64,000 bases of DNA from NCBI GenBank assembly GCA_022781985.1, contig JALESH010000050.1:41466-105465 (forward strand). Reading direction: 5' to 3'. The notes under the pieces were generated by a model that worked only from the letters and a program-made list of their open reading frames with translations, searched no databases and had not been told where the DNA came from. Source of the stretch: Lachnospiraceae bacterium (GTDB lineage Bacteria; Bacillota; Clostridia; Lachnospirales; Lachnospiraceae). The translations under genes and the position numbers were made by a program. Position 1 is the first letter of the stretch; every line of letters starts with the position of its first letter. This document shows, in pieces, positions 1 to 64,000 of this stretch.

Positions 1-108
1 CTGCAGTCCATCCCCGGCAGGCTTCCTGCCATTCAGGTATACATTTACATGGTTCATGGCCGCTTCCACCGTAGTCTTCCGGCCCTCTCCGTCAAAATAT
101 TTTATCAT
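1..108 (-). CDS. Partial CDS (N-terminus only), unknown product; MIKYFDGEGRKTTVEAAMNHVNVYLNGRKPAGDGLQ...
   Basis: Open minus-strand frame from an ATG at 108 to the window edge with a purine-rich RBS (AAGGGAGAAG) upstream; same strand and direction as the downstream cluster. Confidence 0.4.
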   Translation of the reverse strand, partial: MIKYFDGEGRKTTVEAAMNHVNVYLNGRKPAGDGLQ

Positions 109-141
109 CACAGCTTCTCCCTTCCATTACAACCAGTACCA

Positions 142-1203
142 TCAGCACACATATTTTCCCAGCGCCGGGATCCGCTTCAGCAGGCCGGCCGCCCCTGCGC
201 TGATGACCGTCACTGCAATAAACAGTACGGGCAGGGAAAGGAGGGCATTAAAGGAAAGGGTGGACAGGCCAAGCTGCTGGAGCACAAAGATAACCAGCAT
301 GTGTATGCCGTAGATCCCAAGGGAAATACCGGAAAGCCACTTCGTCAGCCCTGCCAGCCTGCCCTCTTTCACAAAGGTGTATTTGCAATAAACAAACACC
401 GCAGTACTCCACAGGATCACACTGGGCATCATGGGCATTACAAAGGAAAAGTAAGTCTCATGAAAGGTATTATCCCTGATACACAGATACAGGGTCTTCA
501 GGATGATCACCCCCACTCCAAGGATCCCCGAAGCATAGAGGAGCAGTCTGCTTCTTTTGGAGATCTCATAGGTATGGAGATAGTGTCCCAACAGAAAAAA
601 GCATACATAGCTGCCCATTCCATAGATACACAGCCTGCTGTAATTACTCACAAGAATACCCGCCGCGGTCCCTGAAGAGCGTGAAAGCAGCGGAAAAATA
701 TCCGTAGTCAGAAACCCCAGAAGGATGGCATACAGCAGCTGCTTTTTATCCGCATGATCCGTAAACACCTTCAGTACCGGAACCAGCAGATACAGTCCGA
801 TAATAGCATAGACAAACCACAGGTGCACCTGTGTATCCCCTTTCACTATATTTTTTACAGCCGCGAGAAAAATATTTCCCTCTGTCTGCCCCGCCAGCAG
901 ATGATACATCTGATACACCATTGCCCAAAATACCAAAAATACCACCAGCCTGAAAATATAGACGGTATAGATCCTCCGTATGGAGACCTCTTTCTCCCTG
1001 CGCAGAAACAAGGCGCCCGACATCATAAAAAACACGGGCACGGAGAAACGCATGAAGCCTCCCACTACAGTAAACACCACCCAATTAAAGCTGCCGATAT
1101 ATCCAAACCAGTTCACAGATGCCAGATGGAGCATCACCACGGCCAGAGCTGCCGCCGCCCTCAATACATCCAGGTAATAAATCTTTTTTTCCTTCTTCTC
1201 CAT
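142..1203 (-). CDS. Acyltransferase family 3 membrane protein (OafA/WecH-like O-acyltransferase)
   Basis: N-terminus YYLDVLRAAAALAVVMLHL..., multiple TM helices and SVPVFFMMSGALFL, typical of Acyl_transf_3. Confidence 0.85.
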   Translation of the reverse strand: MEKKEKKIYYLDVLRAAAALAVVMLHLASVNWFGYIGSFNWVVFTVVGGFMRFSVPVFFMMSGALFLRREKEVSIRRIYTVYIFRLVVFLVFWAMVYQMYHLLAGQTEGNIFLAAVKNIVKGDTQVHLWFVYAIIGLYLLVPVLKVFTDHADKKQLLYAILLGFLTTDIFPLLSRSSGTAAGILVSNYSRLCIYGMGSYVCFFLLGHYLHTYEISKRSRLLLYASGILGVGVIILKTLYLCIRDNTFHETYFSFVMPMMPSVILWSTAVFVYCKYTFVKEGRLAGLTKWLSGISLGIYGIHMLVIFVLQQLGLSTLSFNALLSLPVLFIAVTVISAGAAGLLKRIPALGKYVC

Positions 1204-1233
1204 ACTAAATTTACCTCTTGTTTCTCCATCACC

Positions 1234-4200
1234 CTATCTGTATTTCAGAAGGATCTCATGGCTTCCTGCTTCCAGCCCAAGTGCCATAAAGCCCACATTG
1301 GCATGGATCAGCTCCTGCTCCTCACCATCCACATAGGCACTCCAGTCCTCATCATAAGGGATGGTAAATACCATGATACCGTCCTTCTGAAGATTCGCAC
1401 TGCCCTCTATCCGCTCCTCCTCAAAATGAGTCAGCTTCAGGCTGCCCTCACTTCTTTCCTCTGTAAGCACGGCAAAATCTGCATAATACACCTCCTGGGG
1501 AATCACGTACAGCTGGGCCTCTGCAATCTCATAGGGCTTTCTCGTATTGGCCAGGATGGGCACCCTGTCCGTTCCCGCCATCATAAATTCCATATAGTGG
1601 TCATTCTCACCCTTCACCAGAGTCACATCTGTGCTGCCCTGCAGCACATTTCCCTGCATATAATAGGCTTCTGCCCGGGCATCCTCCTGCGCACTCATTC
1701 TCACCCTGAGGATAGCCACCTCACCCTCCTCCAGGGGGGCAAAGGCAATCTCCTTCTCATCCAGGCTGACTGCCGTCCTGTATGCCTGCCATTGCTCCGC
1801 GAAAGTCTCGTAGGAGCCCCCTGCCTTCACCCCCTCAGGAAGAAGTCCTGTCTCTCCCTCCCGGATCACACACTGCTCCAGCATGATATTGCGCCTGTCC
1901 ACATAATTATATTCCAGAAATTCCCCTTCCGTCATATACTCATCATAGACATAGCCAAAGGGAAGGGCGTGCTTATTCTCATACAGCACGATACCATCCT
2001 TTTCCGACAGATATTCCAGGCCATAGGTATTCGGCTTCTGATTTTTGGTCAGTACATATTTCACATTAAAAAGTGCATTCACCGCCGCATTTTGTTTTGT
2101 CCCCTTCTGGATATGGTCCATCACCGGCAGACCCAGGCAGCTGTACAGTCTCTGGGTATGGTCGTTGTCACCCACACCGCCTATATAAGAGGCAGTCCCC
2201 CTGTATCTCTGGTACAGGGAATCGCAGTAGGAAACGGAGGTAAACTGCTTATCCACCCGATAGAACTCCCCCTCTTCCCCCACTTTGGCCAGCAGCTCAC
2301 CGGTGGCATCATTGTAGTATATCTTTTCCTCCAATACCTCTGTATTCAGCCCGGCCTTATTATTGATGATCCTGTAGGAGGAGCCTGCCACCTCTGCCGC
2401 TGCGGCGATCACCAGCAGATAGCTGAGGTATGCTTTTTTCTCCCCATCCTTTTCCCTCATCAGCAGAAACAGCAGCAGGGAAAGAAAAGCGCAGAAAACC
2501 AATGCTATGGCCAGATAAAATATCTGTATCCCTTCCTTGAAAAAGAGAACGGACAGAACCAAAAGGACAATATTGGTACCCAGCAGAATTTTGCCGGCCC
2601 TGTCTGCCCCGATCCCCTCCTTCTCCTGCCACAGCGCTGCTGCGAAGAGCAGAAGCAGCACGATGACCCAGAGGGAGGACAGCTTCCATCCTATACCTGC
2701 AAATCCGTTTGCTACATTCCGTACCACCCCGAACGCATTGTAAATGACTGCTCCTGCCAGGGGCAGCATATACCAGCGCCGCTTCCTTTTGTTCATGGCA
2801 CACAGGCCAAGGGGTGCCAGCGCCACTGCTGCCAGACCGCAGTAGAACACCGGATCCTCCAGCCAGTTGGTAACACCTGCATAGGTATCCTCAAACATTC
2901 CCAAAATGTCCGGGCACAGCAGTCTGTAAAACATGATGCGATAGCCGGGCAGCCTGGTATAATTCAGGATATTCTTCCATTCCCCGGCCACCTGGGCTCC
3001 CGTGCTCACTCTGGAGCTTCCCAGCATCTCTGTCAGGGAAGGCAGCCAGGCTGCCAGGGAAACCGCCGCCCCCGCCAGCACGATCCCCGTCAGCTTCAGG
3101 ATACATTTAAGAGGATTTTCCGTCTCTCCCGGTTCTGCCGCCTCCTCCCTGCCGGAGCAGAACCGGAAGACTCCGTAGGCCAGTCCTACCCCGGTGTAGA
3201 GAACGGCCGTATAGCCGTGGTAATTCCAATAGCAAAAAATATTGGCAAGGAAAAACGGCAGCCATTTCTTTGTTTTTTTAAAGCGCTCAAATCCCCATAG
3301 CCACAGAGCCAGGCAGACAGCCTCGTTGGGATAGCTCTGCCACATTCCCCGGGCCACAATATAGCTATTGCAGGAATACCCTAGGCCCAGCAGGCTGCTG
3401 CCCAGCTTCCCTGTCCCCAGCCGACGCAAAAAGCAATAGAAGAACATACCGGCCAGAAATATTTTCAGCATCTGGGCAAGCCCCATGGCATAAGCCAGAT
3501 GCTCCCTGCCGAACAAAGCACAGAAATTTTTCAGGGACAGAATGATGGGCTCCTCTGCATTCCCAAGGGACTCATAGAAGGTATAGCTCCATCCCCACTC
3601 TCCATTGCCGATCCTGTCAGCCAGATGAGCCAGCTGGGCATAGGTCTGATAAAAGGAATCTCCCATATAAAGAAAAACTCTGTCTCCCGGCAGAAAATCC
3701 TGAAACAGGACAAAAATCATGCCTGCCAGCAGGATTCCATAGCACAGCAGAGCTATCCTGTCATCCTCTGCGCGCTCCTTTACCCAGCCATAGAGCCTCC
3801 GCAGCAGCGGCAGTCTGTCAGCCATCACCACCAAAAAGACCGGCACCATGACGGCCGCCAGCTTAAGAAAATAATCCGTCACAATATGCTCTGTGATAGC
3901 CCGGGACAGACGAATGCCAAAATACAGGACAGGATCGTCCCCGGACGGATCCACATAATAGGTCTCTCCCGTGCTGCAGACTGCCTCCACTCCCTCACTG
4001 CCCACCACACAGGCCGCCAGCTCATCTGCAGAAAAGGCTCTGGACCACCGCTGCCCCTGATACAATTCAAAGGAGGAAATTTCTACCTCTTTGTCTGCAG
4101 CTATGATATCCAGGCGCCACTCCTTGTTCCAGCCCAGCATCCCTGCCTGGATCGGAAGAGAGACCCTTCTTCCGTCAATCCGAGCCTGATAGAACTGCTC

Positions 4201-6186
4201 CTGGGTAAAGCCCTCCCCTGTATTCCACCAGAAGATTTCTGTAATATTGCCTGTATGGTCCTCTGTCAGCTCCAGCTTCAGCGTATAATCTGTATACCTG
4301 GGTGCCAGGGCTCCGGCACAGACCAGGAACAGCAGCCCCATAACCGCAAGCCTCCATCTGTTTCTGCCTATCCATGCATATATCCATCCTACTCCCGGTA
4401 AGGTGTCCCCCGTAACCAGGAAAAGGAGTATCAGGGCTGCCAATGACAGACCCAGGCAATATTCTGCAAAGACCTCCTCCAGAATCGTCCGTGAGAGACG
4501 CACTCCAAAAAAGACAGCGGGGTCATTTTCCAGGGGGGTTAAAAAATACCCACCCTCTGTGCAGTAGGCAGTCTCCACCCCCTCACACCTTATCATGTAT
4601 GACTCCAGCTCATTTGCCGGAAAAGACCTGATCTGGCGGTGTCCCCTGTACAGGCCAAGGGCTGTGATCTCTGCAGCGGCATCCGAATTTACCGGATCCA
4701 GGCGCCACTCCCTATCCCATCCCAATGCCCCGTTCTGCAGCGGTATCACAACCTGGTTTCCAAAAATTACAGCTTGGCAGGACTGTTCATGGGTGAATTC
4801 CTCCCCCTCCTCCCACCAGTACAACTGGGCATAATCCCCCGTTCTGTCCTCAGACAGCGCAATCTGCAGGGAATAATCCTCTGACCTGGGCAGGGTTATC
4901 ACGCCCCAGGCCGTCGTCAGCAGCACAGCGAAAGCCAGCCTGCCCTTCTTCTGCAAAATATATTTCCATAAAAAGGCATAGGCACTCTTTAACCCGGGGA
5001 GCCTGTCTCCTATGGCCAGGATAAAAATCACAACAAAAACCATCCACAGTCTCATCAGGTAATGACAGGCAATATCCTTTCTCAGGCTTTGGGACAGGCC
5101 GGCGCCGAAGTACAGGACAGGATCATCTCCCGCCGGCTTGATATAATAAGCCTCCCCGGTGCTGCCAATGTTCTTCACGCCTGCACAGCTTATGATGTAC
5201 TTCTCCAGCTCGTCCGGGGAAAATCTCCTGCTCCTCTCATGCTCCCTGTAGACATCAAAGGACACAATGCTCACATCCATATCGGCATCTATGATATCCA
5301 GACGCCATTCCGTATCCCGGCCCAGTATCCCCCTCTCCAATGGCATCAGGATCTGTCTCCCATAGATCGGAACCTGAAGGGACTGTTCCTGGGCAGAGGC
5401 CTCCCCCTGCTTCCACCAGAAGAGCTGGGCATGCTGCCCCGTCCTGTCCTCAGCCAGCCTGATCTGCAGGGAATAATCCTCTGAATGGGGCAGGGCCATG
5501 ATGCCCCAGAGAGCCGTCAAAAGCACTGCAATGCCCAGCCTGCCCTTACTTTTCCATAGCAGGGCAGTTATCCGCCTTACTCCGGGCAGCCTGTCTGCTG
5601 TGATCAGCAGACAGAGAGCCAGAAAAACCAAGGCCAGCTCTTTTTGATAGCTTCGCTCCATGTGCCTGATAATATCCCGGGAAATACCTGTACCGAAAAA
5701 GATGGCGGGATCCTCCCCCACTGGCTTGATATAATAAGCCCCGCCTGCGCTGCAGGCCGTTTCTATGCCTGCGCGTCCCACCTCATAGGAAGCCAGCGCA
5801 TCCGCCGAAAAATTCTTACGGAAGCTGTCTCCCTTATATAGGTCAAAGGACAGGATGCTCACCTCCAGATCCGCATCCACAATATCCAGCCTCCACTCCT
5901 TGTCGCGGCCCAGCATTTCCTCCCGGAGGGGGATGATCACCTGCTTTCCGCAGATCGCTGCCTGAAAGGACTGCTCCTGAACTGCCTCCTTCCCTGCATC
6001 CCACCAGAAGATCTGTGTACTGCAGCCGGTTCTGTCCTCACCCAGCTCAATATGCAGGGAAAAGTCCGTGGCTTTGGGCTGCATGCCCAATGCACAGACC
6101 AAGAACAGGATCAGTATGATCCCTGCTCTGATACATGCCTGCTTCCAATTTATCCTCTCTGATAGGCTCCTGATTTTCTGATTCAT
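1234..6186 (-). CDS. YfhO-type multi-TM membrane protein with four N-terminal tandem TM-flanked modules
   Basis: Start chosen at ATG 6186 (MNQKIRSLSERI), overlapping the TGA of the upstream gene (ATGA) rather than the longer ORF. C-terminal ~1000 aa resemble YfhO (GDSFYQTYAQL..., many TMs, C-terminal extracytoplasmic domain). Confidence 0.85.
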   Translation of the reverse strand: MNQKIRSLSERINWKQACIRAGIILILFLVCALGMQPKATDFSLHIELGEDRTGCSTQIFWWDAGKEAVQEQSFQAAICGKQVIIPLREEMLGRDKEWRLDIVDADLEVSILSFDLYKGDSFRKNFSADALASYEVGRAGIETACSAGGAYYIKPVGEDPAIFFGTGISRDIIRHMERSYQKELALVFLALCLLITADRLPGVRRITALLWKSKGRLGIAVLLTALWGIMALPHSEDYSLQIRLAEDRTGQHAQLFWWKQGEASAQEQSLQVPIYGRQILMPLERGILGRDTEWRLDIIDADMDVSIVSFDVYREHERSRRFSPDELEKYIISCAGVKNIGSTGEAYYIKPAGDDPVLYFGAGLSQSLRKDIACHYLMRLWMVFVVIFILAIGDRLPGLKSAYAFLWKYILQKKGRLAFAVLLTTAWGVITLPRSEDYSLQIALSEDRTGDYAQLYWWEEGEEFTHEQSCQAVIFGNQVVIPLQNGALGWDREWRLDPVNSDAAAEITALGLYRGHRQIRSFPANELESYMIRCEGVETAYCTEGGYFLTPLENDPAVFFGVRLSRTILEEVFAEYCLGLSLAALILLFLVTGDTLPGVGWIYAWIGRNRWRLAVMGLLFLVCAGALAPRYTDYTLKLELTEDHTGNITEIFWWNTGEGFTQEQFYQARIDGRRVSLPIQAGMLGWNKEWRLDIIAADKEVEISSFELYQGQRWSRAFSADELAACVVGSEGVEAVCSTGETYYVDPSGDDPVLYFGIRLSRAITEHIVTDYFLKLAAVMVPVFLVVMADRLPLLRRLYGWVKERAEDDRIALLCYGILLAGMIFVLFQDFLPGDRVFLYMGDSFYQTYAQLAHLADRIGNGEWGWSYTFYESLGNAEEPIILSLKNFCALFGREHLAYAMGLAQMLKIFLAGMFFYCFLRRLGTGKLGSSLLGLGYSCNSYIVARGMWQSYPNEAVCLALWLWGFERFKKTKKWLPFFLANIFCYWNYHGYTAVLYTGVGLAYGVFRFCSGREEAAEPGETENPLKCILKLTGIVLAGAAVSLAAWLPSLTEMLGSSRVSTGAQVAGEWKNILNYTRLPGYRIMFYRLLCPDILGMFEDTYAGVTNWLEDPVFYCGLAAVALAPLGLCAMNKRKRRWYMLPLAGAVIYNAFGVVRNVANGFAGIGWKLSSLWVIVLLLLFAAALWQEKEGIGADRAGKILLGTNIVLLVLSVLFFKEGIQIFYLAIALVFCAFLSLLLFLLMREKDGEKKAYLSYLLVIAAAAEVAGSSYRIINNKAGLNTEVLEEKIYYNDATGELLAKVGEEGEFYRVDKQFTSVSYCDSLYQRYRGTASYIGGVGDNDHTQRLYSCLGLPVMDHIQKGTKQNAAVNALFNVKYVLTKNQKPNTYGLEYLSEKDGIVLYENKHALPFGYVYDEYMTEGEFLEYNYVDRRNIMLEQCVIREGETGLLPEGVKAGGSYETFAEQWQAYRTAVSLDEKEIAFAPLEEGEVAILRVRMSAQEDARAEAYYMQGNVLQGSTDVTLVKGENDHYMEFMMAGTDRVPILANTRKPYEIAEAQLYVIPQEVYYADFAVLTEERSEGSLKLTHFEEERIEGSANLQKDGIMVFTIPYDEDWSAYVDGEEQELIHANVGFMALGLEAGSHEILLKYR
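3770..6140 (-). repeat. Four tandem ~196-200 aa modules within the YfhO-type CDS
   Basis: Recurring consensus EDRTG....lfWW..GE....EQs...i.G..v..PL..g.LG.d.EWRLD ... SF..Y.g...r.Fs.deL ... YY..P.gDDP..yFG..LS. Matching DNA landmarks begin at 6034, 5446, 4846 and 4258. A 23-nt exact match (atctgcagggaataatcctctga) occurs at 4862 and 5462. Confidence 0.93.
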
Positions 6187-7367
6187 GCTTTTATGACCCC
6201 TGCTATAACCTCTTTCCACTGATCCAGCACCGTTTCCCAGCGATAGTTCTCCTCCACATACCGGATGCCGGACTCCTTCATTTTTCTGTATTTCCCTTCG
6301 TCCCACATAGCTTCCAATGCCTCCCGGAAGCTCTTGTAATCCCTGTAGGAAAGGCCGCCGCCGCTGCGCCTGCAGTGCCCCTGCAACACGGGAGAGTCTC
6401 CGTTGACGATGATGGGCGTCCCCAGATACATGGCTTCCAGGGCTGCCATAGAAAGGCTTTCGTGCCGGGAGGGCAGGCACAGCGCCCTGGCTCCTGCGAT
6501 GCCGCTGTTCTTATCCTCCTCGGACAGAAAGCCCAGATAACGGACATGTCCGCCCTCCGGCAGTGCCATCTCACTTTTGCCGATCAGCACCAGCGTAACC
6601 ATGGGCTCTTCCCGGGAGCAGCTTTGACAATACCTCTCAAAATATTCTATCAGCTGCCCGCAGCCCTTGTCCACGTCTATTCTTCCCGCATAGATCAGAT
6701 AGGATCCGGAAATGCCGTATTTTTTCTTAAAATCCAAGTTCTCCTCCCCGATCCGGGGAGCGATCCCCATAGCCGCTACCCGGTTGGGCACTGTGCTCAC
6801 GGGAAACAGGGAGAAGACCAGCTCCCTTTCCTCCTCTGTCAGGAATACATAGGCTGCCGGGCTTCCGAACACATCTTCCATCAACTTAAAATGGATATAT
6901 GGCTCTTCATGGGCTGTGGGCACAAAAACTGACTTTTCTCCCACCAGTCCTAGGCCGAAAACAGCCGGGTAGTACAGATAGGTCACAAAGATAAACACAT
7001 CATAGCTTTCCCTGTTCTCTTCTATAAAGTCCAGCAGCTCCGGTGCATAAGGTCCCTGGGCTTTGATCCATATCCGGTTCAGCCATCGGTAATTCATCCC
7101 CAGGGCAGTGATCAGCCTGCCCGTTATCCTTAAAAGCAGCCTCTGCCTCCTTCGCTTCACCGGAAAACGTCTCACCCTTACGCCGTCCACCCATTCCTCC
7201 CTCTCTTTATAATGGTTCTCCCAGGTGGCATAGGAAAGGGCCTGGGTGGTCAGCACCTCCACCTCATACTCCTCCCGCATATGCTCTGCAAGCTGCATGG
7301 TATAGGATTCTGAGCCTCCATTGACCTCCCGTCCATACCGCTGATTGACGATCGCTATCCTTTTCAA
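6183..7367 (-). CDS. Glycosyltransferase family 4
   Basis: MKRIAIVNQRYGREVNGGSESYTMQLAEHM...; Glycos_transf_1 region (LIYAGRIDVDKGCGQLIEYF, LPSRHESLSMAALEAMYLGTPIIV). Apparent TTG start overlapping the previous stop. Confidence 0.88.
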   Translation of the reverse strand: MKRIAIVNQRYGREVNGGSESYTMQLAEHMREEYEVEVLTTQALSYATWENHYKEREEWVDGVRVRRFPVKRRRQRLLLRITGRLITALGMNYRWLNRIWIKAQGPYAPELLDFIEENRESYDVFIFVTYLYYPAVFGLGLVGEKSVFVPTAHEEPYIHFKLMEDVFGSPAAYVFLTEEERELVFSLFPVSTVPNRVAAMGIAPRIGEENLDFKKKYGISGSYLIYAGRIDVDKGCGQLIEYFERYCQSCSREEPMVTLVLIGKSEMALPEGGHVRYLGFLSEEDKNSGIAGARALCLPSRHESLSMAALEAMYLGTPIIVNGDSPVLQGHCRRSGGGLSYRDYKSFREALEAMWDEGKYRKMKESGIRYVEENYRWETVLDQWKEVIAGVIKA

Positions 7368-8596
7368 ATCCTGTCCATCCTTTCGTCCAGAGCCGCCTTC
7401 GCTCTCTCAAAGCTCAGATACTCCTGCACCTTCTTTCTTCCCTCAGCCGCCATTCCTTCATAAAAATCCGGCTCCTCCCGGAGTCTCCTGATCAGCCCGG
7501 CCGCCTGCTCCGTATCCGCATCTGCCCAGCGGCTGCCCTTCTGATAAGGACCGATCCTTTTCTCCAGAGTAATGAGGCTGTAATCCACCAGGCAGGCACA
7601 GGTCTGATCCATAAATTCCGTGGTGGCGGACCAGTTGGTGCAGACAATGGGGGTTCCCATGGCCATTGCCTCTGCCATGGGCAGCCCAAAGCCCTCGGAA
7701 CGGTGCAGGGAAACCAGCACGTTTACCCCGGCTATCAGGGACTCCACCTCAGACCGGGAAAGATTGTCCGTGATAAAATATACATTATGATAAGCCTCCA
7801 GCTCCTTCCCCAGCAGCTGCAGCTCCCGGCTTTCCCCGGCATGACTCACCTTGACCACCAGTCCCACATCAGCTCTTTCCCGGGGAAATGCCTTCTTATA
7901 TGCCTCCAGCGCCCCTCGGGGATTCTTTCTCTCACTGATGCTCTTAAAGTCATACATGACCAGATAGAGGAATTTCTCCTCCGGCAGGCCAAAGTGCTGC
8001 CTTCCATACCTGATATCCTCCCCCATGTCCCGGAGAATATAGGGGATGACAGCCACAGGCTTGTCCGTCACAGCCCTGATGCTTCTGCAGATAAATTCAG
8101 AGGGTGCCCAGATCTCATCCACCGTGTCTATACAGGGTATCCATTCCCGGGGGAAATCCTCCAGCTCCCAGAGCCAGTAAGCGATCTGGTATCTGCCGTC
8201 CAGCAGCTCCACCGGCAGTCTGTTGTAGCTTTCTGCCCAGATGCTGGGGTTGATATGCAGCAGATTGATACCGTAGCGGGCCTCTGCACTGAGCCTGTGC
8301 TCCCACTGGGTATCGCTGTGCTCCAGTCCGCCGGGGGAGTCTGCCTGAATAATACAGAAGGGAATCCCTGCCCTCTCCAAAAGCCCCGCCAGTATCCTCA
8401 TGCTCTGGCCCAATCCGGTTTCCGCCCTGATGTCTCCTATCAGATTGATGCCGAAGGGATGACTCTCCCTGCTGTAGGGGCGCAGGCCCGCCGCCTTCCG
8501 CCCCATGATTTGATTGTTCCTATGCTCCAACAGGGACTTCATCCGCACGATCACATCGTCGGACACCACCCTCTTAATCACTGTTTTGATTCCCAT
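7364..8596 (-). CDS. Glycosyltransferase family 4
   Basis: Start chosen at MGIKTVIKRVV; FGINLIGDIRAETGLGQSMRIL, HRSEGFGLPMAEAMAMGTPIVCTNWSATTEFM. Confidence 0.88.
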   Translation of the reverse strand: MGIKTVIKRVVSDDVIVRMKSLLEHRNNQIMGRKAAGLRPYSRESHPFGINLIGDIRAETGLGQSMRILAGLLERAGIPFCIIQADSPGGLEHSDTQWEHRLSAEARYGINLLHINPSIWAESYNRLPVELLDGRYQIAYWLWELEDFPREWIPCIDTVDEIWAPSEFICRSIRAVTDKPVAVIPYILRDMGEDIRYGRQHFGLPEEKFLYLVMYDFKSISERKNPRGALEAYKKAFPRERADVGLVVKVSHAGESRELQLLGKELEAYHNVYFITDNLSRSEVESLIAGVNVLVSLHRSEGFGLPMAEAMAMGTPIVCTNWSATTEFMDQTCACLVDYSLITLEKRIGPYQKGSRWADADTEQAAGLIRRLREEPDFYEGMAAEGRKKVQEYLSFERAKAALDERMDRI

Positions 8597-9789
8597 GCTC
8601 TCTTCCTGTCCGTCTGCTCCCTTTCCATAAGTCCCAGCCCTGCCGCAATCCTGGCTGCGGATCTTTTCCATTGAAACAGCTTCATTCTTTTCTTTATTTC
8701 CTCCGGGGCAACATCTCCGCACTCCTGCCGGATCCCCTGCCGGATCCTGTTCTTTAGCTCCTCCTTGTCTCCCAGGTGGAAATAGGAGGCTGCCTTTCCC
8801 AGTACCTCCTGCAGTGAGGCTGCATCCGAGGAAATGGTGATAGTACCCACCGCCATAGCCTCCAGGGGCGGCATGCCGAAGCCCTCATAGACCGATGGAA
8901 ATATAAAGCAATCTGCCATATGATATACATAAGGCAAATCCTTATCTTCAATAAATCCTGTGACAATGATTTTACTCCGGAACTCCTGTTCTATGCGTTT
9001 CAGAAATGCATCCATTTTCCAGCCCTTCCTCCCGGCCAGCACCAGCGGGATACGGACACTGCCTTCCTCTAAAAGCTCCACATAGGACTCCACCAGAAAG
9101 GGCAGGTTTTTCCTGGGCTCCAGGGTTGCTAGGCACAGCAGATACTGCTCCGGCAGATGATACCTGCGCCGCACATCCAGGGAACGCTGCCTGACTGCCT
9201 CCGCTCTTTCGGCCGCGTCCCTGTCACCTGCCTTAGGCTGGGATTTCACATAATCTGTAAATACGTCAGAAATCCCACAGTAGGCCAGGATGATCTTCCT
9301 TCTGTCATAGCCGAACTGCTCTGCGATTCTGTCTCTTGTGAATTGGGAAATGGTGATGATTCCCCTGCTGACCAGCAGGGCATTTCTGATAGAAAGCTTA
9401 AAGTACCACTCCATCCGCTTTTTCATCGTCTGGGGGCAGTCCCAGCTTGTGAGATCATGGATCACATTGTATATGCCCCTTTTCCAAAAGAGGAGCGGAC
9501 TCTGAAAAGCCAGGAAAAGATAGATGTCTGCCCGGATCCCATATAGGAAAAAGGGCAGGATCACCTGTGCAAACAGCAGCTTGTTCTGTCCCGGGAGGAT
9601 CCTGCAGACTACATTTTTCCTGTTCTCGTATTTCTTCATCTCGGGATGGATGCCCCGTTTAAAAAGCAGGATATAGGTATGCTCCTGCTTTTTATCCAGG
9701 GCGATCAGCTCCTTCGTAATATTCATGGCATAGCGTTCGATTCCAGAAAAATTATCCGCCAATGAGGTAAGATCTATCGCTATTTTCAT
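8578..9789 (-). CDS. Glycosyltransferase family 4
   Basis: MKIAIDLTSLADNFSGIERYAMNITKELI...; LATLEPRKNLPFLVESY, FPSVYEGFGMPPLEAMAVGTITISSDAASLQEVLG. Confidence 0.9.
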   Translation of the reverse strand: MKIAIDLTSLADNFSGIERYAMNITKELIALDKKQEHTYILLFKRGIHPEMKKYENRKNVVCRILPGQNKLLFAQVILPFFLYGIRADIYLFLAFQSPLLFWKRGIYNVIHDLTSWDCPQTMKKRMEWYFKLSIRNALLVSRGIITISQFTRDRIAEQFGYDRRKIILAYCGISDVFTDYVKSQPKAGDRDAAERAEAVRQRSLDVRRRYHLPEQYLLCLATLEPRKNLPFLVESYVELLEEGSVRIPLVLAGRKGWKMDAFLKRIEQEFRSKIIVTGFIEDKDLPYVYHMADCFIFPSVYEGFGMPPLEAMAVGTITISSDAASLQEVLGKAASYFHLGDKEELKNRIRQGIRQECGDVAPEEIKKRMKLFQWKRSAARIAAGLGLMEREQTDRKRAWESKQ

Positions 9790-9804
9790 ATCCCTGCTTT
9801 TCCT

Positions 9805-11820
9805 TTAATTCCCATACTGCATCATGAACATCATAAGCATCTTGGCACATTCCGCCCTGGTTGCCTGCCCCTTGGGATCCAGCCTGTAGCTCCCGTCCCC
9901 GTTGGGCTTTCCGGAGATCATGCCGGCAGATACCGCCCACTGCATATAGCCCACGGCCCAGCCGTTTACGGAGGAAGCATCCGTAAAGCTGTCCAGCCCT
10001 TCCTTACCGCTCACGTTATAGCCCTGTTTGCTGCCAAACTCATAGAGCATCTTGGCGATCTGTTCCCTGGTGATGTTGTTGTCCACACCAAAGCTGCCGT
10101 CACCCATACCTGTTGCTATTTTCCGGCTGTTTGCCCAAAGGATTGCCTCCGTATAATATTTTCCTTCTGCCACATCACGGAACACAGCAGAAAATGCTGT
10201 CTTGGGCTTTCCCGCCATACGATAGAGCACCGTAGCAAACATAGCCCTAGTGAGCTGGGCATCCGGTTCGAACCGGTCTGTACCGGAGATACCGTTCATG
10301 ATGCTGTGCTCATACACATACTGCACTGCGTCGTATTTCCAGTTGCCCGGATTGTAAGCTACATCCGAAAAGGTATTGCGGGTTGACAAAAGGGGAAGAT
10401 ACAGCCTCTCTATCCTGGAGGCCGGCACATAGCCGATACTGTAAAACTGTACCTTATTGTCTCCGTCGATCATAATGAGCAGGGGGTAATAGAGGCTGCT
10501 TCCCGCTTCCACCAGCCTTGCATACTGCCACATGGCACTCAATGCCGTCTGGCTCAGATCATAGCCGAATCGGATATTGCCCTGAGGACAATAGCTGTTC
10601 CTGAACGCCTCCACCTCAGCCCGGCTATGCCGCTCCGTTTCCACAGCAAGGATATCCACCGCCCCGCTGGCTGCCCAGCTGCTTGCGGCAATATCCTGCA
10701 GCGTCCGCTGGGAATTACCGCAGATGGTATTAAAGAAAATCAGCAGCTTGGGCCTGCCTGTTCCGGTGGAGGAAAGCTGCTCCCCGTTTATCCCCATAAA
10801 GCTGAAATCATAGTTATCTCTGTTCAGCCCCTCTTCCCCGGTCTCTCCATAGGAAATCTCCGCCATGGGATATGCCTTGTGAAACGCAGCCGTATCATAT
10901 GCCCCATCCCTAGTGTGATCCGCAAAATCCATCTCCGACTTGAGGAAATAATCATACCGCAGGCTGCCCCCAATGGGATCGTCCCAGGTAACATCCACAT
11001 TATACCACTGGCCATCCAGCTTTACGATATTCCAGGCATGGGCTTCTCCTCCGCCATAGCCTGTAATATATCTGGTCTCTATTCCCGCCTCCTTGCACAG
11101 CCTCTGGAACAGGCCGGCATAGCCCTGGCATACTGCAGTGCCCCGCAGCAGGGCCGAATAGGCACTGTGGCAAAGATAGGTTCCATCATTCACATAGGAG
11201 GTATTGCTGACAATATAATCATGGATCAGTTTGATCCGGTCATAGTCTCCCTTTCCCGACAGGCCCAGATCGGCTATCACCTCTGCCACTCTCCGGGTAA
11301 CCTGAGCTTCCTGCTCGCCATTGGCTGCGTATGTGAATTGCAGTGCATAGTTAACAGAGCCGCCGCCGAAGCTGACGCTGTATCTATAGCCTATGAAATT
11401 TGCTCTGATGTAGTCTCCCTCGTCTGCAGGAACAGCACTTCCCTCGGCCATCGCGTCCTCCAGGATCTGGGTAAACAGACTCTGGGAGAACTGATTCGTA
11501 TAGGTAAGCGTCAGTGAACAGGCAGTGGTTCTGGCTTTTAACATATTCCGCAGCTGGGCTGCCGCCTGCTCATGGGAAGCAGCAACGATCCCCCCCTCGC
11601 GGAAGGCCGGAACAGAGCTGTCCTCTTCCTTCTCCAGAAGCTCCCGGATGTCCTCCGGGGTATATATGTCTTTGTACGCCGGCCCGACCCCATAGCCCTC
11701 AGCCTGCGTAACAGCCTCTTCTTCCTTCTGCGCCGGCAGGCCCTCTGCCGCCTTTACCGGAATCCCGGCAGCACACAGCAGGACTGCCGCCATCAGCAAC
11801 CATACCAGTTTGTTTCTCAT
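9805..11820 (-). CDS. Exported transglutaminase-like protein with a thioredoxin-fold-like segment and C-terminal SLH repeats
   Basis: Signal peptide MRNKLVWLLMAAVLLCAAGIPVKAAEG; transglutaminase core GTAVCQGYAGLF...GEAHAWNIVKLDGQWYNVDVTWDD; RPKLLIFFNTICGNSQRTLQDI segment; SLH-type repeats FSDV..., FRDVAEGKYYTEAILWA..., FTDASSVNGWAVGYMQWAVSAGMI. Confidence 0.85.
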   Translation of the reverse strand: MRNKLVWLLMAAVLLCAAGIPVKAAEGLPAQKEEEAVTQAEGYGVGPAYKDIYTPEDIRELLEKEEDSSVPAFREGGIVAASHEQAAAQLRNMLKARTTACSLTLTYTNQFSQSLFTQILEDAMAEGSAVPADEGDYIRANFIGYRYSVSFGGGSVNYALQFTYAANGEQEAQVTRRVAEVIADLGLSGKGDYDRIKLIHDYIVSNTSYVNDGTYLCHSAYSALLRGTAVCQGYAGLFQRLCKEAGIETRYITGYGGGEAHAWNIVKLDGQWYNVDVTWDDPIGGSLRYDYFLKSEMDFADHTRDGAYDTAAFHKAYPMAEISYGETGEEGLNRDNYDFSFMGINGEQLSSTGTGRPKLLIFFNTICGNSQRTLQDIAASSWAASGAVDILAVETERHSRAEVEAFRNSYCPQGNIRFGYDLSQTALSAMWQYARLVEAGSSLYYPLLIMIDGDNKVQFYSIGYVPASRIERLYLPLLSTRNTFSDVAYNPGNWKYDAVQYVYEHSIMNGISGTDRFEPDAQLTRAMFATVLYRMAGKPKTAFSAVFRDVAEGKYYTEAILWANSRKIATGMGDGSFGVDNNITREQIAKMLYEFGSKQGYNVSGKEGLDSFTDASSVNGWAVGYMQWAVSAGMISGKPNGDGSYRLDPKGQATRAECAKMLMMFMMQYGN

Positions 11821-11839
11821 CTCACCCACACTCCTTTAC

Positions 11840-13666
11840 TTATTTTGAAAGTTTCATTCCCCTTATTTTTCGCCGCCCGGTAAATACAGCACAGATAACT
11901 CCCATTCCTGCTGTGCCGTAGAAGACGCCCTTCCTCACCGCTTCCACTTCCACCATAGGCCCTTCCTTTTCTGCCAGAAACTCCTTCTCTGCACTCATGT
12001 GCTCTATCCTGTCCTCACCGAAGCTTTTGCCGATGCGCTCCTCATAGATACCCTCCGGGGATGTATACCTGCCCCCCGCAGCCGCCACCATATATTCCAT
12101 TAACTGATCATATTGTTTCGGTGATACATCACAATACAGCTTCAAAAGCCTGACACGGAAGGTGTCATACCTGCCGTCCCTGTGTACGGAAACCGGCAGG
12201 GAATATTCCAAGGCCGCTTTTAACTCCTCCTCCGTCAGCAGTTCTCCTGCTCCGGCAGCCTGCAGCGCACCGCTCAGAAGCTCCGGTGCCTCCAAAATTG
12301 TCTGGCACTCCTTCATGGCTTCCTTCAGATACTCCTTGGTATTGCCCGGATTTTCCACCTGAAGCCGAACGGAAACCCCATCCACATAATTCAGGGAATC
12401 TATCGGTATGAGGATACATTCGGGCCGCTCCGCCCTCTGCATATAAAGGACAAAGATAGCCAGGCCTGTCAGAATGCAGGCCGACCAGCCCCGGCTGCGG
12501 GGTTCTCCCCTCTCCGAAGACACCCGGACTTTCTCAGGCCTCCCGGCTTCCCCTCCGCATGCCCCACGGCAGCTTCCGAACAGCAGCTCGGCCAGAAACA
12601 GCAGGGAAAGATTCATAAAGGCATTTGTGATAAACTGCTCCATGATCCCATAGAGCAGACAGGAAAAGATGATGGCCAGCTCCTGCAGCCGCTCCCCATC
12701 CCCCTCTCCCGGCCTGAAAGCAAGCCCGCTGTACCTTCCGATCAGGACTCCATAGCCTGTAAACAGAAGAAGGGCTGTGACCACTCCGAAGGTCATCAGG
12801 CAGTACACATAGCCGTTGTCCATGATAATCCAGAAATTGGGGATATCCTTCATCCTTGTACCCAGCAGGGTGATGGGCTGATTCTGCAGATAATAGGCCG
12901 AAAATGTGAGCCTGGCCTGCAGCAGCTCATCCAGCCTCTGTACTGCCGGATGCCCCAGCAGAAAAGGTGTGCTGAAAGAAAACAGCAGGCACAGGGGAAG
13001 CGGAAGCTGACAGAGAAGCCTCTCTGCCCCGGACAGCCGCCTCCTCCTGACTGCATAGAGATTCAGCAGCAGATAAAAGGCCGTTACGGCCACACCTGTA
13101 TAGCTGAGAGAAAAAAGAAATACCAGCAGATTGCCGGCCAAAAGTCCGACCAATTTTTTTACCCCATAGTCCTTTCCCCAGGTGTAGCAGAGAAAAACCG
13201 CCAGGATAAAGTAAGAAGCATGGAATACATTTCCTGTGCTGTAGCCCATCCCCCACCGGATGACCTCCATTCCGCCTTTTTCATGCACCGCCAGAGGATT
13301 GCTGATCATGCCGAATCCGGCCGCCAGTACCGTAAAGGCAAAGGAGACCCCGTAAATCACCGCGCCTAAACGGAACAGCTTTTTCAGATCCATATCCTTC
13401 ATGCCAATGATGGCCAGTACACTCAGCACGATCCCCATTCTGCCCGAATTTCTCCAGGCAGCAAGGGCAAGCAGACACAGCAACCCCATCACTGCCACCT
13501 GCTTTCTGCTGTATTTCGTCAGAACCAGCTTGCAGGCCACACAGAGACAGGCGGCTGCACCCAGCCAATAATACAGCCTGTCCCCGCTGTCCAGGCCGAT
13601 CCCCTTCGCAAAGACCATGATCCCGAAAAAAAGGTAATAAGACAACTCCCTGATTTTATTCCCCAT
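11840..13666 (-). CDS. Wzy-like polysaccharide polymerase with C-terminal TM-flanked extracytoplasmic domain
   Basis: Multi-TM protein with MGYSTGNVFHASYFI motif, paralogous to 31694-33283 and 46193-47479. Start chosen at MGNKIREL with RBS AGAAGGAAGG; an upstream ATG at 13708 is the alternative. Confidence 0.75.
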   Translation of the reverse strand: MGNKIRELSYYLFFGIMVFAKGIGLDSGDRLYYWLGAAACLCVACKLVLTKYSRKQVAVMGLLCLLALAAWRNSGRMGIVLSVLAIIGMKDMDLKKLFRLGAVIYGVSFAFTVLAAGFGMISNPLAVHEKGGMEVIRWGMGYSTGNVFHASYFILAVFLCYTWGKDYGVKKLVGLLAGNLLVFLFSLSYTGVAVTAFYLLLNLYAVRRRRLSGAERLLCQLPLPLCLLFSFSTPFLLGHPAVQRLDELLQARLTFSAYYLQNQPITLLGTRMKDIPNFWIIMDNGYVYCLMTFGVVTALLLFTGYGVLIGRYSGLAFRPGEGDGERLQELAIIFSCLLYGIMEQFITNAFMNLSLLFLAELLFGSCRGACGGEAGRPEKVRVSSERGEPRSRGWSACILTGLAIFVLYMQRAERPECILIPIDSLNYVDGVSVRLQVENPGNTKEYLKEAMKECQTILEAPELLSGALQAAGAGELLTEEELKAALEYSLPVSVHRDGRYDTFRVRLLKLYCDVSPKQYDQLMEYMVAAAGGRYTSPEGIYEERIGKSFGEDRIEHMSAEKEFLAEKEGPMVEVEAVRKGVFYGTAGMGVICAVFTGRRKIRGMKLSK

Positions 13667-13682
13667 CCTGCCTTCCTTCTGC

Positions 13683-13718
13683 ACATCATCTTCCGATGCC
13701 AACATCATCTTCCGATGC
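13683..13718. repeat. Short tandem duplication, acatcatcttccgatgc x2, 19-nt period
   Basis: Exact 17-mer at 13683-13699 and 13702-13718, spanning the 3' end of ugd. Confidence 0.9.
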
Positions 13719-15015
13719 TGTGGTATTCTACTTCCTGCTCCTCCATTTCCTTCACGCTGTATACATTTCTCCCGTCATAGACCAGCGGGGTCTGCATCAG
13801 CTCCTTATAGACTGACGGAGCTATCCCTTTGATCTCATCCCACTCTGTGAAGATAAAACAGATATTGGCACCCTTCAGAGCTTGCTCGGGATCGGAAGCA
13901 TAGGTGATGCTCCCCCTTCCCACCCTTCCTTCAGGGTATCTCCTTTTAAAATTCTCCCCGGCCACAGGGTCATAGGCATAGACTCTTGCACCATTTTCCA
14001 GCAGCAGCTCCACATTGTCCAGGGAGGGGGCCTCTCTCAGATCATCTGTTCCCGGCTTGAAGGCCAGTCCCAGGACAGCCACCTTCAGCCCGTCAAAGGT
14101 GATCATCCTATTGCTGGCCTTCTGAAACAGCCTGGTCTTCTGCCTTGCATTGACTGCTACCGCAGCCTCCACTGTCTCCAGGTGGTAGCCCGCCTGCTCC
14201 GCTAGGAATTTCAGCGCCTTGGTATCCTTCGGGAAACAGCTTCCCCCATAGCCGATACCGGCCTTTAAGAAATTGGCGCCGATTCTGGCATCATAGCTCA
14301 TTCCTCTGGCCACATCCTCAATGTCTGCCCCAACCAGCTCACACAGATTGGCAATGTCATTCATATAGGATATCTTCAAGGCCAGGAAATCGTTGCTGGC
14401 ATATTTGATCATCTCCGCGCTTCTGCGGCTCACTGATACCACGGGCAGGTGGAAGGGCTCATAAATCTTCATCAGCAGCTCCTCTGCCTTTTTGCTCTCC
14501 GTCCCAATGATGATGCGGGCTGCGTGGAAGGTGTCCCGCACCGCCGAGCCCTGTGCCAGAAACTCAGGATTGGAGGCTACCTCTATTTTCACATCATGAA
14601 CCAGAAAGTCCTTGATAAACTGCTCCACCTTGTCATTGGTGCCCACCGGCACGGTGGACTTCACCACCACCAGGCAATCCTTCTCCACCGTTTCCGCAAT
14701 CTGTCTGGAAACTGCAGCAATATAGCTCAGGTTTGCAGATCCGTCGGGTTGCTCCGGTGTACCCACACCTATGAATATGGCATCTGCCTCCCGGTATGCT
14801 TCCTTATAATCTACCGTATAATGGAGACGGCCGGCTGCATGGTTCTTCTGCATCAACTCCTCCAGTCCCTCCTCGTAAATAGGTGAGGTGCCCGATTCCA
14901 TAAGCCTTATTTTCTGCTCGTCCACATCCACACAGGTTACATTGTGTCCTACCTCTGCAAAGCAGACTCCTGCCACCAGCCCCACATATCCTGTTCCTGC
15001 CACTGTTATCTTCAT
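13705..15015 (-). CDS. ugd: UDP-glucose 6-dehydrogenase
   Basis: MKITVAGTGYVGLVAGVCFAEVGHNVTCVDVDEQKI; catalytic GYGGSCFPKDTKAL; AFKPGTDDLREAPS. Confidence 0.95.
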   Translation of the reverse strand: MKITVAGTGYVGLVAGVCFAEVGHNVTCVDVDEQKIRLMESGTSPIYEEGLEELMQKNHAAGRLHYTVDYKEAYREADAIFIGVGTPEQPDGSANLSYIAAVSRQIAETVEKDCLVVVKSTVPVGTNDKVEQFIKDFLVHDVKIEVASNPEFLAQGSAVRDTFHAARIIIGTESKKAEELLMKIYEPFHLPVVSVSRRSAEMIKYASNDFLALKISYMNDIANLCELVGADIEDVARGMSYDARIGANFLKAGIGYGGSCFPKDTKALKFLAEQAGYHLETVEAAVAVNARQKTRLFQKASNRMITFDGLKVAVLGLAFKPGTDDLREAPSLDNVELLLENGARVYAYDPVAGENFKRRYPEGRVGRGSITYASDPEQALKGANICFIFTEWDEIKGIAPSVYKELMQTPLVYDGRNVYSVKEMEEQEVEYHSIGR

Positions 15016-15062
15016 TTTAAAACCTGCCCTTTTCTATTACTGTTGATTCGTATTATTTATAT

Positions 15063-15091
15063 ATTATAGCATACTCCTGCCCTGAAAACAA
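15063..15091 (-). promoter_or_regulatory. Predicted sigma-A-type promoter for ugd/unit A
   Basis: Minus strand TTGTTT-N17-TATAAT with extended -10 (TGC) between the divergent genes. Confidence 0.6.
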
Positions 15092-15119
15092 ACACTGCTT
15101 GTATTCTTTGCTCTCCTGC

Positions 15120-15148
15120 TTCCAAAAGCCTCTGCCCTGTGCTATACT
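15120..15148 (+). promoter_or_regulatory. Possible promoter for the plus-strand zinc-ribbon gene
   Basis: TTCCAA-N17-TATACT with TGC extended -10, ~37 nt upstream of the ATG at 15185; the -35 is weak. Confidence 0.35.
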
Positions 15149-15184
15149 ACAGCTGATACTATACTATAAATGAGGAGGGAAAAG

Positions 15185-16156
15185 ATGTACAGAAAAGTAA
15201 AACAGTATGCTCTTGACAATCACTTCACGGTAGATGAAAAGAAGGGCTGGGTCTATGGAAAAATGAACGGCTTTTTTATCTTCATCCGGCAGGACGGCGC
15301 CACACTGGCCTGCCACTCGGTACAAATATGGGTAAAGGAAGGCAGCAGCGTGCCGATCCCCGAGATTGCGGATTTTGTGCAGCAATGTCCTTCCAAATAC
15401 CAGTATCTTCAGACAGCTTCCTATAATGGCTCTAAAATCATCGCTCAGTTTCAGGGGCTGGGCTTTCAATGGAAAAAAAATTACGTCCCCTGTCTGGATC
15501 AGTTTCTGAAAGATGTCACCGCCTATTGCAGCAGCAACCGTCTGGTTACCTGCTGTGAATCCTGTGGGTCAAAGGACTATCTCACACTGCTCCAACTGCC
15601 GGACGGAGATCACATGCTCTGTTCCTCCTGCCAGTCCGACGCTTCCGAGGACATCTGGCAGACAGCCGGCCAAAATGCCAGAACCGGCACCTCAAACATT
15701 GCCGGAGGGATCGTGGGCGCCCTGCTCGGCTCCCTGCTGGGCGCAGCCGCATGGGTACTGATCTACCAGCTGGGATTTATCTCATCTTTTGGCGGTCTGA
15801 TCATGGTCATCTGTGCCTTCAAGGGTTATGAAATGCTGGGCGGCAGACTGGACAAGGCAGGGGTGGTCACAGGCTGCATTATCTCTGTTCTTATGCTGCT
15901 TGCTGCAGAGCAGTTTTCCTTAAGCCTGCAGATTTATAATTCCTATAAAGAATATTATGACATTACCTTCTTTGACGCCTTCCAAAGCGTTCCCTCCTTC
16001 CTGCAGGAAAGTGAGATTATGTCCTTCGTGGTAAGGGATATCGCCATTGGCTATTTACTCATGGCAGCGGGTGCCTGGAGCACCATCCGCCATGCCTACA
16101 AGCAGGATGAGGTCGCTACCCGGATGCAGACGATCACCACAGTGAGACAGGACTGA
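15185..16156 (+). CDS. Membrane protein with zinc-ribbon-like CxxC...CxxC motif, unknown function
   Basis: MYRKVKQYALDNHFTVDEKKGW..., CCESCGSKDYLTLLQLPDGDHMLCSSCQSD, followed by TM helices; RBS GAGGAGGG upstream of ATG 15185. Confidence 0.75.
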   Translation: MYRKVKQYALDNHFTVDEKKGWVYGKMNGFFIFIRQDGATLACHSVQIWVKEGSSVPIPEIADFVQQCPSKYQYLQTASYNGSKIIAQFQGLGFQWKKNYVPCLDQFLKDVTAYCSSNRLVTCCESCGSKDYLTLLQLPDGDHMLCSSCQSDASEDIWQTAGQNARTGTSNIAGGIVGALLGSLLGAAAWVLIYQLGFISSFGGLIMVICAFKGYEMLGGRLDKAGVVTGCIISVLMLLAAEQFSLSLQIYNSYKEYYDITFFDAFQSVPSFLQESEIMSFVVRDIAIGYLLMAAGAWSTIRHAYKQDEVATRMQTITTVRQD

Positions 16157-16171
16157 AATTCTGTTTAACCC

Positions 16172-16227
16172 GGGGAGTATCAGGACTACCTCACCTGCAT
16201 ATACAGGCTGCAGTCCTGATACTCCCC
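16172..16227. repeat. Perfect 16-bp inverted repeat, 24-nt spacer
   Basis: GGGGAGTATCAGGACT (16172-16187) and AGTCCTGATACTCCCC (16212-16227). Confidence 0.95.
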
Positions 16228-18063
16228 ATTGATGATCAGCGGATGGCCGCTGTCAAAGCCGTCGGTAATCCATGGGCTGAAGAAATAGCTGCTGCCCTCC
16301 ATCCCCTTCACCCCTTCCAGGGACAGGGTATAAGCCGCTCCGGCCTTCACCGGCGTGCCATCCAGATCTATCCTGCACTCTCTTCCCGGCTCCGTCATAC
16401 TGGCTCCCAGCCTTTTTTCAAACAGCACCCGGCCCGAGGTCTGCTCTGTCAGCCGGATCCATACAGAGCCGAAGTTATCCTTTACATACCCGTCATTGGC
16501 AAAATACAGCAGCAGCTCCTCCAGCCTGCGATCCGCCTCAAAGCCCAGCTCCTGAGTGTACACCGCTCCCTCCAGCAGATTCACCTCCGCCTGCTTATAG
16601 CTGCAGTGCAGGGTGGAATAGCTGACGGGATTGCCTGCCTTTAAGTTGGCATAGATCAAAAGCAGGGAGGTCAGGAGGACAGCTCCCACCCTGCTCCAGA
16701 GGATGCCCGGCTGTGCAAATTCCCTCTTCTCCCTCTCAGACTCACTGTCCGCTTTCTTTTCGCCCCTCAGGATAATCCCCGGCCTGTTCAGTACTGCCAG
16801 GCTGACTATCCCTGCCACGAAAAGAGTATGCACAAGCTGGGCATAGGGCTGCAGGCCAAGCTGCTCCATGAGTCCCTTCACACTGCCGTACAGCCGCAGC
16901 TCTTCATCGGGTATCTCCATAAAAATTCCCAAAAACCGCTCTGTAACCAGCTCCGGATAGCTATAGGGATATACCTTGCTGATAAAGGCATAGAACAGAT
17001 ACATGCCCGAAGCAGCCGTTTCAAGCAACAGGTTTATTTTGTAGCTGCCGGGATTCATCAGCATAAGCAGCACACCGAAGGGCAGCCAGAAAATCACCCA
17101 GTAGTCGTTGATTGCAACCAGCGCCGCAAAGGAGGCAAATATCAGAAAACAGAGATACACCGGCCAGACCATCCCCTCCCACCCACTCTCCAGCCGCTTC
17201 CAATAGCAGAAGATACAGATCAGGGCATAGACACCCAGAAACAGACACAGGGAATAGCCTGAATATTCCAGGGCGGAATCCAGCAGCTTATTGGTTCCGT
17301 ACTGTCCCTGAGAACCACTGATGAAGGGGTAGGCACTGTCCCCTGCAAACAGCAGCTTCAGGGCAGCATAAGGGACACAGCAGCCTGCCGTTTTCACCAG
17401 GATGGCCCAGATCCTCTTTTCTTTCAGCAAAATCAGGGGCAGCAGAAGAAAAAGCCCATATACCTTCAAGGGTATGGATACCAGAAAGCACAAATAAAAG
17501 CCTCTCATTTCCCCTTTCAGATAAAAATACAGCCCCAGCAGCATAAAAAACAAGGGCAGGGAATCATACTGACCCGCTATAAAGACAGGCGCAGCCAGAC
17601 TCAGGCTGGACAGCAGCAGAAAGGCTGCCCGAAGCCCCTTTTCCTTTTCCAGTCCCAGCACCCCGGCGATCCGGTACACAGCCCAGGCCATGGCTCCCGC
17701 AAAGGCAGCCCCCAGCCCCTTACACCACAGCAGGGCCAGGGGAGACTCCAGATAATCAAAGCCGGTCAGCAGATGGAGAAGAATGGAAGGGAGATTCCAG
17801 ACCCCAAAAAACAGATACAGCAGTATGTCATAGCCTGCGGGCCAATAGGTTCTGGCATGCTCCAGGGAATACTCATAAAAATGCAGAAATTCTCCCTCTC
17901 CTATGGCTTTTGCCATCAGTACCGTATTGTCAAAGGTGGCCTCCACATCCCCATAGAAGAAGCTGCAGAAGGCAAACCCCAGGCAAAGCAGCAGGGATAC
18001 CCACAATCCTGTTTTTCCATATTGATAACCATGCTCTCGCATATTCTTCAGCAGCTCCTTCAT
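16186..18063 (-). CDS. GT-C-fold-like integral membrane glycosyltransferase with C-terminal extracytoplasmic domain
   Basis: Multi-TM; FFYGDVEATFDNTVLMAKAIGEGEFLHFYEYSLEHARTYWPAGYDILLYL; start chosen at MKELLKNMREHG with RBS GGAAGGGAG. Confidence 0.75.
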   Translation of the reverse strand: MKELLKNMREHGYQYGKTGLWVSLLLCLGFAFCSFFYGDVEATFDNTVLMAKAIGEGEFLHFYEYSLEHARTYWPAGYDILLYLFFGVWNLPSILLHLLTGFDYLESPLALLWCKGLGAAFAGAMAWAVYRIAGVLGLEKEKGLRAAFLLLSSLSLAAPVFIAGQYDSLPLFFMLLGLYFYLKGEMRGFYLCFLVSIPLKVYGLFLLLPLILLKEKRIWAILVKTAGCCVPYAALKLLFAGDSAYPFISGSQGQYGTNKLLDSALEYSGYSLCLFLGVYALICIFCYWKRLESGWEGMVWPVYLCFLIFASFAALVAINDYWVIFWLPFGVLLMLMNPGSYKINLLLETAASGMYLFYAFISKVYPYSYPELVTERFLGIFMEIPDEELRLYGSVKGLMEQLGLQPYAQLVHTLFVAGIVSLAVLNRPGIILRGEKKADSESEREKREFAQPGILWSRVGAVLLTSLLLIYANLKAGNPVSYSTLHCSYKQAEVNLLEGAVYTQELGFEADRRLEELLLYFANDGYVKDNFGSVWIRLTEQTSGRVLFEKRLGASMTEPGRECRIDLDGTPVKAGAAYTLSLEGVKGMEGSSYFFSPWITDGFDSGHPLIINGEYQDCSLYMQVR

Positions 18064-18162
18064 CCCTCTTCTCCCTTCCTGAATTCTTATTCTGATAGCC
18101 GGTACTCCCTCTCTGCTTCTGATCTCCCGGCCGTTGTCCGGCATCTCCTCATTCCGGCATAC

Positions 18163-19767
18163 CTACCTTACCTGCCACCATTTTTCCACATATCGATAGT
18201 TCCTTCCGCTTCCCTCTCTCTCCTTATCCAGCACAAGCATCAGGATCAGCGGATAGGATATGATGATGGGAAACATATATCTGAAATTACTCACAGGCCC
18301 CAGCAGATAGGTCATCCACAGAAGTACCAGGGGCAGGAGGGGAATAGCCCGCTTCCATCTCCCTTCCGCAGCCAGTGCGCAGGCTGCCGCAAGCAGCACC
18401 CAGATGGGCAGGGCCACCGAAAAGAACTGACGGATCACAGGCCATCTCAATATGCCCTCCTCCGCCCTGTCATACTCCGCCACCGCAGTATAAAACTGCC
18501 GCACACCTGGCAGCCTGTCCCTGTACTCAAAGGTATAGTGCCTGCTGAACAGCCCCAGAGAAATATAGGGATCCACCGTATCCGATTCCATATACCACAG
18601 AGGGGCGTTCAGCACAAGGAAAGCCTCTGCATACAGCCGCGGCTCCTTCCTCAGATACCGAAGCCACAGAGACCAGAACTCCCCCTTCTTTTTTTTATAT
18701 TCCTCTTCATGGAAGGTGAGCTTGATGGGATCCGCGAACTGCCTCTCATACCTCTCGATGTCCGGTATATATTTCAGCATCAGCTCCCTGTCGGCAGCAT
18801 CCAGATCCTCTTTTTCCTCCCGGTATACATTGGCAAGCTGGCTTAACGGCACCGAGAGCATCTCTCTGGCATACCCCGGCAGTACTCCCAGGCCCCGGTA
18901 AACCGGTCCCGTAATCAGAAAATATCCCGCAATCACACACAGGAACATCAACGCCGCCCGCTTTCTCTGCCCCCTGAACACCGCCAGAACCACGGCCGCT
19001 GTCAGAAGCATTACGTATATCATATTATTCCGGAACAGACAGGCCGCCAGACCCACCAGCACAAAGCAGGCCGGCCTTCCCCAGCCCTCAAAAAATCCTT
19101 CTGCATCCCTGCAAAACTCTGTAAGCAGCAGCGCCATCAACAGCACAAAGGCTCCAAAGAGGATATCCTTGGTGGTAATAAAAGAAAACAGCACAATAGA
19201 GGGGCAGAGGGCATACATCAGGAAAGCCGAAACCACAAGCCCCTTTCGCAGGCCTCTTTTTACCATATAATAGAGCACGCAGGTAAACACAGCCGTCAGA
19301 GCCAGCATCTGTGCTACCGAATACAGCACGATCCCGCTCTGCGCCACCCCCAGCCGCTGCTCCAGCCTGACACAGGCCGTCCAGAGAATGGTATGAAGGA
19401 AGGGCTGAAAATTATCAAAGGGTCTGAGTCCCAGAGCCTGCTCCGTGATCCTTTTGGAATCATAGCTCATTATCCCCGGAAAAAATGCAGCATAACAGGG
19501 CAGATAGCACAAAAACATCCCCAGCCACACAGCCAGCCAGCACCTCTTTTTCCCCGCCATGCGAAAGCCTCTTCCCCCTCCGCTTCCTTCAAAATTCCAG
19601 AGAAAATAATAAAGCAGCCCAAAGCCTCCCCACCCCAGCAGCAGCTCTGCCAGGGACCACAGCAGCCCCCGCTGCCCCCTGTCCATAAGCAGCCGCCCCA
19701 AAACCAGCGATGCCTCCAGGGCCGCTCCCGTCACTAATCCGCAAATTACCGCCTTTTTCTTCCCCAC
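18163..19767 (-). CDS. DUF6020-like membrane protein (putative GT-C)
   Basis: FPGIMSYDSKRITEQALGLRPFDNFQPFLHTILW..., ITTKDILFGAFVLLM; GTG start; paralogous to 21625-23307. Confidence 0.65.
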   Translation of the reverse strand: MGKKKAVICGLVTGAALEASLVLGRLLMDRGQRGLLWSLAELLLGWGGFGLLYYFLWNFEGSGGGRGFRMAGKKRCWLAVWLGMFLCYLPCYAAFFPGIMSYDSKRITEQALGLRPFDNFQPFLHTILWTACVRLEQRLGVAQSGIVLYSVAQMLALTAVFTCVLYYMVKRGLRKGLVVSAFLMYALCPSIVLFSFITTKDILFGAFVLLMALLLTEFCRDAEGFFEGWGRPACFVLVGLAACLFRNNMIYVMLLTAAVVLAVFRGQRKRAALMFLCVIAGYFLITGPVYRGLGVLPGYAREMLSVPLSQLANVYREEKEDLDAADRELMLKYIPDIERYERQFADPIKLTFHEEEYKKKKGEFWSLWLRYLRKEPRLYAEAFLVLNAPLWYMESDTVDPYISLGLFSRHYTFEYRDRLPGVRQFYTAVAEYDRAEEGILRWPVIRQFFSVALPIWVLLAAACALAAEGRWKRAIPLLPLVLLWMTYLLGPVSNFRYMFPIIISYPLILMLVLDKEREGSGRNYRYVEKWWQVR

Positions 19768-19839
19768 TCCGGCTCTCCTCCCTCATCAGCAGCATTCCCG
19801 ATTGCCCGGCACAGATTCCTTCCAAAAGTCCTGCGCCCC

Positions 19840-21603
19840 CTATTCCCCAAACAGCTCTTCCTTCTGCTTCCTCCTGACCCTGCCCTCACTCACCTCATAG
19901 ATCACATCCGCATTCCGTATAGTGGTCAGCCTGTGGGCGATGATCAGCATCGTCTTTGTCCCGTGCAGCCTCTCAACGGACTCCATCACTGCCGTCTCGG
20001 TATCGCTGTCCAGTGCCGAGGTAGCCTCATCCAGCACCAGCACCTCCGGATCATGGTACAGGGCACGGGCGATCCCTATCCTCTGCCTCTGCCCTCCTGA
20101 CAGACGGATGCCCCGATCCCCCACAAAGGTATCCATCCCCTCCGGCAGGCTGTCGATAAACTCCCCGAGCTGGGCTTTTTCTGCAGCCTGATAAAGAGCC
20201 TCCTCATCAATATCCTCCTCCCTGACGCCAAAGGCAATATTGCTGCGTATGGTATCATCGGAGAGATAGATGGTCTGGGGGATATAGCCGATCTGGCTAT
20301 GCCAGATACTCATGTTCTTATAGACATTCAGATCATCCGCATATATTTTCCCCATCCGGGGCGGCAGCAGGCCCAGGATAATATCGATCAGCGTAGTCTT
20401 TCCCGCCCCCGAAGGCCCGATGAAGGCTGCTGTGCTTCCCTTGGGAATGACGCAGCTTACATCCTCCAGCACCGGCTTCTCCGTATTGGGATAGCAGTAG
20501 GTCACATGCTTCACGGCAATCTCCCTTTCCAGTTTCCAGGCGGGTTCTCCTGCCCCTTCCTTCTTCTCCTGCCGTCCCTGCTCCTCCTCAAAGCCCTCAA
20601 TGCTCTTTAGATCCCGATAGATCAGCTCCACCGAAGGGGTAGCATAGAGGATATTGTTCAGATGGTCGTTGATCCTCCCCACTGAGGGCAGCAGGCGGAA
20701 GGCCGCCACTGCAAACACCGCAAGCTGAGGGATAAAATCTATGATATCCTTCTGTCCGAAAAACATCTTGATCAACACCGCCAGCAGCAGTCCCGTCATA
20801 CAGACAGTTTCCACCACATACTTGGGCATGGCAGACAGCAGACGGTTATTTTTCAGCCCTCTCGCAAACTTAGCATAAAAGGCCTCATAGGAGGCAGTAA
20901 AAAACTCCTCCCTCTCCAGCACCTTGATCTCCTTGATCCCTCCCAGCGACTGATTCACCCATTGGAACAGCTTAGCCCTGTAATACTGGTTATCCCTGCC
21001 GATCCTCTTGGAATACTTTTTCGTAATAAATGTAAAGCCCCCAACGCACAGCACCAGCAGTCCCAGCACGATGGCCGTGATGGACTGGCTCACGATATAC
21101 AGATAAATACCGATGATCCCGCAGACCGCCAGCTCCGCCACCACCTCCAGGGTATGGATCAGAAACTGGGAAAACTGGGTGGTATCCTCCTGCATGCTGC
21201 GCTGCAGCTCTGCCACATTCTTATTCAGATGAAAGGAATATGGCTCTGACATATAGGTCTTCAAAAGCCTGGTGGAGATCCGCATCTGTGTATTGTAGCA
21301 GAACTTGATGATGCTGTTCTGCAGGATAGCCAGAAAAATATTCTTCACCACATAAATTACAATGATCACACCGGCAATCACCCCCAGGAAGCCCTCCACG
21401 GTGCCAAACCCTCCCAGCTCATAGAAAAAGCGCAGAAGAGGATTTTCCTGTATCTGCCCAGGCTCCATGATGATATTGATAAAAGGCATAAAAATCGAGA
21501 CGCCCATCAGCTCCAGCACACTGCCTATGATCATCATAAGCATGAGAAGGAACAGGCGAAGCTTGTCCTTATATGAAAAAATATAATTTAATCTGTTCAG
21601 CAT
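19840..21603 (-). CDS. ABC transporter permease/ATP-binding protein, PglK/MsbA-like oligosaccharide flippase
   Basis: N-terminal TM domain; Walker A GPSGAGKTT; signature LSGGQRQRIGIARAL; Walker B VLVLDEATSALD. Confidence 0.9.
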   Translation of the reverse strand: MLNRLNYIFSYKDKLRLFLLMLMMIIGSVLELMGVSIFMPFINIIMEPGQIQENPLLRFFYELGGFGTVEGFLGVIAGVIIVIYVVKNIFLAILQNSIIKFCYNTQMRISTRLLKTYMSEPYSFHLNKNVAELQRSMQEDTTQFSQFLIHTLEVVAELAVCGIIGIYLYIVSQSITAIVLGLLVLCVGGFTFITKKYSKRIGRDNQYYRAKLFQWVNQSLGGIKEIKVLEREEFFTASYEAFYAKFARGLKNNRLLSAMPKYVVETVCMTGLLLAVLIKMFFGQKDIIDFIPQLAVFAVAAFRLLPSVGRINDHLNNILYATPSVELIYRDLKSIEGFEEEQGRQEKKEGAGEPAWKLEREIAVKHVTYCYPNTEKPVLEDVSCVIPKGSTAAFIGPSGAGKTTLIDIILGLLPPRMGKIYADDLNVYKNMSIWHSQIGYIPQTIYLSDDTIRSNIAFGVREEDIDEEALYQAAEKAQLGEFIDSLPEGMDTFVGDRGIRLSGGQRQRIGIARALYHDPEVLVLDEATSALDSDTETAVMESVERLHGTKTMLIIAHRLTTIRNADVIYEVSEGRVRRKQKEELFGE

Positions 21604-21624
21604 ATGAGCCTCCTTTTTCCCGTA

Positions 21625-23307
21625 TTATACCAATTGATTGACTCCTGCCACAAGAGGCAGGGCAAAAAACAGCACCAGATAGTATCTCACCAGCACAATA
21701 GGACCCAGGAGGCAGGTCAGGCAAAGGCAGAGCAGCATAAGCAGCAGGCCTGCTGCCGCCCTTTTGCTGTAGCACAGGGCGTAGGCCAGGGCATACAGCA
21801 GCACCCAGAGCATAGTTCCTACGGAAAACAGGATGGGAAGCACCGGCACTGTATCAAAGGTCATGTGGCGGGAAAAAAATCTATAGAAGCCCAGCAGTCC
21901 CGGCAGCCTGCTCTGAGCCTTTGCCGGTTCCTCCGTCTCCAGTGCAAAGTAGCAGCTTTCACTGCCCCGATAACGGGGCTTGGCATTTTCGCCGCAGTAG
22001 CCGTCAGGTATGGTGAAGGGATACCAGGCCTGGTAGGTCTGGAGCAGGAGGGCATCTATGTAGCTACCCGGAGCTTTTATCCCTATTCTCAGCCACAGCC
22101 GGACAAAATCCGGCAGAGTGGAATTCAGGCCCACATGGAGATTAGCCTTCACCGGGTCTGCCAGCTTCGGGCTGTAACGGCTCAGATCCTCCTCCGGGAT
22201 GAAGCTGTAGAGTCTGGCCCTGTCCTCCTCTTCAAAAAATGCTGCCCCTTCCTCCGCATAGGTTCTGGCCAGCTGCTGGGCAGGAACCGAAAGCATCTCC
22301 CGCAGCCCATTCCTGTCCTCCGCCTCCAGCAGGCCGGCCAGCCCCCTGGTCACCAGAAGAAAGACTCCCATGCAGGATATGGTCAACACCGCCGCTTTTT
22401 TTCTGCTCCCCCTTGACAGGAGCAGCAGGATGGGAAGGAAGATCAGCCAAGAATAAAAACCGTTATTCCGAAACAGCATGGCCAGCACCGCTGTTGCTGC
22501 ATAGAGGGCCACCCAGGCCGGCCTTTTAAAAAAGGCCTCCCCCTCCTTCAGCAGCTCAAACAGGGCCATCAGATGCAGCGTAACAAAAGCCGTAAAAAGG
22601 CTGTCCTTTGTAGTACACAGTCCAAACAGGGCACAGGTGGGATACAGGGCATAATAGAGCCAGGACAGCAGGAGCAGCCTTCTCCCTGCCCCCCTCCTCT
22701 CCATAAGCTCTAGGACAAGGCAGAAGCAAGCCGTGATCACCAGCATCTGCGTCACACAGAATATCAGTACCCCGGCCTCATAGCTTCCCAGATAAGCCTG
22801 GGCCAGGGTCAGGGTTCTGCCCAGCAGCCAGGTGTGGAGCAGAGGATGCTGCATATCATACACTCCTGCGGCCACTTCGTTAAACTGGTAGGCAGCATCA
22901 TAGCAGAAAAAACCGGGATATCCGGCCAGCAGCACAGGCAGCCAGCCCAGCAGCATCCCCCACTGGCGCAGCAGAAAAACAGGGATACCCTTCCAGCGCC
23001 TGAAGCCCCGGCAGGCCGCCGGATTCCGACGGGAACCTGCCTCCCCGGCTCCCGCCGGCCCGACAGCCCTTCCTCTGTGCAGAATGCGCAGGCTCCATAA
23101 AATAACCGGAAAAAGTATCAGGAACAAGACCAGAAAAGCCAGATGGGGCCAGGGGGAAAAAAAGACATACTGGCCCTTCCTCTCCATCTGCCAGCCTGCC
23201 GTCAGAAAAAAAGAGTACAGCAGGGCTGTCACTGCACTGACTGCTGTCTCCCTCTTCGTTATCCCTGCCGCCTTGATTCCATTCATTTTCAGCCCTTTTG
23301 TCCTCAT
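21625..23307 (-). CDS. DUF6020-like membrane protein (putative GT-C)
   Basis: YPGFFCYDAAYQFNEVAAGVYDMQHPLLHTWLLGR, LCTTKDSLFTAFV, MLSVPAQQLARTY; ATGA overlap with the upstream gene. Confidence 0.65.
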   Translation of the reverse strand: MRTKGLKMNGIKAAGITKRETAVSAVTALLYSFFLTAGWQMERKGQYVFFSPWPHLAFLVLFLILFPVILWSLRILHRGRAVGPAGAGEAGSRRNPAACRGFRRWKGIPVFLLRQWGMLLGWLPVLLAGYPGFFCYDAAYQFNEVAAGVYDMQHPLLHTWLLGRTLTLAQAYLGSYEAGVLIFCVTQMLVITACFCLVLELMERRGAGRRLLLLSWLYYALYPTCALFGLCTTKDSLFTAFVTLHLMALFELLKEGEAFFKRPAWVALYAATAVLAMLFRNNGFYSWLIFLPILLLLSRGSRKKAAVLTISCMGVFLLVTRGLAGLLEAEDRNGLREMLSVPAQQLARTYAEEGAAFFEEEDRARLYSFIPEEDLSRYSPKLADPVKANLHVGLNSTLPDFVRLWLRIGIKAPGSYIDALLLQTYQAWYPFTIPDGYCGENAKPRYRGSESCYFALETEEPAKAQSRLPGLLGFYRFFSRHMTFDTVPVLPILFSVGTMLWVLLYALAYALCYSKRAAAGLLLMLLCLCLTCLLGPIVLVRYYLVLFFALPLVAGVNQLV

Positions 23308-24263
23308 TTCTTCAGATCCCTTACCATCCGGTATAATTTCGTATTGAAATAAAACAACACCATGATCAGCTTCTTTTTTGCAGGAAGCCTGCTCTCCATC
23401 ACAGCCCGCCGCTCCCGGCGAAGCTCCTGCAAAAGAGCTGCCGCTTCCTTTTTCATCCCGTTTTTATCTGCCTGATTGTAAAAATGAATCATCAGATTGT
23501 ATTCCTGTGCCTTGGAAAGCTCCAGCAGCTCCCTGTCTCCTGTCTCCTCCAGAAATCGGTTTCTCTCCCGATGCACCTCCAGCTTATCCAGGGTCCTGAG
23601 AGAAAACCTTTCCTTTGTGGTGGAATCCTTCCGGATAGTACGGCTGTACAGGATCTCATTGACATATACATAGGTTCTGCATCTGTATAAGGCCTGACAC
23701 AGATAACAGTATTCCTCATGTATCCTTCCATCGGGAAAACGCAGGTCTTCTATGATCTCCCGCTTAAACAGCTTGGACCAGACGGAGGTGGAGGGATATC
23801 TGGATCTGTGCTCCATGTCCAGCTGCTTATGCAGCGCCTCCCTGCCGTCCAGCACAAAGACACCGCCCTCCTCCAGCTGATCCGGTGGAGGGCTGTTCCT
23901 TCCCACAAAGTTGCATTCCACCATTTCCGCAGCATGGGCTTCCATCAGCTCAGCCAGCCTCCGGTACATATCGGGCAGGGGCGCATCGTCACCGTCCACA
24001 AAGCCGATCAGCTCTCCGGTGGCCATCTCCATTCCCACATTTCTGGCATGGCTCTGTCCTGAGTTCTCTATGTGGCGCACCCTGATCCGGGCATCCCCGG
24101 CCGCATATGCATCGCAGATCCTGCCGCTGCTGTCAGTAGAGCCGTCGTCGATCAGAAGAATTTCCAGATTGGCATAGGTCTGCCCGCAAAGGGCCTCAAT
24201 CCCCTTCGCTATATATGCTTCTACATTGTAAATGGGAACAATAACACTGATTTTTTTATCCAT
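23304..24263 (-). CDS. Glycosyltransferase family 2
   Basis: MDKKISVIVPIYNVEAYIAKGIEALCGQTYANLEILLIDDGSTDSSG..., FVDGDD; RBS AAGGAG upstream of ATG 24263. Confidence 0.92.
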   Translation of the reverse strand: MDKKISVIVPIYNVEAYIAKGIEALCGQTYANLEILLIDDGSTDSSGRICDAYAAGDARIRVRHIENSGQSHARNVGMEMATGELIGFVDGDDAPLPDMYRRLAELMEAHAAEMVECNFVGRNSPPPDQLEEGGVFVLDGREALHKQLDMEHRSRYPSTSVWSKLFKREIIEDLRFPDGRIHEEYCYLCQALYRCRTYVYVNEILYSRTIRKDSTTKERFSLRTLDKLEVHRERNRFLEETGDRELLELSKAQEYNLMIHFYNQADKNGMKKEAAALLQELRRERRAVMESRLPAKKKLIMVLFYFNTKLYRMVRDLKK

Positions 24264-24303
24264 ATTCTGCTCCTTCCGGCTCCCTGCAATCTGCCGGGCC
24301 ATC

Positions 24304-25365
24304 TCACAGCCTCCCCACTTCCTCCATGCACTCCAGCCACAGCCTGCTGATATTTTCCTCCGAATAGCTCTCCCTTATCTTCCTCCCATTTCGTGAAAGC
24401 TTCTCCGCCAGGGCTGCATCTGAGGCAATCCTTTCCATGGCCGCCTCCAGGGCCGTCACATCCCCCACCGGAACCAGGAGGCCATTATGACCGGATCGGA
24501 TACAGAGGCTGCTGCCTCCAATAGGGCAGTCGGTAGATATGGAGGGGATACCCATTGCCATAGCCTCCAGCAGGGAATTGGAGATTCCCTCATAGTCAGA
24601 GGAAAGCACATACATCCCCGCATCCCTGATTTTCTCAGTGACTTCCGAAGCAAAGCCTTCAAAGCTCACGGCCTGTCCTATTCCCAGACTCCGGGCCAGG
24701 CTGCCCAGCTCCTGCCCCAGGCTGCCCTCGCCGAAAAGCTGCAGCCTGTAGCGGGGATATTTTTTATGGAACAGGGCAAAGGCCTCCAGCAGCATTCTGT
24801 GGTTCTTCTGGGGCTCCAGACGCCCCACCGCTGCCACCGTCTCTTTCCGCTCTCCCTCATAGACCGGAGGCAGGCTCTGGGATACCGGATTGGGGATGAT
24901 CTTTCCCTTTTTCCTGATGCCGGCAGGAAAACAGGACCTGGCCTCCTCTGTCTGGAATACCAGCAGATCAGCCCTCCTGTAAACCAGATTCCTCAGTCGC
25001 TTATGGGGACAAGCCGCCGGGTCGTTGCGTTCTGAGATCAGCATTTTATGTCCCTGAAACAGGGAAGCTGCGGCGGCAAAGAAGCTGGTTCCCGGACCGA
25101 AGGAAATGATCAGGGCATCCCGATTGGCCCTGAAATACTCCCGCATTTTTTTGATGCGCATAAGCCGCAGTCTCATGCTGCCGCCGGAGGTGCCTCCCAT
25201 GCTCAGCAGCCGGATGCGCTCATCCAGCCTGTAGGCTACGGTGTCTCCAGCGGTCATCATTATGGTAACATCTATTCCCTTTTTTACAAACCGGTTGGCC
25301 AGGATGGAGATGACTCTCTCCGCACCGCCTCCTGCCAGGCTGACGATCACAAAGATAACCTTCAC
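24304..25365 (-). CDS. Glycosyltransferase family 4
   Basis: VKVIFVIVSLAGGGAERVISILANRFVKKG...; VGRLEPQKNHRMLLEAFALF; SSDYEGISNSLLEAMAMGIPSISTDCPIGG. GTG start at 25365 (GTGA overlap) or 25377. Confidence 0.9.
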   Translation of the reverse strand: MKVIFVIVSLAGGGAERVISILANRFVKKGIDVTIMMTAGDTVAYRLDERIRLLSMGGTSGGSMRLRLMRIKKMREYFRANRDALIISFGPGTSFFAAAASLFQGHKMLISERNDPAACPHKRLRNLVYRRADLLVFQTEEARSCFPAGIRKKGKIIPNPVSQSLPPVYEGERKETVAAVGRLEPQKNHRMLLEAFALFHKKYPRYRLQLFGEGSLGQELGSLARSLGIGQAVSFEGFASEVTEKIRDAGMYVLSSDYEGISNSLLEAMAMGIPSISTDCPIGGSSLCIRSGHNGLLVPVGDVTALEAAMERIASDAALAEKLSRNGRKIRESYSEENISRLWLECMEEVGRL

Positions 25366-26435
25366 TTCCTCATACACTCCTTCATGTACTGCTCGATCTC
25401 CTCTGCCATATGTCTTTCATTCCATCTGTTCAGGATGGAATCCGCTGCACGCCGGCCCATTTCCTCCCGGCCCTTTTCATCTGTCAGAAGCTGTTCCAGC
25501 CTGCGGCAGAGATCCTCTGCATCTCCCGGCTCATACAGCAGGGCATCACAGCCCTCCCTCACGTAGTCTGTCATACTGGGAACCCTGGCCGCCACCACTG
25601 CCTTGCCCAGTGCCATCTGCTGCAGCAGAGTCATCTGGCCAAAGGAATAGAGGAAGGATTTCAGGGGCAGCACACAGAACAGGGCTCCCCGGATCTCCCG
25701 GATCAGCTCCGGCAGGGGCAGCACCGGCAGGCTTTCTACCTCAGGATCCTCAGCGTGGAAGCCGGGATGGCCCACCAGCCTCAGCTTCACCCTATGTCCC
25801 TGCTTTTCCTGCAGGAGTCCAAAGGCGCGGTAGAGGGTTTCCCAATCCCGTCTGGCATAGCCTACACAGAGGATATAGGATGCTTCTTCCCCGGCAGGAG
25901 CACTCTGCTGCCTGCAGAACAGGTCTGCATCGGTACCAAACTTAATAAAAGCTGACTGATCCACAAGCCAAGGGAAATATTTCTCGTAATATTCTCTCTG
26001 CCTGCTGGTATGGTAGATGATACCGTCGATGGAGCGGGAGGCAAACTGCATCAGCCGCAGTGCCCCTCCGCTTTCTGCCGCACTGTTGAAGGCTCCTATA
26101 TCAAAGACGATATGCTTTGCCTTTATGGGAAAAAAACGGCGCAGAAGACTGAGCGCCACGCCGCTCTGCATCCCATGAGAGAGGATCAGATCATATCCTC
26201 TCAGCCGGGGCAGCACCCTCAGGGTCTGCCAAACATAAAAGCGCAGCCTCTCCTTTTCCCAATGCTCCAGCCAGGGAAAACTGTGGATATCTGCCACATC
26301 CACCTGATGGGCTTCTTTGAAATACCGGAAGAACCAGTAGGGCTGTCCCTGAATATAATAATCCGGAGGCTGCTTGTCCGGCGGGGGACTGCTGCAGTAC
26401 TCCACCTTCCAGTTAACCAACATTAAAATCCGCAC
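25362..26435 (-). CDS. Glycosyltransferase family 4
   Basis: RILMLVNWKVEYCSS...; ILCVGYARRDWETLYRAFGLL; MALGKAVVAARVPSMTDYV; GTG start. Confidence 0.82.
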   Translation of the reverse strand: MRILMLVNWKVEYCSSPPPDKQPPDYYIQGQPYWFFRYFKEAHQVDVADIHSFPWLEHWEKERLRFYVWQTLRVLPRLRGYDLILSHGMQSGVALSLLRRFFPIKAKHIVFDIGAFNSAAESGGALRLMQFASRSIDGIIYHTSRQREYYEKYFPWLVDQSAFIKFGTDADLFCRQQSAPAGEEASYILCVGYARRDWETLYRAFGLLQEKQGHRVKLRLVGHPGFHAEDPEVESLPVLPLPELIREIRGALFCVLPLKSFLYSFGQMTLLQQMALGKAVVAARVPSMTDYVREGCDALLYEPGDAEDLCRRLEQLLTDEKGREEMGRRAADSILNRWNERHMAEEIEQYMKECMRK

Positions 26436-26437
26436 TG

Positions 26438-27472
26438 TTATCTTCCCCTATCCTTTTCCCCATCTTTATCCAAATCAATGAACCGGTTTTCCTTCAGGCT
26501 GTATTTTCCGCCCTTAAATAACTTGTGCCTGATGACCCACCAGCCGGGTACCCAGATATATCTGTGCATGGCAGGTGAGGCACTGCCTATCATCCAGCAG
26601 TTCCGGTCGCACCTTCTGGTACACTCCCGCACCTCCCTGGCTTGCCTGGAATTCCAGAGTTCCTCCCAGGACTGTTCCCTCAGGTTGCCCATCACAGCCT
26701 TTTTTTCCATTCCATTGCAGGGTATCACATCGCAGAAGGGGTCTATAAAGAAGGCATTTCTGGACATATCGCAGGGCAGCAGCCTCTTATTTCCGTAAAT
26801 ATAGTTGATCAGTCCATGGTTGAAATAGGCACGGAACCACTTCTTGGGGGACCTGCTTCGGAGCAGCTCATTGATGAGCTTTTCAAAGTTCTGTGCCACC
26901 TTCAGCTTGTCATCAATCTTATTGTCCGTCTTACGGAAATAGAAAGAATTGTGAAGGGTAGCCGTGGCAAATTCCATTCCCATCTCGTCGGAAATCTTAT
27001 ACAGGGGCACCAGATCCTCGCAGTTCATATCCTGTACCGTCATGCCGAAGCCTACGTCCGGATGTCCCATTTCCACCAGGGTCTTTAAGGTGCCGTAGCC
27101 CCTGTTGAACCCGTCCGGAATCCCCCGGATGGCATCGTTTGTCTCCTGCAGTCCTTCGATACTGATACGGATGCCCACCTTGGGGAACTCCCTGCACAGG
27201 GCCAGGATCCTGTCCGTGAAATAGCCATTGGTGGAGATGACGATACGGTCTGATTTTTTATACAGCTCCCTGACGATCTCAGGGATATCCTGACGGATAA
27301 AGGGCTCTCCGCCCGTAATATTGGTGAAGGCCATCTCCGGCAGCTTTTTGATATCCTCCAGTGTGATTTCCTCACTGGGCCTGGTAGGATCCCGGAAGCA
27401 GTCACACATGTTGCAGCGGGCGTTGCAGCGGTAGGTGACGATAACTGTTCCATATAGGGTTCTTTTTTTCAT
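26438..27472 (-). CDS. Radical SAM protein with SPASM/twitch-like C-terminus
   Basis: YRCNARCNMCDCF (CxxxCxxC), NITGGEPFIRQD, ISTNGY; C-terminal Cys-rich PCNGMEKKAVMGNLREQSWEELWNSRQAREVRECTRRCDRNCW. Confidence 0.88.
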   Translation of the reverse strand: MKKRTLYGTVIVTYRCNARCNMCDCFRDPTRPSEEITLEDIKKLPEMAFTNITGGEPFIRQDIPEIVRELYKKSDRIVISTNGYFTDRILALCREFPKVGIRISIEGLQETNDAIRGIPDGFNRGYGTLKTLVEMGHPDVGFGMTVQDMNCEDLVPLYKISDEMGMEFATATLHNSFYFRKTDNKIDDKLKVAQNFEKLINELLRSRSPKKWFRAYFNHGLINYIYGNKRLLPCDMSRNAFFIDPFCDVIPCNGMEKKAVMGNLREQSWEELWNSRQAREVRECTRRCDRNCWMIGSASPAMHRYIWVPGWWVIRHKLFKGGKYSLKENRFIDLDKDGEKDRGR

Positions 27473-27484
27473 ATACTCTCCTCA

Positions 27485-29194
27485 TTACATTCCGATTTCT
27501 CTGCATTTGACCTTACAGCTTTTTTTACAAAAGCAGATACCATACTTCAATATTCTGGTATACCCCTCATCCAGCGGCTCCGCCGTGTAATTCTTTTCCT
27601 CTATCTGCGCCAAAGCACTCTCACATTCTGTCTCCATGAGATTAAACTTCGTAGTACGCTTGATCTCTATAATGACTACCGGCTCGTTCTCGTCATAGGG
27701 CTTCAGCATAATATCCGGTCTGCCATCCCCACTCTCCCTGTTGGAAACCATCTCGTAATCCTGCAAGGCGCTCAACAGCCCCAGCAGGAAGCCATGATAG
27801 AACCGCTCCGCGCTGTCCATGTAGCTGATGCTTCCCCTTAAGTAATATTTTACTGTTTCCTCGAAAGTATAACTGTCTCCTGTTACAACTGCCCGATAAA
27901 ATGAAGTGAAGTCTGCCACTCTCAGCTTCTGCTCAAACCATTCCCTGATAGTGCTGCGATAGATATAGCGGACCTCCTTATTGGGAATCTTCATGGTCAG
28001 ATATATATCTTCCCCATCAAGCCTCTGGCCAATAGCCTTCAGATATCCTGTAAAGAACAAAAAGTTCCACAGATTGTCCTGGCTCTTATGGATGTCTCCA
28101 TAGGTCACATCCTCATGCACCGGCTTTTCAATGGTTCCTCCTTCTATCAGTGTCTCAATCTCCTGCTTTGCTTCCCCATCGGCTTTTTCCACCAGCTCCC
28201 TGACAATGCTGTTGGAGGAAGTGTTTGACCAGTAGGGCTTGGGGAAAAATACACTTTGGGAAATGGCATCATCCACATAATTCAGGATGCTCCAGGGATT
28301 ATAGACCTCCGCAGTTCCGAACAGATAACCGTCATACCACTGCTTTGCCTCCTCCATCTTCCCTGCTGCTCCGTAATACTGCAGCAGGGCTTTTACTTCC
28401 TCCTGAACAAAACCAAAGTATTCCGCAAAATTATCATTTAATACAGATACAACTTTCAGGTTATTCAGTCCGGTAAAAATACTTTCCCTGCTGATCCTCA
28501 GGCAGCCTGTAACTATGGCAAATTCCAGACAGTCATTGGTCTTTAAGGCTGATTCGAACACAGAACGGATAAATTTTATCATTTGATCATAAAAGCCTTC
28601 AAACCATGCATTCTCCAGCGGCACATCATATTCATCAATGAGTATGACGGTATTTTTCCCATGATACTGCCTCAGGCATTCGGAAAGAAATTTTAAGGCT
28701 GTAGCATATTCCTCCGGTTCTGCCCTTCGGTTCATAATTTGCATATACTTTTCCTTATGGATATCTATCAAAGCATCCTCCGCAACCACATAACGATGGC
28801 GTTCATATTCCCTGCATATTTCATCCACTAAACAGGAATATGCCATCCTATACTCCGGCTGCTTGGCTGACTTCAGTGAAAGACTGATAACCGGATACCG
28901 CCCCATATGACGGATATATTCGTCTCCTGCCTCCATAATCTGCTTTCCGGCAAAATAATGGCTGTTGTCTGTTAAATTTCCTTTTGCATCTGTGTCCGCT
29001 TCAAAAAAAGTGCGCAGCATACTGAGTGCCAGAGTCTTGCCGAAACGCCGGGGCCGGATAAAAAGATTGACCATGGCTCCCTTCTCCAGGAACTCCTTGA
29101 CCAAAAGTGTTTTATCCACATAGTAATAATTCTTATCCATCAGAACTTTATAATTCTCGACACCGATACCGATTCTTTTTTTTCCTGCCATCAT
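27485..29194 (-). CDS. AAA-ATPase-like / PD-(D/E)XK nuclease family protein (PF09820/PF08011-type)
   Basis: RIGIGVENYKVLMDKNYYYVDKTLLVKEFLE..FIRPRRFGKTLALSMLRTFFE; C-terminal GRPDIMLKPYDENEPVVIIEIKR; start at MMAGKKRIG with RBS AAGGAGC. Confidence 0.88.
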   Translation of the reverse strand: MMAGKKRIGIGVENYKVLMDKNYYYVDKTLLVKEFLEKGAMVNLFIRPRRFGKTLALSMLRTFFEADTDAKGNLTDNSHYFAGKQIMEAGDEYIRHMGRYPVISLSLKSAKQPEYRMAYSCLVDEICREYERHRYVVAEDALIDIHKEKYMQIMNRRAEPEEYATALKFLSECLRQYHGKNTVILIDEYDVPLENAWFEGFYDQMIKFIRSVFESALKTNDCLEFAIVTGCLRISRESIFTGLNNLKVVSVLNDNFAEYFGFVQEEVKALLQYYGAAGKMEEAKQWYDGYLFGTAEVYNPWSILNYVDDAISQSVFFPKPYWSNTSSNSIVRELVEKADGEAKQEIETLIEGGTIEKPVHEDVTYGDIHKSQDNLWNFLFFTGYLKAIGQRLDGEDIYLTMKIPNKEVRYIYRSTIREWFEQKLRVADFTSFYRAVVTGDSYTFEETVKYYLRGSISYMDSAERFYHGFLLGLLSALQDYEMVSNRESGDGRPDIMLKPYDENEPVVIIEIKRTTKFNLMETECESALAQIEEKNYTAEPLDEGYTRILKYGICFCKKSCKVKCREIGM

Positions 29195-29245
29195 AGCAAT
29201 GCTCCTTGATTTCCTCCGGGTTTTTCCTGTTCCAGACATTTCCGG

Positions 29246-30460
29246 CTATCTGCATGCGTAAATCCCCACCAGCTTCTCACAGTACTGCTCCAGACTATCA
29301 AAGGGCAGAGTACGGCAGCCCGCCGAATAGGCTGCACAGGTGTCAGGAGAGCTCCACAGACGGAGGAGCTTCTCCTCCAGTTCTCTTCCGCTGCCGCTTT
29401 GGAAGAGTTCACCGGTGAGTCCGTCCCGGACCAGCTCAGGAGTGCCCCCGATGTTGGCTGCCAGTACGGGAGCGCCCAGGCTCTGAGCCTCCATCACGGA
29501 AAAGGGGCAGTTGTCGTACCATTCTGAGGGGAAAACCACGAACCGGGCCCTCTGAATGGTTTCACGGAGCTGCTTTCCCTCCAGGAAGCCCAGGTTTTTA
29601 ATGTTAGGTACCTTTTCCACCTCCTCCTCCAGTGGCCCGCTGCCAGCAAATACGAAGGGAATGGAGGGCAGCCTTCTGCATACCTCCAGCAGAGTGGATA
29701 TCCCCTTTTCCCTGGCATATCTGCCAAAATACAGGACATACTCTCCTGTCCTGCCAAAGACTCCCTCCTGCCCTCCCAGACTGCTGTCGATAAAGTTGTG
29801 CAGAGTCACTGTTCTTTCCCTTAGAATGGGATTGTTGGCCAGCATCTTTTCCATGAACCGGCTGGGACAGATGACGGTATCCACCAGACGGTAGGTCTTC
29901 AGGCGCTTGTAGAGCTGAGCCTCTATAGTGCCCAGCAGGCTTTTCATCCTGGAATTATGAATGCAGCGATATTTCGTACAGTTTCCAAAATTTCCGCGGA
30001 TGCAGCGGCTGCACAGCTCACCGGTTCCGGGTATCTGCAGCATATGATTGGGACAGATCCACTGGTAGTCGTGGGCTGTGTAGATAATTTTCATCCTTTT
30101 TTTCTGCTTTTTCTCAAAATTTCTGATGGCATATATGATGGAGGGCGTGAGCTGAAAATTAAAGTTATTCAGATGCACTGCCTCCGGAGAAAAATCCTCC
30201 AGCACCCCCGTGATTTTCCTGAAAGCCTCTGTGGAGTAAATGATCTTAAAGGGGTAGATCAGCTTCTGCAGCTTACCTGTGTGGAAATCCATGGAAGCAG
30301 TATAGCTTTCCGCGTGGTTTCCCACCACCCTGCCGGGATGCTCCATACCAAAATACTGCACCTCATGTCCCATCCGGGTAAGCTGCCTGCCCAGCTTGAA
30401 TATATAAGTCTCTGAACCGCCGTTGGGATAGAGAAATTTATTCACCATTAAAATTTTCAT
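29246..30460 (-). CDS. Glycosyltransferase family 4
   Basis: MKILMVNKFLYPNGGSETYIFKLGRQLTRMGHEV...; YFGRYAREKGISTLLEVCRRL; FPSEWYDNCPFSVMEAQSLGAPVLAANIGGTPELV. Confidence 0.9.
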   Translation of the reverse strand: MKILMVNKFLYPNGGSETYIFKLGRQLTRMGHEVQYFGMEHPGRVVGNHAESYTASMDFHTGKLQKLIYPFKIIYSTEAFRKITGVLEDFSPEAVHLNNFNFQLTPSIIYAIRNFEKKQKKRMKIIYTAHDYQWICPNHMLQIPGTGELCSRCIRGNFGNCTKYRCIHNSRMKSLLGTIEAQLYKRLKTYRLVDTVICPSRFMEKMLANNPILRERTVTLHNFIDSSLGGQEGVFGRTGEYVLYFGRYAREKGISTLLEVCRRLPSIPFVFAGSGPLEEEVEKVPNIKNLGFLEGKQLRETIQRARFVVFPSEWYDNCPFSVMEAQSLGAPVLAANIGGTPELVRDGLTGELFQSGSGRELEEKLLRLWSSPDTCAAYSAGCRTLPFDSLEQYCEKLVGIYACR

Positions 30461-30520
30461 TTTCAGAGCCTGCTCCTTTCCCAGCCGGAAGTCTGCGGAC
30501 AGCCCAAAATCCTTCCCTTT

Positions 30521-31657
30521 TTACTTTTCATACAGCTCTATGGTCTGTGAAGTGACCTGATCCCAGTTATACCTGCTGCAGATATAATCCCGGCTGCTTC
30601 TCTTATAGGCCAGCCTTCTGTCCTCATCCTCCAGCAGCCCCACCAGTTTTTTTCTCAGATCCTCCACATCGCCCTTTCGGAAGGTCTCTGCCTGATCCCG
30701 GGTCACCTCCACGTTTTCATGGATGTCGCTGACCAGACAGCAGTTCCCGTAGCTCATGGCTTCGAGCAGGCTGATGGCCATTCCCTCCACATCGCTGGGA
30801 AGGACGAAGACAGCCGCATTGGAGTACAGCTCTGCCAGCTCCCTACCCTGTACGAAGCCGGTCAGAATGATTCTCCTGTCCCTGTCCGCCATTGCCCTGA
30901 TCCTGTCCCTGTATTCAGGGGAATGGCTGCTGCCTCCGGCTATCACCAGCTTTTTATCTGTCTGAATGCCGTAAAAGGCACGGATCAAATAATGGATGCC
31001 CTTCTCCGGCACGATCCGGGCCACAAAGAGAATGTAGTCCTCCCCCTGCAGTCCGTATTTTTCTTTTATAAGTTCTGGTTCGTACTGCCTGGGCCTGTTG
31101 ATGCCATTGGGTATATAGATGGTCTTTCTATGATAGGTTTCCTCAAAATAAGCCTGTACATTTTCGGAAAGTACGATCACCTCATCGGCATACCTGGCTG
31201 CGGTCTTCTCTCCCAGCTTCAGGATCCTGGAGGCAAAATTTCCCCACTTGGAGCGCTGCCAGTCCAGGCCATGGATGGTCGCTACTGTACGGATGCCGAA
31301 CAGCTTCGGGATCCAAAGCATGACACAGGGTCCTTCCGCATGATAGTGGATCACGTCATATCCTCCGAACAGGGCTCTCAGGGTAGCCAGAAAGGAATAG
31401 ACGATGGCATTCAGCTTTTTACTTTTGAAGGTGGGTATGGTAATCAGCCGGATGCCCTTGTATACCTTCCCCCGCCGCTCATCGTATTCCCTGCCCGACA
31501 CATGGTAGCCGGAACGGTTATAGGCATCCACCTCATATCCTCTGGCCACAAGCCTGCCGGCCAGCTCATCCACCACGATTTCCACGCCGCCTTCTCTGGA
31601 GGGAATACGCTTATGCCCTATCATTGCAATTTTTTTGTGTCTTTTCCTGTTTTTCAT
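30521..31657 (-). CDS. Glycosyltransferase (DUF1972 + GT4), Cps2T/WchF-like rhamnosyltransferase candidate
   Basis: IAMIGHKRIPSREGGVEIVVDELAGRLVARGYEVDAYNRSGYH; FVARIVPEKGIHYLIRAF; LPSDVEGMAISLLEAMSYGNCCLVSDI. Confidence 0.85.
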   Translation of the reverse strand: MKNRKRHKKIAMIGHKRIPSREGGVEIVVDELAGRLVARGYEVDAYNRSGYHVSGREYDERRGKVYKGIRLITIPTFKSKKLNAIVYSFLATLRALFGGYDVIHYHAEGPCVMLWIPKLFGIRTVATIHGLDWQRSKWGNFASRILKLGEKTAARYADEVIVLSENVQAYFEETYHRKTIYIPNGINRPRQYEPELIKEKYGLQGEDYILFVARIVPEKGIHYLIRAFYGIQTDKKLVIAGGSSHSPEYRDRIRAMADRDRRIILTGFVQGRELAELYSNAAVFVLPSDVEGMAISLLEAMSYGNCCLVSDIHENVEVTRDQAETFRKGDVEDLRKKLVGLLEDEDRRLAYKRSSRDYICSRYNWDQVTSQTIELYEK

Positions 31658-31693
31658 GGAACGAACTCCTTACCCTGACCATATCCCGGCAGC

Positions 31694-33283
31694 TCAGTGC
31701 CTCTGTCTTGAATCCTTATATTTTATCACATAATATCCAAGATACACAACCACCAATCCTACTCCGGCCCCGTACACCATTCGGCAAAGGATTCCTCTGG
31801 CATATTCATACCGGGACAGAGTACCTTCAAAAATGACCATCTCCGTCTCCTCATCCACATAGCCCAGCACCTGTCCGTCCTCCGGCACCTGACCGGGCTT
31901 CAGCCGGACTGAGGGAAGCTCCACCGAATCACAGAGATATCTGGGCACCGCTGTCCTGTAGGGCAGGTCTTCCGCGCAGCCATAGGCTGCCCCCCACAAA
32001 ACAGCTCCCACGACAGCTCCTGCTGCCAGTACCCCCCGGCAGCCTGCCCGGCATTCCCTGCCGCTCCTGCGAAGCTCTCCCCACCATCGGGAAAAGAGAA
32101 CGGGCCCCACGCCCTGCTCCTTCCTATCCGCCGGCTTTTTTCTAATGCCCAACAGCCCCGGAAGCCACACCGGCCTTGCCCGGAAACTGCCCCGGGCTTC
32201 TCCTCCTGCAAAAAGTACCATGCCCATAAAGAGCAGGGAAATATTCTTAAAGGATGTATTAAACAAAAACGGCTCAGACAATCCGGCAATCAGCAATATG
32301 ACCGTGATCGCCAGCTCTCTGTGCCTCTTTTCCCTTACGCACCTTCTGATCAGCAGAAAATAAGCCAGCATCAGCAGGCCAAAGGTGAGGATGCCGTAGG
32401 TCATAAAAGCAAACACAAAGGAATTATCCATAGTGGTGGTAGCATCCGTCATCTGCATCCCGGAGCCAAGGAGGGTAATTTTCTCATTGGTCAGATAGCG
32501 CTTTGACTGCATCAGTCTGGTATTCATCAGCTTATTCACCAGGTCGAAGGCCCTGCCCTGCAGCACCAGAGGCAGCGCCAGGGAGGAGAGGATGCAGGCC
32601 GGCAGCACACATTCCACCAGCCCATACTCCAGTCTGGAGGGGTTTTTCCTGTACATCAGATATATGGTGGCTGCCAGATAAAAGGTGGTCATCAGCATCC
32701 CTGTCTGGCTGACAGTATAGAGATATACAAAACAGTTCCCGCCGAACAGCAGCAGAACCCACCTCCAGGAAATCCTCTCCCCCAGTACATATACCGCCAG
32801 CATCACCAGCACCAGATAACCGATATGCGCCACATTGGGGTGGGCGCTTCCCAGGGCCCACCGGATGATGAACCCTGTCCCCGGCCGCACATGCACACGG
32901 AAGGGACTGGGAATGAGGCCCAGGGTGGTCAGTACCACCGCAGGCACATAGGAAAGGCTCCAGACTGCCAGGGCCACCCTGTACAGCCTGCCCACCGGAA
33001 TATCTTTCAGTCCGATCATGACCATCACCGTCAGCAATATCCCTTTTTCCATGGTGTGCAGATAGCTCATCCCGCCCGCCAGACACAGCACGGCTATGAT
33101 CACCAGCTCCCTCACGGTATATTCCGTTAAAACAAGCTTCACCGCCAGGCAGCCCATTCCCGCCAGCAGGAAGACCTTAAAGGCACTCTGCCCGTCATAC
33201 AACCCTATTCCTTTGGCAAAAAACAGGGAAGCAAAAAAAAGAAAATAAAATAGCTGGGGTATGCTTTTCCTCTTCATAACCAT
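31694..33283 (-). CDS. Wzy-like polysaccharide polymerase with C-terminal extension
   Basis: Multi-TM; FFAKGIGLYDGQSAFKVFLLAGMGCLAVKLVLTEYTVRELV aligns with 11840-13666; GSAHPNVAHIGYLVL motif. Confidence 0.78.
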   Translation of the reverse strand: MVMKRKSIPQLFYFLFFASLFFAKGIGLYDGQSAFKVFLLAGMGCLAVKLVLTEYTVRELVIIAVLCLAGGMSYLHTMEKGILLTVMVMIGLKDIPVGRLYRVALAVWSLSYVPAVVLTTLGLIPSPFRVHVRPGTGFIIRWALGSAHPNVAHIGYLVLVMLAVYVLGERISWRWVLLLFGGNCFVYLYTVSQTGMLMTTFYLAATIYLMYRKNPSRLEYGLVECVLPACILSSLALPLVLQGRAFDLVNKLMNTRLMQSKRYLTNEKITLLGSGMQMTDATTTMDNSFVFAFMTYGILTFGLLMLAYFLLIRRCVREKRHRELAITVILLIAGLSEPFLFNTSFKNISLLFMGMVLFAGGEARGSFRARPVWLPGLLGIRKKPADRKEQGVGPVLFSRWWGELRRSGRECRAGCRGVLAAGAVVGAVLWGAAYGCAEDLPYRTAVPRYLCDSVELPSVRLKPGQVPEDGQVLGYVDEETEMVIFEGTLSRYEYARGILCRMVYGAGVGLVVVYLGYYVIKYKDSRQRH

Positions 33284-33290
33284 GCTTCTT

Positions 33291-34334
33291 TCAACCTTCT
33301 TTCCTGTTTCCTTTCCTGATCATCCCATCCACCCTCCGGGCAGCTCCCTCCGGTGAAAAGGTCTCCTTCACATGCTCCTGCAACTCCCGTCCCAGGCTCT
33401 CATATTCCTCTTTTCCGCAGTTCCATACCCGTTCCACCGCAGCCCTCCATGCCTGGCTGTCCCCAAAGGGCAGGAGACAGTCCTGATGCTCTTTGGGGAA
33501 ATACATTTTCGTAAAGGAAATGTCTGTGACCAGCACCGGCTTTCCCAGCTGGATGGATCTCAGTATGTTGATCAGGCCCGATACCCTGTCCTCCTTCAAT
33601 GGGTAAATGGACATGTGGGAATCCCGCAGCAGTTTATAGTAGGCCTCCGGCTCCAGATCAAAAAAAACCTCCACGTTCTCCGGAATCTCCAGCCGGCTGT
33701 CCCAATCCGACCTCACCGCCACAAACCGGAAGGGAATCTCCGGACAGAGTCCGGCTATCTCCATCAGCATGGGCCAGTCTCTGTTGGCTCTTCCTCCGCT
33801 GAAGCAGTATCTTTCTCCCTCACTCCAAACCGGCTGCTGAAATTCCTCCCTGTCATCATATACGTCGGGGATAAAGACGATGTTTCCTGTATCCCTGGCC
33901 TGATAGGCCGAGAGAATCCTCTCCCTGGTCTCCGGGGAGTTGATGACAGCTGTCAGCCTCCTGTTCTCCAGGGCTCTTGTATACAAAAACCTTGTTTTCT
34001 CATTGGGAACCGGTGTGAGCCAGTTGTATGAGATGATATATCTCTTTCCGGCTCCCGGCAGAAGATTAAAAAAAAGGCCGCTCCACTGACTCCAGCAGAT
34101 GACCGTGTCGCCCCCGCTGCTTTTGGCCATTCCCCTGATACACTGCCAGAGGGTCAGGAGCCGGGCAGCCAGCTTCCCCGGGCCTCCCCTCTGCTCCACA
34201 TTGGAGATCCGGCAGAAGGAAAAGACAGGCTTTACCTGGTAGCCCTTTTTTACCAGCTCCTCCTTCAGCCACAGCTTATCGCATTTATGAAAAGGGCAGT
34301 CATATATGATCACGATCGTATTACTTTTTTCCAT
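33291..34334 (-). CDS. Glycosyltransferase, GT4-like
   Basis: C-terminal region YCFSGGRANRDWPMLMEIAGL...MSIYPLKEDRVSGLINILRSIQLGKPVLVTDI. Confidence 0.7.
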   Translation of the reverse strand: MEKSNTIVIIYDCPFHKCDKLWLKEELVKKGYQVKPVFSFCRISNVEQRGGPGKLAARLLTLWQCIRGMAKSSGGDTVICWSQWSGLFFNLLPGAGKRYIISYNWLTPVPNEKTRFLYTRALENRRLTAVINSPETRERILSAYQARDTGNIVFIPDVYDDREEFQQPVWSEGERYCFSGGRANRDWPMLMEIAGLCPEIPFRFVAVRSDWDSRLEIPENVEVFFDLEPEAYYKLLRDSHMSIYPLKEDRVSGLINILRSIQLGKPVLVTDISFTKMYFPKEHQDCLLPFGDSQAWRAAVERVWNCGKEEYESLGRELQEHVKETFSPEGAARRVDGMIRKGNRKEG

Positions 34335-34359
34335 GCTTCTTCCATCCTGCCTTCCCTGC

Positions 34360-35550
34360 TTATCCGGCCCCTGTGGCCCCGCCTTCCCGCAGCAGACTCT
34401 CTATCTCCTTTATCCTTGCCCTGTAGCTTTCAAATTTATGCCTCTCCTGCACCAGACGGTAGCTGACCTCCCCCATCTGTAGGATCTTCTCCCGATCCCC
34501 CACCAGCCTGTCCACATACTGCCGGAAGTCCTGGTACTCCGCATCCCGGAAAACGTACCCATTTTCGTCCTGTTGGATATAGCAAGAGGTGCCGTTGCTG
34601 TCACTGCAGATCACAGGCAGAGAGCAGGCCATAGCCTCCAGATGGGAGATGGAGGCCACCTCCCCCTTGCTGGGCAGGACAAAGATATCCGCCTTTCTGT
34701 ACTCCTCATAGACCTGCTTTATGGTAAAATTCCTTTTTAACGTGATAAATTCCTGCAGATTATGCTCCCGGATAAACTCCTCCATCCGGGCAATATAATT
34801 TTTCTGCTCCTGCGTCACTACCTCTCCCACGATGGTCACGTGGAAGGGAATGAAGGGCTGTCTGTCCCGCAGATCCTTTGTCAGCTCCAGGATCATCTCA
34901 TGCCGTTTCTGTCCCACATACTTTCCCACGCCCAGGATCTGCACCTTATCGTCTCTGAAATGCAGCTTCTCATGGGGCGCGATATGAGGCTCCATCACAA
35001 AAGGAACGTAATAGGAGCCCGGCTTTACATGGGTCTTTCCTTCCTTTTTTTCACCCAGCACCGGAGTAATCCGCAGCCCTGGAGTATGAGCCCTGAAAAA
35101 ACTGCGGATCAGTCCGCCCTTTCCATCGATCTCCTCCCAAAGCGGGCTCTGGGTATAGAGCAGGGCCGGAATCCCCAGCTTCCTGCAGGCCCTTGTGACG
35201 CCTACGTTATAGACTGACCGATCCCTCATGATGACGATATCGGGCTGCCTTTCCTTTAGAAGCTTCCTGAACCTGCCTCCGGGCAGGGGGCCGAATTTGG
35301 ACTGGATCACAAAGTCCTTTCCGGTCTTTCCCATCCATTTTTTTATGGTCTTATAGCAGTTCAGGGCCGCCCGGAAATAAAAGGGATAGCCCAGGATAAT
35401 CGGCTCCAGAGCGGAATAATCCTCAGTACCTCCGTAATACTGGCTCACAAAGGTGACTTCATCACCTCCTCTGACAAATCCTTCTATAATAGGCACCTGA
35501 TTGGTGTGGTATCGGGGCGCTACATACATTACTTTCATTTTGATAACCAT
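34360..35550 (-). CDS. Glycosyltransferase family 4
   Basis: MKVMYVAPRYHTNQVPIIEGFVRGGDEV...; LGVGKYVGQKRHEMILEL; LPSKGEVASISHLEAMACSLPVICSDSNGTSCYI. Confidence 0.85.
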   Translation of the reverse strand: MVIKMKVMYVAPRYHTNQVPIIEGFVRGGDEVTFVSQYYGGTEDYSALEPIILGYPFYFRAALNCYKTIKKWMGKTGKDFVIQSKFGPLPGGRFRKLLKERQPDIVIMRDRSVYNVGVTRACRKLGIPALLYTQSPLWEEIDGKGGLIRSFFRAHTPGLRITPVLGEKKEGKTHVKPGSYYVPFVMEPHIAPHEKLHFRDDKVQILGVGKYVGQKRHEMILELTKDLRDRQPFIPFHVTIVGEVVTQEQKNYIARMEEFIREHNLQEFITLKRNFTIKQVYEEYRKADIFVLPSKGEVASISHLEAMACSLPVICSDSNGTSCYIQQDENGYVFRDAEYQDFRQYVDRLVGDREKILQMGEVSYRLVQERHKFESYRARIKEIESLLREGGATGAG

Positions 35551-35568
35551 GCTCCTTCCTGGAGTTTC

Positions 35569-36468
35569 TCATACCACCCGTCCCTGAGGATCCAGCAGCG
35601 TCCAGCCCTCCCACAGCTCATGCATCAGCACCGGATCAAACTTCTGGGTGTTCTTGTGGACGGATGGACGGATCATCACCTTCTCCTGATGATTGTTCAG
35701 CCTGGCTCCCCAGAAGCTGAAGGTAGAGTTGGCACAGATATTGTGCCTGCACAGGCTCATCAGCCAGATATCATAGAAGCTGCTCCTGCCCCTGTTGATA
35801 TCCACCACTGTATAGGCCTTTCCCTGATACCTTTCCTTCACATAAGGAATGTCATCGGAAAAGATATAAAAATGAGCCTGGGGGTATCTGCCTTTGATTT
35901 CTTCTATGGCTCCCTCATAGTAGTTCTCAGTGCAGATGCCGCCGAACATGGCGGCATTTTCCGCATCCAGGTAATCTCCCCTGCGGATATGGATGCTCAC
36001 TGCTTCGGTCTGCTCAATCCGTTGAGCCATCTTCCGGTTTTCAGGATTATCACTCCTGGGAAAGGTGAATTCCTTTCTCAGATCAGGCAGAATATCCACA
36101 TAATATTTCTCACAGGCAAAGTAGCCGCACAGATATTTCTCCCTGAAATCAAAAATCTCCGGATGGTACATCCCTGACTCATGGAAGACCTTCCTGCTCC
36201 CCGGCAGAAGCTTTGCCTTCACCCACCCAAGCAGACTGCCCTTCCCGGCCAGCGCCTGCTTCTCCTGCTCTGTGCAGATTTTATAATTTATCGCCCTGAA
36301 AAGTTCCAGCTCCAGCTCCCGCCTGGCATAGACACCGTCCTGCCTGCCAGCCTCCGTAAACCAGGAGACATCCAGCCTGGCATCTATTCCCAGGCTGACA
36401 AACTTCCTATAGAGTGCATACTGCTGCATCTGGTTTCCCAGACCGCCGGCTGCCTGTACAATAATCAC
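35569..36468 (-). CDS. Alpha-1,2-fucosyltransferase-like (GT11)
   Basis: IIVQAAGGLGNQMQQYALYRKFVSLG; SIHIRRGDYLDAENAAMFGGICTENYYEGAI; NSTFSFWGARLN; GTG start. Confidence 0.9.
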   Translation of the reverse strand: MIIVQAAGGLGNQMQQYALYRKFVSLGIDARLDVSWFTEAGRQDGVYARRELELELFRAINYKICTEQEKQALAGKGSLLGWVKAKLLPGSRKVFHESGMYHPEIFDFREKYLCGYFACEKYYVDILPDLRKEFTFPRSDNPENRKMAQRIEQTEAVSIHIRRGDYLDAENAAMFGGICTENYYEGAIEEIKGRYPQAHFYIFSDDIPYVKERYQGKAYTVVDINRGRSSFYDIWLMSLCRHNICANSTFSFWGARLNNHQEKVMIRPSVHKNTQKFDPVLMHELWEGWTLLDPQGRVV

Positions 36469-36500
36469 GCTTTTGATGTCCTTTCTTCACTCTTCCCCCG

Positions 36501-37628
36501 CTATCTGTTTCCTCTCAGTCCTGCCAATACCCCCAGTCCCGGTGCCAGTGACCAGGGATAGGCCCCATATACCTGGGGGTACTGCGAGAAGCCCTCACAC
36601 TCCCCTGAGGCCTGCCGGATCCTGCCGTCCTTTTCACAGGCCATGATATAGGCTGCCGCCCCCATCACCAGCAGCTCCCCCTTCTGCAGCCTTTCCTCTT
36701 TTTTTACCTGTCCGGTATCTCCCTCAGGCACGGCAGGTCTTTTATGCTTCAGAAAGCTGCCCACAGCAGCTGCTATCATCCCTGCAGCAGAACTGTCCTC
36801 GGGTCCCTCCAGGGCCTCCATCTGCCAGGAAAAGGAGCCATTCTCCCGCTGCCAGGGCAATACCGCCTCTACCAGTCTCCAAAAGGCTTCCTCCAAACGA
36901 ACATAGGAAGGGGCTTCCTGAGCCAGATAACGAAGCGTGCCGGACAGCCCCAGAAGGAGCCAGCCCACAGCCCGTCCCCAACCTATGATACCATATTTTA
37001 TCCCATCTTCATATCGGAAGCCATGGTAGGGGAGCCCTGTCCTCTCATCCATGCCATAATCCAGCATGTTTTCAATCTGGCAGACTGCAAGCTCCACTGC
37101 CTGCTTTTGGCCGAACAGCCTTCCATACCGGGCCAGAAAGGGACAGATCATGCCGATGCCGTCTACATAGATATGCCCGTTTCCCTGTGCAGGGCGATAG
37201 GGAATGCTGCCCTTTTCGTCTGCCGCCTCTTTACTCAGTTCCAGGAGATATTCCGCCATCCGGTCCGCGCCCTTCCTGTACCTGCCCTCTCCTGTCCTTT
37301 CGAAAAGAGTCAGAAGCGCCATGCCGCTGAGTATATCATCCATGAAATAAATGGGCATGCCGTCCCTGATCCACCGGTCAAAGACGGCACGCAGAGAGGA
37401 CAGTACTGTTTCTTCCTCCTCCCACTGCCCCAGATGCTCTGCCAGCACATTAGCCAACAGACCCACCGGCCAGAATATCCTGTCTCCGGGAAAAACATAA
37501 CGCCCTGCCGCCTTTTTGATCAGCTCCTTTATCTGCTGCTTTTTGCTTTTTTCATGGTAATGCAGCAGCTCCCGGACGGCCTCCTTCTCCAGCCGTCCCA
37601 GCATATCCCTGTCTACTCTGCCCTCCAT
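36501..37628 (-). CDS. GH88/GH105-like (alpha/alpha)6 glycoside hydrolase, no signal peptide apparent
   Basis: GHIYVDGIGMICPFLARYGRLFG; TGLPYHGFRYEDGIKYGIIGWGRAVGWLLLGL; start at MEGRVDRDM with RBS AAGGGGAAGG. Confidence 0.75.
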   Translation of the reverse strand: MEGRVDRDMLGRLEKEAVRELLHYHEKSKKQQIKELIKKAAGRYVFPGDRIFWPVGLLANVLAEHLGQWEEEETVLSSLRAVFDRWIRDGMPIYFMDDILSGMALLTLFERTGEGRYRKGADRMAEYLLELSKEAADEKGSIPYRPAQGNGHIYVDGIGMICPFLARYGRLFGQKQAVELAVCQIENMLDYGMDERTGLPYHGFRYEDGIKYGIIGWGRAVGWLLLGLSGTLRYLAQEAPSYVRLEEAFWRLVEAVLPWQRENGSFSWQMEALEGPEDSSAAGMIAAAVGSFLKHKRPAVPEGDTGQVKKEERLQKGELLVMGAAAYIMACEKDGRIRQASGECEGFSQYPQVYGAYPWSLAPGLGVLAGLRGNR

Positions 37629-39151
37629 AGCCTTCCCCTTACCTTTCCTCCCAGCAGTCTCAGAATATATTTCATCTCCTGGCATCTGCCGAATGCCAGA
37701 AAAAACAGTGCCTGAAATACTGCTGTGATCAAAATCACCATCAGGATAAAAGAAAAAATACTCACCCGGGTCATGACAGCCTGCTTCATCAGCAGGATCA
37801 ATACCAGTGCCGCTGTGTTGACACCCAGATATTTCAGGGAATCCAGAAAATATCCCCCGGCCCTTTTGCCAAAGCAGACCCGGTAGATGATAACAGGCTT
37901 TGTCACATTGGCGATCAGCCCTGAGAGAATCGTTCCGATATAGATACCTACCAGCCCTACTTTCTGTACCAGCAGGATGGAGATCACCAGATTCACCGCG
38001 CCCTGTATCAGAGCCAGATACTTGTCCTGCTCAAATAAGCCTGCGGCGGTCTTATAATTGGAGAGAACAATGCGCTCTCCTTTAAAATAATAATCGATCA
38101 TAATACAGCCGATGACGATATCAGGCAATACTCTTTCCTCCCCTACCCAGAGGATAATCAGGGGGGTCAGCATACAGTAAAAGCCAATGGCAGAAAAGCC
38201 ATAGATCCAGCAGGCCAGAAAACGATAGACCCGAAACATCAGGTACTGCTTTTCCTTTCCTTCCGTGGCAATCAGATTGCCAAAGCCGGAAAGTACGGAA
38301 TTAAATATAATATTCACAAAATTCGAGACAGAGGAAACCACGTAGTTGTAGGTTCCTACAAACCCCACTGTGGTCACATCTATAAAGGCTCCTATAATGG
38401 CAGTATCCGTCTGCAGCCTGGCCATATCCCCCACCTTATGCAGAACCAGCGCCCTGGTCTGGGAAGCGATCCGGCCTACCTCCTCTCCAGACAGCCTCTC
38501 CACACTCCGGTCCTTCAGATAGGGATAGAGCCTGTTCAGATAATAGCTGACAATAATCTTCTGCAGCAGCTCTGCCGCCGCCGCAGTAAAAAGATATAAA
38601 TAAAAATCAGGGAAAATAACCAGCCCCGCAATCTGCAGGGTAACCGTCACGATCTTGGTGATGGTAATCGCATTTGTCTGGATATAATTTTTCTGCTGGG
38701 CATTGACCATACTGTACTTATAAGCCACAAAATAGGTACTCACCGTATTGAACAGGAAAATCAGATAATATACCGTCAGATCCTCCCAGGTATTGCTGCC
38801 CGGATCCTTGATCAGATACCTCAAAAAGGGAACGATGGCCAGGCCGATCACTGCTATCACACAGGCTATCACCCTGTAGGCTTTTTTGTACAGAAGCATG
38901 TAGGACTTTATTTTCTCATAGTCGTTTCTGGCTACCGGTCCATACAGGCTGTAGTTAAAGGCTGTCCCTATTCCCAGCTCTGCCAGGGACAATACAGTAA
39001 GGATGCTGGTATAGTAGTCGTTTACTCCAAGCAGAGTGTCTCCCAGGCGAAGGATGAAAACCTGCCTGAGCCATGCCCCCAGCAGAAGGGTGGCTATGTT
39101 CCCTATCCACCCAAAGGCTATGTTTTTGGCTGCGAACTGAACTCTTCCCAT
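37613..39151 (-). CDS. Wzx-type oligosaccharide flippase (MATE/PST family)
   Basis: Multi-TM; KNIAFGWIGNIATLLLGAWLRQVFILRLGDTLLGVNDYYTSILTVLSLAELGIGTAFNYSLY. Confidence 0.85.
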   Translation of the reverse strand: MGRVQFAAKNIAFGWIGNIATLLLGAWLRQVFILRLGDTLLGVNDYYTSILTVLSLAELGIGTAFNYSLYGPVARNDYEKIKSYMLLYKKAYRVIACVIAVIGLAIVPFLRYLIKDPGSNTWEDLTVYYLIFLFNTVSTYFVAYKYSMVNAQQKNYIQTNAITITKIVTVTLQIAGLVIFPDFYLYLFTAAAAELLQKIIVSYYLNRLYPYLKDRSVERLSGEEVGRIASQTRALVLHKVGDMARLQTDTAIIGAFIDVTTVGFVGTYNYVVSSVSNFVNIIFNSVLSGFGNLIATEGKEKQYLMFRVYRFLACWIYGFSAIGFYCMLTPLIILWVGEERVLPDIVIGCIMIDYYFKGERIVLSNYKTAAGLFEQDKYLALIQGAVNLVISILLVQKVGLVGIYIGTILSGLIANVTKPVIIYRVCFGKRAGGYFLDSLKYLGVNTAALVLILLMKQAVMTRVSIFSFILMVILITAVFQALFFLAFGRCQEMKYILRLLGGKVRGRLWRAE

Positions 39152-40350
39152 AATTTCTCTACTTCTTTCCCTGCCTCCATGGCTTTTTTCTTATATTCAG
39201 GCATCACGGACCGCAGATCCGCCCTCACCTCATCCTCATAGTCCTTCAGCCATTCAAAGGCGCCGATCAGCTCCTCTTTCTTCTTTAGCTGCTGTACCGG
39301 AATCACATAGTTCTCATGGGTGCCGAACAGATCCCTGGCGATCCCCCTGGCCTTCACAGAATAGCCAACCACCAAAGTGGGAACCAAGGAAGAATAGGCT
39401 GCAATGGAAGCATGGGTTCTGGCACCGATGAACATCCGGCAGCGGGCGATGTAGCCCTTCAGCTCCTGGCAGGAGGCATCCTCCAGCTGTATCACTCTGC
39501 CGGTATCCTTCAGTGCCTCATACAGCTCCCCCAGGGGCTTCCTGTCATCATTCCTGGCCCATACCACATGGGGAATCAGCGCGATCTGCATGTCTGTGGT
39601 TCTGATGATATGCTCCAGCAGGGCTTTATAATTGGCCATGGTAATCCCGGCCTCGCCCTCACTGTCCTGTATCATCGGGCTGATATTAATGCCGATGGTA
39701 TTCCCCTCTGCAAATCCTTCCGGCAGGGGCAGCTCCTTTGCACCCAGGGTGAAGGCCGGATCCGGAATCAGGCGAAGCTTCTCCTCCGGCACCACCCTTT
39801 TCAGGGCCTCGTAGGTGATGGACTCTCTGGCTATGATCCGGTCGTATCGGTTCATGTCCTCCTTCCAGCCCGGCAGAGCCAGCAGCTCAGGCTCAATGGA
39901 GCATCCCAGCAGCACGGTTCCGGCTCCTCTGTCATGAAAGGCCCGGTTGGCCAGCATCAGATCTTTCACCATCACCTCATAGCAATAATTATCCCCCCCT
40001 ATGGAAACGGCAAGGGCCGGTCCTTTTCCCCCTCCCCTTCTGCTCAAAGGGCAGGGAAATACGCTTCGGTAACGGTAGCGGATAAAGGATTCCCCATCCT
40101 TCGTCAGCTTCCGCCAGATATAATACAGTACATGGGTGAGCCTGTGCCTGGAAAAATGCTGCTCCTGAGCCAGCTCACAGAGGGCCTCTCCGGCTGACGG
40201 AATCAGGGAATATCTGCGGTCCTCCGCTTCGCTGTTGGTGAGCACAAGGGGCGGCTCCTTCAGCATGTGGCAGAGACTGTTGACTATGGCTTCGCAACCG
40301 TGGTTGCCGCTTCCGGCATGCATATATAGGACGAGCTTATCTGTGGGCAT
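39118..40350 (-). CDS. Polysaccharide pyruvyl transferase family protein (PF04230)
   Basis: LVLYMHAGSGNHGCEAIVNSL; SIGGDNYCYEV; TVLLGCSIEPELL; ARTHASIAAYSSLVPTLVVGYSVKARGIARDLFG. Confidence 0.9.
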   Translation of the reverse strand: MPTDKLVLYMHAGSGNHGCEAIVNSLCHMLKEPPLVLTNSEAEDRRYSLIPSAGEALCELAQEQHFSRHRLTHVLYYIWRKLTKDGESFIRYRYRSVFPCPLSRRGGGKGPALAVSIGGDNYCYEVMVKDLMLANRAFHDRGAGTVLLGCSIEPELLALPGWKEDMNRYDRIIARESITYEALKRVVPEEKLRLIPDPAFTLGAKELPLPEGFAEGNTIGINISPMIQDSEGEAGITMANYKALLEHIIRTTDMQIALIPHVVWARNDDRKPLGELYEALKDTGRVIQLEDASCQELKGYIARCRMFIGARTHASIAAYSSLVPTLVVGYSVKARGIARDLFGTHENYVIPVQQLKKKEELIGAFEWLKDYEDEVRADLRSVMPEYKKKAMEAGKEVEKLWEEFSSQPKT

Positions 40351-40366
40351 ATGGCACTCCTTTTCT

Positions 40367-41347
40367 TTATAAACCTCTTTTCAGGATATGATACAGATAA
40401 ACATACAGCCCGGGGGTATGGGCATATATGCTGATCTTTATTTTATAGCCTCTGTCCAGCAGGCTGACAGCATCCGCATTTGTACTGTATGTCCGAATGA
40501 CAGCAGAGCATTCCTGAAAAAATGAGGCCTTTTTTTTCCTCTCTTCCTTTGGCAGCAATGCCAGCTTGCCTACTACCAGCAGGGTGGAGATGAGGAGGAT
40601 GGAGACGGTGCGGTTCGTCAGAGCAGGGGCTGATTTTTGAATGGACTCCAAAGCCCTCTGCCAGCAGGTGATCTGATCCATGTAGCTATTTCTGAAGGAT
40701 CGATTCATGGCGCCTTTTTCATTGATGAAGTAGCCATAACCAGGATAGGCACTCCGGCAGAAGGTTTTTCCCTTGCGTGCCAGTTCCAGCAGAAAGAGCA
40801 TGTCCTCTCCTATGGTCAGCCCTTCCTGAAATCTGGTATTTCCAATACTTTCTCTTTTGTAAAGCTTGCTCCAGCATCGGGTATCACTTTGCAGAATTCC
40901 CTTTTCCATAAATTCTATCCCGGTCAGAACCTCCACTCCCGGGGATTTTTCCTTCCCGAGGGGGAGAGGCTCTCCCTCCCGAAAGGTGATGAATCCGCAG
41001 CCTGCCACATCGCAGTCTGTCTGCCGCAGCAGGGAAAGCAGATATTCTATCATATCCTCTGCCGGATAGTCATCCACATCCACAAAGGCAGCATATGCTC
41101 CGGTGCATTCCTGCAGCCCCCTGTTTCTGGCAGCGGATACGCCCCGGCACTCTGTATGAAAAACCCTGATGACAGGATGCCTGCCGGCAAGATCATCACA
41201 AAGCCTGCCTCCGGCATCTGCGGAACCATCGTCAATCAGCAGGATCTCCACATTTTTATAGGTCTGGCGAAGCAGACCCTCCATGCATCGCTCCAGATAT
41301 TCTTCCCCATTGCGGAAGGGGACGATAATACTTACTTTTTCATCCAT
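40367..41347 (-). CDS. Glycosyltransferase family 2
   Basis: MDEKVSIIVPFRNGEEYLERCMEGLLRQTYKNVEILLIDDGSADAGG; AFVDVDD. Confidence 0.92.
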   Translation of the reverse strand: MDEKVSIIVPFRNGEEYLERCMEGLLRQTYKNVEILLIDDGSADAGGRLCDDLAGRHPVIRVFHTECRGVSAARNRGLQECTGAYAAFVDVDDYPAEDMIEYLLSLLRQTDCDVAGCGFITFREGEPLPLGKEKSPGVEVLTGIEFMEKGILQSDTRCWSKLYKRESIGNTRFQEGLTIGEDMLFLLELARKGKTFCRSAYPGYGYFINEKGAMNRSFRNSYMDQITCWQRALESIQKSAPALTNRTVSILLISTLLVVGKLALLPKEERKKKASFFQECSAVIRTYSTNADAVSLLDRGYKIKISIYAHTPGLYVYLYHILKRGL

Positions 41348-41374
41348 ATCCTATCATTACCTAATATAGCATCC

Positions 41375-42430
41375 TTAAGATTTAGCGTCAACATTCCGGA
41401 ACAGAAGCAGCCTGTCATGCCACAGAAAGATCCGGCCCACCCCCACAATCACTGTCCTCCGGGGATGACGCAGCACAAAATACAGCAGGCGGTTGGCCTT
41501 ATCTCTCACCACAGCCTTTTCATGGAGAACTATTTCCCGGTTGGCTCTGTCCAGGCTGATGCCTCTGATCCTTTTCACATAGCCTCGCCGCTGACTGCGG
41601 ATTTCATTTTTTACGGCCAGCAGCAGCAGATAGATATACTCCCTGCGGGCCTGCGCCTGTCCGCTTTCCCTCCCCTTTATCTTATAAATATCTGCTATCG
41701 TATGATGAAGGATTCGGATCCCTTCATACATGCCCCCATCGTACCTGTGTACCATGGACTCCCCATGACAAAAATAATGATAATACAGTGCCTCCTCCAT
41801 GATCACCACACGCCTGCAGTCCAGCAGCGCCGGGAGGGTAATATTTACGTCCTCCCCCATGGTGACGGCGGGGCTGCAGTACTGCATATTGTCTTCGATC
41901 AGGCTCCGGGAAAACAGCTTCATACAGCGGGACATGGAGATCTGTCTGTTCTCATGGCCCAGCAGATTGTCCTTGACCTCCCGTTCCAGTCTCTCCCCCT
42001 CATAAACGCCGGGGGGCAGGCCGTGATAATGGCTGGTGATTCTGCCCGGGCGTTCGATGAGAAAATTACAGCAGATGATTTCCTTTTCATCCCCTTCTCC
42101 GGCCCCCAGACGGGCAACCATTTCCTCCAGCATATTTTCATCCACCCAGTCATCACTGTCCACAAAGCAGAGATATTCCCCGGTGCTGGCTCTGACTCCT
42201 GCCTGCCAGGCGGATACCAGTCCCCCGTTTTCCTTATGCAGCACCTTCACCCTTTGATCCTGCTCCCCATAGGCATCACACAGAGCCGGACAGGCATCCG
42301 GCGAACCGTCATCTATGAGAACCACCTCTATCTGTCGGTAAGTCTGATTCAGCAGACTGTCCACACAGCGCTTCAGATATTCCTCCGCCTTATAGACCGG
42401 CACTATGATGCTGATCCTTCCTTCTATCAT
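41375..42430 (-). CDS. Glycosyltransferase family 2
   Basis: MIEGRISIIVPVYKAEEYLKRCVDSLLNQTYRQIEVVLIDDGSPDACP; CFVDSDDWVDE. Confidence 0.9.
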   Translation of the reverse strand: MIEGRISIIVPVYKAEEYLKRCVDSLLNQTYRQIEVVLIDDGSPDACPALCDAYGEQDQRVKVLHKENGGLVSAWQAGVRASTGEYLCFVDSDDWVDENMLEEMVARLGAGEGDEKEIICCNFLIERPGRITSHYHGLPPGVYEGERLEREVKDNLLGHENRQISMSRCMKLFSRSLIEDNMQYCSPAVTMGEDVNITLPALLDCRRVVIMEEALYYHYFCHGESMVHRYDGGMYEGIRILHHTIADIYKIKGRESGQAQARREYIYLLLLAVKNEIRSQRRGYVKRIRGISLDRANREIVLHEKAVVRDKANRLLYFVLRHPRRTVIVGVGRIFLWHDRLLLFRNVDAKS

Positions 42431-42473
42431 ACCTATAAACACCCTCCCTTCAAAGTCCGGAGGCTTTGTACCG

Positions 42474-43646
42474 TCACCTCCAATAGTCACAGAGCAAGCC
42501 ATACACCCTCTTATTGATCCGGCGGTAATCATAAGCCCCGGAATTCTCATATGCATTTTTTGAATATACCTCATAGGCTGCGGCGATCCTCCTGACTGCC
42601 TGCCGGATGCCCTCCGGCGTTCCGTCCGTCTCCTCCGAATCCTGACCGAAGCGGAGCACCTCTCCGATCCCTCCCACGTTGGTACTGATCACCGGCAGAC
42701 CCATACTGACAGCCTCCAGGATAGTCATAGGGACTCCTTCAAAAACAGAATTCATCACCAGTATATCCGCCTTTTCCATATACCCCCTTACTTCCTTCGG
42801 AGCAACTGCCCCTGTAAAATGTACCTGGTCACCCTCATAGGGAATCAGCCGGTTATATTCCTCTCCGCTGCCCACTACCGTAAGGCGTACCCCCTGCAGA
42901 ATCTCATCTGAGCCCGCCTCCGTCACTGCCCGGATGATGGGCTCCACCCTCTTGTCCCGGGAGAGCCGCCCCACGAACAGCAGCTCCTCCACCCTTCCGG
43001 ACTTCAGCCTGCGGCATCCCTCCGGAAGCTCCGGGCAGACGATGGAATTGCTCACCCGGACAAGGTTGCTGTTATAAGGCCCATAGTCCCTCAGGCTGTC
43101 CCGATCCAGCAGCAGGATCCTGTCCGCCGTCTTAAGCAGCCATTTTAGATAGCAGGTAAATCCCTTTTTCACCAGTAGATTTTTCTGAAAAAAGCGGAAG
43201 CCCCTTTCCATATTAAAATAGCTGCCATGGGAAAATATCACACAGGGCGTACGGAAGCTGAACAGCTTCACCACTCCATAGGCCTCCGGTGTATGGATGT
43301 AATTACAGTCCCTTTTCGTCAGCTTCAGCAGCCTGCCGAACCTTAACAGGCCCTTGACATACATCAGACGCAGGGATCGGGAGGTATTTCCCAGATCTCC
43401 TTCTGCTGCCGCCACTGCCAGAAAGCCTATCTGCTGTCCGTAGAGCTCTATCCTTTTCACCCTTCCGATCTCCTCCGGACAGAGAGTGACCCCAACCAGC
43501 ATAATGTCCTTCACCCGCTCCGGGTGCTCCTCACAGACATATCGGAGAAAGTTGCCGATGCTGGTCAGCTGTCCGCCGATGGGAAAATCTATGAAATTGG
43601 AGGTATCGTATATGAATAATCTGCTCACCTGAATAATTCCTTCCAA
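42474..43646 (-). CDS. Glycosyltransferase family 4
   Basis: LLFVGRLSRDKRVEPIIRAVTEAG; MNSVFEGVPMTILEAVSMGLPVISTNVGGIGEVL. GTG at 43628 is an alternative start. Confidence 0.87.
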   Translation of the reverse strand: MEGIIQVSRLFIYDTSNFIDFPIGGQLTSIGNFLRYVCEEHPERVKDIMLVGVTLCPEEIGRVKRIELYGQQIGFLAVAAAEGDLGNTSRSLRLMYVKGLLRFGRLLKLTKRDCNYIHTPEAYGVVKLFSFRTPCVIFSHGSYFNMERGFRFFQKNLLVKKGFTCYLKWLLKTADRILLLDRDSLRDYGPYNSNLVRVSNSIVCPELPEGCRRLKSGRVEELLFVGRLSRDKRVEPIIRAVTEAGSDEILQGVRLTVVGSGEEYNRLIPYEGDQVHFTGAVAPKEVRGYMEKADILVMNSVFEGVPMTILEAVSMGLPVISTNVGGIGEVLRFGQDSEETDGTPEGIRQAVRRIAAAYEVYSKNAYENSGAYDYRRINKRVYGLLCDYWR

Positions 43647-44797
43647 TATAAGTCCGTCCTGCTTTCCCAGGAAAAACGCCGGATATTCTCATATCCCTTT
43701 TGAATCAGCCCCTGCCTCAGCGCCTGATCCTCCGTGGCTCTGACCAAAGCTTCTGCCACCGCTTCCGGATCATCCGGATCCACCAGCAGCCCGGCCTCCC
43801 CCACCACCTCCGGCAGGGAGCTTCTGTGGGAGCATACCACCGGCACACCCAGCTGCATGGCCTCCAGGGGCGGGAAGCCGAAGCCCTCCATATAGGATAA
43901 AAACAGATAGGCCCTGGCTCCTGCTGCTATCCTGCACATCTCTGTGAACTGTCCAATATATTTATGGCATGCTACGTGGGCGGCAGCTTCCCTGTCCATC
44001 TCCTGATAAGAGGAGGTGTCGGCTATGCCGATGACCACCAGCTCCAGGGGAGCTGCCGCCTGCCTGTAATAAGCCTCATAGGCTCTCAGCACGCCTTTTG
44101 CATTCTTATGGGGCAGGCCGGAGGTCATAGCAATGATATAGTCCTGTACCTCCGGCTTCTGTCCTTCGCCCGTATCAGCCCTGCCCCCTGTCCCTGCCCT
44201 GCTTTGATCCTTTTCAAAGGCAACATCATTGACCCCATTGCTGATGACCCGGATCCTTTCGCCGCAGCCCGGCACCTGATGCAGAATATCCCTCCTGGAA
44301 TATTCCGAGATGGTAATAATGCGGTCTGCTCCTTTGATGGATGCCTTGAGTCTGGCCATAATATAGGCATTTTCCAGAGGGTTGAACACACCGGGATAAT
44401 GGACATGATAATAAAAGGGAATCAGGTCATGGATCAGTATGGTATCCCTGACCCTTCCCCTCCTCCCTCTCAAAAAAATACCCAGAGGACGGTAGCCTCT
44501 GGGAAACAGGATCCTGTCCGCCCCATACCTTTTGGCATATCCGGCCACCAGAACAAGCTCCCAAAGGATACAGAAGGCCTTATTGAGAGGATCTCCGTCC
44601 ACCTCCACAAAGGTCACTCCGGGCGCCTCAAACTCTTCTCTATTGTATGTGTTTCCAAGCACGATGATGGAATCCGCTGCCTGCTCCTGCAGGGCTCGCT
44701 CTCCCAGATGGACAACGATGCTTTTCGCCAGATTGTAAATCCCTATGCTTTTGCCGGCACCCTTCACAAGCTTAAAACAATCAATTACCAGATTCAT
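43625..44797 (-). CDS. Glycosyltransferase family 4
   Basis: MNLVIDCFKLVKGAGKSIGIYNLAKSIV...; LIHDLIPFYYHVHYPGVFNPLENAY; LSYMEGFGFPPLEAMQLGVPVVCSHRSSLPEVVG. Confidence 0.9.
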   Translation of the reverse strand: MNLVIDCFKLVKGAGKSIGIYNLAKSIVVHLGERALQEQAADSIIVLGNTYNREEFEAPGVTFVEVDGDPLNKAFCILWELVLVAGYAKRYGADRILFPRGYRPLGIFLRGRRGRVRDTILIHDLIPFYYHVHYPGVFNPLENAYIMARLKASIKGADRIITISEYSRRDILHQVPGCGERIRVISNGVNDVAFEKDQSRAGTGGRADTGEGQKPEVQDYIIAMTSGLPHKNAKGVLRAYEAYYRQAAAPLELVVIGIADTSSYQEMDREAAAHVACHKYIGQFTEMCRIAAGARAYLFLSYMEGFGFPPLEAMQLGVPVVCSHRSSLPEVVGEAGLLVDPDDPEAVAEALVRATEDQALRQGLIQKGYENIRRFSWESRTDLYWKELFR

Positions 44798-46209
44798 TAT
44801 TTTGCTCCTTTACCAAACAGAACCACGCCTACTGTCTGGAATAAAATCCTGATGTCCAGACGCAGGGACCAGTTGTCGATGTACATCAGGTCATACTTCA
44901 CCACATCGTCAAAATTCTGGACCTGGCTCCTGCCGCTCACCTGCCACATGCCCGTCAGCCCCGGCGTCATGCTGATCCGACGGCGGTAATACTGATTGTA
45001 CTGCTCAAATTCATCCTCTGTGGGAGGCCTTGTCCCCACCAGGCTCATGTCTCCCTTGAAGACATTGTAAAACTGAGGCAGCTCGTCGATGCTGGTCTTT
45101 CTTAAAAAGGCTCCCACCCTGGTGATACGGGGATCGTTCTCCAGCTTAAACATCAGCCCCTGCATTTCATTTCTGGCCTCCAGCTCCTTCTTCCTCTCCT
45201 CAGCATCCATGTACATGGAACGAAATTTATAGATTTTGAACCGCCTGCCGTTGCGCCCTATCCTGACCTGTGAGAACAGCACCGGCCCCCTGGAGTCCAG
45301 CTTGATGGCTATGGCTACAAAGGGAAAAAACAGCAGGGTGATAAGCATACCGGCCAGCCCTCCCGCAATATCCATGACACGCTTGATCATCATCCGCTTA
45401 TAGCTGCTCTGAAACCGGGTATAGGTAATGACGGTATAGCTGCCGAAGGATCCCACCCTGCTGCGGTTGGCCTCCGCCCCCGGCAGCTCCAGGCTGTAGT
45501 GGCAGTCCACCCCCATATCCTCAAAGCCATGGATAATATCCTCCATGCTGCTCCGGGAAATCCCCGGCAGATTCAAAAACACCTCGTCCAGGGCCATCTG
45601 CGTGGCCACCTCCAGCAGATCCCTCCTGCCCGCTACCACCGGAATCCCCCTGAACTTACGGTTTTCCATGTCATAATCCATACAGGCCAGGGCCACGACC
45701 TGGTAGTAAATCTCCAGCTCCCTCTCCAGCCTGTCCAGGGTCTCATCCATCAGATTGCTCTGGGTCACCACCATCACCTTCACAGTATTGTGCTCTGACG
45801 AATAATAGGTGTGAAGAACCTTCTTGACAAGCATGTGGATGGCCAGTGAGAAGACCAGATTCAGAAAGAAGAAATAACCCAGCACCAGCCTGGAGAAAAC
45901 GCCTGCCCACTGCATCACTACCATCAGAAAGCTTACCACCATGATCATGATCACATTGTATTGCAGAACTGCCCAGGTTTCTTTGGCCATGCTTCTTTTC
46001 AGAAAATTCCTGTTCCAGTCGATGAAAAAGCTGTAAATCGTACAAAAGAGCATCAGGCATATACACACCAGAAAGTGTATATTTTTATCCCCCATATCAC
46101 TGAAATTGCCAAAACGGATATAGGTAGCGGCGATGAATGCCGCCAGGATGCATATCAGATCTGCAAACCACAGTCCATATACTTCTATAATCTTATTCGT
46201 CTGTTTCAT
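44797..46209 (-). CDS. Undecaprenyl-phosphate sugar phosphotransferase (polyprenyl glycosylphosphotransferase; initiating enzyme)
   Basis: N-terminal TMs; C-terminal KRVMDIAGGLAGMLITLLFFPFVAIAIKLDSRGPVLFSQVRIGRNGRRFKIYKFRSMYMDAEERKKEL...DELPQFYNVFKGDMSLVGTRPPT...GLTGMWQVSGRS. Confidence 0.95.
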   Translation of the reverse strand: MKQTNKIIEVYGLWFADLICILAAFIAATYIRFGNFSDMGDKNIHFLVCICLMLFCTIYSFFIDWNRNFLKRSMAKETWAVLQYNVIMIMVVSFLMVVMQWAGVFSRLVLGYFFFLNLVFSLAIHMLVKKVLHTYYSSEHNTVKVMVVTQSNLMDETLDRLERELEIYYQVVALACMDYDMENRKFRGIPVVAGRRDLLEVATQMALDEVFLNLPGISRSSMEDIIHGFEDMGVDCHYSLELPGAEANRSRVGSFGSYTVITYTRFQSSYKRMMIKRVMDIAGGLAGMLITLLFFPFVAIAIKLDSRGPVLFSQVRIGRNGRRFKIYKFRSMYMDAEERKKELEARNEMQGLMFKLENDPRITRVGAFLRKTSIDELPQFYNVFKGDMSLVGTRPPTEDEFEQYNQYYRRRISMTPGLTGMWQVSGRSQVQNFDDVVKYDLMYIDNWSLRLDIRILFQTVGVVLFGKGAK

Positions 46210-47479
46210 TCCTGCTCCATTTCCCTATCAGCCGATAGGATCTCCACAGATATTCCTGCCCCAGGCTCCCGGCCTCCGCCCCACGGCAGCCCCACCTTCC
46301 TGCATACATCCCAAGTAAAAAGAGAAGATAATTCCTTCCGATATAGACTGAGATAATATGGGCCTCCACTACTGTATAGACGGACAGCACGGCCAGCATC
46401 ACCAGCCCCATGCCGTTTCCGGTTTTATAGAACTGCCGGATCAGCCACAGGTTACACAGCACATAGACAGTGCCCGGAAGGATGCCATACCAGTAAAACA
46501 GCCGGACAAACCCCATATCAAAATAATAGTCGTTCTCCGGCCCGGAAAACAGAGACCAGGTGGCTGTGGTTCCCTCCCTGTTCACCGAGCCATAATAAAG
46601 ATCCTGTATCCTTCCGTTTAAATGTGTTTCTGCTTCTGCAATCAGAGGATTTGCAAACCAGTATTCCTCCGGTCTTGCAAACCTGCTGTCGGCAGCCAGG
46701 ATGGAAAAACCCACACAGACTATCAGCAGGATGAAAACTGCTGCATAGATCCATCTCCTTTCCTCCAGCCCCTTCACATAATGCACAAGCACCGCTCCTA
46801 GGATCCCACAGAAGGTCAGCATCACTCCTGTCTTGGAATCGGTCAGCAAAAACAGTGCATAATTCAGTCCCGCCAGCGCAGCATAGCCGTACCACCGCAT
46901 CCTATTGCTGTACAGATACAGACCCAGCAGCACCAGCATCAAAAACATACAGTGCAGGGCATTGGGATGGCCCAGGCCCAGGCAATATCTGGTCTGTACA
47001 TAGCCTCTACCGAAATCTGCCTCCAGGGCCAGCTCCCCATAGATCCCTGTCACTGACAGAAGGATCAACAGCAGGCAGCCTCCCAGGGTGGTATAAAAGA
47101 CGTATTTCAAAACCTTTTCCATCTCCACCCCCTTGCAGGCCGCCACAAAGGCCACGATCCTCAGGATCTCATTGCGCCCGGTGGCCCTGTAGGAAATCAG
47201 TCCCAGGATGCCGAACAAAATCAGCGCGATCCATTCCTTCCGGGAATACCGGGTCATCAGCACCTTGGCGGCTGCCAGCAGAAAGGTGATCCGAAAGAGC
47301 TGCCCTTCTATCGGATTTGTATAATTGCTCTTATCCACGATGACGATCAGCAGCTCCAGAGTCACACTCAGATACAGCAGCCCGATCCCAAGGCTCTCCA
47401 GACTCAGCTTATTCGGATTCTGTTTTGCCGCCTTCCGCCTGTTTGAAATCTGCCCTTCTTTTCCACCTGCCGTCCTCAT
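46193..47479 (-). CDS. Wzy-like polysaccharide polymerase
   Basis: Multi-TM; LGLGHPNALHCMFLMLVLLGLYL; paralogous to 11840 and 31694 genes; ATGA overlap at 47476-47479. Confidence 0.78.
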   Translation of the reverse strand: MRTAGGKEGQISNRRKAAKQNPNKLSLESLGIGLLYLSVTLELLIVIVDKSNYTNPIEGQLFRITFLLAAAKVLMTRYSRKEWIALILFGILGLISYRATGRNEILRIVAFVAACKGVEMEKVLKYVFYTTLGGCLLLILLSVTGIYGELALEADFGRGYVQTRYCLGLGHPNALHCMFLMLVLLGLYLYSNRMRWYGYAALAGLNYALFLLTDSKTGVMLTFCGILGAVLVHYVKGLEERRWIYAAVFILLIVCVGFSILAADSRFARPEEYWFANPLIAEAETHLNGRIQDLYYGSVNREGTTATWSLFSGPENDYYFDMGFVRLFYWYGILPGTVYVLCNLWLIRQFYKTGNGMGLVMLAVLSVYTVVEAHIISVYIGRNYLLFLLGMYAGRWGCRGAEAGSLGQEYLWRSYRLIGKWSRNETDE

Positions 47480-49830
47480 TGCCCTTCCTCCTGTTTCTCC
47501 CAGTTTTCCCTGGGCACAGCTATCACACTGTCCTTGCCGTAAAACTGCCCTGTTACCCTGTTGGTCCAAGCCTGAGGATCTCCGGTCAGGGGCATATGCA
47601 TCAAAGGGCCCTGATCATCATTGATGGCCGGAAGCACAGCCTCCCTGATCCCGGGATCCAACAGCACCTGCTTTTGCAGCTCCATCTGCTCTTTGAAATC
47701 AGCCGCCTGACCGCCGGCAATATATTCCATGCATCCGTAGACCGTAGTCTTTTTCAGGTCTCCCCGGCACACCAGCAGAAGCGCCATTCCCGCTGCTGCC
47801 AGCAAAGGCAGCAGTTCTCCCTCCTGCCTGTTCCTCTGCCGGCCCAGCACTGCCCCTTCTACATATATCATATCACCAAACACCATAAACAGAAATATAT
47901 AAAAATTCATATTGCGGACACCGCCGGAAACCTCTACCCCGGCATACAGCTCCGGCGCGAACATGGCACAGTACACACAGTAAGACAGCAGGACAAAAAG
48001 CCCGGGCAGAGGATAGCTTTTTGACTCTTTACCCACCGGCAATGCCCTCCCGATGGCGACTGCCGCCGCTCCGAAAAAAAGAAGCAGCAGAGGATGCTCT
48101 CCGATATACTCCACGGCCTGTACCGCCCCCCTGACAAAACAGGAAAGCACCGTCTCAGCCGCCAGCCCCAGACTGAAGCCGAAATCCTCGCCTCCCCGGT
48201 TCCTGTTGCCCGGAGACTTCATGCTGATGATCAGACCCGCTGCCTCCAGCAGCAGGGGAAGCAGGCAGGCTGCTGCTCTTTTCCGTTTTTCCGCCCGGAA
48301 ACAGTAAGCAATGGATACCAGGACGATGACGATAGGCACCAGCAGGGCCGCCTGATAGTTGACCCCGCCCAGCAAAGTCATGCAAAGGGCCAGACCTGCG
48401 TACCAGCCTGCCCCTTCGCTCCTCCTCGGTCCCCCTGCCATAAACCGCAGGTAGCAGAGGATCGCCAGAAGGGCCAGGGCATAGGGAACCACATAATGAG
48501 CCGTACCGTTATACCAGAAAATGGATGACTTTGTGCTGGGCACGAACTGGATGGCCGCCGCCGAGAACAGGAGGAACAAAATGCCGAGGCTCCGGACACT
48601 GTACCCTGCCCTCCGAACCAGCAGCTCATAGGCCAGCAGCGCTGTAGGCAGCAGCCACAGCACCAGCATCAGGGCCGGAACGATGACGTATCCCTTGGCG
48701 GAAAACACCTCCGGCTGAAGGGCAAACAGGAAAATGGAAAACCAGGTGCCCTGCCAGCCCTGATAAAACTCCTGTACCGTTCTGCCTGCAGCCTTAAATA
48801 CCTCCCACAAGGAACGGGTATCCACCCAGGCCCGGCGGGTCAGGATCCCATAACCAAAATCGTCCCCTGTGGCGCAGTCCGTACCGGAAAGCATCAGCAC
48901 CGGAACCAGACTGAGCAAAAACAGGAAGAGCAGCCCCCAAAATACCAGCCTCCCGCTGATCAGATGGGTCAGCTTCCACTGGATCCGGCCAAGCAGCTTC
49001 CTGCCCTGCTCCAGCCCATATTCTGCCCTGCCTATTCCATAGCCGGCGGCCGCCTCGAAGCTCTTTCCCCCATCTGCACATACTCTGACCAGCTTCCTTC
49101 TGTACCGCTTCTCCTCCCCCAGTCCGTATTTTTGATAGATATAGCCATATTCAAAGGCATTCAGCTCCCCGTCCTCCCGGCAGCTCTCTGTCAGCTGCCC
49201 GCTGCTGACCCCTATGGAAATGAGGGGCTCCTCCGTGTAGGCAAAGCAGGGATTCTTTTTCAGTATACCCATATAATATTCCATATCCACCAGCCAGGTC
49301 AGGTTCTCATCATAACGGCCAGCGCCTTCCCCTGCCTCCACAGCCCTTCTCCTGACGATGACCGCACTGGGCGCGCCTATAGTATTTCCCAAAAAAAGGT
49401 TGCGCCAGTCCCTCCTGATAAGCTGTGCATCCTCCCCGGAAATACACCTCTCATAGCAGCTCTCTCCCTCCACCTGACAGCTTCCCGAGAAAGCCATAGC
49501 CGCTTCCGGATGCTCCTCCAGCAGATCCACAAAGGCCTGCAGCGAGGCCCCCGTGGTAAACCAGTCATCATGGTGCATGATTTTCACATATTCTCCACAG
49601 CTTTTCTCTATGGCAGCATTCCAGTTGGCAGCGGGCCCCGACCGGTTGCTGTTTTTATAATATCTGATATACCCTCTTTCCTCTGCCAGCCTCCTGATCT
49701 CATCCCCATCCGAATCATCGGTAATGATGACCTCATAATCCCGAAAGCTCTGCTGCTCAATAGAGTCCAGCAGCCTGGCCAGAGACGCCCTGTTATTATA
49801 AGCCGGAATACAGATCGATACCTTTACCAT
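47476..49830 (-). CDS. GT2 glycosyltransferase fused to a C-terminal multi-TM GT-C-like (DUF6056-like) domain
   Basis: MVKVSICIPAYNNRASLARLLDSIEQQSFRDYEVIITDDSDGDE...HHDDWF; then TM domain with ATGDDFGYGILTRRAW...QGWQGTWFSIFLFALQPE...FWYNGTAHYVVPY. Confidence 0.85.
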   Translation of the reverse strand: MVKVSICIPAYNNRASLARLLDSIEQQSFRDYEVIITDDSDGDEIRRLAEERGYIRYYKNSNRSGPAANWNAAIEKSCGEYVKIMHHDDWFTTGASLQAFVDLLEEHPEAAMAFSGSCQVEGESCYERCISGEDAQLIRRDWRNLFLGNTIGAPSAVIVRRRAVEAGEGAGRYDENLTWLVDMEYYMGILKKNPCFAYTEEPLISIGVSSGQLTESCREDGELNAFEYGYIYQKYGLGEEKRYRRKLVRVCADGGKSFEAAAGYGIGRAEYGLEQGRKLLGRIQWKLTHLISGRLVFWGLLFLFLLSLVPVLMLSGTDCATGDDFGYGILTRRAWVDTRSLWEVFKAAGRTVQEFYQGWQGTWFSIFLFALQPEVFSAKGYVIVPALMLVLWLLPTALLAYELLVRRAGYSVRSLGILFLLFSAAAIQFVPSTKSSIFWYNGTAHYVVPYALALLAILCYLRFMAGGPRRSEGAGWYAGLALCMTLLGGVNYQAALLVPIVIVLVSIAYCFRAEKRKRAAACLLPLLLEAAGLIISMKSPGNRNRGGEDFGFSLGLAAETVLSCFVRGAVQAVEYIGEHPLLLLFFGAAAVAIGRALPVGKESKSYPLPGLFVLLSYCVYCAMFAPELYAGVEVSGGVRNMNFYIFLFMVFGDMIYVEGAVLGRQRNRQEGELLPLLAAAGMALLLVCRGDLKKTTVYGCMEYIAGGQAADFKEQMELQKQVLLDPGIREAVLPAINDDQGPLMHMPLTGDPQAWTNRVTGQFYGKDSVIAVPRENWEKQEEGQ

Positions 49831-49845
49831 TGCCAACAACCTCTC

Positions 49846-50850
49846 TTACCCCTTTTTCACCATCCTCTGCAGCCTGCGGATGGCCTTATCTCCATAATAA
49901 AGAGCCTGATCCTTTGCTGCCTGCCGCCTTACCGCCTGCTCACTATAGCCCCGGCAGGAATGTCTGTCCCTTCGTTTATATGCTTCCAGCTCCTGCCTGC
50001 ATTCCCGGGCAGTGAACAGCCGTCCCCTTCTGTCCTGATACAGAAAGCCTTCATATATATTCTGCTCAGAAGCCCAGTAGCCGTCCGATACATTATGCCT
50101 GGCCCAATATTTGGGAGCTATGACTTTTTCCGCCGTGGTACTGGTAAAGGCCGGGAAAAAGCCAAAGGTGGAATTGGACAGGATCAGGTATCTGGCATTT
50201 TTTATGGTGACATAGTCCCCGGCCAGGTCAAAATGATGAGCCTTCACCTCCGGCAGCACCCGTCCGGCTGCCTCCACGTCATCCGTCACCACCATGAATT
50301 CCATATCAGAGCGTATTTTTCTCATATTGTCCATGGCATCCAGCCAGTATTTTCTCCTGAGAAACAGCACCCGGCTGTCCGCATATTCCCCGCCCCGGAT
50401 ATTGATAATGCAGAGGTTATCCCGGGTAAATGCATGAGAATCATACTCCTCCTTCACCCGCAGCCATTCCCTGATCTCCGCCCTGTGGTGGAGAAAATAC
50501 CTTTCCGCCTGCAGATTCCCATACAGCAGTGTATTGTCGGGAACACCATACACTCCCTCATCCGCTCCGGCCACATAGCAGCCATGGGTCATGTCGTGGA
50601 CACAGGTTCTCATATACAGCCGTCTGTCAGCCTCCCTATAGGCACCATATGCCGACACCTCTTTTACAGGCCTGCCCAGATCCATATCCATAAAATACAT
50701 TCCCCTTTTGCTGTGGATGTTCACTGCCAGCTCCTCCTGCCCTGCCGTGCCGAAGTCATAGCCCAGATCCCGGGCGATACATCTGGCTGAAACATAACAA
50801 AAAAGCTGGTTGCCCAGGCCCTGGCCTTTTAAAAATTCTGTTCCTATCAT
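49846..50850 (-). CDS. GT11-like (alpha-1,2-fucosyltransferase-related) protein, divergent motif
   Basis: GTEFLKGQGLGNQLFCYVSARCIARDLGYDF; NIRGGEYADSRVLFL in the HxRRGDY position; LSNSTFGFFPAFT. Confidence 0.7.
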   Translation of the reverse strand: MIGTEFLKGQGLGNQLFCYVSARCIARDLGYDFGTAGQEELAVNIHSKRGMYFMDMDLGRPVKEVSAYGAYREADRRLYMRTCVHDMTHGCYVAGADEGVYGVPDNTLLYGNLQAERYFLHHRAEIREWLRVKEEYDSHAFTRDNLCIINIRGGEYADSRVLFLRRKYWLDAMDNMRKIRSDMEFMVVTDDVEAAGRVLPEVKAHHFDLAGDYVTIKNARYLILSNSTFGFFPAFTSTTAEKVIAPKYWARHNVSDGYWASEQNIYEGFLYQDRRGRLFTARECRQELEAYKRRDRHSCRGYSEQAVRRQAAKDQALYYGDKAIRRLQRMVKKG

Positions 50851-50897
50851 TTTGCTTCCTCCGGGGGGCCTTCCTTACAACACCCTGTAATCCATCA

Positions 50898-51749
50898 TCA
50901 CTCACCCCACCCCAGCATCCTCCTTAGCCGCCGGAACCGCCTGCCCTTCTCCAGTTCCTTTTTCTGCATCACAGCTTCCCGTTCTGTCAGCTTCCTGTCA
51001 AAAGCGGCCTCATCCTGCATCCACTCATTTTCTTCATAGGAGGCTTCAAAAATAACCGGGAGCATCCTCTCGATCATATGGGCTTCCGAAGGGAAGCTGG
51101 GATCCAGGCCGTAATTCATCAGCTTATTCAGGTTGCGATAGAAAGCAGGGCTGTGCTTCCTGACCTGCTCCCTGCGCAGGATATAACAGGCACCAGGGGA
51201 AAACAGGCAGTATCTGGGAATCACCGGATCCTTATAGATAAAACGCAGCAGCTCGTCGAAGTCGTCAAAATATCTGTGAGGATGGTTGGGAGAATCAACA
51301 TACCAGGAGGTATTCTCCTCAATGTACTGGCACTCGGACACCAAGCTGGAGATGTCACTCAGGGGCAGGTCTTGTCCCCGGCCGCAGCTTCCCTTTTTAG
51401 CAAATCTGGCACGACTCTCCCTGTCCTCGTATAGATAAGTAAAGTACCGGTTGTCATAGACCCTGTCAAAATATTCCCTGGAACAATGCCGGCCCAGCAT
51501 GTTGCCCTTGCAGATGCACATCACCTGGGGCAGGGTGTCAAACTGCTCCCCGAAAAAATCGAAGTAGGTGGTAATATTATGCCCTGTGTTCTCCACCTGA
51601 ATAAACCGGATGCCCTTTTCCTCCATCAGCCCGGGAATCCTTTCATCGGTAGAGGCATCCACCACCAGGTAGTCCCGGCAGTAAGAAAGCAGTTCCTCCG
51701 GCACCGTATTAAAATTGTGAATAAGAAAAAAATTGTCTGTTTTTTTCAT
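50898..51749 (-). CDS. DUF3431-like putative glycosyltransferase
   Basis: QVENTGHNITTYFDFFGEQFDTLPQVMCICKGNMLGRHCSREYFDRV resembles the 'child walks home'-type DUF3431 pattern; start at MKKTDNFFLIHNF. Confidence 0.5.
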   Translation of the reverse strand: MKKTDNFFLIHNFNTVPEELLSYCRDYLVVDASTDERIPGLMEEKGIRFIQVENTGHNITTYFDFFGEQFDTLPQVMCICKGNMLGRHCSREYFDRVYDNRYFTYLYEDRESRARFAKKGSCGRGQDLPLSDISSLVSECQYIEENTSWYVDSPNHPHRYFDDFDELLRFIYKDPVIPRYCLFSPGACYILRREQVRKHSPAFYRNLNKLMNYGLDPSFPSEAHMIERMLPVIFEASYEENEWMQDEAAFDRKLTEREAVMQKKELEKGRRFRRLRRMLGWGE

Positions 51750-51777
51750 TTTTATTCCAAGACTCTCCTCCAGCACC

Positions 51778-52641
51778 TTATTTCCAGAATTCATACCACC
51801 TTGGCTTCTTATACAGAAGGTATTCATACCGGTCTATATTTTCCCTGAGATATTTCGGAAAAGTACCATCGATCTCCACCTGTACCATCCGGGCATCTCT
51901 TCCGAAAATATCCCGGTGGCTGCGGATATTCTTCTTTACTCTGGACAGGGTGGAGCGGTTGTTGTATTCCTGGTGGGCCGCACTTTTTATCTTGTACTTT
52001 ACCCTTTCCTCCACCGACTGATTTTTGCCGCCTCCCATGTAGCTGAAATGCCAGCCTCCGTCCGGTACGCGGATGCCGATTTCCTTCTGCTCCTTATTCC
52101 GCAGCTCCTCCGTGGTGTACTTCTCCAGCATACTGCAGCGGCACACCTTGGTGCCCAGCCACATGGGCCTGTCCACGCCCTCAAACTCTCCTGTCACCGA
52201 AAGCAGCCTCCCCGATACCTCCTCCATATTCAGAAAGCAATAGAAGAGCCGCTGGGCCAGCATATAGATTTTCCCCTCCTCCACCTGAGGAATCAGGGTT
52301 CTCAGGGTCTCAGGATCGGGGATCTCATCCACATCACTGAAGACCAGGATGTCCTGGGGCTGACAGCCGGCCAGCCCCCTTGCCACCGCGCATTTCTGAT
52401 GGTGATCCCTGGTAAATGCATCACAGTCCATAGGGGTATCATCCACCACATTATGGATAATCTTATGCTCAAACTCCCGAAACAGGTCTTTATTTTCCGC
52501 ATAAAAAAGCGGCTTGGAATCCCCGGAAAAGGTGACGGTAGACTCACTGATGACAAACCGATCCACCACATCGTTTAAAATATGCATCCTTAACAGTAAT
52601 ATATCCAACTCGTTAAAAAACTGAAAACTATCATAAACCAT
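51778..52641 (-). CDS. GT17-like N-acetylglucosaminyltransferase family protein
   Basis: MVYDSFQFFNELDILLLRMHILNDVVDRFVISESTVTFSGDSKPLFYAEN; FSDVDEIPDPETLR; GWHFSYMGG. Confidence 0.85.
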   Translation of the reverse strand: MVYDSFQFFNELDILLLRMHILNDVVDRFVISESTVTFSGDSKPLFYAENKDLFREFEHKIIHNVVDDTPMDCDAFTRDHHQKCAVARGLAGCQPQDILVFSDVDEIPDPETLRTLIPQVEEGKIYMLAQRLFYCFLNMEEVSGRLLSVTGEFEGVDRPMWLGTKVCRCSMLEKYTTEELRNKEQKEIGIRVPDGGWHFSYMGGGKNQSVEERVKYKIKSAAHQEYNNRSTLSRVKKNIRSHRDIFGRDARMVQVEIDGTFPKYLRENIDRYEYLLYKKPRWYEFWK

Positions 52642-52672
52642 ATCTGTCTGCCTCTACCTCCCATGCAGCCTG

Positions 52673-53359
52673 CTATCTGTGAAACCTGGGATACTCCCCA
52701 TTGGTACCGGCCCATTTGTGGAAGACAAAGGGCCGTATGCCTGCCACTTCCGGAATCATGGATTCATGGCCAAAATACCTTGCCACCTCCAGGGGCGCAT
52801 ACCTCATCCCTGCCGCCTCGAACAAATGCCTGTTCTTGCAGCAGATAAATCCGTCCTCATTAAAAAAACCATGATCCGCCTCAAAGGGAATCCCAGCCTT
52901 CTCCGGGAACTCCAGCAGCCTTTTGCTCCTGATGGACACACTGTTTCCCACCCGGCAGATATTTCCGTGGATATCCCTGTAGGAAAAATCATCCTTGGGC
53001 AGGGGAAAGGGCGAGCCGATATAATCATAATCCAGAAACTCATCCCGCCACATATCCGGATTCACCACAAAGCCGTCATAATGTACCAGCAGCATAAAAT
53101 CCGTATCTATATAATGATGGATCTTATAAATCATATTATAATTAAAATCATCAATAGTTTTCAGCCTGGCGATATGCTTATACTGAATCCCTCCGGGCAG
53201 AAACAGGGGCCTCCTGTGGGTGATCAGCACCACTGCCCCAAAGTCGATCCCCTTTCTGCTGTATTCCAGAGCCTTCACCGTCTCCCTTACCCGGACACTG
53301 GTCATGGCTGCCAGCGTCACGCGGGGAAGCTGCAGCCTGCCGTCTTTATATACACTCAT
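52673..53359 (-). CDS. DUF5672 family protein (putative glycosyltransferase)
   Basis: LPRVTLAAMTSVRVRETVKALEYSRKGIDFGAVVLITH; YDGFVVNPDMWRDEFLDYDYIGSPFP; GNSVSIRSKRLLEF; EDGFICCKNRHLFEAAGMRYAPLEVARYFGHE. Confidence 0.78.
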   Translation of the reverse strand: MSVYKDGRLQLPRVTLAAMTSVRVRETVKALEYSRKGIDFGAVVLITHRRPLFLPGGIQYKHIARLKTIDDFNYNMIYKIHHYIDTDFMLLVHYDGFVVNPDMWRDEFLDYDYIGSPFPLPKDDFSYRDIHGNICRVGNSVSIRSKRLLEFPEKAGIPFEADHGFFNEDGFICCKNRHLFEAAGMRYAPLEVARYFGHESMIPEVAGIRPFVFHKWAGTNGEYPRFHR

Positions 53360-53362
53360 TCC

Positions 53363-55105
53363 TTATTTCTCCCTGTGAAATGTCTGCCCCTCTACCCGAT
53401 ACACCGCATCACACTTTTCAATAGTGGTCAGCCTATGGGCTATGATGACCAGCGTCTTCTTTCCATGAAGCCTTTCGATGGCCTCCATAATCGCTGCCTC
53501 TGTATCGTTGTCCAGTGCTGAGGTGGCCTCATCAAATATCATAATCTCCGGGGAGGTATACAGAGCCCTGGCGATTCCCAGGCGCTGTCTCTGGCCTCCG
53601 GAGATACGTACCCCCCTCTCTCCTATGCTGGTATCCAGCCCGGCAGGCAGCCCCCGGACAAACTCATCCATCTGTGCTTCCTTCAAGGCATACCAGACCT
53701 GAGCCTCATCGATCTCCTTTTCCTCCACACCATAGGCCACATTATTGCGTATGGTGTCGTCCAGCATAAAAATCATCTGAGGCACATAGCCAATTTTGGC
53801 ATACCAGCCCGGCAGATTGGTTTTGATATCCACTCCATCCACCGTTACCCTGCCCTTTTGGGGATGCAGGAGTCCCAGCAGGATATCCACTGTGGTGGAT
53901 TTTCCCGCCCCGGAGGGCCCGATGAAGCCCACCGACCCGCCGATGGGAATGGATACCTCCGCATTCTTCAGGATGTCTGTCTCCGTGTTGGGATAACGAT
54001 AGGTAATGTCCTCCAGCTTCACCTCCTTTGTAAAGCTCACGGGCTCTATCCTTTCCTCCCGGGAGAACAGTGCCTCCGCTTCCCCATCCTTTTCATGGCT
54101 CCGGATGATAATATCCTCCACAGCAGACAGGGAAGGCTCGTAGTAGGCAATATTATTGATATAAGTAGAAAGCTTGTTGGCACTGGGCATCAGCTTAATG
54201 GCCACTGCAGCCAGCATACCCACCTGCTTCAGCATATCGGTAATATTGTTGCCCTGAGCCAGAAAAACAGCCACAATCAGCAGAATGCCGCACATACAGA
54301 CGGTTTCTATCAAAAGCCTGGGGATGTTCTGCATGGAATTCTGCTTTTTCTGTATGGTATTCAGCCTGTCTGCGCTTTTTTCATACTGCTCTACAAAATA
54401 CCGCTCCTTGTTCAGAACCTTGGTTTCCTTCATGCCGTTGACTGCCTGCATGATCCATTTGGTAGTCAAAGCACTGTTCACCTGTACCTCATGGCCAAAC
54501 CGCCTGAGCACCGGTCCAAGCAGCTTTTTATTGGCCAGCAGAATGCCGCCCAGCACCAGGCACATGACCAGAGTCATGACTGGGCTGATCACCAGGGCCA
54601 GCGCCAGCAGGGCCGCAAAGATAAACAGCTCTGTAAAAAGCTGCAGAAAGGTCAGCAGCAGATTATAGGAGCCATTCACATCGCTCATGATATGACGCAT
54701 GACCACCGGCGTGCTGGCATCCAGATAAAATTCGTAGGGCCTGCGCACATAGTCCTTAAAAAGATTCCGGGAGGTATGGAACTGTCCGTTATAAATAAAA
54801 CGGTACTGTGCATAGTAAAGGAAATAAAGATAGACATTCTTCACTACAAAGATCAGGCTCAGCGCAATGGCCAGCAGAATGAGGAATCCGTTGGTGTCCG
54901 TCAGCCCGAACAGGTCATAAAAATAATTCAGATACTTATTATCATAGATGCTGCCCGGCTCCATGGCCACCGTAATGAACGGAATCAGCATAGAGGTACC
55001 CATGGTCTCCAGACCGGCTCCAACCAGCATCATAAAAAGCAGGAGAACCAGCATCCTTCTCTGCCTGTCCGTCAATATCCGGATCACTCTCTTCATCAGC
55101 TTCAT
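53363..55105 (-). CDS. ABC transporter permease/ATP-binding protein, PglK/MsbA-like
   Basis: Walker A GPSGAGKST; ISGGQRQRLGIARALYTSPEIMIFDEATSALD; similar to 19840-21603. Confidence 0.9.
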   Translation of the reverse strand: MKLMKRVIRILTDRQRRMLVLLLFMMLVGAGLETMGTSMLIPFITVAMEPGSIYDNKYLNYFYDLFGLTDTNGFLILLAIALSLIFVVKNVYLYFLYYAQYRFIYNGQFHTSRNLFKDYVRRPYEFYLDASTPVVMRHIMSDVNGSYNLLLTFLQLFTELFIFAALLALALVISPVMTLVMCLVLGGILLANKKLLGPVLRRFGHEVQVNSALTTKWIMQAVNGMKETKVLNKERYFVEQYEKSADRLNTIQKKQNSMQNIPRLLIETVCMCGILLIVAVFLAQGNNITDMLKQVGMLAAVAIKLMPSANKLSTYINNIAYYEPSLSAVEDIIIRSHEKDGEAEALFSREERIEPVSFTKEVKLEDITYRYPNTETDILKNAEVSIPIGGSVGFIGPSGAGKSTTVDILLGLLHPQKGRVTVDGVDIKTNLPGWYAKIGYVPQMIFMLDDTIRNNVAYGVEEKEIDEAQVWYALKEAQMDEFVRGLPAGLDTSIGERGVRISGGQRQRLGIARALYTSPEIMIFDEATSALDNDTEAAIMEAIERLHGKKTLVIIAHRLTTIEKCDAVYRVEGQTFHREK

Positions 55106-55151
55106 AGCTTCTTACCACGCCTTTCCAGTGCCCTGCAGCCGGGCTCTTTCC

Positions 55152-56162
55152 TCATCCGCCGCTGCGCAGCGGGATCACATATCTGTCATAGAGCTTCACC
55201 ACCCGGTAATACAGTCCCGGCAGCCAAAGCGCCAGCCTCATCCTCACCCGGTCTCCCGCCGTCACATAGTCCTTTTTATATATCCTGCGAATACTGTCCC
55301 TGTCCGCTCTCAGCTGTCTGACTATCTCCAGGGCAAAGCACCGGGTCTGCTTCCCTTCCATAAAATCAAGATAATAAAACAACAGCCGTCTGTAAAAATG
55401 ATAGGCCGCCTTATCCGAAAGCTCAGCCATCCCCTGCTCCCGAAGATGGGCGATCTGCTCCCTCCAGAACGGTATCTCGTCCCGCAGCCTCCGCTCCCCG
55501 GCCTTTTCATTCATAATGCTTCCCTCTCTGTCCAGCACATAATTATAATATGCCGTATCCAGATATGCCAGCCTCTCCATCCTGCAGAAGGCTCTGGTGG
55601 TAAACATGATATCCTCCGAGTTTTTCCCCACCGGAAAACGCATATCTGCTATCAGCTCCCTGGCAAACAGCTTGCTCCACACGGAATTGTAGATCAGATA
55701 TCTTTCATCTCCGCAAAGATACACCTCCAGAGCCTCTGCTCTTGATAATAATACACTATTACCGGCAGAACCGTCAATCATACCGCTTTTTGTAATCTGC
55801 TTATAGCGGCAGGCCGCAATCTGAGCCTTCCCCCTTTCGCAGGCTTCATACATGGCCCGGTACATATCCGCCTCTATCCAGTCATCTCCATCCACAAAGC
55901 CGATGTACTCTCCCCTGGCCAGCTCCATCCCTGCATTCCTGGCATCCGACAGACCTCCGTTGGCCTTATGGATGACCCGGATCCTTCCATCCTTTGCCGC
56001 ATAGTCATCGCAGAGCCTTCCGGAGCCGTCCTCAGAGCCGTCATCCACCAGAATGATTTCCAGATTGGAGTAGGTCTGGGAACGTATGGAATCCACGCAG
56101 CGTTGGATGTATTCTTCTATATTATATATGGCCACGATGACCGAAATCAGCTTCTCCTCCAT
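55152..56162 (-). CDS. Glycosyltransferase family 2
   Basis: MEEKLISVIVAIYNIEEYIQRCVDSIRSQTYSNLEIILVDDGSEDGSG; FVDGDDWIE. Confidence 0.92.
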   Translation of the reverse strand: MEEKLISVIVAIYNIEEYIQRCVDSIRSQTYSNLEIILVDDGSEDGSGRLCDDYAAKDGRIRVIHKANGGLSDARNAGMELARGEYIGFVDGDDWIEADMYRAMYEACERGKAQIAACRYKQITKSGMIDGSAGNSVLLSRAEALEVYLCGDERYLIYNSVWSKLFARELIADMRFPVGKNSEDIMFTTRAFCRMERLAYLDTAYYNYVLDREGSIMNEKAGERRLRDEIPFWREQIAHLREQGMAELSDKAAYHFYRRLLFYYLDFMEGKQTRCFALEIVRQLRADRDSIRRIYKKDYVTAGDRVRMRLALWLPGLYYRVVKLYDRYVIPLRSGG

Positions 56163-57078
56163 GGAGACCTCCTCCCATCCCCATCCGATTCCCAGATGCA
56201 TCCACCCGCAGCATTGCAGGGGTATATATATCTCTGCACTCACAGGTATTCAGCCACCTGTCCGGTGCCGCCACCACCTTATCTCTCCCTTCATTCAGCC
56301 AGGCTCCCCACCAGCTGAAGCTGCTGTTGGCAATGATATGGTGGCTGCATCTGCTCATCAGCATCAGGTCGATATAACCGGTTTCCTCATGGGTTCCCTG
56401 AATCACCGTAAAAGACCGCCCAAACCGGGCTTCCTTCTCCCGCCCCCATCCCAAGGCCCAGACCGGATCATTGGAAAAGATAAAAAATTCTGCATGGGGA
56501 TGCTTTTCCAGCAGCAGCCTGATGGCTCCCTCATAGTAGGCTTCGGTGCAGATACCGCCGTAAACCTGCTGCGCCTGAAGGTAGTCTCCTCTTCGGAGGT
56601 GGATGCTGACTGCACAGGCAGAAGCTATCCGTTTCTCATATTCCCTGATCTGTGCCTGGATTTCCTTTGGAACCGGTACATTCCGAAAGCGGAAGGCCTC
56701 CCTCACCCGGCTCTCTATATCCTTAAAATAACGCTCACTCTGAAAGCAGCCGCAGAGATAGGCATCCTCCTTCTTTAATACCTCTTCGTCATAATCTACG
56801 GACGCCTCATGGTATTCCCTGCTCCTTCTTCCCAGCAGCCTGCGGCGGAGGCGATGGAGGGGCTGCATGGAGGCATCTGTTATCTCTTCAATCTCTTCCT
56901 GAGAGGCTTTGGGGTAATCAACGCCGAAGACAGCGAGCCTGATGGGCCTGGCATTGTCCAGCCTGTACTCGGTGACATCGTCAAATTTCACCTCTCTGCC
57001 CAGGGAAACCAGCTTCAGATAAAGCCCGTACTGGAACATCTGATTACCCATCCCGCCCGACATCCGGATAATATTCAT
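56122..57078 (-). CDS. Alpha-1,2-fucosyltransferase-like (GT11)
   Basis: MNIIRMSGGMGNQMFQYGLYLKLVSLG; SIHLRRGDYLQAQQVYGGICTEAYYEGAI; NSSFSWWGAWLN; start overlaps upstream stop (ATGA). Confidence 0.92.
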   Translation of the reverse strand: MNIIRMSGGMGNQMFQYGLYLKLVSLGREVKFDDVTEYRLDNARPIRLAVFGVDYPKASQEEIEEITDASMQPLHRLRRRLLGRRSREYHEASVDYDEEVLKKEDAYLCGCFQSERYFKDIESRVREAFRFRNVPVPKEIQAQIREYEKRIASACAVSIHLRRGDYLQAQQVYGGICTEAYYEGAIRLLLEKHPHAEFFIFSNDPVWALGWGREKEARFGRSFTVIQGTHEETGYIDLMLMSRCSHHIIANSSFSWWGAWLNEGRDKVVAAPDRWLNTCECRDIYTPAMLRVDASGNRMGMGGGLHGGEADFGHRGHI

Positions 57079-58979
57079 CGCCCTTCCCCCTGTCCTTCGT
57101 ACTGGGTGCACATCCACTCCTGGAACATAAGGATGAACCAGATCTGTATCCGCCATATCCCCCTTATGGTATAGTCTTCCCATATCCGCCATACCGTATC
57201 AGGGTTTAATATGTCCTGCCTCTCCAGCACCCTGCGGTGGATCAGACCCTCTGCCCACTCTCTCAGCTCCGGCTTCAGCAGCCATTTGTGGATGGGAATG
57301 GAGAATCCCTTCTTGGGACGCTCCAGCATTTCCCTGGGGACGTATTGATAAAGCACATCCCGCAGCACCTTTTTCCCCACAGTACCCTGCCGCTTGTACT
57401 CTATGGGCAGAGACCAGGCAAATTCCACCACATCCTTATCCAGCATAGGCACTCTGGTTTCCAGTGAAACCGCCATAGCCGCACGGTCCACCTTGACCAG
57501 GATATCATCAGGATGATACATCAGCATATCCATCAGCATGATGCTGTGGTTCACCTCCTTCAGACAGTTCTGCTCAAACTCATTGTATTTATAAGGACAA
57601 TACCGATGATCCTTTGCAATCTGCCTGGTCAGGGGATCCGTTTCAAAGGAAATCTCATACAAGCCGCCGGGACCCTTTGCCCCCAGCAAAGCGGCCATTG
57701 TCCGGTAGATGGGCTTCTTTGCCAGGGGACTGTGCAGGAGCAGACTGCTGCAGGGCTTCCTGACAGCATAGGGGATCCTTCCCATCTTATTCCATATTCT
57801 GGTCACCGACTCATAGGAGGTATAGCCGCAGAAAAGCTCATCTCCGCCATCACCGGAAAGCGATACCGTCACATGCTCCCTGGTCATCCGGCTTACCAGA
57901 TAAGTAGGGATTTGCGAGGAATCTGCAAAGGGCTCGCCAAACATATGGGAGAGCTCCGGGATGACAGAGACCGCGTCCTGCTCTGTAATATACAGCTCTG
58001 TATGCTCCGTGCCCAGATGGCCTGCAATCTCTCTGGCGGCATCGGCCTCGTTGTAGCCCTCCTCATACATGCCGATGGTAAAGCTTCTTACCTTCCTATG
58101 GCTCAGTGACTGCATCAGGGCCACAATGGCGCTGCTGTCTATGCCCGCCGACAAAAAGGCTCCCACCGGCACATCGGCAGCCATCTGTTCTCTGACAGAG
58201 GCCTTTAGGAGCCGCTCCAGCTCCTCCGCTGCCTCCTGCCTGCTGCCTCTGAAAAGATTCGCCTGCCCCTTTTTTGCTGTTTCCTTCATGGACCAGTAGG
58301 GCATAATGGAGAGTTCCTGCTTCCCAAAGGGGAATTTCAGCCTGGCCACGGTTCCCGGCTCCAGCTTCCAGATGTCCTCATAGATGGAGTAGGGTGCCGG
58401 AATATATCCATGGGTAAAGTAGACATCCAGCACTTTCGTATTAATCCTGTTGGAAAAGCCCTCCAGCCGACTGATGCAGCCCACCTCGGAAGCAAAGGCA
58501 AAGGCCTCATCGCCGATAAAACCATAATAGAGTGGTTTCTCACCCACTCTATCCCTGAGTAAAAACAGCTCTCTCTCTTTCCGGTCGTAAAGTGCAATGG
58601 CAAACATTCCCTTGCACAGCCCTATAGCCTGCTCCACACCATAGGCCTCCATGGCCTCCAGCAGCACCTCCGTATCGGAGCTTCCCCGAAAAGTCTCCGT
58701 CTTCCCCTCTTCCAGCAGCCTGTCTGCTATCTTTTTATAATTATAGATCTCCCCGTTAAAGGCCATCACATATCTGCCGCTGTGGGATTCCATGGGCTGA
58801 GAGCCTGCAGGCGAAAGGTCCAGAATGGAAAGACGCCGGTGTCCCAATACCACCCTTCCATCCTCCGATGCCCAGTCACCGCCTGCATCCGGCCCCCGAT
58901 GACGCATCCGCTCCTTCATCCTCTCTATGTTGACCTTCCAGTCTCCCCTAAGATTACAAAATCCTGCAATACCGCACAT
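57075..58979 (-). CDS. asnB: Asparagine synthase (glutamine-hydrolysing)-like amidotransferase
   Basis: MCGIAGF (N-terminal Cys nucleophile), RHRGPDAGGDW, AFNGEIYNY, GAFLSAGIDSSAIVALM (PP-loop), SLSGDGGDELFCGY. Confidence 0.92.
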   Translation of the reverse strand: MCGIAGFCNLRGDWKVNIERMKERMRHRGPDAGGDWASEDGRVVLGHRRLSILDLSPAGSQPMESHSGRYVMAFNGEIYNYKKIADRLLEEGKTETFRGSSDTEVLLEAMEAYGVEQAIGLCKGMFAIALYDRKERELFLLRDRVGEKPLYYGFIGDEAFAFASEVGCISRLEGFSNRINTKVLDVYFTHGYIPAPYSIYEDIWKLEPGTVARLKFPFGKQELSIMPYWSMKETAKKGQANLFRGSRQEAAEELERLLKASVREQMAADVPVGAFLSAGIDSSAIVALMQSLSHRKVRSFTIGMYEEGYNEADAAREIAGHLGTEHTELYITEQDAVSVIPELSHMFGEPFADSSQIPTYLVSRMTREHVTVSLSGDGGDELFCGYTSYESVTRIWNKMGRIPYAVRKPCSSLLLHSPLAKKPIYRTMAALLGAKGPGGLYEISFETDPLTRQIAKDHRYCPYKYNEFEQNCLKEVNHSIMLMDMLMYHPDDILVKVDRAAMAVSLETRVPMLDKDVVEFAWSLPIEYKRQGTVGKKVLRDVLYQYVPREMLERPKKGFSIPIHKWLLKPELREWAEGLIHRRVLERQDILNPDTVWRIWEDYTIRGIWRIQIWFILMFQEWMCTQYEGQGEGR

Positions 58980-58983
58980 CCTG

Positions 58984-60060
58984 CTACTCCTCCTTCATGA
59001 TTTCTGCAAAATCCCCCTCAGCGATCCGTCTGGCAATAACTCCCCGGGCCACCTCCAGCTCCTTCCTCCACTGCTCATAGGAAGCATCCCAGTCCTCATA
59101 GCCCTCACTGCCCCTCCTGTCGGGCAGCTCATAATTTTCCATAATATAACGTCCCAGAAAGGCTGTGCACTTCTCTGCGCCAAGGGCATTGGCATGTCCT
59201 CCGTAATCGCTGAAATCCGTGGCAAAATCCATGCCTATCTCCTCATAATAATCGTTCAGGTTCAGAAACTCATATCCATAGCTGCCGATAATATCCTCCA
59301 TATAGTTATACATCCTCTGCTTTTCCTCCTCCATCACCGTGGGTGACAGGATAAACAGCGCCGGAAGCTCCTCTTCTTTCAGATAATCCAGCAGATCATA
59401 GAGACATTTCTCCTGAAACTCCGGTATGGGCTCCTTCTCCGTAATGGAGGAAGTATCCACCGCCTCACAGGGGCCTACCTCATCGGTCATCACATAGCCC
59501 TTCCGGCTATCCGGCTTCTCGTAGCGGAAGCAGGCGATCTGCTCCGGCAGTACCATAGTTTTCCAGTTGGAATGATATTTAAAAATGTCAAAATAATAGG
59601 TGTATCGCTCCGAAACGTCGTCCACCATGGCATTCACCGTCCTGATCCGGTTCCAGGAGTATTTCATGTTGTCCGTCACTCCCCTGGTATATGCCATGTT
59701 GTTGGTCAGATCCGTATCCCTGGCCGTATACATCCTCATTTCAAACACATACAGCCTGGGCTCCTGAGTCTTTCTGACCTCCTCCGCCAGATAAGGAGCC
59801 GCCACCGGCCGCTGGAGGTTGGTGGATATGGGATAGGAGGCGATTCCGTACTCCCCCCAGAGCATGGGAGCTGCGTAATAAGGATATACCGGGCTGGAGC
59901 CTATCATCACCATATCAATGGTATTCTCCGGCTCCGCATAGAATCCTGTGAAGCGGTCCTTCACATCCCCATTTGTCCTGATGATATAGGTTACTGTCAT
60001 CAGAAGGTAGAGGAAAATCACTATGAAAAGAACGGATCTTACTGCCTGTTTCCATGTCAT
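58984..60060 (-). CDS. Membrane-anchored SGNH-hydrolase-like protein
   Basis: N-terminal TM VLFIVIFLYLLMTVTYII; IDMVMIGSSPVYPYYAAPM (GSS block I) and C-terminal DYGGHANALGA (D..H); start at MTWKQAVRS. Confidence 0.65.
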   Translation of the reverse strand: MTWKQAVRSVLFIVIFLYLLMTVTYIIRTNGDVKDRFTGFYAEPENTIDMVMIGSSPVYPYYAAPMLWGEYGIASYPISTNLQRPVAAPYLAEEVRKTQEPRLYVFEMRMYTARDTDLTNNMAYTRGVTDNMKYSWNRIRTVNAMVDDVSERYTYYFDIFKYHSNWKTMVLPEQIACFRYEKPDSRKGYVMTDEVGPCEAVDTSSITEKEPIPEFQEKCLYDLLDYLKEEELPALFILSPTVMEEEKQRMYNYMEDIIGSYGYEFLNLNDYYEEIGMDFATDFSDYGGHANALGAEKCTAFLGRYIMENYELPDRRGSEGYEDWDASYEQWRKELEVARGVIARRIAEGDFAEIMKEE

Positions 60061-60153
60061 TCCGGTTTCTGTGCCCCTTTCCAAAGCCTATGCCTTTCTC
60101 CGAGCCTCTGCGGCCCTGTCATGCCCTGCAGGAGTGCCTGGATTTGTTTTTTA

Positions 60154-60183
60154 ATTCTAGCATATACAGTATAACAGATTCAA
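60154..60183 (-). promoter_or_regulatory. Predicted promoter for polysaccharide unit B
   Basis: Minus strand TTGAAT-N18-TAGAAT with TGC extended -10; ~94 nt upstream of the first gene's ATG (60060). Confidence 0.5.
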
Positions 60184-60212
60184 TAAGTAATGGATTTAAA
60201 TTTGGCTGAAAT

Positions 60213-60241
60213 TTGCATTCCTCTGCCCTATGCATTATAAT
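60213..60241 (+). promoter_or_regulatory. Predicted promoter for the fliB-like gene
   Basis: TTGCAT-N17-TATAAT; divergent from the unit B promoter. Confidence 0.6.
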
Positions 60242-60294
60242 GGGGTTAAGATACGATCTCACATTACAACCAGATGAAAAAGGAGAAAACCATT

Positions 60295-61440
60295 ATGAAT
60301 TACCTGGCCGTTGATCTTTACCATGATTTCGAATGCATCGCAGATGCGTGTCCCAATACCTGCTGCGCCGGATGGCGCATTACGATAGACCAGGCCACTT
60401 GTAAAAAAATGATTGAGCACCAGGATGCATTAGGCGTACCCGCTTCTGATTGGCTGATTGAGCAGAACGGATCCACCGTGGCCAAGCTTTACAACCAGCG
60501 ATGTGCCATGCTGAATGAGGACAATCTGTGCAATGTAGTGCTTAAGCTTGGCCCTGAATACTTATCCGACACCTGTAAGCTTTACCCTCGCAAGTGTCAG
60601 CAGTACGGCAGCGTGCTGGAATTGCATTTAACTGCTTCCTGCCCGGATGTGGTTGCCAAGCTGATGGATAAAGAATTTGTCCAATTCGACTTCTCCGAAG
60701 ACACAACACCAGCCCCCTATTATCCATATACTCAGCTGTATTTATTTGAGTCTGCTGTCCGCAGCAGTATTTTTGACCTTCTTCAAGGGATGCCCGAAGT
60801 CAAACTTATTACCCGAATATTTGCTGCTTTTCATATCTTAGATAAGGCCATTCAATTATACTCAAACGAACAGCCTGATTTTGATCTGCTGAAGCCGCAT
60901 ATTGGCTCCTATTTCCAAAGGGAAATTCTGCTTTCGCTTGATGAACGCCTGCATAACATCGTGAATGAAACGAAACGCTATGCTTTTTTACAGCAGCTGC
61001 AGACAGTCATGTGTGAAAATGTTAGCAATGACCGTTTTGGAGAACTGATCATGCAGTCGTATCGCTACTTTCAGGAAAATAATCTGGAGAAATACTTATC
61101 AGATATCACGGAGTTTCGGGCCAATATTCAGGAGTATCATGCCTTTTATACAAATTACTGGGTGTATCGTATGTTTCCGGATCTCCTGACAATACCTGAA
61201 TATGATGCCAGCAAAGAAAAAATGCTCTATATTGCCATGGAATTTTGCTGTATTCAGATCTTAGCCCTGGCTTCCTTTGTAAGCAATAAGAAGCTTGACC
61301 GTGACGAATACATTTACATCATATCCGGTATCAGCAGGCTGATGGAACACAATACAAGTTTCCGTCAGCAGGCTATTGACAAGCTGCGGCAAAATGATTT
61401 GGTCAGTGCAGCCGGACTGTTATTGCTTATCCTGATCTGA
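60295..61440 (+). CDS. FliB-like flagellin lysine-N-methylase family protein
   Basis: FECIADACPNTCCAGWRITID; YNQRCAMLNEDNLCNVVLKLGPEYLSDTCKLYPRKC; RBS AAAGGAGAAAA; start ATG 60295. Confidence 0.88.
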   Translation: MNYLAVDLYHDFECIADACPNTCCAGWRITIDQATCKKMIEHQDALGVPASDWLIEQNGSTVAKLYNQRCAMLNEDNLCNVVLKLGPEYLSDTCKLYPRKCQQYGSVLELHLTASCPDVVAKLMDKEFVQFDFSEDTTPAPYYPYTQLYLFESAVRSSIFDLLQGMPEVKLITRIFAAFHILDKAIQLYSNEQPDFDLLKPHIGSYFQREILLSLDERLHNIVNETKRYAFLQQLQTVMCENVSNDRFGELIMQSYRYFQENNLEKYLSDITEFRANIQEYHAFYTNYWVYRMFPDLLTIPEYDASKEKMLYIAMEFCCIQILALASFVSNKKLDRDEYIYIISGISRLMEHNTSFRQQAIDKLRQNDLVSAAGLLLLILI

Positions 61441-61457
61441 AAGGCTGGGCTGTCCAT

Positions 61458-63065
61458 ATGAACAAAATTTTTTGCTACACCCACCGTCTGCCGGAGGGCA
61501 GACAGCAGGAGCTTTCCTTTATGGAACTGCTGCTGAATGACAACTGAGCCGGAGGCAGGCTGGAATATCCAGAGGATATCTTTTCCCTGATTGGTGATAA
61601 AAATAAAAAGCTTTCTGCGAAGCAGGACTATGAATTTCTGCTCCGGGCAGCAAAAAAATATCCTGTAACAGCTATAGGCTGTAGGCGAGATGCCGGCACT
61701 GATGAGCCGGAGGATGCCTGGGAGGACTTCCGTACTGACTGCTATATCACCGGAAAATACCAGCAGGAGCTGCTGGACACAGGGTACTTCAATCCGGTGA
61801 TCGAAACCCTGTTGGAAAATGCGGCACGTCTGCCCGATCAAGAGGCGGCTGTCCTCTGGCTGGAGAAGATGATTTCCCGCAGTGCAGAATATTATGAGAT
61901 CGATGATAATACGGCACCTGTGCTGATTTATCTGGGAGCAGATACCTGCTTTAATACCCTGAATCATTTTTCCCTGGAACTGAAAAAAGCTTTCCTCTGC
62001 CTCCGTCAGCAGGTAGAAGTTTTTGATGCTGTAAGAGAAGGGCATCAGGCTCTTACCAAATATATCGGTCAGCATTTTAAGGCCATAATCGGTATCCAGA
62101 CCTATCTGTTTTCCATCAAATTGCAGGACGGCACCACCAATCTCCACGACCTGATCTCAGGAGCCAAATACAACATGATCCTGGATCATCCGGCCTGGAT
62201 GAAGGAGCATATCTGCAACGGTCCCATAGATTACTATCTGCTGATCCACGACAGGAACTATATAAGCTTTGCAGATCATTACTATGAAAATGTAAAGGGC
62301 TGCCTTTACGTTCCGCCGGCAGGAACCCTGCCTGCCGGTCTCCCGGAGAAGCTCTACGACATTACCTTCATCGGCTCCTACCGGGATTACAGGGAGCGCC
62401 TGGCTACCCTGTACACATATGACAGAAAGCACCGCCATTTCGCAGGCCGTTACATCGGAGTGATGAAAAAGCATCCTGATTATACAGCAGAGCAGGCTTT
62501 TGGAGAAGTATTGTCCCAATATGGACTGAAGCCTGAGAGGTCTGCATTTCTGGACTTGTTTTATGAGATGCGGCAGTGCTGCTTCTGTATCATGCTCTAT
62601 TACCGTGAGAAGGTGATCCGTACCCTGTTGGAGGCCGGACTTGAAATTCATGTATACAGTGAGAGCTGGCAGCATTCCCCCTTTGCCGACTTCCCAAACC
62701 TCATCTGTCATCCCGAACTCCAAATAACCGAAAGCCTGCAGGTGATGCAGCAATCCAGGATATCACTTAATATTATGTCCTGGCACAAGGATGGACTGAC
62801 TGAGCGCATCCTCAATGCTATGCTCTGCCAGTCGGTAATGGTGTCAGACAGAAGTACTGCTTTGGAAGAACAGTTTACTGACGGCAGGGATCTGGTGCTC
62901 TTTTCCCTGGCACATCTTGAGGAGCTGCCTCTGATGATAAAAGGATTGCTGAAAGATGAAAATAAACTGGAGGAGATCAGCCGGAATGGATGTGAAAAAG
63001 CCCTGCGAGAGCATCTGTGGATCCACCGTGCCAGGCAGCTTTTGAACATCTGGGACAAGATGTAA
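61458..63065 (+). pseudogene. CgeB-like/Glyco_trans_1_2 glycosyltransferase with an in-frame TGA at 61545-61547 (intact downstream ORF 61797-63065)
   Basis: MNKIFCYTHRLPEGRQQELSFMELLLNDN*AGGRLEYPEDIFSLIGDK... continues in the same frame without further stops into VIETLLENAAR...DLISGAKYNMILDHP...LYDITFIGSYRDYRE...LNAMLCQSVMVSDRS. Confidence 0.7.
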
Positions 63066-63079
63066 GTTAGGAGGTATAT

Positions 63080-64000
63080 ATGATTCCCATTTCTATTTGT
63101 ATGATTGCCAAAAACGAAGAAAAATATATCGGCGAATGTCTGCGCAGACTTTCAGCCTACAATTGGGAGATTGTGGTTGCAGATACCGGCTCCACTGACC
63201 GCACGGCAGAAATAGCCCTGCAATATACTCCTAAGGTATTTCATTTTGAATGGATCAACGACTTCAGTGCAGCACGGAATTATGCTGTCTCCAAAGCCAG
63301 CAATGATCATATTCTTGTTGTGGACTGTGATGAGTATCTGGAAAAAAATGAAACAACAGACCGATTGATACAGCAATTAACCCAAAAACATGCACCTTTG
63401 CAGGTGGGTCTGGTAAACCTACTCAACCCTGCCTCTGTATCGGAGGCTACTGCATCTGCTGATCAACGGGGAAATGATTTAATCCATGAACATATTGCCC
63501 GTTTCTTTAACCGGAATTTTGTTCATTATGAAGGTTCCATCCACGAACAGCTTACAGCTATAAACGGTGCAGAACTGGAGTTTATCCAACTTCCCCTCAC
63601 CTTTTATCATTATGGCTACAGCACTCTGGATATAAAGAAACATAAGGCCTCCCGCAATATCACTCTGCTGGAAAAAGAGCTTAGTTCCAATGGGCCTGAC
63701 CCATATATCTATTTCCAGTTAGGCCAATCCTACTTTGGCATGTCCGAATATGCACAGGCACTGCCCTACTATGACAAGGCTCTTGCTATGGATGTGAATG
63801 AAAAGGAAGCCTATGTTCAGACTTTGGTTGAATCCTATGGATACTGTCTTTTGTATCTGAAACAATATCACAAGGCTCTGGAACTGGAAGGCGTATATTC
63901 CATTTTCTCCAGGCAGGCCGATTTTGTTTTTCTAATGGGACTTATTTATATGAATAACGGAATGTTCGAAAAGGCCATTGAAGAATTTCTTCATGCCACA
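63080..64000 (+). CDS. GT2 glycosyltransferase with TPR-like C-terminus (partial, runs off window)
   Basis: RBS GGAGG then ATG 63080: MIPISICMIAKNEEKYIGECLRRLSAYNWEIVVADTGSTDRTAEIA...; YIYFQLGQSYFGMSEYAQALPYYDKALAMDVNEKEAY TPR-like; open to 64000, hence absent from the supplied ORF list. Confidence 0.9.
   Translation, partial: MIPISICMIAKNEEKYIGECLRRLSAYNWEIVVADTGSTDRTAEIALQYTPKVFHFEWINDFSAARNYAVSKASNDHILVVDCDEYLEKNETTDRLIQQLTQKHAPLQVGLVNLLNPASVSEATASADQRGNDLIHEHIARFFNRNFVHYEGSIHEQLTAINGAELEFIQLPLTFYHYGYSTLDIKKHKASRNITLLEKELSSNGPDPYIYFQLGQSYFGMSEYAQALPYYDKALAMDVNEKEAYVQTLVESYGYCLLYLKQYHKALELEGVYSIFSRQADFVFLMGLIYMNNGMFEKAIEEFLHAT

Follow-up and report, generated by a model that had tools for sequence, protein, structure and literature searches.

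The window analysed here, a 64,000-nt stretch of a Lachnospiraceae contig, carries on its minus strand a single open reading frame of 1650 amino acids (ATG at 6186, stop at 1234), the start of which overlaps the stop codon of an upstream GT4 glycosyltransferase gene (ATGA). The encoded protein is composed of four consecutive TM-beta-TM units of ~196 amino acids followed by a YfhO-type GT-C body, and it sits among the following features.

1234..6186, minus strand: whole gene, four TM-beta-TM units plus YfhO-type GT-C body (open reading frame and start)
5557..6144, minus strand: module 1 (amino acids 15-210); profile match; by tree, ortholog of unit 1 of the six-module protein described below (S6_m1)
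4969..5556, minus strand: module 2 (amino acids 211-406); profile match; by tree, with S6_m2-m4, the type that varies in number; AF2 pLDDT 87.4
4369..4956, minus strand: module 3 (amino acids 411-606); profile match; by tree, ortholog of S6_m5; AF2 pair model
3781..4368, minus strand: module 4 (amino acids 607-802); profile match; by tree, ortholog of S6_m6; AF2 pair model
5695..6063, minus strand: predicted extracytoplasmic beta domain of module 1 (amino acids 42-164); AF2 strands mapped via alignment
5107..5475, minus strand: beta domain of module 2 (amino acids 238-360); AF2 model
4507..4875, minus strand: beta domain of module 3 (amino acids 438-560); AF2 pair model
3919..4287, minus strand: beta domain of module 4 (amino acids 634-756); AF2 pair model
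1237..3780, minus strand: YfhO-type GT-C body (amino acids ~803-1650); PF09586, E = 3.8e-51; 70% identity to the six-module ortholog
3646..3660, minus strand: D843-x3-Q847, conserved in the body's first outer loop, D843 being the candidate catalytic residue; 23 aligned YfhO bodies
4807..4956, minus strand: first 50 codons of module 3, apparently homogenised with module 2 (5407-5556); codon identity
6183..9789, minus strand: three GT4 glycosyltransferase genes, directly upstream; Pfam; order matches the six-module locus (L021)
142..1203, minus strand: membrane acyltransferase (PF01757), directly downstream; Pfam; downstream in L021 too

The units begin at spacings of 588, 600 and 588 nt (196, 200 and 196 amino acids) and share 41 to 48% pairwise amino acid identity. 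Each matches a profile of the unit at E = 1e-88 to 1e-92, the same rows being among those from which the profile was built. An exact 23-mer, reported in the earlier note as shared by modules 2 and 3, was found at 4862-4884 and 5462-5484, offset by 600 nt, within a surrounding DNA repeat of 267 nt and 72% identity. Tandem Repeats Finder reported nothing on the array because the copies are too diverged. An assembly artefact is unlikely, given that the copies differ at more than half of their residues within a single open frame and that this architecture, with extra units, recurs in an independent genome. The two assemblies are drafts, that of the sister genome being described as a MAG, not an isolate.

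The TM/beta-domain/TM layout is backed by both hydropathy and AF2. When module 2 was modelled with ten modules as the alignment (pLDDT 87.4, pTM 0.78), it was predicted to contain a helix at residues 2-20, ~11 strands and one short helix within 28-150, and a second helix at 152-185. Modules 3 and 4 modelled together (pLDDT 86.4, pTM 0.74) gave the TM-beta-TM fold twice, joined by a short helix. The units are thus modelled as independent domains, contrary to one of the outcomes that the earlier note said would count against its reading. The beta domains carry net charges of -7 to -17 and the inter-unit linkers are mostly basic, a distribution that, by the positive-inside rule, places the beta domains on the predicted outer face of the membrane, on the same side as the first loop of YfhO; the even number of added helices would leave the topology of the body unchanged. 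Coordinates, unit profile, PF09586 match, hydropathy, AF2 and charges all agree with the arrangement originally proposed, four TM-flanked outer-face units ahead of a YfhO body.

The unit's beta domain is apparently uncatalogued. Pfam holds no match for the unit, and sequence searches of the PDB with the whole protein and with the unit profile returned nothing significant (for the unit, nothing at E < 0.1). Foldseek searches with one unit and with the unit pair gave no PDB match at E ≤ 0.001. The fold search against the PDB and viral models produced only weak beta-sandwich likeness (C2, lipase PLAT-like, galectin and AftD, the last in the Foldseek list only at E = 0.067), and we did not count these resemblances as evidence of the unit's identity. 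The domain is CBM-like in being beta-rich (~11 strands by AF2, pLDDT 87) and accessory to a glycan-active enzyme, but it gave no match to a known CBM family in Pfam, among PDB folds at E ≤ 0.001 or among PDB sequences at E < 0.1.

The body matches PF09586 at 174.9 bits against a cut-off of 28.5 (E = 3.8e-51) over profile positions 7-824 of 835, a full-length match above the gathering score that assigns it to the YfhO family. A hallmark of GT-C enzymes is an acidic residue in extracytoplasmic loop 1, and D843 is the candidate catalytic residue at this place; it is kept in 22 of 23 aligned YfhO bodies, and Q847 in 21. With B. subtilis and S. aureus YfhO and L. monocytogenes Lmo1079, the protein shares the full-length body match, the D-x3-Q of the first outer loop and a conserved C-terminal region. 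Unlike the listed family members, which have open frames of ~730 to 1290 amino acids, it reaches 1650 (~2050 in the six-unit ortholog) because four (six) N-terminal TM-beta-TM units have been added. The body also weakly matches the streptococcal glycosyltransferases PgfM1 and PgfM2 (NF047589/NF047590, E 1e-11 to 1e-12), although the score is far under the equivalog cut-offs (46 versus 1500 bits) and the match does not include the module array. From its sequence, we infer a GT-C glycosyltransferase of the YfhO family, with predicted catalysis, that belongs to a cluster for a cell-surface glycopolymer. The function of the YfhO family rests on genetics (PMC5836110). CsbB/GtcA/YfhO systems have been proposed to transfer sugars from a lipid carrier to a polymer on the outer face (PMC5836110, PMC8035078), and S. 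aureus YfhO has been suggested to contain a domain that binds carbohydrate (PMC8035078).

The immediate neighbours of the four-module gene are an acyltransferase gene and three upstream GT4 genes, the latter probably in the same operon. No GT2 (CsbB-like) gene that could make the donor lies next to it, the closest one observed in the window being at 23304-24302. Of the other components of a CsbB/GtcA/YfhO system, a flippase is encoded in the genome, with two GtrA/GtcA matches (PF04138) on contigs C21 and C14 that may serve the four-module enzyme; the adjacent GT2 is missing.

SLH proteins are encoded near the four-module gene. At 9805-11829 the window encodes a transglutaminase plus SLH-domain protein, whose counterpart at the six-module locus (L021:1984-4035) has a thioredoxin-like (Redoxin) match between the transglutaminase and SLH parts, an odd cell-surface fusion. 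A 622-amino-acid multi-pass membrane protein (11840-13708) without a Pfam match may be a polymerase that ends in a large domain at its C terminus; L021 has a 625-amino-acid protein in the corresponding position. DUF6020 membrane proteins (18163-19767 and 21625-23307) lie on either side of an ABC exporter (19840-21603), and a radical SAM/SPASM gene and an AAA-ATPase_like/PDDEXK_9 gene are found within the glycosyltransferase cluster at 26438-29239. On contig C18 of the same genome (G000), a membrane protein with no Pfam match that is GT-C-like by eye (L012:11470-13389) shares the four-module gene's cluster and carries one divergent unit; its 638-amino-acid counterpart is at C66:39603 of the sister genome (G008). 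A second YfhO protein (L012:3180-6560, C18; ~1126-1146 amino acids), with a very degenerate N-terminal unit, lies ~16-17 kb from the four-module gene.

The sister genome, that of Lachnospiraceae bacterium RGIG6476 from sheep rectum (same genus; contig JAFXJR010000097.1), encodes a 2064-amino-acid open frame with six units and a body 70% identical to the one described here. This gene is syntenic with ours, having the transglutaminase/SLH protein and three GT4 genes on one side and the acyltransferase on the other. In a tree of the modules (W, this protein; S6, the six-module protein), W_m1 pairs with S6_m1, W_m4 with S6_m6 and W_m3 with S6_m5, each with 99-100% ultrafast bootstrap, and W_m2 falls within the group holding S6_m2-m4. 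The 200-amino-acid spacing occurs once in the four-module protein, and the six-module protein has three such spacings, located at its inner units. Taken together, the tree and the spacing pattern indicate that the ancestor had at least four kinds of unit and that the middle kind differs in number; units 1, 3 and 4 were distinct before the species split, with only the unit-2 type changing number. W47, W84, R85, D87, Y103 and D145 are invariant in the 10 array units. Between positional-ortholog units, identity at second codon positions is 0.74-0.82 versus 0.38-0.51 at third positions, which implies that purifying selection keeps each unit. The modules diverge faster than the body, at 51-58% identity between orthologs compared to 70%.

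These relationships bear on the earlier suggestion that modules 2 and 3 arose by recent tandem duplication in this lineage, a reading under which the array might also be phase-variable. The exact 23-mer at a 600-nt offset and the 72% DNA identity over 267 nt count in its favor. However, the W_m3-S6_m5 pairing and the grouping of W_m2 with S6_m2-m4 place the origin of both modules before the split, the extra likeness between the two is concentrated in their first half, and no long near-identical repeat remains for frequent slippage, so that we regard recent duplication as highly improbable. Over the first 50 codons the two modules share 64% amino acid identity, with identical codons at 26 of 32 shared residues (81%, against 0.47 expected; P = 8e-5, uncorrected for ~24 within-protein comparisons), whereas over the last quarter amino acid identity is 30%. 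This contrast favors later local gene conversion over recent duplication: the first ~150 nt (~50 codons) look homogenised after the fact, and the 23-mer is in keeping with such an event.

YfhO proteins are present in 304 of 397 genomes of the family. Among the ~150 best-scoring YfhO matches listed, open frames do not exceed 1288 amino acids. No close modules were found in the 14 other genomes of the genus or in the remainder of the order sample (354 genomes searched), and the family sample yielded a single further hit, a weak one (E = 8e-6) to a Wzm-type permease. The family and order samples together comprise ~750 genomes and partly overlap. A peptide-pattern scan of contigs, which depends on a single pattern, recovered only the sister-species contig. 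The expanded array on YfhO is thus found nowhere else searched, and its ingredients are of known kinds. Consistent with the earlier note, four modules are not standard in YfhO, in that other YfhO proteins in the sampled genomes and matches listed were not found carrying four units. The nearest body beyond the genus (L060, 1076 amino acids, 28% identity) carries one divergent unit.

Divergent single units are more widespread. A profile of eight of them, across whose rows R85 and D87 (R-x-D) are the sole invariant columns, matches 33 further Lachnospiraceae genomes of the 397, one each, as well as a 466-amino-acid protein from another family of the phylum. The four relatives of 460-480 amino acids that we tested are ABC-2 permeases (PF01061), of which L076 in addition matches Wzm/RfbD weakly. 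L074 has a sulfatase fold and falls near phosphoglycerol transferase I, DUF7657 is present in L085, and other YfhO and GT-C-like proteins bear divergent single units as well. L093, a GT2 protein, and L098, a methyltransferase, have the beta domain in soluble form, without TM helices. The Wzm-type ABC-2 permeases (among them L076, L075, L077, L083 and L023/L073) resemble the four-module protein in having a divergent N-terminal TM-beta-TM unit (iterated profile, iE 1e-37 to 1e-50), but they have one copy only, and on a transporter instead of a transferase. Throughout L023 and L074-L098, the R-x-D unit occurs once per protein, as TM-beta-TM or in some cases soluble, among glycan-related proteins. 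Judged by their sequences, the unit-bearing proteins share a common theme of surface glycopolymer synthesis or export, and this theme is our main ground for proposing glycan binding.

Both genomes also hold another YfhO protein in which one full unit precedes a TM hairpin that has lost its beta domain (L013:3452-6934 on G000 C14, 1160 amino acids; L016:3342-6791 on G008 C110, 1150 amino acids). The hairpin ends match the module profile at iE 3e-4 and 8e-4. These relic hairpins score best against the hairpin of module 4 (92 and 100, against a maximum of 76 among 300 shuffled versions of the L013 hairpin), indicating that a unit may lose its beta domain yet retain its hairpin. Array copy number therefore does differ, as had been supposed: four here, six in the sister-species ortholog and, in the paralogs, one with a relic hairpin behind it.

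Given these observations, we think it probable that the protein is a GT-C glycosyltransferase whose modules form a tandem platform for binding acceptor glycan. The YfhO body would take a sugar from a lipid carrier at the outer face of the membrane and transfer it to an acceptor outside the cytoplasm. The four hairpin-anchored beta domains, lined up beside the active site as tandem acceptor-binding modules, would grip the polymer at several points as it grows or is exported, which may raise local acceptor concentration, avidity or processivity. The array would have grown by duplication of one ancestral unit, today single in many glycopolymer proteins, with later gain or loss of units mid-array. 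There are precedents among GT-C enzymes with CBMs: those of EmbC and AftD interact with the acceptor polysaccharide, and that of ORF12 (GT136) binds O-polysaccharide, although it is dispensable under the conditions tested (PMC11127046). Like mycobacterial EmbC and AftD and Citrobacter ORF12, the protein combines a GT-C body with extracytoplasmic beta-rich domains, a type reported to bind acceptor (PMC11127046). In contrast to theirs, its extra domains lie at the N terminus, bring a TM pair apiece and are homologous to one another in a tandem array, with no detectable sequence relation to those proteins. The glycan-binding platform raised in the earlier note is thus plausible from the fused surface-glycan partners and the CBM precedents. 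Weighing against it are the dispensability of the GT136 CBM for activity, the missing adjacent GT2 (CsbB-like) partner, the lack of a PDB fold match, known CBMs included, at E ≤ 0.001, and the soluble relatives on presumably cytoplasmic GT2 proteins and methyltransferases, which suggest that the role of the beta domain could be broader than outer-face acceptor binding.

Alternatively, the modules could be a protein-protein scaffold that docks a polymerase, ABC exporter, flippase or S-layer proteins, coupling glycosylation to export. Fusion of the unit to ABC-2 permeases, sulfatase-type transferases and GT-C-like proteins, the suitability of repeated TM hairpins for membrane assembly, and the SLH proteins encoded nearby would all suit such a role, which we nevertheless find doubtful: in the GT2 and methyltransferase proteins the beta domain lacks TM helices and a glycan is the more obvious common ligand, and the single-unit paralog keeps the body without the array. 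It is unlikely, too, that the array is a near-neutral product of unequal recombination in which one or two units matter and the rest lengthen a spacer. Copy numbers of 1, 4 and 6 in close relatives, the hairpin that persists without a beta domain in both paralogs, and the lower conservation of the modules relative to the body speak for this reading. Yet the core residues are retained in every unit of both arrays despite near-saturated synonymous sites, and so selection appears to maintain each unit.

The acceptor-binding platform, which we continue to favor, also admits an extension that we put forward as quite unlikely, in which the array would act as a tunable, membrane-anchored ruler or conveyor. 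Its acceptor-binding domains would diverge in specificity, module number would set the extent or frequency of decoration, and lineages could alter their product by gaining or losing middle modules.

A beta domain from a unit with no Pfam match, single in many polysaccharide exporters, transferases and synthases, is here tied to a copy-number series of 1, 4 and 6 on one enzyme. That series makes the role of GT-C accessory domains testable, and it provides a handle on a domain superfamily that recurs in the surface-glycan gene clusters of gut Firmicutes.
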